From: a virus
Reading direction: 5' to 3' (one strand)
Length of the DNA: 21,836 bases
IMG/VR virus record: IMGVR_UViG_3300007276_000355
Span: 1-21,836 of that record
Positions 1 through 21,836 of this stretch are shown here, piece by piece. Below the pieces are notes generated by a model. The model saw only the letters and a list, made by a program, of their open reading frames with translations, did no database searches and had not been told where the DNA came from. The stretch's first letter is position 1. Every line of letters starts with the position of its first letter. Position numbers and translations under genes: made by a program.

Positions 1-2
1 CA

Positions 3-515
3 CGACTGGGTAACCTGTTTGCACGTGATGACTACCCGACCACCGACCACATCTCTCGCAAGTTTGACTTTCGTATGGCGTACATACCACTACCTGAGGT
101 GGGTGACTTCCGTGTCGATGTAGCTACCGATCAGCGTGAGATACTGGAGGAGCACTACAAGTCCTACTATACCAAGCAGATCGAGTCCGCCATGGGCGAC
201 GTGTGGCAACGTGTACACAAAGCCCTGTCCGCTATGTCTGACCGACTGGCTGACCCCGACGATGGCGAGAAGACCAACAAGCGTGGGCACAAGATATTCC
301 GCGAGTCCCTTGTTGATAATGCGTTGAATTTGCTTCAAGTACTGAGCACGTGTAATGTAACAGGAGATAGTCAGATGGAGGCGCTTCGTCTTAGACTTGA
401 CGATACGTTACGTGGTGTTACGTACGACTCACTGTCACACAGCCACGCCCAACGTGTACAGACCAAGCGCGCCGCCGATGAGATGTTGGCCGCACTGCCG
501 ACACTGGATTGGTAG
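3..515 (+). CDS. DUF3150-like phage protein, 3' part (5' end outside window)
   Basis: The reading frame is already open at the left edge, so this is the C-terminal 170 residues of a longer protein; the internal ATG at 75 is not a convincing start because the same frame codes through it (it reads RLGNLFARDDYP before that Met). The visible part has a P-L-P-x-x-G-D-F-R-V block and then a long charged, helical region rich in Arg, Asp, Glu and Leu. This pattern, and its position just before a MoxR-type ATPase and a VWA protein, resembles phage proteins annotated DUF3150, whose biochemical role is unknown. The stop overlaps the GTG of the next small frame by one base, suggesting translational coupling. 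The family assignment is from memory of the motif and context, not from a search. Confidence 0.6.
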   Translation, partial: RLGNLFARDDYPTTDHISRKFDFRMAYIPLPEVGDFRVDVATDQREILEEHYKSYYTKQIESAMGDVWQRVHKALSAMSDRLADPDDGEKTNKRGHKIFRESLVDNALNLLQVLSTCNVTGDSQMEALRLRLDDTLRGVTYDSLSHSHAQRVQTKRAADEMLAALPTLDW

Positions 516-685
516 TGGCTACACAAGTAGTAGTGAGGGTGCGTAACTTCAAGCGTACCCGACACTATGCTCAGTGTGTCGAGCGTGGGCGTACCCCACG
601 AATTGAATACCATACATTCTATATCCGTAACCTAACGTGGGACGTGTCCCACACTACAACAAAGAGAGATACATACTATGTCTAA
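515..685 (+). CDS. Small basic protein, GTG start (56 aa), uncharacterised
   Basis: This open frame begins with a GTG that shares one base with the preceding TAG stop and ends eight bases inside the next gene. It would encode 56 residues beginning VATQVVVRVRNFKRTRHYAQ. The codons match the style of the neighbours (many CGT, AAC, AAG, ACC, TTC), and the product alternates hydrophobic and charged residues as expected for beta strands, so it looks coding rather than random. Against it, there is no clear Shine-Dalgarno before the GTG, and its last third covers the 26-bp repeat at 633-658, which may be a regulatory site instead. If it is not a gene, this is a 162-base leader to the ATPase gene. 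I do not recognise the family. Confidence 0.45.
   Translation: MATQVVVRVRNFKRTRHYAQCVERGRTPRIEYHTFYIRNLTWDVSHTTTKRDTYYV
633..658 (+). promoter_or_regulatory. Repeat/palindrome element, copy 1, upstream of AAA+ gene
   Basis: First of two exact 26-base copies (the other is at 3335-3360). It contains the perfect inverted repeat GTGGGACGTGTCCCAC at 637-652. The element ends 20 bases before the ATG at 678. It could be an operator, or an RNA hairpin (6-bp stem, CGUG loop) in the 5' leader. No known regulator can be assigned. Confidence 0.6.
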
Positions 686-1742
686 CTTATACGCAACATC
701 ACTCGACCAAGCTACTAACCTAGTAGCAACTATAGGCCACCAACGTACTGTCCTAGTCCAAGGGCACATGGGGTGTGGCAAGTCATCAATGCTCAAGGTG
801 TTACAGGAGCGCTTCCCTGACCACCACGCGTGTTACTTTGACTGTACCACCAAGGACTTAGGCGACATAAGCATACCGTCACTCAACACTGACGAGGGGT
901 ACGTCAAGTACCTACCGAACGAAGAGTTCGGACTACACACAGGCAAGCCCGTTATCCTGATGGTCGATGAGTTCGGCAAGGCTAACCCCGCTGTCAAGAA
1001 CGCGTTGCTACGTGACATGTTGGAGCGTGACCGCTTCCCCGAGGGTAGCATCATCTTCGCTACCACTAACCTAGGTGCTGAGGGTGTAGGCGACTTACTG
1101 CCTCCCCATGCACGTAACCGTCTCACTGTAGTAGAGATGCGCAAGCCTGACTCTACCGAGTGGATCGAGTGGGGTATCAACAACCGCATACACCCATCCG
1201 TATTGGGTTTCGTCAAGGACTTCCCGCAGACTATGCAGAGCTTCCAAGAAGTTACACAGCCGGACGACAATCCGTATATCTTTCACCCCAAACAACAACG
1301 CGCCGCCTTCATCACTCCGCGCTCTCTCGAAGCAGCTAGTGACATACTTCAAGCACGTGAGTACCTTGACGACAATACGTTGACAGGTGCGCTATGCGGT
1401 ACCATCGGTGCCCGTGGTGCAATGGACATGATGGCCTTCGTCAAACTGGCTGACCAACTACCGACACTGGAGTCTATCAAGCAAGACCCCGCCAACGCCA
1501 CAGTGCCTACCTCCGCCTCCGCTGTATGCATGGTGGTGTACCGTGCTGTGAGTATGGTCGAGCGTGACTGGGTAGATTCGTGGATGACCTACATACGTAG
1601 GCTAGACAAGGAAGCTCAAGGCTTGTTCGTCAACTGTATACGTGCCAGTAACTACGGTAAGCGTGACATGATTATGCAGTCCAAGAACTACGGTACGTGG
1701 GCTGTCGAGAATAACTATATGTTTGCGGCGGATAAGAAATGA
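678..1742 (+). CDS. MoxR-type AAA+ ATPase
   Basis: A 354-residue single-domain AAA+ protein. The Walker A motif GHMGCGKSS lies at residues 29-37, Walker B with VDEF at about 96-99 (D97, E98), and a sensor-1-like segment IIFATTNLG around residues 125-133, followed by an R-rich lid region. MoxR ATPases work with a VWA-domain partner as ATP-driven remodelling or metal-insertion-like machines. The VWA/metallopeptidase protein is encoded two genes downstream, so the pair probably acts together in the host cytoplasm, on an unknown target. The start at 678 follows a weak purine-rich AAAGAGAGA about 10 bases upstream and lies just after the palindromic repeat at 633-658. The stop overlaps the next gene in an ATGA. 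Family assignment is firm; the function in the phage cycle is unknown. Confidence 0.9.
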   Translation: MSNLYATSLDQATNLVATIGHQRTVLVQGHMGCGKSSMLKVLQERFPDHHACYFDCTTKDLGDISIPSLNTDEGYVKYLPNEEFGLHTGKPVILMVDEFGKANPAVKNALLRDMLERDRFPEGSIIFATTNLGAEGVGDLLPPHARNRLTVVEMRKPDSTEWIEWGINNRIHPSVLGFVKDFPQTMQSFQEVTQPDDNPYIFHPKQQRAAFITPRSLEAASDILQAREYLDDNTLTGALCGTIGARGAMDMMAFVKLADQLPTLESIKQDPANATVPTSASAVCMVVYRAVSMVERDWVDSWMTYIRRLDKEAQGLFVNCIRASNYGKRDMIMQSKNYGTWAVENNYMFAADKK

Positions 1743-1933
1743 AGATAACTAGAAGCGAACTACTACAGCTAAGACTACATCGTAGTAAGTTCAAGACCGC
1801 AGGCAAGTATGACATCCGAGAGGTCAAGGGTGACTATAAACACCCCGATGACATATTCGGGGCACGCCCCAACAAGGTGGGCAGGCAACGTAAACTAAAT
1901 GACAGGAGAGTAGACCATGCTAAGCATAGGTAA
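1739..1933 (+). CDS. Small basic hypothetical protein (64 aa)
   Basis: Starts in an ATGA overlap with the ATPase gene and ends 17 bases inside the VWA gene, so it is tightly wedged between the two partners. The product is very rich in Lys and Arg (for example KVGRQRKLNDRRVDHAKHR at the C-terminus) and has no membrane segment. Such a small basic protein could bind nucleic acid or act as an adaptor of the ATPase/VWA pair, but nothing in the sequence shows this. I do not recognise the family. The overlaps on both sides support it being a real gene. Confidence 0.65.
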   Translation: MKITRSELLQLRLHRSKFKTAGKYDIREVKGDYKHPDDIFGARPNKVGRQRKLNDRRVDHAKHR

Positions 1934-3107
1934 CCAACTCACAGCAGAGCAGCGACTATCCAAAGCGGTAGTTGCTATCATGGGCAACGACAAGTATATA
2001 GCCCTATCAGGTGTACTGATGATCGGCGAGAAGTCTATATGCGACGACGTACCTACCGCATGTACTAACGGACGTGACGAGATGTATGGGCGTAGCTTCG
2101 TAGCCGGTCTGACTGACGCAGAGCTACGGTTTCTAGTCCTACACGAGAACTACCACAAGCTGTATCGTCATCTGACAACGTGGCGTCACTTGTATGACGA
2201 TAACCCCCAGCTATCTAACATGGCGTGTGACTACGTTATCAATCAGAAGATAGCCGACGACAACCACGATGGGTTCGCCACTGTTATTGATGGCGCACTG
2301 CTCGACGACAAGTACCGTGGTATGGATACCGCGCAGGTGTACAACCTACTCAAGCAGGAGCAGGACTCAAATGACGCATCTCAGTCCCTTGACGGCGGTG
2401 AGCCTATGGACTCACATGACTGGGAGGGTGCGCAAGAACTGTCCGAGCCTGAGAAGCAAGAGCTTGCACGTGATATTGATGAGGCTATACGTCAAGGTGC
2501 TATGGCCGCAGGTAAGATGGGCAAGGGCAGTCGTGACCTAGATGACCTACTGACTCCACAGGTTGACTGGCGTGAGGTGTTGCGTGAGTTTGTACAGAAC
2601 ACGTGTGCAGGTAATGACTACGCTACGTATGCTCGCCCCAACCGCCGCCTCATGTCGCAGGGTATTATCATGCCTAGTGGTGTCAGTGATCAGGTAGGTG
2701 AGCTAGTCATAGCTGTTGACACGTCTGGTTCTATTGGTCAAGCCCCGCTGTCTGTGTTCCTAACCGAGGTCAAGGGTATATGCGATACGGTCAAGCCTGA
2801 CAAGGTACGCCTGTTGTATTGGGGTAGTAGTGTAGTTGGTGACGAGTCGTATGAGATGCACGAGTTGGATGACCTAACCAAGTCTACCAAGCCTATGGGT
2901 GGAGGTGGTACCAATGTAGAGTGTGTGACTGACTATATGACTGAGCACGCTATCAAACCACAAGCGTGTGTCGTGTTGACTGACGGCCATTTATACGCAG
3001 GTTGGGGTCAGTGGACATGTCCTGTATTATGGACAGTGTTAGACAACAAGCACGCATCACCAGACGTCGGTACGTGTGTACACATCCAATCAGGAGATAT
3101 GTCATGA
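1917..3107 (+). CDS. VWA/metallopeptidase-like protein (DUF2201-type), MoxR partner
   Basis: A 396-residue two-part protein. The N-terminal part has a zincin motif HENYH (H76, E77, H80) inside LHENYHKLYRHL, as in the metallopeptidase-like domain of DUF2201 proteins. The middle (about residues 145-225) is acidic and helical. The C-terminal part is a von Willebrand factor A fold with a MIDAS site: D-T-S-G-S from D268, GGGGTNVE around residue 333, and VVLTDGHLYAGWG further on. VWA domains bind ligands through a divalent metal, and with a MoxR ATPase they form chelatase-like remodelling complexes. Translation likely starts at 1917, preceded by AGGAG at 1904-1908. The stop overlaps the next gene (ATGA). 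Both the HExxH and MIDAS residues are intact, so it appears functional; the substrate is unknown. Confidence 0.88.
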   Translation: MLSIGNQLTAEQRLSKAVVAIMGNDKYIALSGVLMIGEKSICDDVPTACTNGRDEMYGRSFVAGLTDAELRFLVLHENYHKLYRHLTTWRHLYDDNPQLSNMACDYVINQKIADDNHDGFATVIDGALLDDKYRGMDTAQVYNLLKQEQDSNDASQSLDGGEPMDSHDWEGAQELSEPEKQELARDIDEAIRQGAMAAGKMGKGSRDLDDLLTPQVDWREVLREFVQNTCAGNDYATYARPNRRLMSQGIIMPSGVSDQVGELVIAVDTSGSIGQAPLSVFLTEVKGICDTVKPDKVRLLYWGSSVVGDESYEMHELDDLTKSTKPMGGGGTNVECVTDYMTEHAIKPQACVVLTDGHLYAGWGQWTCPVLWTVLDNKHASPDVGTCVHIQSGDMS

Positions 3108-3337
3108 GTGAAGAATACGGGCGTTATGGGAAAAAATTTCCACATAGAAATAGGCTACCTGTCGGAGAGTTCAGCAGTTCCACAGAACTACGTATGGAGT
3201 GGAGTGAGGCCGTCAACACGATGGAGGCACTGGTATCTTTTTATGACGACTACTGCCAAGGCGACCAAAGCCTAGAGCACGACAGGCAAGACTACGAATC
3301 AGTCCAGAACGCATGGGCACGAATCAAACAAGGATAA
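3104..3337 (+). CDS. Small acidic hypothetical protein (77 aa)
   Basis: The open frame extends back to an ATG at 3002, but that part lies inside the VWA gene. The start at 3104 overlaps the VWA stop as ATGA and has AGGAG at 3092-3096, so it is preferred. The product starts MSEEYGRYGKKFPHRNRLP and continues as a helical, acidic sequence (MEWSEAVNTMEALVSFYDDY). No domain recognised. Its TAA stop lies inside the second copy of the 26-base repeat (3335-3360). Confidence 0.65.
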   Translation: MSEEYGRYGKKFPHRNRLPVGEFSSSTELRMEWSEAVNTMEALVSFYDDYCQGDQSLEHDRQDYESVQNAWARIKQG

Positions 3338-3360
3338 CGTGGGACGTGTCCCACACTACA
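3335..3360 (+). promoter_or_regulatory. Repeat/palindrome element, copy 2
   Basis: Exact 26-base copy of 633-658, with the palindrome GTGGGACGTGTCCCAC at 3339-3354. It ends 19 bases before the ATG at 3379, almost the same distance as copy 1 to its gene. Its first three bases are the stop codon of the preceding gene. The shared position and sequence in otherwise dissimilar surroundings argue for a cis-acting control site. Confidence 0.6.
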
Positions 3361-3378
3361 CAATCAGAGGATAGCACC

Positions 3379-3717
3379 ATGAGTAAAACAAAGAACAAAG
3401 TAACCAATCGAGTAGCACGTGAGTACGTACAAAACTGTAGACCTTTCGAGGGTAGCAACATCTTTGGCATAGTACGCCACACTGACACAAGCGCACGATA
3501 TGTCGTGTATTCGTATGGTACACACTGGCCACTGTGGATACGTGAGGAGGGCGTGTGGTATGAGAACGTCAGTAAGTATGGCCCTACCACATCTAAGCAC
3601 AAGACGATGACCAACCCCCACGTCGAAAGCTCTACCCCTATGGAAGTGGACGACATGATTACTATAGCCAACCACGGTATCGTTGGCCTGTCACTAGGTA
3701 TGGGAGAAGAGCAATGA
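3379..3717 (+). CDS. Conserved-looking phage protein of unknown function (112 aa)
   Basis: The frame is open from an ATG at 3313, but that start lies in the previous gene and would read through the palindromic repeat. The ATG at 3379, with AGAGGA about ten bases upstream, is the better start. The product has a block YVVYSYGTHWPLWI followed by GVWYENVSKYGPTTSKHKT and ends in a short hydrophobic stretch (IANHGIVGLSLGMG). The pattern 'VVYSYG-H-PL ... WYEN-KY--TTSKH' recalls small phage proteins annotated only as domains of unknown function (possibly DUF8033, from memory). It is probably a small beta-rich cytoplasmic protein. The stop overlaps the next start as ATGA. Confidence 0.7.
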   Translation: MSKTKNKVTNRVAREYVQNCRPFEGSNIFGIVRHTDTSARYVVYSYGTHWPLWIREEGVWYENVSKYGPTTSKHKTMTNPHVESSTPMEVDDMITIANHGIVGLSLGMGEEQ

Positions 3718-4670
3718 GTAAGTATGATAACTTCCACCCCCCTGTAGATAGTCTACGTGATGCGCTCTCAACAATTCCCAAGCCACCGATGTGGAGCAGG
3801 TGGGATACCATGATGACACTATATATAAAGAACATAACCGCTAACACGGCGCTCAAGGTAGGTACAGACCAGAACAAGTTCTTCGTGTACTACGAAGGTG
3901 ACGAACAAGCCAGTGGGCGGATAGATATACGTGGTATGCAGGACAGGTATGGTGCTCCTACTGACCCTAAGCTCGTCGTGTTCGCACGTACCCTAGAGAA
4001 TAACAAGTACAGCAGCGGCGACCTACAATACTCGAAGGCCACTACTCGCATAGATATAGCCATAAAGAACATTAAGCGATACTGCACTCCGTTGGTAACT
4101 ACAGAGTTACGGTATACACACAGGGCGGGTTACCGTGCTACGGCCAACCACTACAAACAAGTGATACAAAGACAATACCAAGGCGCACTGGAGGATTTAA
4201 ATATCGAGAGTAGGGATGCGTATAAGTGTTTTAGGGAACAATTTACCCTACCCCCTTTAGTCCAGTATTTTTCTGATGTACGTAACCTAGACATGGACTT
4301 TGGTAATGTAAAACACCAGGTAGACACGCTGCTCCTATCCGTAGATTCAGTCAAAGCTGAGAGGAAAGACATAGCGGAGCGCAGCGTTGTGTTCTGTCGT
4401 ATACGCACCGTAGCAGGGGAACAGCTATGCGAGTTATTGAAATTGGGATCAGAGGCGGACGAATGGCGCGAAAAGGGCGTCACTGATGAGGTACCTACAG
4501 TATGCGGTATAGATTCCTTATCCCCACGTATGATAGAGAAGTTAGCTATACTTAACACACTAGAGAGGGGCGAGTACCTACACAATGTAGGATACAAAAG
4601 TCCGACAGAAAATATATTCTTTGTTGAGAACGGAGTAACCGAAGAGGTGGGAGTGCCCATTGGCTGTTAG
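3714..4670 (+). CDS. Hypothetical protein (318 aa)
   Basis: ATGA overlap with the preceding gene. The N-terminal third is beta-rich (TLYIKNITANTALKVG, KFFVYYEGDEQASGRIDI), the middle is helical with many charged residues (RIDIAIKNIKRYCTPLV, YKQVIQRQYQGALEDL), and the C-terminal part contains more helices before ending EEVGVPIGC. No signal peptide, membrane segment or catalytic motif is visible. I do not recognise the family. A large minus-strand frame at 4151-4660 is a shadow of this gene. Its place in the operon, before small accessory genes, does not indicate a role. Confidence 0.75.
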   Translation: MSKYDNFHPPVDSLRDALSTIPKPPMWSRWDTMMTLYIKNITANTALKVGTDQNKFFVYYEGDEQASGRIDIRGMQDRYGAPTDPKLVVFARTLENNKYSSGDLQYSKATTRIDIAIKNIKRYCTPLVTTELRYTHRAGYRATANHYKQVIQRQYQGALEDLNIESRDAYKCFREQFTLPPLVQYFSDVRNLDMDFGNVKHQVDTLLLSVDSVKAERKDIAERSVVFCRIRTVAGEQLCELLKLGSEADEWREKGVTDEVPTVCGIDSLSPRMIEKLAILNTLERGEYLHNVGYKSPTENIFFVENGVTEEVGVPIGC

Positions 4671-4914
4671 TAATCCTTTTACCCCTGACCTGAGCCTGTA
4701 CCGCGTGCTTATAAGAGAAGAAGATATAGTTGTAACAGGACTTGGGATAGCGGTTTTTGACAATGACCTATCAGGCATCTACACTAGGGACACATTGCCA
4801 GATACGTTAGAGAAGAACTTGGCAGTACTAATGACCTGTGACGCGATGCCCCCGACTACCTTTGTACAAGGGGTTGGGAGGCGCATAAACGAACAGACTT
4901 TTTGGGTAATGTGA
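4660..4914 (+). CDS. Small phage protein of unknown function, TTG start (84 aa)
   Basis: The frame starts at a TTG at 4660, preceded by GAGGTGGGAG about ten bases upstream and overlapping the stop of the previous gene by eleven bases. The alternative ATG codons inside are too far in. The product begins MAVSNPFTPDLSLYRVLIRE and is a compact alpha/beta sequence containing VVTGLGIAVFDNDLSGIYTRD and ending NEQTFWVM. There is no membrane segment or recognisable catalytic motif. It looks like one of the many short accessory phage proteins of unknown function. Confidence 0.6.
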   Translation: MAVSNPFTPDLSLYRVLIREEDIVVTGLGIAVFDNDLSGIYTRDTLPDTLEKNLAVLMTCDAMPPTTFVQGVGRRINEQTFWVM

Positions 4915-4924
4915 GGAGAGAGAT

Positions 4925-5089
4925 ATGTATTATGTTGAAGCACTAGTAACCACGTTATTTATATTCTTCGTGCTGTTCCTAGTAGGGCACGCAGTCATCT
5001 ATAACATTGAAGAGACACGGGTGTGGAACCGTAGACGTGTAGCTGAGAGGAGGGCAAAACGTGATCGCGAAGAAGCGGAAAATTCTTGA
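4925..5089 (+). CDS. Single-pass membrane protein (54 aa)
   Basis: An ATG at 4925 preceded by GAGGAGAGAG opens a 54-codon frame. Residues about 5-25 form one hydrophobic helix (EALVTTLFIFFVLFLVGHAV); the rest is a strongly basic and charged tail (RVWNRRRVAERRAKRDREEA). The expected topology is a short N-terminus outside and a positively charged C-terminal tail in the cytoplasm. Small membrane proteins of this kind in phages can be superinfection-exclusion factors, lysis helpers or inhibitors, but nothing here decides between them. Its 3' end overlaps the next gene by 29 bases. Confidence 0.6.
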   Translation: MYYVEALVTTLFIFFVLFLVGHAVIYNIEETRVWNRRRVAERRAKRDREEAENS

Positions 5090-5243
5090 GGCTGCTATAG
5101 AATCAGGTATACACTTCGGGTACATGAAGGCGCACAAACATACGGACACCCCCAACCGTGCGCAGTTAGAGGGGGAGATAGAGCGTGAGATTTGGAACGC
5201 TATTTATGAAGTATTTAAATTTGAGGAAGACCTAGATGAATAA
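5061..5243 (+). CDS. Small helical hypothetical protein, GTG start (60 aa)
   Basis: Starts at a GTG with a strong GAGGAGGG Shine-Dalgarno immediately upstream, located inside the end of the membrane-protein gene. The product begins MIAKKRKILEAAIESGIHFG, then has a His-rich link (MKAHKHTDT) and an acidic helix (EREIWNAIYEVFKFEEDLDE). It ends inside the start of the following gene (ATG at 5236). The family is not recognised; the ribosome binding site and overlaps support it being translated. Confidence 0.6.
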   Translation: MIAKKRKILEAAIESGIHFGYMKAHKHTDTPNRAQLEGEIEREIWNAIYEVFKFEEDLDE

Positions 5244-5739
5244 GCAAGAGATTAAAGATAAGATCGAAGACGCACACGCTACTGCTGATAGACTATTGAC
5301 GCAGGAAGAGCTTAGAACTAAATGGAATAAGGTGCATGGATATATGAACGTAGACTGCGCCGTTATGACGCGTTGGCATATGTTGGGATTCTGTAGCTTA
5401 CTGACCCTAGCTGTGTGGTCACCCTTCTCTGATGCGGCATGTAGCATGAAGACGGACAGTTGGGGCAACAGCAAGTACACATGCCACGATGGTAACTCTG
5501 GTACGTTGACTACTGACTCATGGGGTACTACACGTGACAGCCGTACGGGTACTTCGTACCAGACTGACGCTTGGGGAACTACTCGTGGCTCTGATGGTAC
5601 TAGCTTTAAGACTGACGCATGGGGCACAACTCGCTACGACGATGGCACTACGTCACAGAAAGATGCTTGGGGTACTACACGTTTCAGTGATGGTACAAGC
5701 TGCCAGACAGATAACTGGGGCACAACGAGGTGTAACTAA
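5236..5739 (+). CDS. Repeat protein with internal signal-like segment and six (T/K)D-x-W-G repeats
   Basis: 167 residues if read from the ATG at 5236, which has GAGGAA eight bases upstream. Residues 1-36 are a charged helix (MNKQEIKDKIEDAHATADRL). Then comes a signal-peptide-like stretch: a basic n-region MTRWH from M44, a hydrophobic core LGFCSLLTLAVW, and SDAAC at 65-69 where cleavage could occur. From residue 73 on, the protein consists of six units with the core (T/K)D-x-W-G-(N/T)-(S/T)-(K/R), spaced about 16 residues with Gly/Ser/Thr/Asp-rich linkers. A start at M37 (5344, with AAGGTG upstream) or M44 (5365) would give a normal exported protein, so translation could begin there. The likely location is periplasmic or extracellular. 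The function is unknown; similar W-G repeat proteins occur in bacteria. Confidence 0.75.
   Translation: MNKQEIKDKIEDAHATADRLLTQEELRTKWNKVHGYMNVDCAVMTRWHMLGFCSLLTLAVWSPFSDAACSMKTDSWGNSKYTCHDGNSGTLTTDSWGTTRDSRTGTSYQTDAWGTTRGSDGTSFKTDAWGTTRYDDGTTSQKDAWGTTRFSDGTSCQTDNWGTTRCN
5452..5736 (+). repeat. Degenerate 48-nt tandem repeats encoding W-G-T-T-R units
   Basis: Six units whose protein core is (T/K)D-x-W-G; the central ones are 48 bases (16 codons), for example TDAWGTTRGSDGTSFK. The DNA of the units differs mainly at synonymous positions while the W-G-T-T-R core is kept, so selection acts on the protein. Confidence 0.8.
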
Positions 5740-5930
5740 TGAAGTGGGGACAGACGCACGGTGGGAAGGGGGATGTTCCTCGACCCACCAACAAAAAGAA
5801 GTTCGACGATAACTTTGACCGGATCTTTGGTAGTAAACAAGGCACTGGTATCTTAGAGGATGACAAGCATGGCGATGACACCGGAAGCAAAAGTAAAAAA
5901 GAAAGTGGTGGAACAGTTAAAAGCACTTAG
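5739..5930 (+). CDS. Small basic phage protein (63 aa)
   Basis: The ATG shares its first base with the preceding TAA and has GAGGTG a few bases upstream. The product starts MKWGQTHGGKGDVPRPTNKK and contains FDDNFDRIFGSK, a Lys/Gly-rich arrangement that I associate with short conserved proteins in marine phages. The last 20 residues are low complexity (Asp, Lys, Ser) and overlap the VRR-NUC gene by 62 bases in another frame. No catalytic motif is seen. Confidence 0.6.
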   Translation: MKWGQTHGGKGDVPRPTNKKKFDDNFDRIFGSKQGTGILEDDKHGDDTGSKSKKESGGTVKST

Positions 5931-6156
5931 AGCCTACTACTTTTTCCCCGCCACTGGCGGTTATGGTAAGTCGGGAGTGCCCGACATAGTAGGTTGTCAC
6001 AAAGGGAAGTTCTTTGGTATTGAGTGTAAGGCGGGGAAAAACACTACGACCCCCCTACAGGACAGGAACCTAGAACAGATAAGTGATTCGGGCGGCCTAG
6101 CCGTTGTAGTCAACGAAGAAAACATGCACGATCTAACACTGCTACTAACCTATTAG
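5869..6156 (+). CDS. VRR-NUC domain nuclease
   Basis: A 95-residue stand-alone VRR-NUC (PD-(D/E)XK superfamily) nuclease. The motif is complete: G-V-P-D with D39, then FGIECK with E52 and K54, and Q64 in TPLQDRN. Phage enzymes of this type are thought to resolve branched DNA or act as structure-specific endonucleases during replication and packaging. Three close ATGs exist (5860, 5869, 5875); 5869 is chosen because AGAGGA lies eight bases upstream. It overlaps the end of the previous small gene, which argues for coupled expression. No extra domain is attached. Confidence 0.9.
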   Translation: MAMTPEAKVKKKVVEQLKALRAYYFFPATGGYGKSGVPDIVGCHKGKFFGIECKAGKNTTTPLQDRNLEQISDSGGLAVVVNEENMHDLTLLLTY

Positions 6157-6166
6157 AGGAATAGAC

Positions 6167-6595
6167 ATGTCACTAAATGAAGCAACACCCGCACAGTGGG
6201 ACGCATTACGGAAGAAGCACCCTTCAATTGTAGAGGCGTACGAACACTACTTTGATAAAGGTATAGAAGAAGAGATGCCTCAGTACGAGCAGTTGGAACT
6301 GGAACTGGAACTGGAAATACATAACGACGGGTGGGATCCGGTGGAGAAAGATTATTTAGAATATCCCTCGGTAGATGAGGAAGATATGGTCAACAACCCC
6401 AACCACTATAACAACGGCGCTATCGAGTGCATCGACGCTATTGAACAGTCCATGACGTTAGAGGGCTTCCGGGGGTACCTAAAGGGTAACGTACAGAAAT
6501 ACGTTTGGAGGTACGAATCCAAGGGGGGGCTACAAGACCTGATGAAGGCGCATTGGTATCTAAACAAGCTAATATCTGTGACGGAGGAAGACTGA
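6167..6595 (+). CDS. DUF3310 domain protein
   Basis: 142 residues. The C-terminal 65 residues match the DUF3310 pattern: NNPNHYNNGAIECIDAIEQS, then an FRGYLKGNVQKYVWRY block and a GGLQDLMKAHWYL helix. DUF3310 proteins are very common in tailed phages and sometimes called nucleotide-kinase-like, but their activity is not established. The N-terminal half is acidic and unrelated to the domain; it contains an ELELELELE run encoded by a 6-bp DNA repeat. AGAGGA lies before the ATG. The stop overlaps the MazG-like gene, placing it in a nucleotide-metabolism pair. Confidence 0.88.
   Translation: MSLNEATPAQWDALRKKHPSIVEAYEHYFDKGIEEEMPQYEQLELELELEIHNDGWDPVEKDYLEYPSVDEEDMVNNPNHYNNGAIECIDAIEQSMTLEGFRGYLKGNVQKYVWRYESKGGLQDLMKAHWYLNKLISVTEED
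6295..6316 (+). repeat. GGAACT hexanucleotide tandem repeat
   Basis: About 3.7 copies of GGAACT in the N-terminal part of the DUF3310 gene, encoding alternating Glu and Leu. Copy changes would be in frame, so the length may vary between related phages. Confidence 0.75.
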
Positions 6596-6882
6596 TGGAT
6601 CTAGAAGAGAAGATTATTCAGTGGCACAAGGATCGCAACCTGATCGACGGTTCAACAGATGCGCAGCAGTTCACCAAGCTGCTAGAAGAAGTGGATGAGC
6701 TGGGTGTAAACATTGTAATGAGCAAGCCAATAGTGGATGACATCGGGGACATCATGGTAGTGCTGATAAACATAGCGTACCGTAACAACCTGTCTATATG
6801 GGAGTGCATGTACCACGCATACAACGACATCAAATACCGCAAGGGTAAGATGGTAGATGGAATATTTGTTAAGGAGGAGTGA
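6595..6882 (+). CDS. MazG-like nucleotide pyrophosphohydrolase
   Basis: 95 residues starting MDLEEKIIQWHKDRNLIDG; the ATG overlaps the previous stop. A longer frame from 6505 lies inside the DUF3310 gene and is not used. It has the all-alpha NTP pyrophosphatase signature: KLLEEVDEL (EExxE) and, about 20 residues later, VDDIGDIMVVLINIA, where a D-D-x-x-D replaces the usual ExxD, and a C-terminal NDIKYRKGKMVDGIFVKE. MazG-like enzymes hydrolyse (d)NTPs or alarmone-type nucleotides to monophosphates, and phage copies may adjust nucleotide pools or host stress signals. It sits immediately before the DNA polymerase, which fits a role in nucleotide supply. Confidence 0.85.
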   Translation: MDLEEKIIQWHKDRNLIDGSTDAQQFTKLLEEVDELGVNIVMSKPIVDDIGDIMVVLINIAYRNNLSIWECMYHAYNDIKYRKGKMVDGIFVKEE

Positions 6883-8714
6883 TGGATCTTATTACGCTAG
6901 ACTTTGAAACGTATTATGACAAAGACTTTTCACTGCGTAAGATCACCCTAGAGAACTACATCCGCGACCCTCGTTTTGAGATCGTGGGTGTAGGTATCAA
7001 AGTAAACAATGGGGATACGGAGTGGGCGTCAGGCACGCACGAGGAATTACATGACTACTTACATACTTTCGATTGGAAGAACAGCATGGTACTGGCTCAC
7101 AATACTATGTTTGACGGTGCTATACTCAGTTGGCTTTTCAATATCCGTCCTCGTATCTGGGCTGATAGTCTGTGCATCGCTCGTGCTTTACACGGTGTTG
7201 AAGTGGGTGGCAGTCTTGCGGTGTTGGCTGAACGATACGGTATCGGCAAGAAAGGAACCGAAGTGCTCGACGCAGTGGGACTTAGAAGACTAGACTTCTC
7301 TGACGAACAGCTCGACAGTTACGGCGACTACTGCATCAACGATGTGGAACTAACATATAAGTTATTTACCATCATGGGTAAAAACTTCCCGAAGAAAGAG
7401 ATGCGCATCATAGACATGACCTTACGTATGTTTATTGAGCCAGTGTTGGAGTTAAACCTACCACTACTGGAGACACATCTAGAGAACACTAAGAAGGCCA
7501 AGGAAGCGTTAGTTGAATCTTCTGGGGTTACCAAGACAGACTTAATGAGTAACCCAAAGTTCGCTAAGTTACTAGAAGGGCATGGGGTGCACCCCCCGAT
7601 GAAGATAAGCCTGACCACAGGCAAGCAGACATACGCGTTTGCTAAGAACGATGAAGGGTTCAAGGCACTACTAGACCACGAAACCCCTGAGGTAGTTGCA
7701 CTGGTAGAGTCACGACTAGGGGTTAAAAGTTCTCTCGAAGAATCACGTACAGAGAGGTTTATAGGTATTGCACAACGTGGGCTTCTCCCGGTACCTGTGA
7801 GGTATTACGCTGCGCACACTGGCAGATGGGGTGGGGATGACAAGATTAACATCCAAAACCTACCGAGCCGTGGTGTGAATGGTAAGGTACTGAAGACGAG
7901 TATCGTAGCCCCTGAGGGACACGTATTGATTGACTGTGACTCCTCGCAGATTGAAGCTCGCGTACTAGCGTGGTTGGCGGGGCAGGATGATTTGGTACAA
8001 GCGTTCGCCGACAAGGAAGATGTGTATATAAAGATGGCGGCACGTATCTATGACATACCCGAGGGAGAAGTTACAGGGGAGCAACGGTTTGTAGGTAAGA
8101 CTACTATCCTCGGCGCAGGGTATGGCATGGGGTCGGTACGGTTTGCGGAACAGTTGAAGTCCTTCGGTACTACTATGGCGCCCGCCGAAGCACAGCGGGT
8201 AGTACAAATATACCGCGACGCTAACTGGAAGATCGCACAGCTATGGCGTTCGTCACAACACATGTTGGTAGCTATGTCACGGGGAGACGACTTTACATAC
8301 GGAGTCAACGATATAGTCCGGTGTGTAACGCGTAATGGTACGGCGGGTATCAAGTTGCCGTCAGGGTTGTGGATGAAGTACACCGACCTACAGTTTGAAC
8401 AAGGGGCGCGGGGGCCAGAGTTTAGCTATCGAACACGCCGTGGTCGGACACGTATATACGGTGGTAAGGTAGTAGAGAACGTATGCCAAGCTATTGCTAG
8501 GTGTATCATGGGAGAGCAGATGCTAGATATTGCGCGCAGGTATAAGATTGCGCTTACAGTACATGACTCCGTGGTATGCTGCGTTAAGGAAAGTGAAGTA
8601 GATGAAGCACGTGAGTACATCGAGTCGTGCATGAATAAGACACCGGCATGGGCAGACGGGTTACCTATTGCGTGCGAGTCTGGTACTGGTAAATCATACG
8701 GAGAAGCAGGATGA
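6882..8714 (+). CDS. polA-like: DNA polymerase, family A, with 3'-5' exonuclease domain
   Basis: 610 residues from the ATG at 6882, which follows AAGGAGGA; a GTG one codon earlier is possible. The N-terminal DEDDy exonuclease is intact: LDFETYYD (D7, E9), AHNTMFDG and YCINDVELT. The polymerase half has motif A DCDSSQIEAR (catalytic D353), motif B RFVGKTTILGAGYGMG, and motif C VHDSVV (H561, D562). The E. coli Pol I Phe762 position is Leu410 here, and the Glu of the usual HDE motif is Ser563. There is no 5'-3' exonuclease domain, as usual in phages. It is the replicative polymerase and should act with the primase-helicase and SSB encoded downstream. The stop overlaps the next gene. Confidence 0.97.
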   Translation: MDLITLDFETYYDKDFSLRKITLENYIRDPRFEIVGVGIKVNNGDTEWASGTHEELHDYLHTFDWKNSMVLAHNTMFDGAILSWLFNIRPRIWADSLCIARALHGVEVGGSLAVLAERYGIGKKGTEVLDAVGLRRLDFSDEQLDSYGDYCINDVELTYKLFTIMGKNFPKKEMRIIDMTLRMFIEPVLELNLPLLETHLENTKKAKEALVESSGVTKTDLMSNPKFAKLLEGHGVHPPMKISLTTGKQTYAFAKNDEGFKALLDHETPEVVALVESRLGVKSSLEESRTERFIGIAQRGLLPVPVRYYAAHTGRWGGDDKINIQNLPSRGVNGKVLKTSIVAPEGHVLIDCDSSQIEARVLAWLAGQDDLVQAFADKEDVYIKMAARIYDIPEGEVTGEQRFVGKTTILGAGYGMGSVRFAEQLKSFGTTMAPAEAQRVVQIYRDANWKIAQLWRSSQHMLVAMSRGDDFTYGVNDIVRCVTRNGTAGIKLPSGLWMKYTDLQFEQGARGPEFSYRTRRGRTRIYGGKVVENVCQAIARCIMGEQMLDIARRYKIALTVHDSVVCCVKESEVDEAREYIESCMNKTPAWADGLPIACESGTGKSYGEAG

Positions 8715-8998
8715 GCGACGATAAAGTTATATCAATGAAAGACTTCAAGAAGACTGAGATGGAGTTGAATGGTACACGACCTTCTGAGGAAAATTACGTT
8801 GGGTACACCAAGGTGATGATAGTGAAGGATGACGAACATATACTCGCCATAGTTGAACAGGGTGTAGAGGATGATGATGGTAACGATGTAGGCGTATCCG
8901 GCATAACTTTGGATTACAACGAGCTACTGGTAGTGATGGGCCAACTAGAGGAATGTAAAAATAAGATGGCGGACATCCTGCGAGAGGGAGAAGACTAG
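8711..8998 (+). CDS. Acidic hypothetical protein (95 aa)
   Basis: ATGA overlap with the polymerase gene. The product starts MSDDKVISMKDFKKTEMEL and is acidic, with a predicted beta segment (TKVMIVKDDEHILAIVEQG), a DDDGNDVG loop, and a C-terminal helix (ELLVVMGQLEECKNKMADIL). No domain is recognised. Its coupling to the polymerase gene suggests a role in replication, but no sequence motif supports any specific function. Confidence 0.7.
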   Translation: MSDDKVISMKDFKKTEMELNGTRPSEENYVGYTKVMIVKDDEHILAIVEQGVEDDDGNDVGVSGITLDYNELLVVMGQLEECKNKMADILREGED

Positions 8999-9084
8999 TG
9001 AAAAGATTACTCGTTTTGGCGGCCTACTTCGGTGGGGGCTTTATAGTCGGTAGCGTGTTAGTCGCGTTATGGAGAATGTTATGA
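8998..9084 (+). CDS. Hydrophobic micropeptide, GTG start (28 aa)
   Basis: The GTG shares a base with the preceding TAG and has GAGGGAG upstream; the frame ends in an ATGA overlap with the nuclease gene. The 28 residues begin VKRLLVLAAYFGGGFIVGSV and form one membrane helix with a basic N-terminus, so a cytoplasmic N-terminus is expected. The neat overlaps at both ends support translation, perhaps mainly to couple the two neighbours. It could be a small membrane effector; nothing more can be said. Confidence 0.5.
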   Translation: MKRLLVLAAYFGGGFIVGSVLVALWRML

Positions 9085-9764
9085 GTCTAATAGATAAAGT
9101 AAAGCCGTGGTCGTTCTCAAGGATTAAATCTTTTGAACAGTGTCCCAAGAAGTTCTACCACCTGAAGATCTCAAAGGATTATAGGGAGCCTGAGACTGAC
9201 GCTATGTTGTACGGTACTGCCGTACACTTGGCCGCTGAGGAATACATACGTGATGGCACACCTGTACCTGAGAAGTATGCGTACGTTAAGCCTGTGCTAG
9301 ATAGCCTAATGCGTTTTGAGGGAGAGTTCCTATGTGAGTACGAGATGGGACTGACTGAAGACCTAGAGGCGTGCGGGTTCAAGGCCGATGACGTGTGGTA
9401 TAGAGGCATCGCTGACTTGGTTATCCTGAATAGGGAAGAGAAGACCGCATATGTTATTGACTACAAGACAAGTAAAAACACTCGCTATGCAGACAAAGGT
9501 CAGCTAGAATTGATGGCATTAGCTACCTTTAAACACTTCCCTGAAGTAGAGACAGTCAAAGGTGGCCTCTTGTTTGTAGTATGTGAAGAGCTAATCAAAG
9601 ACGAGTATAAGAAAGAAGATGCTCCGAAGCTATGGGCTAAGTGGTTAGGTGACTACAAGCGTATGGAGAAAGCCTTTGAAGCAGATGTCTGGAACGCACA
9701 CCAAAGTGGCTTGTGCCGTAGGCATTGCATCGTAACTGAATGTGTACACAACGGTAGAAACTAA
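9081..9764 (+). CDS. PD-(D/E)XK nuclease, RecB/Cas4-like
   Basis: 227 residues from the ATG at 9081, preferred over the one at 9069 because GGAGAA lies six bases before it and it forms an ATGA overlap. The motifs run in order: WSFSRIKSFEQCPKKFY at the N-terminus, YGTAVHLAAEEYI (motif I His), GIADLVI with D112, VIDYKTSK with D127 and K129, and the QLELMALA helix. This is the RecB/Cas4 nuclease pattern. One N-terminal cysteine (C21) and three C-terminal cysteines (C212, C216, C221) are placed like the Fe-S ligands of Cas4/AddB enzymes, although the spacing C-x3-C-x4-C is unusual. It is likely a DNA exonuclease for recombination or end processing. No cas1 or cas2 gene is nearby, so CRISPR adaptation is not implied. 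Confidence 0.88.
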   Translation: MSLIDKVKPWSFSRIKSFEQCPKKFYHLKISKDYREPETDAMLYGTAVHLAAEEYIRDGTPVPEKYAYVKPVLDSLMRFEGEFLCEYEMGLTEDLEACGFKADDVWYRGIADLVILNREEKTAYVIDYKTSKNTRYADKGQLELMALATFKHFPEVETVKGGLLFVVCEELIKDEYKKEDAPKLWAKWLGDYKRMEKAFEADVWNAHQSGLCRRHCIVTECVHNGRN

Positions 9765-10012
9765 TGCCCTACAAGAACAAAGCTGATCGTAAGAAACAAA
9801 CTAACGCACCCGTAGGTAGCCCTGCACATGAAGCACGTATGGAAAGACAACGTGCTAGACGTAAGTTTGATAAGAATAACGGTTATGAGAAGCGTAAGGG
9901 CAAAGACTTGAGCCACCGTAAGGCGTTGGCAAAAGGTGGTAGTAATAAGGATGGAGTGTACGTGGAGTGTTCAAGTAAGAACCGCGCCCGTAATGGGCAC
10001 TCAAAGAAATAA
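9764..10012 (+). CDS. HNH-like small basic protein (82 aa)
   Basis: The ATG shares a base with the previous stop. The protein is very basic, starting MPYKNKADRKKQTNAP and containing RMERQRARRKF. Its C-terminal part, DLSHRKALAKGGSN followed by ECSSKNRARNGHSKK, resembles the core of short HNH endonucleases (D-H-x-x-P-L-x-x-G-G-S-N ... N-R). The N-terminal zinc-binding cysteines of full HNH enzymes are absent, and the first residue pair is S-H rather than D-H. It may be a minimal or inactive HNH protein, or simply a DNA-binding protein. It is the last gene before the regulatory region at 10,013-10,260. Confidence 0.6.
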   Translation: MPYKNKADRKKQTNAPVGSPAHEARMERQRARRKFDKNNGYEKRKGKDLSHRKALAKGGSNKDGVYVECSSKNRARNGHSKK

Positions 10013-10023
10013 GTGTGTGTAGG

Positions 10024-10053
10024 TTGAGACGCTTACTATGATGCGTCTATAAA
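10024..10053 (+). promoter_or_regulatory. Sigma70-like promoter with internal inverted repeat (putative operator)
   Basis: A -35 box TTGAGA at 10024-10029 and a -10 box TATAAA at 10048-10053, separated by 18 bases, match the host sigma70 consensus well. The inverted repeat AGACGC (10027-10032) and GCGTCT (10043-10048) spans the spacer, where a repressor dimer could block RNA polymerase. Transcription would start near 10060 and read into the structured leader and the SNF2 helicase gene. This is a prediction from sequence alone. Confidence 0.55.
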
Positions 10054-10059
10054 CAACGT

Positions 10060-10260
10060 GGTATGTAGCTCAGTATCCTCTGGCTACGATGTGCTCATTC
10101 AGGCACTATCAACCGCAAAAATCGTAGCAGCTCAGTGGGGGGTTGTAAATCATGGCCCTCCATGATAAGCGGGACTAGCCCCACCGGAGCGGACGGGGCC
10201 ACTAAATTCAAAGCGCGTTGTGGACACCCACTTCGTGCTATTTCTCATCGGAGTTAATAA
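10060..10260 (+). promoter_or_regulatory. Structured 5' leader of the helicase operon (candidate RNA element)
   Basis: No gene is visible here. The sequence has several perfect stems: GCTACGAT (10083-10090) with ATCGTAGC (10121-10128), enclosing GTGCT/GGCAC (10091-10106); ATCATGG/CCATGAT with a CCCT loop (10149-10166); and GCCCC/GGGGC (10178-10199) with an inner CCG/CGG. Competing pairings also exist: GTAGC at 10065-10069 can pair with GCTAC at 10083-10087, and GTGGGG (10135-10140) with CCCCAC (10179-10184). AGCTCAGT occurs twice (10067-10074, 10129-10136). It ends with a GGAG ribosome site before the ATG at 10261. It could be a regulatory leader RNA; it does not fold as a canonical tRNA. Confidence 0.5.
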
Positions 10261-11796
10261 ATGGAAATCATTGATAACAAGGCGTTGCTGCTTAGACTAC
10301 GCAACCCTAAACACGTGACAACAGTTATACCTAAGAGCAAAGAGTTGTCTGACAATCGAGTACTTGTGAGTTGGGGTATGGAAGAAGCGCGAGTACTTAG
10401 GAACTTAAACATTAAAGCCCCATCCCCAATACTACGAGAGTATGAGTGGACAGGTAAGTACGATCCCTTCGACCACCAGAAAGACACGGCAGGGTTCTTT
10501 ACTATGAACCAAAAGTCATTCTGTTTTAACGAGCAGGGTACAGGTAAGACAGCCAGTGCTATATGGGCGGCTGACTACTTACTAAACAAAGGCATCATCA
10601 ATAGAGTGTTGGTTATATGCCCACTGTCTATTATGGATTCCGCATGGCGCAACGACCTGTTTACCTTTGCCATGCACCGATCAGTTGACGTGGCCTACGG
10701 AGCTAAAGATAAGAGGCGTAAGATAATCGAGGGGGACGCTCAGTTCGTCATCATCAACTACGATGGTGTAGAGATAGTACAAGACGCTGTAGCGGATGGG
10801 GGGTTTGACTTAATAATTATTGATGAAGCTACCCACTACAAGAACCCGCAGACTAAACGATGGAAGGTGCTCAACAAGTTAGTCAAGCCAGAGACATGGC
10901 TATGGATGATGACAGGTACACCCGCTGCACAAAGTCCCGTGGACGCATATGGATTAGCCAAGTTGGTAAACCCTAATAAGGTACCGAGGTTCTTAGGTTC
11001 GTTCCGTGATCAGGTTATGCAGAAGGTCACTAACTTTAAGTGGGTGCCTAAAGAGACGGCGACGGATACAGTCCACAGAGTACTACAACCTGCAATACGT
11101 TTCACTAAAGATGAGTGTCTAGACCTACCGCCCATGGTATACGTTAAGCGTGAGGTAGAACTAACTCGACAGCAGAAGAAGTACTACAAAGAACTGAAGA
11201 GTAAGATGGTCATGCAAGCGGCGGGGGAACAGATCACAGCGGCTAACGCGGCGGTTAATATGAATAAGCTACTACAAATATCTGCGGGCGCAGTGTATAC
11301 CGACGATGGAGATTCTGTAGAGTTTGACATCAAGCACCGATACAAAGTGCTACAAGAGGTGATTGCCGAATCTAGTAAGAAGGTACTCGTGTTCGTACCG
11401 TTCAGGCATACCATTGATATGCTAGTAGAGAAGTTACACAAAGACAAGGTAACCACTGAGGTAATACGGGGGGATGTACCTGCGGGCAAGCGAACTGAGA
11501 TATTTAAGAAGTTCCAAACAAGCGATGACCCACAAGTGTTAGTTATTCAGCCACAGTCAGCCGCGCATGGTGTAACCCTAACTGCGGCGAATACGGTTGT
11601 ATGGTGGGGGCCGACAAGTTCGCTGGAAACCTACGCGCAAGCTAACGCACGTGTACACAGGTCTGGACAAGATCAGAAGTGTACCATCGTCCAGCTAGTT
11701 GGTAGTCACGCAGAGAAACGCGTATATGCGTTACTTGACAATAGAATTGACGTACATACAAAGATGATCGACCTTTATAAAGAAATACTTGACTAG
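10261..11796 (+). CDS. SNF2-family DNA helicase/translocase
   Basis: 511 residues with both RecA-like lobes of superfamily 2. Lobe 1: FNEQGTGKTASA (motif I, K96), VLVICPLSIM (Ia), IIIDEATHYKN (motif II, D188, E189) and MTGTPAAQSP (III). Lobe 2: VLVFVPFRHT, IRGDVPAGKR, then VLVIQPQSAAHGVTL (V) and ANARVHRSGQDQKC (VI, with arginine fingers). This is the compact SNF2 layout found in phages and plasmids, with no accessory domains. SNF2 proteins move along double-stranded DNA using ATP and do not strictly unwind it; phage versions are thought to help replication or recombination. It heads the operon behind the promoter and leader at 10,024-10,260. The start follows GGAG eight bases upstream. Confidence 0.93.
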   Translation: MEIIDNKALLLRLRNPKHVTTVIPKSKELSDNRVLVSWGMEEARVLRNLNIKAPSPILREYEWTGKYDPFDHQKDTAGFFTMNQKSFCFNEQGTGKTASAIWAADYLLNKGIINRVLVICPLSIMDSAWRNDLFTFAMHRSVDVAYGAKDKRRKIIEGDAQFVIINYDGVEIVQDAVADGGFDLIIIDEATHYKNPQTKRWKVLNKLVKPETWLWMMTGTPAAQSPVDAYGLAKLVNPNKVPRFLGSFRDQVMQKVTNFKWVPKETATDTVHRVLQPAIRFTKDECLDLPPMVYVKREVELTRQQKKYYKELKSKMVMQAAGEQITAANAAVNMNKLLQISAGAVYTDDGDSVEFDIKHRYKVLQEVIAESSKKVLVFVPFRHTIDMLVEKLHKDKVTTEVIRGDVPAGKRTEIFKKFQTSDDPQVLVIQPQSAAHGVTLTAANTVVWWGPTSSLETYAQANARVHRSGQDQKCTIVQLVGSHAEKRVYALLDNRIDVHTKMIDLYKEILD

Positions 11797-11804
11797 GGGG
11801 TTAT

Positions 11805-11864
11805 ATGGGAATAGAGTGTACTTCCTGTCACCAAGTAGAGGTTAATTATGAGCGATGTAGTTAA
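11805..11864 (+). CDS. Possible 19-aa leader micropeptide with CxxCH
   Basis: An ATG at 11805, eight bases after the helicase stop and preceded by a G-run, opens a frame for MGIECTSCHQVEVNYERCS. It ends 17 bases inside the next gene. The CxxCH and a third cysteine could bind metal, but the frame is too short to judge. It may serve only to couple translation to the next gene. Confidence 0.25.
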   Translation: MGIECTSCHQVEVNYERCS

Positions 11865-12243
11865 TGCGGAGAAGCTGACGGAGACCTATCTAAAGATAAG
11901 AGATAAACGGTCTAAGATGTCCGCAGAGTTTAAGGAAAAGGACAAGGCACTTACTGCCCAAATGGATAAAGTAAAACGCGCACTACTAGATTACTGTGCT
12001 GAGCATGGACTAGATAGCGTTAAAACTCCTGCGGGACTGTTTTACAGGTCAGTTAAGACTAGATACTGGACGAGCGATTGGGAATCTATGTATAAGTTTG
12101 TTCTAGAGAACGAGATACCTGAGTTCTTCGACAAGCGTCTTAACCAAGCCAGTGTGAAGCAGTACTTGGAGGAAAACCCCGACCTCGTACCTAAAGGTCT
12201 TAATGTAGATTCAGAATACGCAATAGCGGTGAGGAAGAAATAA
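11848..12243 (+). CDS. Conserved phage protein of unknown function (131 aa)
   Basis: GAGGTT lies before the ATG. The first 65 residues are a coiled-coil-like helix (ETYLKIRDKRSKMSAEFKEK); the second half contains SVKTRYWTSDWESMYKF and ends with LEENPDLVPKGLNVDSEYAI. The combination of an N-terminal helix with the 'VKTRYW...DW.SMYKF' and 'ENPDLVPKGLN' blocks is one I recognise as widespread in phage replication operons, always annotated as hypothetical. Its position between SNF2 helicase and SSB suggests a replication or recombination accessory role. No catalytic motif is present. Confidence 0.8.
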   Translation: MSDVVNAEKLTETYLKIRDKRSKMSAEFKEKDKALTAQMDKVKRALLDYCAEHGLDSVKTPAGLFYRSVKTRYWTSDWESMYKFVLENEIPEFFDKRLNQASVKQYLEENPDLVPKGLNVDSEYAIAVRKK

Positions 12244-12488
12244 TGGAACAATTTGTAACTACTGAGGACGTGGCAAAACATTTTCAAGTGTCGATTGCTA
12301 CTGTCCGTGCATGGGTTCGTAAGGGTGACATACCTGAAGACACCTACGCGCACTTCGGTAACACGTACCGGTTTAAGTTAAGCTCTGTAGTTGAGTCTCT
12401 GTTAAAGAATAAGTCTGATGCAGATGATGCGCAAGAAGTGGACTCTCTGGTCGAAGACCTGTCGTGGGATGCAGGAGAGGATGTATAG
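12243..12488 (+). CDS. Excisionase/MerR-like HTH DNA-binding protein
   Basis: 81 residues; the ATG shares a base with the preceding TAA and has GAGGAAG upstream. The N-terminal part, TTEDVAKHFQVSIATVRAWV followed by RKGDIPEDTYAHFGNTYRFK, is a typical winged helix-turn-helix of the excisionase (HTH_17) type: helix-turn-helix, wing, then the start of a further helix. The C-terminal 25 residues are acidic and probably disordered. Such proteins bend DNA in recombination or act as regulators. No integrase is in the window, so a role in excision cannot be claimed; it may regulate this operon or bind the origin. Confidence 0.8.
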   Translation: MEQFVTTEDVAKHFQVSIATVRAWVRKGDIPEDTYAHFGNTYRFKLSSVVESLLKNKSDADDAQEVDSLVEDLSWDAGEDV

Positions 12489-13150
12489 TGAGTCGCCGAA
12501 TCAGTATCCGTGGTGGAGAGATTAGAACCATAGATGGTGCCGTAGCTTCACAGGCTAAAGACTCAATAGACATTGTTATTGTAAACGCCGCCCCTATATC
12601 ACGTTCGTACTACGACAACACGTATGACCCGAACGTAGTAAAGGCTCCGGTATGTTGGTCACCTGATACGCAAGTACCCGCATCGGATGTACCAGAAGGA
12701 CAGATACAATCTAGTAGGTGTATGGATTGCACCCAGAACGTAAGAGGTTCAGGACAGAACGGTGGTAGAGCGTGTAGGTTTGCCCAACGCCTTGCCATTG
12801 CATTGCCCAACGACCTAGGTGTAGTTTACAGACTACAGTTACCCGCTACTTCTATATACGGTAGAGGGAGTAATGGCGACATGCCCTTACAGGAATACGT
12901 GAAGTTTTTATCCGCACGTGATTCTGTAGCTACTGGGGTTGTTACCAAGATGTATGTTGATAAAGAAAGTGTAGTACCTAAACTCTATTTTAAAGCTGTA
13001 CGACCACTAACCGAAAATGAGTTGGATGTAGTAGATGTGGTGATCTCTGGGGATGACTCGCTAGAAGCGATACGCCAAGACGCATACAAACCACCTGAAT
13101 CCTCGAATCCTTTTGGTGTGGTAGATGGCTTTGACATAGACGCAAATTAA
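12488..13150 (+). CDS. Phage protein with cysteine cluster, SSB neighbour (220 aa)
   Basis: Starts at a GTG (12488) that shares a base with the previous TAG and has AGGAGAGG upstream; the longer frame from 12464 lies in the HTH gene. The product contains PISRSYYDNTYDPN, then CWSPD (about residue 54) and CMDCTQNVRGSGQNGGRAC, so four cysteines could bind zinc, and a beta-rich second half. It ends with NPFGVVDGFDIDAN, which closely matches a segment near the end of the next protein, an SSB. Similar proteins are common beside SSB genes in phages. A role in ssDNA binding or as an SSB partner is plausible but inferred. Confidence 0.75.
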   Translation: MSRRISIRGGEIRTIDGAVASQAKDSIDIVIVNAAPISRSYYDNTYDPNVVKAPVCWSPDTQVPASDVPEGQIQSSRCMDCTQNVRGSGQNGGRACRFAQRLAIALPNDLGVVYRLQLPATSIYGRGSNGDMPLQEYVKFLSARDSVATGVVTKMYVDKESVVPKLYFKAVRPLTENELDVVDVVISGDDSLEAIRQDAYKPPESSNPFGVVDGFDIDAN

Positions 13151-13168
13151 ATTATAGGAAAAATTGAT

Positions 13169-13870
13169 ATGACACATTTAGTAAGTAACGTAGAAATCCT
13201 TTACCCACGCATTAACCAGTGCTACCGTTTTTGTAACACCGAAAACAAAAGCATCCCATGCGACCCGTTTGAAGATGGCGCTAGGTACGAGACTAAGTTC
13301 CGTATGGATAAAGATCAAGCCAAGGCACTGTACAAAGCTATGGCTACTGCGTACGCAGAACGTAAAGAGAAGTCTTGGCCGGAGAAGTTAGCTATGCCAT
13401 TCGAGCAGGACGACGACGATATGTTCGTAGGTAAAGCTGTACTCAAGGCCGCATATGGTAAAGACGCTACCGCCAAGCCTAAGCAGTTCGACGCTAAGAG
13501 TAAGGAACTACCTGAAGACTTCCGTCTCACTACTGGCAGTACTGTCAACGTGGCCGTGGTGTTCGTACCCTACAACATGCGTGACAATGGCGTATCACTA
13601 CGCTTAAAAGCTGTACAGGTTATCAAGTATCAAGAGCCACAGTCAGCCGGTTCTCCGTTTGGTGTTGTAGATGGATTTGAATTAGAGGTTGACGATAATC
13701 CATTTGCAGTGCAAGATGCTCCTAAGGCTGCCGTAGAAGCAGTCAGTGATGAGATCTTTGAGGACGAACCAAAGAAAGTCTCCGAGCCTAAGAAGGTAGT
13801 AAAGAAAGCGGCTCCCGCACCAAAAGATGATGCTGATCTTGCATCAATCGTTGACGAATGGGATGACTAG
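13169..13870 (+). CDS. ssDNA-binding protein, DUF2815/gp2.5-like
   Basis: 233 residues. The N-terminal 150 residues resemble phage ssDNA-binding proteins of the DUF2815 type: an opening beta region with YPRINQCYRFCNTENK, FRMDKDQAKALYKAMATAY, and later VAVVFVPYNMRDNGVSLRLK, consistent with an OB fold. This is followed by SPFGVVDGFELE, a Lys/Pro/Ala linker (EPKKVSEPKKVVKKAAPAPK) and an acidic tail ending SIVDEWDD. An acidic tail with an aromatic residue is typical of SSBs such as T7 gp2.5, where it recruits polymerase and helicase. AGGAAA precedes the ATG. The gene is followed by an inverted repeat at 13,865-13,879. Confidence 0.85.
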   Translation: MTHLVSNVEILYPRINQCYRFCNTENKSIPCDPFEDGARYETKFRMDKDQAKALYKAMATAYAERKEKSWPEKLAMPFEQDDDDMFVGKAVLKAAYGKDATAKPKQFDAKSKELPEDFRLTTGSTVNVAVVFVPYNMRDNGVSLRLKAVQVIKYQEPQSAGSPFGVVDGFELEVDDNPFAVQDAPKAAVEAVSDEIFEDEPKKVSEPKKVVKKAAPAPKDDADLASIVDEWDD

Positions 13871-13879
13871 TAACTAGTC
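13865..13879. repeat. Inverted repeat GACTAGT-A-ACTAGTC
   Basis: Perfect 7-base arms with one central base, overlapping the SSB stop codon. It could be a protein-binding site or a weak hairpin. There is no T-run after it, so it is not an obvious terminator. Confidence 0.6.
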
Positions 13880-13890
13880 CCAATTAAGAA

Positions 13891-13965
13891 CTAATCCCAC
13901 AGCTAGGGCTGATTACCTGAAAAGGGCACTTCGGTGCCCCTGCTGTGGTGACTCTCGGAATTAGG
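13891..13965 (+). promoter_or_regulatory. Nested stem-loop region upstream of primase-helicase
   Basis: Three nested perfect stems are readable: CTAAT (13891-13895) with ATTAG (near 13961-13965); CCACAGC (13897-13903) with GCTGTGG (13943-13949); and the inner hairpin GGGCAC-TTCG-GTGCCC (13925-13940), a very stable UUCG tetraloop. No T-run follows the inner hairpin, so it is not a standard terminator. It may be a leader RNA structure, a processing site or part of an origin. No protein gene is seen in 13,871-13,973. Confidence 0.5.
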
Positions 13966-13973
13966 AAATCGTT

Positions 13974-16805
13974 ATGGATACAAAAGCATTTCTAGATAGC
14001 ACGTTGGGGAACGGTGGCTACTATTGTTTGTTTGCGAATAACCTGAACACTGGGCACAAGCCACAGATGTTCTTCGAGTCTACTGGGGATCTGCTTGACG
14101 CGGCGACCGAGCTAGACGCAAAAGGGTACGATGCGTACTTTGCGCTATGTACATTTACAGATAATAACTCCCGAAAAGCGATCAACGGGAAGCACCTAAA
14201 GGCTTTCTTTCTCGACATAGATTGCGGGGAAGATAAGGACTACAGCACGCAAGCTGAAGCTGTACAAGAATTAGCCAAGTTTTGTAAGACTGTGAAGCTA
14301 CCACGCCCACTACTAGTAAACTCAGGTAGGGGAATCCACGTGTACTGGAGGCTTACTGAGACCGTATGCCCCGACGACTGGAAACCGGTAGCTACACGAC
14401 TGAAGAAGTTGTGCCAAGAGCATGACTTCCACTGCGACAATCAGGTCACCGCCGATTCCGCTAGGGTACTACGAATACCCCACACTCATAACCATAAGAC
14501 TACACCTCCGTCTGAAGTTGCGTATTTTGGCTCCATCCCTTCGACGGTAAACTTTGACACGTTCTCAAATATAATCGGTATAGACCAGATACCAGTCCCC
14601 ACGAGAAGGTCTGCGGGGGCGAACTCGGTCATGGCGGCACTCACGCCGAACTATAAAAGTTACTTCAAGGACATCCTCACCAAGAGTAAAGAAGGTAGAG
14701 GCTGTGAGCAGTTGATGCAAGTACTACGTGACCCCAACAGTGTCAGTGAACCTACGTGGTTCGATGCTGTGTCTATCGTTAAGCATTGTGAAGACGGTGG
14801 TAGGGCAGGAGTACATAAAATATCTAGGGGCTACGACGGATACGACCCCGAAGAAACTGATAGTAAATATGATACTACTAAACACGTACACCTATGTAGT
14901 AGTTTCGACGCTAGTAATCCCGGCATATGCCAAGACTGCCCGAACTGGGGGAAGATAAAGTCTCCCATCACACTAGGTAACCGCGTAGAACAGGCGACTG
15001 CCGAAGATAATGTGGTAGAGGTTGTGGTAGAAGCTCCGGCACTAAACCTACCTAATACTCCAACCAACACATATACCATACCTGAGTACCCGAAGCCTTA
15101 CTTCAGGGGTAAGTACGGCGGGATCTATACTAGAACTACTGACCCCGATGGAGAGATAGAAGAGAAGTTACTCTACCACAACGACTTATATGTAGTGCGA
15201 AGACTACGGGACGTTGAGATAGGGGAAGCTATAGTTATGCGATTGCACCTACCTAAAGATGGGGTGCGTGAATTTACAGTGCCATTAACCGCTGTTACAT
15301 CTAGAGATGAGTTCCGTAAACAGATGTCTATGCAGGGTGTGGCCGTCACTAAAATGGATGAACTAATGCAATATACTACAACATGGGTAAACGAGTTACA
15401 GGCTACTGAAGTAGCAGATGAGGCGCATCGTCAGTTCGGTTGGTCGGACGACAAGCGCTCTTCTTTTATTATAGGTAACCAAGAAGTAACACCACAAGGT
15501 GTAGGGTTTAACCCTCCATCCTCCGCCACTGCAAGTATGTTTCACATATTCGAGCCTAAGGGCACGCTAGAGCAGTGGAAGAAGAACGCTGATTTCTATA
15601 ACCGCGACGGGTTCGAGATGCACCAGTACATCGTAGGCACTGCATTTGGTTCTGTGCTTATGGACTCTTCTCCGATTAGCTGCGCAGGATTTCACGTACA
15701 CAGTAAGGCCAGTGGTATTGGTAAGACTACCGCTATGTACATGGCCGCGTCTGTGTGGGGTAACCCCAAAGAGTACGTACTCGAAGAACGTGACACACAG
15801 GCGTCGCATATGAACCGTGGTGAGATATACCACAACTTACCTCTCTACATTGACGAGCTTACTAATGCAGAGGGTAAAGAGCTATCTAACTTAGCCTATC
15901 AGTTGTCTGGCGGTAAACAACGTAATCGTATGTCTGGTAGCAGTAACAACGAACGCCTTAGAGGTAAATCGTGGAGCCTGCTAGCTGTTAGCACAGGTAA
16001 CACTAGTTTTGTAGAGCGTGTAAGTATGTTTAAGGACATGCCGAAGGCGGAAGCTCAACGTATCATGGAGACCCGCGCTGTAAGGAAATTCTTTACCACC
16101 GAAGAGAAAGAGACCACAGATGAGTTCGCTAGTAGCGTCAACGAGGTGTACGGTGTAGCAGGCGTGCCTTACGTACAGCATTTGATGGCTAACGGTACTG
16201 AAGCGGACGCATTGCGCGAGAAGGTACAGAAGAATATTGACCGCGAAGCAGGGCTTACCGCAGAAAACCGATATTGGTCGGCAGGTGCTGCATCGACTAT
16301 CGCAGGTTGTATCATAGCAAAACGTATTGGGCTAATTGATTACGACATACCGAAGTTGACCCAGTATGTTATTGGGCTATTAAAGGAGAACTTACTGGCG
16401 GTACAAGGTATGGACTGCTCCGCTTCTGATACATTGAACGACTACATCCACGAGAACTGGGGTAGCATTCTGAAGATTAAGAGCACTGACGACCTACGTA
16501 AAGGTAATGGCAACGGACTTGACACATTAATCATCCCAGAGCTAGACCCCAAAATACGTTTGATCGGTAGATACGAGACGGATATTAAACGGGCATACCT
16601 AATACCGAAAGCCCTGAAGGTGTGGTGTGGTAAGCAGCAGATAAATTACAGCTCGTTCGTACAGGATCTAAAGGATAACTTCAACGCCAAGTCTGTTAAA
16701 ATGCGTTTGACCAAAGGCACCAGTACTCAGCTACCCCCTTCTACGGTACTTGCAGTGGACTGTGCTGTTGGGGAGGCGGAGAGTGACAACTCGAAAGCTG
16801 AATGA
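13974..16805 (+). CDS. Primase-helicase: AEP primase fused to DUF927-like helicase
   Basis: 943 residues. The N-terminal primase of the archaeo-eukaryotic (AEP) type has FFLDIDCGE with D81 and D83 as metal ligands and SGRGIHVYWRL with H122. A linker region around residues 230-330 contains ISRGYDGYDPEE and cysteines in HLCSSFD and GICQDCPNW, which may be a zinc site resembling primase C-terminal (PriCT) regions. The C-terminal DUF927-like helicase has Walker A SKASGIGKTTAMY (K584), Walker B LPLYIDELTN (D627, E628), and NRMSGSSNNERLRGKSWSLL, with an STGNTSF sensor segment. It primes and unwinds DNA at the phage fork, with polymerase and SSB from the same strand. It follows a structured intergenic region rather than an overlap, so it may be controlled separately. 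Confidence 0.93.
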   Translation: MDTKAFLDSTLGNGGYYCLFANNLNTGHKPQMFFESTGDLLDAATELDAKGYDAYFALCTFTDNNSRKAINGKHLKAFFLDIDCGEDKDYSTQAEAVQELAKFCKTVKLPRPLLVNSGRGIHVYWRLTETVCPDDWKPVATRLKKLCQEHDFHCDNQVTADSARVLRIPHTHNHKTTPPSEVAYFGSIPSTVNFDTFSNIIGIDQIPVPTRRSAGANSVMAALTPNYKSYFKDILTKSKEGRGCEQLMQVLRDPNSVSEPTWFDAVSIVKHCEDGGRAGVHKISRGYDGYDPEETDSKYDTTKHVHLCSSFDASNPGICQDCPNWGKIKSPITLGNRVEQATAEDNVVEVVVEAPALNLPNTPTNTYTIPEYPKPYFRGKYGGIYTRTTDPDGEIEEKLLYHNDLYVVRRLRDVEIGEAIVMRLHLPKDGVREFTVPLTAVTSRDEFRKQMSMQGVAVTKMDELMQYTTTWVNELQATEVADEAHRQFGWSDDKRSSFIIGNQEVTPQGVGFNPPSSATASMFHIFEPKGTLEQWKKNADFYNRDGFEMHQYIVGTAFGSVLMDSSPISCAGFHVHSKASGIGKTTAMYMAASVWGNPKEYVLEERDTQASHMNRGEIYHNLPLYIDELTNAEGKELSNLAYQLSGGKQRNRMSGSSNNERLRGKSWSLLAVSTGNTSFVERVSMFKDMPKAEAQRIMETRAVRKFFTTEEKETTDEFASSVNEVYGVAGVPYVQHLMANGTEADALREKVQKNIDREAGLTAENRYWSAGAASTIAGCIIAKRIGLIDYDIPKLTQYVIGLLKENLLAVQGMDCSASDTLNDYIHENWGSILKIKSTDDLRKGNGNGLDTLIIPELDPKIRLIGRYETDIKRAYLIPKALKVWCGKQQINYSSFVQDLKDNFNAKSVKMRLTKGTSTQLPPSTVLAVDCAVGEAESDNSKAE

Positions 16806-17004
16806 CCTATGCCCCGATGGGGTTAGGGTAGTAGTTGATTGGGGCAGTATGGTAGTAGGTTCATCCATATTTGTCCCCTGCATCAACACCAAGAAAGCTA
16901 CACAAGAAATAAAAAATATAATCAAGAAGAAGGACTGGAAAATAGAGTCCCGAGTATGCATAGAAGACGGCCTGTTAGGCGTTAGAGTATGGCGTACCTG
17001 TTAG
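16783..17004 (+). CDS. Small conserved-looking phage protein, GTG start (73 aa)
   Basis: The best start is the GTG at 16783, preceded by GGGAGG six bases upstream and overlapping the primase-helicase end by 23 bases; the frame can be extended upstream to 16750 without a better ribosome site. The product starts MTTRKLNDLCPDGVRVVVDW and has the pattern 'VRVVVDWGSMVVGSSIFVPC', a Lys-rich helix, and a C-terminal EDGLLGVRVWRTC. It is probably a small alpha/beta protein. I recall similar short proteins in phage replication operons, always without known function. It is the last plus-strand gene before the terminator. Confidence 0.7.
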   Translation: MTTRKLNDLCPDGVRVVVDWGSMVVGSSIFVPCINTKKATQEIKNIIKKKDWKIESRVCIEDGLLGVRVWRTC

Positions 17005-17015
17005 TTCCCCCTTTT

Positions 17016-17057
17016 ACCCCCCTAACCTGTTTCCGAGACAGGCGGGGGGTGTTTTTT
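17016..17057 (+). terminator. Intrinsic terminator of the plus-strand operon
   Basis: ACCCCCC (17016-17022) pairs with GGGGGGT (17044-17050), and inside it CCTGT pairs with ACAGG around a 7-base loop. TTTTTT follows at 17052-17057. This is a strong rho-independent terminator for plus-strand transcription. On the minus strand the stem is followed by A and G, not T, so it would be a poor terminator for the opposing gene, although the stem lies just beyond that gene's stop. Confidence 0.9.
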
Positions 17058-17063
17058 AGGGGT

Positions 17064-20000
17064 TTATTCGTCCTTACCAAACAACACTTCAAATCCCTGT
17101 TGGTACTCATCACGACTTCGAGCCGCATCTTGGCGTAGAGACTTAGTGATAGTAACACCGTTGTGCATAGTCGCAGTTGTACGGCTAAACTGACTGGCAG
17201 ATCTTCTAATAGTCTCGCCGTTAATGGCTTGTCTTCTGTGGCGCTTATTGAACTTCTTTATATCTTTAAGTATTTCTTTAGCTTCCTTTAAATCACCAAA
17301 ACGCCTAGCTATGTTCAGCTTCTTTAGTAGGTCTTGGCGTTTGCCCGTAACACCGCTCTCTATACGCTTACTCATACTAGCTTGCTCTTGTGCAAACGTG
17401 TACTCAGCGGGGGCGAAGCCCATAGTCTGGAACGCAAGGTCTTTAAACGACATGTCGTCGTAGATAGGATCACCTCGACGGGTGTATATACCTTCATCCC
17501 TAGCGAATCTACCGAAAGTAGACTTGTAACCATTCGACAGTGCCGCAGGTAAGATACTCTCTATACCTCGCTCCGTTTCTCCCTCTCTCAGATCTTTGAC
17601 ACCACGTATGAACCTATTACCCACACTCAGTGCAGGGCCACCAAGGTGGAAACCAATTATTTCTTCCGTAGAAGGATCATTGTTGTATCTGTTTGTCTGT
17701 ATTACTAGGTCAGTCAGCTTTATACGTGTAGCAAAGTCTACGCCGAGGGCGTTTACCGCAAAGCCTTTGTAGAACCCTTCGCCGATGTACTTACGTACGA
17801 TAGTGTCCGCATCATCTTCTTCTTCATCAAGGAACATGTCGGCAATAGCACGTACCAAACCGTATAGAGGTACGCCCTGTACCCCAGCCATTAGCGCGGA
17901 GGATAGATATACACCAGCGATCTGCTTCTTGGCTTGACGTCTAAGCTCTATGCCTTCAGGAGTGTTATCTCCTATGTTATCCGTAAACAACTTAGCCGAC
18001 TTGAACATTGTGTAGTACATCTGTAGGCCATAGGTCTTGTACATAAACGCAATACGACCAATACCTTGCTGTGCCCACTTCGGAGATGTCTCTAGTACCG
18101 CACCACCGTTGGTCTCTTGCACTTGGTATATAGCTTCTTCCGCTGCTAGGGCAGTTATGTCGGAGTCACTCATAGTAGACAGGTCAACAAACTCAGCTTT
18201 CGTAGAGGCGTAGTACTTCTCACCTGCTTTCTTCTTAGCTCTTAGCTGTTTCAGTGAGAGGGCGTAAGTGGCTACCATAGCAGTCTGGCGGTTAAATCTT
18301 TCTGCCTGAGCAAAACCAAAGTGAGCGCCCATGTTGGATACTACGTCCAATGCCGAACCCATTATACCCCCACGCGCCGCTCTACCCTGCTCATGTACTG
18401 CAAGTGCGTCCGGTAAGAATGCCTTGGTTAGCTGGCCCTGCTCCGCAGCAGCTTTGACGAGGACTCCTAAGTTCATGTCCTTTATCATCTTCTTCTGCCC
18501 ATCGCTTAGGCTGTCCTTGGCGGTGTAGTTTCCATTAGCATCTAAGTCAAAGAGGTCGTCAATACCTGTACCGCCGCCGTAGTCACTAGTGCTCCCTACA
18601 ATCTGAGACGCATTTGTGATCGCTTTGGTACTAGCCCCAAGTCCATGCCGAGAGGATAGATATGGTAGAACCACCAACGGTATCTGCGACAAGTTTACTA
18701 GCGCCGAGGATACGTTAAAGCCAATGGTGTATATAAAGGCAACTTGGTTAGCGTTCTTAACGAACTTCTCCATACCTTTCTTCTTTGCGCCGTTGATAGC
18801 AAAGTTTGCAACTCCATCCATGTGGGCTTGTAAGTCTGCGAAGACCTTTTCGTCTACATCTTTGGGACGCTCTACGTTGTTTATTTCAGAGCGGATTCCA
18901 GATATACGTCCGCCGTATTCTATCTGCACTACCTGTCGGGCTAAGTCAAAACCTTTGGTACGTATAGCAGTCTTGGAATTACCCTCAAACCCTAACACCC
19001 CCGTACGTTTCCTCAGTGACTGAGCAAAAGAAGTTTCAGGTAAGTGATCCATATACATAGTCATAAACGCATCTTGGAGTTCTTCGCTTGCGTTACCTTC
19101 TTTCAGTAGCTTGAGGGTCTTGCCGGCGAAGGTAGCTGGTGGGGCGTTGTCATACATAGTAGCCTTACCAAGGTCACGCTTAGCTTCTATCGAGTCAGTA
19201 ACTACCTTAGAGTCCTTCTCTAGCTCTGCCTTTACTCGTTCCATTTCTCGCTTAGTAGTGAAACGTCTGACGACATACGCCTGCTCTGGATTCTTTGGGT
19301 TATCAAAAGCATAGCTAAGTACGAAGTCACCTTCACGAGTAAGTGGGAAGTACACATCTAGAGTGGTGTTAGAGAACATCTGCTCAAGCACCTGCTGCTT
19401 CAACGTGTTGGCAGCTTCCTTAGACATACTCTCGTCGGATACAGCGTTATCAAGACGGTTGAATATAGAATCTTTTAGTTTTAAGAATTGGTTCTTGTAC
19501 GCGTCACGTAACTCAACGTACATATCCTGTCCTTCTTTTCCTAACTTCTTCCACTCAACTTGCTGCTCCTTCCACGTAGCAAGGTCATCCGAGTTTTTGT
19601 ACCTCTTCGTTGCCTCCGCTTCTGTTAGCGTAGGGTCTAACTGAGTAATGGTAGCGCCGATCACGGGGTCGTATATTACCTTGTCCAACTGAGGTTGGTT
19701 CTTCTCATCTGCGGCAGCGAACTTGGATAGTTTCTCTGTGACAGCACGCATATCTGCGTCAGCTTTATCCATAGCGCCCCGGCGGAGGTTAAGCATCTTG
19801 TGTAGACGGATTCCTAGATCTCCGAACCCTTGCTTACGGGCAACATCACCTACGCCCTGTGAACCTACTACGTTAAGTATGAACTTCTTTGCGTTGGCAG
19901 GGACATCTCCCAAAAGGTCAACGGCGTTGTCTATGAACGACTCCTTACTACCAGTAAGGTTTTTAAACTTCTTCTGTATGTCGCCTAGGTCTTCCATAAT

Positions 20001-21836
20001 TTTAGCGGCAGACTCGGCCGTACCGTTTATTGGGCCAAACTCTCCGGCGAACAAGGCTCGTTGCCCTACATCAGAGGGTATAAGCATGTTGTAAATAACA
20101 GCGTCTACTTTGTCTAACATTGTGGGGGACGGGTCTAGTCCCATGAACCGGCGTACCATATCGGTAATAGTGTGTACAAACTGGTTCCAGTAACTAAGTA
20201 CTCTCTTACCTTCAAACCCCGCTATCTTCGCACGCATAGATCGGTCGAACTTGCCATCCACCTGTATGCTATCTAGGATATGTTGGAACTCTGGATTACC
20301 AAATGCTTCCGCCACAAACTCGCCGACATTCGTCATGCCGTAGTACGTTTTTAGGGGAATCCCTCGACCTTCCATCTCCGCCTTCACTGCCTCATACATT
20401 TTTATTAGTCGCTTGGCGTTGGGAGTAGTGCCCCTTGGCTTACCATCTTTTATATTTAGTTCAAATATAGTAGCAGCGTGAGTTACCTCGTGGAGTAAGG
20501 TATCGACAGTCAGCCCTCCCTCCGCCTGCAAATATATAGCGTCTTCCGCTGCAACGTATAGCCCTAACGTCTTCCTAGTTTGTTCTGGGAATGCTTGTAC
20601 TAACGCATCCGCCGGTAACGTGAAGACTTTAGTAGGGCCGAGATTATCGGCTAACGCTTTGGCGATGTTCTTAACTCGTGGGCTTGTAGCCTCTGAAGCA
20701 AGAGTCTCTAATGCACCTTTCACGTCTCCGGCTATCAACTTACTCTGCACAGCAGCAGACAACGGGGTTTCCAGCGCACGTCTATCTTTAGTATCTAGTT
20801 TAGGTACTTGGAGTATTGATCCGCCCTTAGCTACAAAATCTTCTACCTGAGCACGTATCTCCTCAGCCTCTTGCTTCTTACTTTTAACTGTAGGATTTAC
20901 TTCTACCGGCTTAGTTGCGGCTTCTTTACGGATAATCTCTTTTATCTGCTCAACAGTCAGCGGCTCGGCTTCTTCAACCTTGCCCTTCTTAGTAGCTGTG
21001 TCAGCTTTCTTAGCGTCTTTTACAGTCTTGGTTTCCGCCTGTTTTTTGGCTCTCTGAGCAGCAGCTTCTCTACGCTTCTTACGTGCAACGCGTTGGGCGG
21101 CGAGGTTCTTGCCTCCTTCTAGCTCCATCTTCGCCTGCTTTTTCTTTTGCTTCTCGTTAGCTTCGGCTAGCTCGGCAGCAGCTACTTCTTCACGTAGTTT
21201 CTTCTTTGTGTTCTCCACAGCCTTAGCGTCTTCCGCTTTGTCCGTTTCGATTTGTTTGTCCATAGCCGCGTTGGTTTCGGCAGGCAAATTATTTTTAGCC
21301 CACTCTACTACAGCCTTAGCGCTCTTACCGCCTGTACCTCTACGTTTGACTTCAACTGGGTCTACAGCGCCTTTCACATTCCTAACCGCTGGCATGTCGT
21401 TAGCCACTTCAAAAGCGGCAGCACGTAGGGCGCTCTCTGGGTTAGCATAGGCGTTGAAGTACTTAGCTATAACCCTGTCGGTGTTGAACTTATCTTTCGC
21501 GTCTTCGTAGCGTGGCACTGACTCTGCCGGACGCCTCTTGCGGAACTCTTTGTCTTTGCCCTTTTCATCGACGTACTGGGCCACATCAGATACTGGAGCC
21601 AAAGCAGTGCGGTCTGTATCCGCAAGTTTAATTGGAGTATCAACAACTAACTTACCAGTCTCAGGGTCAACAGTGCTCATACCCGGGATTGGCTTTGTGG
21701 GGGTTGTTGTGGCAACAGGTTGTGGCGCTACTTTAGTTTTGGGCGCAGGTTGTACCTTTTTGGTCGCGGGTCGTACCTTTTTGGGCGCAGGTTGTACCTT
21801 TTGCTTGGGTACCTCAATACCCTTATCGGCTAATGC
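17064..21836 (-). CDS. Giant polyvalent virion-type protein with HExxH motif (5' end outside window)
   Basis: At least 1,590 residues. The frame stays open to the right edge, so the ATG at 21680 is internal. In protein order: a visible start ALADKGIEVP, a Pro/Lys repeat linker (KKVQPAP units), a highly charged Lys/Glu/Ala helical region (about 20,830-21,290), then a metallopeptidase-like segment with HEVTH (codons at 20,478-20,492) and a downstream VGEFVAEAFGNPEF that could supply the third ligand. After that comes a long helical body with two hydrophobic stretches (NVSSALVNLSQIPLVVLPYL and YLSSALMAGVQGVPLYGLVR). This layout matches phage polyvalent proteins, which are carried in the virion and injected to act on host targets. 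Whether the peptidase is active is unknown. Convergent with the replication operon. Confidence 0.85.
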   Translation of the reverse strand, partial: ALADKGIEVPKQKVQPAPKKVRPATKKVQPAPKTKVAPQPVATTTPTKPIPGMSTVDPETGKLVVDTPIKLADTDRTALAPVSDVAQYVDEKGKDKEFRKRRPAESVPRYEDAKDKFNTDRVIAKYFNAYANPESALRAAAFEVANDMPAVRNVKGAVDPVEVKRRGTGGKSAKAVVEWAKNNLPAETNAAMDKQIETDKAEDAKAVENTKKKLREEVAAAELAEANEKQKKKQAKMELEGGKNLAAQRVARKKRREAAAQRAKKQAETKTVKDAKKADTATKKGKVEEAEPLTVEQIKEIIRKEAATKPVEVNPTVKSKKQEAEEIRAQVEDFVAKGGSILQVPKLDTKDRRALETPLSAAVQSKLIAGDVKGALETLASEATSPRVKNIAKALADNLGPTKVFTLPADALVQAFPEQTRKTLGLYVAAEDAIYLQAEGGLTVDTLLHEVTHAATIFELNIKDGKPRGTTPNAKRLIKMYEAVKAEMEGRGIPLKTYYGMTNVGEFVAEAFGNPEFQHILDSIQVDGKFDRSMRAKIAGFEGKRVLSYWNQFVHTITDMVRRFMGLDPSPTMLDKVDAVIYNMLIPSDVGQRALFAGEFGPINGTAESAAKIMEDLGDIQKKFKNLTGSKESFIDNAVDLLGDVPANAKKFILNVVGSQGVGDVARKQGFGDLGIRLHKMLNLRRGAMDKADADMRAVTEKLSKFAAADEKNQPQLDKVIYDPVIGATITQLDPTLTEAEATKRYKNSDDLATWKEQQVEWKKLGKEGQDMYVELRDAYKNQFLKLKDSIFNRLDNAVSDESMSKEAANTLKQQVLEQMFSNTTLDVYFPLTREGDFVLSYAFDNPKNPEQAYVVRRFTTKREMERVKAELEKDSKVVTDSIEAKRDLGKATMYDNAPPATFAGKTLKLLKEGNASEELQDAFMTMYMDHLPETSFAQSLRKRTGVLGFEGNSKTAIRTKGFDLARQVVQIEYGGRISGIRSEINNVERPKDVDEKVFADLQAHMDGVANFAINGAKKKGMEKFVKNANQVAFIYTIGFNVSSALVNLSQIPLVVLPYLSSRHGLGASTKAITNASQIVGSTSDYGGGTGIDDLFDLDANGNYTAKDSLSDGQKKMIKDMNLGVLVKAAAEQGQLTKAFLPDALAVHEQGRAARGGIMGSALDVVSNMGAHFGFAQAERFNRQTAMVATYALSLKQLRAKKKAGEKYYASTKAEFVDLSTMSDSDITALAAEEAIYQVQETNGGAVLETSPKWAQQGIGRIAFMYKTYGLQMYYTMFKSAKLFTDNIGDNTPEGIELRRQAKKQIAGVYLSSALMAGVQGVPLYGLVRAIADMFLDEEEDDADTIVRKYIGEGFYKGFAVNALGVDFATRIKLTDLVIQTNRYNNDPSTEEIIGFHLGGPALSVGNRFIRGVKDLREGETERGIESILPAALSNGYKSTFGRFARDEGIYTRRGDPIYDDMSFKDLAFQTMGFAPAEYTFAQEQASMSKRIESGVTGKRQDLLKKLNIARRFGDLKEAKEILKDIKKFNKRHRRQAINGETIRRSASQFSRTTATMHNGVTITKSLRQDAARSRDEYQQGFEVLFGKDE
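21738..21800 (-). repeat. 21-nt tandem repeat in Pro/Lys linker
   Basis: Three 21-base units, the outer two identical and the middle one diverged at four positions, encoding KKVQPAP, KKVRPAT and KKVQPAP on the minus strand. In-frame length changes are likely. The unit is typical of an extended linker between domains. Confidence 0.85.

Follow-up and report, generated by a model that had tools for sequence, protein, structure and literature searches.

Dispersed palindromes in the early operons of related marine phages, and a candidate regulator that varies with them

Why should two identical 26-bp sequences stand at nearly the same distance before two genes of one phage operon? The question is raised by a viral contig of 21,836 bases, a complete IMG/VR record that was analysed at its full length and is referred to here as the window. 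The exact 26-bp identity claimed by the first-pass annotation, TAACGTGGGACGTGTCCCACACTACA, was borne out (copies 4 and 5 in Table 1), as was the lack of a third copy; no further exact repeat of 26 bases in direct orientation occurs in the window. When up to three mismatches are allowed on both strands, the same two places alone match, each read on both strands; shuffled window sequences yield a mean of 0.13 matches and a maximum of one. A chance origin of the repeat was rejected on these shuffles and on control arms, which give no leftover sites of the kind described below. Two details of the original description needed adjusting. The 16-bp palindrome holds for its arms (7+2+7), while its centre, GT, is not self-complementary, and the distances to the two ATGs, earlier given as 20 and 19 bases, had been counted to the A itself, so that 19 and 18 bases lie between.

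Table 1. Predicted operators and genes of the window's operon, with the element assigned to the candidate regulator
Feature	Position	Strand	Remarks
DUF3150 gene, 3' part	3..515	+	Cut by contig end; L217:1164-2075 matches PF11348
Operator copy 4 (predicted)	633..658	+	Exact repeat; palindrome 637-652, GTGGGAC-GT-GTCCCAC; 19 nt before ATPase ATG; equals G001/L115 2193-2218, within array of five
AAA ATPase gene	678..1742	+	phrog_1297; downstream of copy 4
Metallopeptidase/VWA-like gene	1917..3107	+	DUF2201_N + DUF2201; same operon
Small ORF, 78 aa	3101..3337	+	Conserved in close relatives; stop codon overlaps start of copy 5
Operator copy 5 (predicted)	3335..3360	+	Exact repeat; palindrome 3339-3354; 18 nt before ATG 3379; equals G001/L115 4895-4920
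Gene downstream of copy 5, 112 aa	3379..3717	+	Weak DUF1653 match, below curated cut-off
Conserved operon gene, cluster 4	3714..4670	+	Function unassigned; next in operon
Core HTH_17/MerR-like small protein of operon	12243..12488	+	PF12728
TAACGTGGGACGTGTCCCACACTA			Element sequence taken as cognate (predicted) for L012 c26

The two copies belong to a larger array. A contig that is 99.95% identical to the window reaches 1.56 kb further left, which makes the window repeats the fourth and fifth copies, with at least three more just left of the window's contig end. For instance, the site at 1129-1144 of G001 stands 19 nt before the start of the DUF3150 gene. In the window's clade the array consensus is TAACGTGGGAC-NN-GTCCCACACTA, and its setting is a rightward early/replication operon. 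Arrays of the same kind occur at the same places in relatives with 53–75% identical ATPases, where they are confined to the early/replication operon and number 5–13 copies per genome. The palindrome is lineage-specific among these relatives, with lineage-specific arms in the arrays of all but a few, and constant within each genome. It is the arm sequence that is fixed per genome, and the loops (spacers) vary. Palindromes are 14–20 bp long, mostly 16–18 bp as set by the spacer, and in phages with GTTAGTG arms spacers of 3, 4 and sometimes 5 bp are found inside one genome. Distantly related, cultured Rhizobium phages (RHph_TM) have sites of the form GTTACC-N6-GGTAAC (L310). The palindrome of copy 4 carries the oriented flanks TAAC and ACTACA; asymmetric conserved flanks of this sort are a feature of the window's clade only. 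At the position of copy 5, the flanking DNA of L117 is near-identical but leads into another palindrome (GATCAGA..TCTGATC), and L004 has a different gene start behind the same element.

Placement of the sites is far from random. Across 126 sites in 16 genomes, 37% lie 11–36 nt upstream of conserved gene starts, against 4% of random positions, and just 11% fall inside conserved genes, against 66%. The scatter within genes that would have spoken against a cis-acting element is therefore not seen, and the search of relatives found the element, or its lineage-specific counterpart, upstream of the orthologous genes. The gene-start sites (n = 47), which end 11–36 nt before the ATG, sit just before Shine-Dalgarno sequences, and their constant distance arises because the site fills the short gap between a stop codon and the ribosome-binding site. 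No enrichment of TATAAT-like sequences was found directly upstream of the gene-start sites (12, versus 16.7 in shuffles). In most loci a site lies 37–131 nt downstream of a strong sigma70 promoter; in the window's clade this early promoter reads TTGACA-N17-TATAAT, and the site starts 54–58 nt beyond the -10 hexamer.

At the head of the operon stands the gene for a protein, termed c26 below, that is all-helical and evolves fast. In the window's clade it is found at L012:2515-3126, left of the window's end, so that the window contig itself is without it. It is present in 131 loci, 113 of which have at least three copies of one palindrome; the remaining 18 lie mostly on contigs that are short or cut. 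A site lies within 350 nt upstream of 56 of 59 c26 genes. In most arrays one site stands 110–175 nt before c26, usually upstream of the c26 promoter where one is callable, and some 10–60 bp upstream of its -35 hexamer where detectable. Such a position is compatible with activation and with repression alike. Structure models of c26 are confident (pLDDT 90 and 89) and all-helical, with a long basic helix at residues ~97–112 and no recognised DNA-binding fold. Sequence searches of Pfam, PHROG and the PDB returned no relatives, and none of the L082 protein was present among 50,697 phage records. Foldseek gave no match in the PDB at E ≤ 0.001, and the best viral fold match was an uncharacterised protein (E 0.016). 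The alignment of 41 c26 sequences is short of conserved blocks. c26 would be a new regulator family, without relatives in the sequence libraries searched.

What ties c26 to the palindromes is the basic helix, which tracks palindrome type while the remainder of the protein does not. Between c26 pairs from phages of the same and of different motifs, the gap in identity is 0.50 at residues 100–109 and hardly departs from zero across most of c26; the association of helix and motif has a partial r of 0.68, where permutations reached at most 0.29. When the commonest motif is left out, the peak stays at the helix (0.29 at residues 106–115), and no such isolated peak is seen for the ATPase or the DUF3150 protein in the same scan. 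The first scan had pooled the rare motifs GTAGGGA and TTTAGGG with GTTAGGG, and a repeat with exact classes gave the same peak. Compared over their whole length, the ATPase and c26 track the motif alike (Mantel test, all loci; partial r 0.39 and 0.37), a failure to separate them that arises because whole-length identity of c26 saturates. The correspondence can be read off directly: helices of the form IGA[RK]xND[FLY] go with GTTAGTG arms, IGSKxKD[LI] with most GTTAGGG palindromes, [DA]DRxAMRLRQD-like helices with arms ..TACA, GAFKRD with GTTATAAC, and RRGL with TTCGGGC and GTGGGAC. Exceptions are a few same-motif pairs with unlike helices, such as L123 and L085, or L052 versus the other GTTAGTG phages. 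c26 would contact the half-sites through this helix.

An apparent switch of specificity can be followed in two genomes, G006 and G022, whose operon proteins are 94–100% identical, except for c31 (85%) and c26 (49%). In c26 the putative DNA-binding two thirds are exchanged and the C-terminus is kept; the sites are rewritten, in flanks that remain mostly 88–98% identical. Perfect leftover sites of the old type survive in G006, G020 and G012. As judged from the sequences, whole arrays are replaced together with c26; each lineage has rewritten all its sites along with the key helix, so that these phages can apparently change a whole regulatory code at once. The balance of evidence leans towards an undescribed family with a modular, readable recognition helix, whose specificity is switched by exchange of the DNA-binding part, after which sites are converted one by one (the new one added next to the old or taking its place), and towards the existence of mixed-array genomes in mid-switch. 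The HTH_17/MerR-like core protein was rejected as the regulator, being 98% identical between G006 and G022 despite wholly different palindromes.

It is very probable, from layout and co-variation, that c26 is a DNA-binding regulator and that the repeats are its operators, governed by the first gene of their own operon. The earlier suggestion of an operator for a phage regulator is therefore well supported, for a whole array and not for two paired sites. The operators would be double-stranded DNA sites of 16–18 bp (17 or 20 in some cases, depending on the spacer), probably bound by a c26 dimer. The variation of spacers within one genome is unusual for a rigid dimer, and counts against reading the sites as c26 operators. 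c26 may act on its own gene by way of the site that precedes the c26 promoter and, once enough of it has been made, may repress the early operon by occupying the site just downstream of the early promoter and those at gene boundaries. By analogy, the likeliest mode is "stoperator"-like repression, in which c26 at gene boundaries would block RNA polymerase as mycobacteriophage repressors do. No tyrosine integrase or serine resolvase was detected in 18 long relatives, some of them incomplete records, by searches that detected the positive controls; the role may therefore be the timed shut-off of early genes and the exclusion of superinfecting kin, not lysogeny. Diversifying specificity would then be a means of escape from the repressors of relatives.

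An unlikely alternative is that c26 is an activator or anti-terminator, which at its own-promoter site and at the repeats assists the RNA polymerase of the host in initiation or in continued passage through the early operon. A position upstream of the c26 -35 hexamer is a usual one for an activator, the lack of TATAAT-like enrichment at gene-start sites argues against simple promoter occlusion there, and the C-terminus kept across the specificity exchange could touch a partner common to both phages, RNA polymerase for instance. However, the short interval between gene-start sites and the ATG leaves no room for a downstream promoter, and the near-consensus boxes of the main early promoter hardly need activation.

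The first-pass annotation had also proposed control of translation by an RNA hairpin. It is rather improbable that the repeats work as hairpins in the operon transcript to which a phage protein binds, be it as translational operators, processing signals or anti-termination signals. Position directly before Shine-Dalgarno sequences would suit them, every type can fold (-5.7 to -12.2 kcal/mol, loops of 3–4 nt), loop length varies within some genomes, and many c26 members have a specificity helix rich in arginine, as are some RNA-binding peptides. In contrast, the stem is broken in 24 of 31 one-mismatch copies, transitions that keep a wobble pair (7) are not clearly commoner than non-wobble ones (4), and the site upstream of the c26 promoter is absent from the c26 transcript. 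Loops are free and the stem sequence is fixed, the reverse of the pattern in most hairpin recognition.

A host regulator had likewise been offered; that the repeats bind one, and differ since hosts differ, is now very unlikely. Room for it is left by a search of 84,980 prokaryote genomes, in which no relative of the ATPase was found; however, the type of palindrome goes with a single helix of c26, which the phage encodes, and the near-identical G006 and G022 differ in their sites, with c26 alone among the compared operon proteins changed in step. It is scarcely credible that the palindromes are promoters for a single-subunit RNA polymerase of the phage's own, or N4-type hairpin promoters: the 3' flank CACACTAYA, which resembles T7/SP6 promoter cores, and ATPase and VWA proteins with distant homologues in N4-like phages gave a lead, yet other lineages have not kept that flank, the promoter of the early operon is of host type, and the arms track c26 and not a polymerase. 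PF00940 had no match in the 18 long relatives, nor in the control genomes.

Dispersed operators are known elsewhere. In cluster A mycobacteriophages (L5, Bxb1, TipsytheTRex), a repressor-binding site occurs in many copies, mostly off promoters and in short intergenic gaps of lytic genes; among related phages its consensus changes together with the repressor, and an elongation block, besides repression of initiation, has been proposed (PMC9283540, PMC6550527). L5-type stoperators are 13-bp, asymmetric sites oriented with transcription, 20–30 per genome and genome-wide, recognised by a monomeric repressor that has two DNA-binding domains, in temperate phages (PMC9283540, PMC6550527). Such temperate phages have integration or partition genes. 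The marine-phage sites likewise recur in short gaps between genes and mostly not at promoters, with a consensus that co-varies with c26 between phages. Unlike stoperators, they are palindromes, fewer per genome and restricted to the early operon, in phages whose 18 long representatives gave no integrase. The L5 repressor combines an N-terminal HTH with a stoperator domain; c26 is without a sequence match in the libraries searched or a close match among solved structures.

The phiC31 repressor of Streptomyces phages binds palindromic operators of ~17 bp, the conserved inverted repeats (CIRs), in many intergenic copies and regulates its own synthesis. The marine palindromes are likewise intergenic, including those upstream of c26, a likeness that rests on site layout; phiC31 is a temperate actinophage, and lineage-wide array replacement with leftover sites is not known to have been described. 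In plasmid RK2, KorA and KorB exert global repression through short palindromes, OA (GTTTAGCTAAAC) and OB (TTTAGCSGCTAAA), dispersed over one replicon. Marine palindromes of the GTTAGTG/TTTAGGG type are similar, but are tied to one operon, and Pfam and PHROG searches found no ParB/KorB-like domain in c26.

For repressor/operator systems it is an open question how a regulator and a dozen dispersed sites change specificity jointly. In the marine phages, closely related genomes that differ almost only in regulator and sites, together with three genomes that keep unconverted old sites, make the order of events readable and testable, and some 60 non-redundant regulator/site pairs supply a first table from which to work out a protein-DNA recognition code for a family that is without a match in the sequence libraries searched. 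If c26 represses, phages without detectable lysogeny genes would keep and diversify an immunity-like control of early genes, with an effect on which marine phages can co-infect a cell.

The window is a complete virus record of 21,836 bases, in which a rightward operon encodes an AAA ATPase, a metallopeptidase/VWA-like protein, DNA polymerase A, a SNF2 helicase, a PD-(D/E)XK nuclease, a primase-like protein and an SSB-like protein, and a single long gene runs leftward. As the first-pass annotation reported, it holds two identical 26-base repeats and no third copy. These are the last two of five copies in G001 (also L115, L217 and L218), a 30.9-kb contig that is 99.95% identical to the window across the 18 kb in common and runs 1,560 bases beyond its left end; the relatives L004 and L012 carry five and four copies, respectively. 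The consensus of this clade is TAACGTGGGAC-NN-GTCCCACACTA, where NN is GT, AC, AT or GC and the orientation is constantly that of the genes; one L004 copy departs from it at a single arm position. Since the gene start behind copy 5 differs among close relatives (the window, L004 and L010) while the DNA preceding the element is conserved, this copy marks a cassette boundary. A small protein gene further along contains a tandem 48-bp repeat coding for repeated DGT..TDAWGTTR-like units.

Coordinates of repeats, genes, promoters and sites
Feature	Record	Position	Remark
Element copies 4 and 5	window	633-658, 3335-3360
AAA ATPase	window	678-1742	rightward operon
Metallopeptidase/VWA	window	1917-3107	rightward operon
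Region behind copy 5	window	3361-3717
Region behind copy 5	L004	4885 onward
Small protein gene	window	5236-5739
Tandem 48-bp repeat	window	5548-5726
Five element copies	G001	148, 689, 1125, 2193, 4895
c26 (window's clade)	L012	2515-3126	window and G001 begin to its right
Early promoter (window's clade)	L115	607-635	site at 689
Early promoter (window's clade)	L012	3874-3902	site at 3956
Leader repeats	L012	3322-3410, 3440-3520
Leader repeats	L044	8100-8460
Leader repeats	L040	3150-3330
Palindrome within c26	L040	2914-2929
G022-type site	G006	32213

Relatives were retrieved through the ATPase and VWA proteins and scanned for repeated palindromes without a prior motif. Almost every one had a palindrome type of its own, with arms GTTAGTG/CACTAAC, GTTAGGG, GTTAGTC, TTTAGGG, TTTACGG, GTATACA, GTCTACA, GTTATAAC, TTCGGGC, GATTAGA, GATCAGA, CCTGACC, TTAGGTA, GTAGGGA or CACTGCG. 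Within one genome the arms are invariant and the central 2–4 bases often free. In 18 long records (30–67 kb), copies are restricted to one early/replication region and absent from the leftward virion genes. Orthologous spots are retained despite replacement of the palindrome; for example, after '..gggcacgaatcaaacaagg[c]taac' the window has GTGGGACGTGTCCCAC and the related L117 has GATCAGACCCATCTGATC. Spacer length is mixed within single arrays of L082, L246, L306 and other GTTAGTG genomes (3 and 4 bp, in some cases also 5 bp), and the arm GTTATAAC is common to L121 and L108, with spacers of 2 and 4 bp. Among distant relatives, L160 (G018) has a marginal c26 match only (E 0.0038), no palindrome array and a lone GTTAGTG site before a conserved gene. 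The cultured, syntenic Rhizobium phage RHph_TM3_14A (L310, 15000-60889) has a dispersed palindrome of its own, GTTACC-N5/6-GGTAAC, whose 48 copies (≤1 mismatch) span the early and the late regions and occur inside genes on both strands; six control palindromes gave 0–1.

The candidate regulator, c26, is a fast-evolving protein encoded by the first operon gene at 131 loci. A profile search adds more divergent loci, such as that of the CACTGCG genome L040, where one palindrome lies within the c26 coding sequence, in the linker preceding the C-terminal part; in the TTTACGG genome L044 the gene in the same position resembles c26 by eye. Searches of Pfam and PHROG gave no significant match, and a PDB sequence search gave no relative. 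Two members have confident AlphaFold2 models (pLDDT 90.3 and 89.2), which are all-helical and include a long basic helix; Foldseek found no confident relative.

Identity by residue region was compared over all pairs of non-redundant c26 proteins with the same or different palindromes. At residues ~97–112 it is high if palindromes agree and low if they differ, a contrast absent from most of the protein; the difference is 0.50 at residues 100–109 (partial r 0.68, permutation maximum 0.29). The peak remains in the same helix with exact motif classes and after dropping the commonest motif, and the ATPase and DUF3150 gave broad background only. The pairing of helix and site reads like a code: IGA[RK]xND occurs with GTTAGTG, IGSKxKD with most GTTAGGG sites, DRxAMRLRQD-like helices with sites ending TACA, GAFKRD with GTTATAAC, and RRGL with two arms that contain GGG, TTCGGGC and GTGGGAC.

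Judged from their sequences, the arrays of three phages (G006, G020 and G012) probably show a specificity switch caught in progress. G006 and its near-twin G022 have operon proteins 94–100% identical except for c31 (85%) and c26 (49%), the latter with its N-terminal two thirds exchanged and its C-terminal third nearly identical. Five sites were compared, and in four of them one or both 60-nt flanks are 88–98% identical, while GTTATAACnnnnGTTATAAC gives way to TGTATACATATGTATACA; one G006 site has stayed G022-type. In G020 (GATTAGA) a single perfect GATCAGA site persists within the VWA gene, just as in its relative L117, and G012 (GTTAGTG) retains two perfect TTTACGG sites, one immediately adjoining a new GTTAGTG site. 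Same-composition control palindromes were absent everywhere in this search.

Placement was counted for 126 sites in 16 genomes. The first-pass annotation had considered random scatter inside genes; 14 sites (11%) lie inside conserved genes, against 66% at random. The matching distances to gene starts that it noticed are borne out and explained by sites filling the gap between stop codon and ribosome-binding site, 47 of the 126 (37%; random 4%) ending 11–36 nt upstream of a conserved start. TATAAT-like boxes show no excess in the 60 nt upstream of these sites. In most loci a near-consensus sigma70 promoter (TTGACA-N16/17-TATAAT) lies 1.2–1.7 kb beyond the beginning of the first operon gene, with a site 37–131 nt downstream of its -10 box. 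A further site lies ≤350 nt upstream of c26 in 56 of 59 loci (mostly -110 to -175), usually upstream of the c26 promoter where that is detectable. In the genomes read, two more repeat types, GATACCAGTTnnTnnnnnnGCG.. and (T)AATGTTC/AATGTTAC, occur in the leader that separates c26 from the early promoter.

Comparison among genomes establishes the co-variation, placement and replacement of the arrays, and it makes it quite probable that the repeats are operators of c26. The protein would bind the palindromes through its helix, probably as a dimer, and autoregulate; repression of the early operon would come from its obstructing RNA polymerase at the promoter and further along. The variable spacers (3–5 bp in GTTAGTG phages) are unusual for a rigid dimer and hard to reconcile with it. 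Repression by roadblock, taken as a step by itself, has roughly an even chance, its main rival being c26 as an activator or anti-termination factor.

The first-pass annotation offered an operator or an RNA hairpin. Its operator gains from the co-variation of palindrome and c26 helix; its hairpin loses ground, although all site types could fold as RNA (-5.7 to -12.2 kcal/mol). Action as DNA is favoured because 24 of the 31 single-mismatch copies break the pair (transitions: 7 wobble-keeping versus 4 non-wobble) and because the site that precedes the c26 promoter lies outside that promoter's transcript. Ordinary lysogeny is unlikely, since 18 records held no tyrosine integrase or serine resolvase (positive controls were detected) and 84,980 prokaryote genomes no relatives of the ATPase.

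Among palindromic operators, the CIRs of phiC31 come nearest to the proposed c26 sites. In its working, the c26 array comes closest to the stoperator system known from cluster A mycobacteriophages: a single repressor with 20–30 binding sites, most of them away from promoters, whose consensus diverges together with the repressor itself (PMC6550527, PMC9283540). In contrast to stoperators, the sites here are palindromic and limited to the early operon, and c26 has no recognised relationship; the array is not a member of that system as defined. c26 would be a new regulator family, in a dispersed repeated-operator arrangement that is itself already known.
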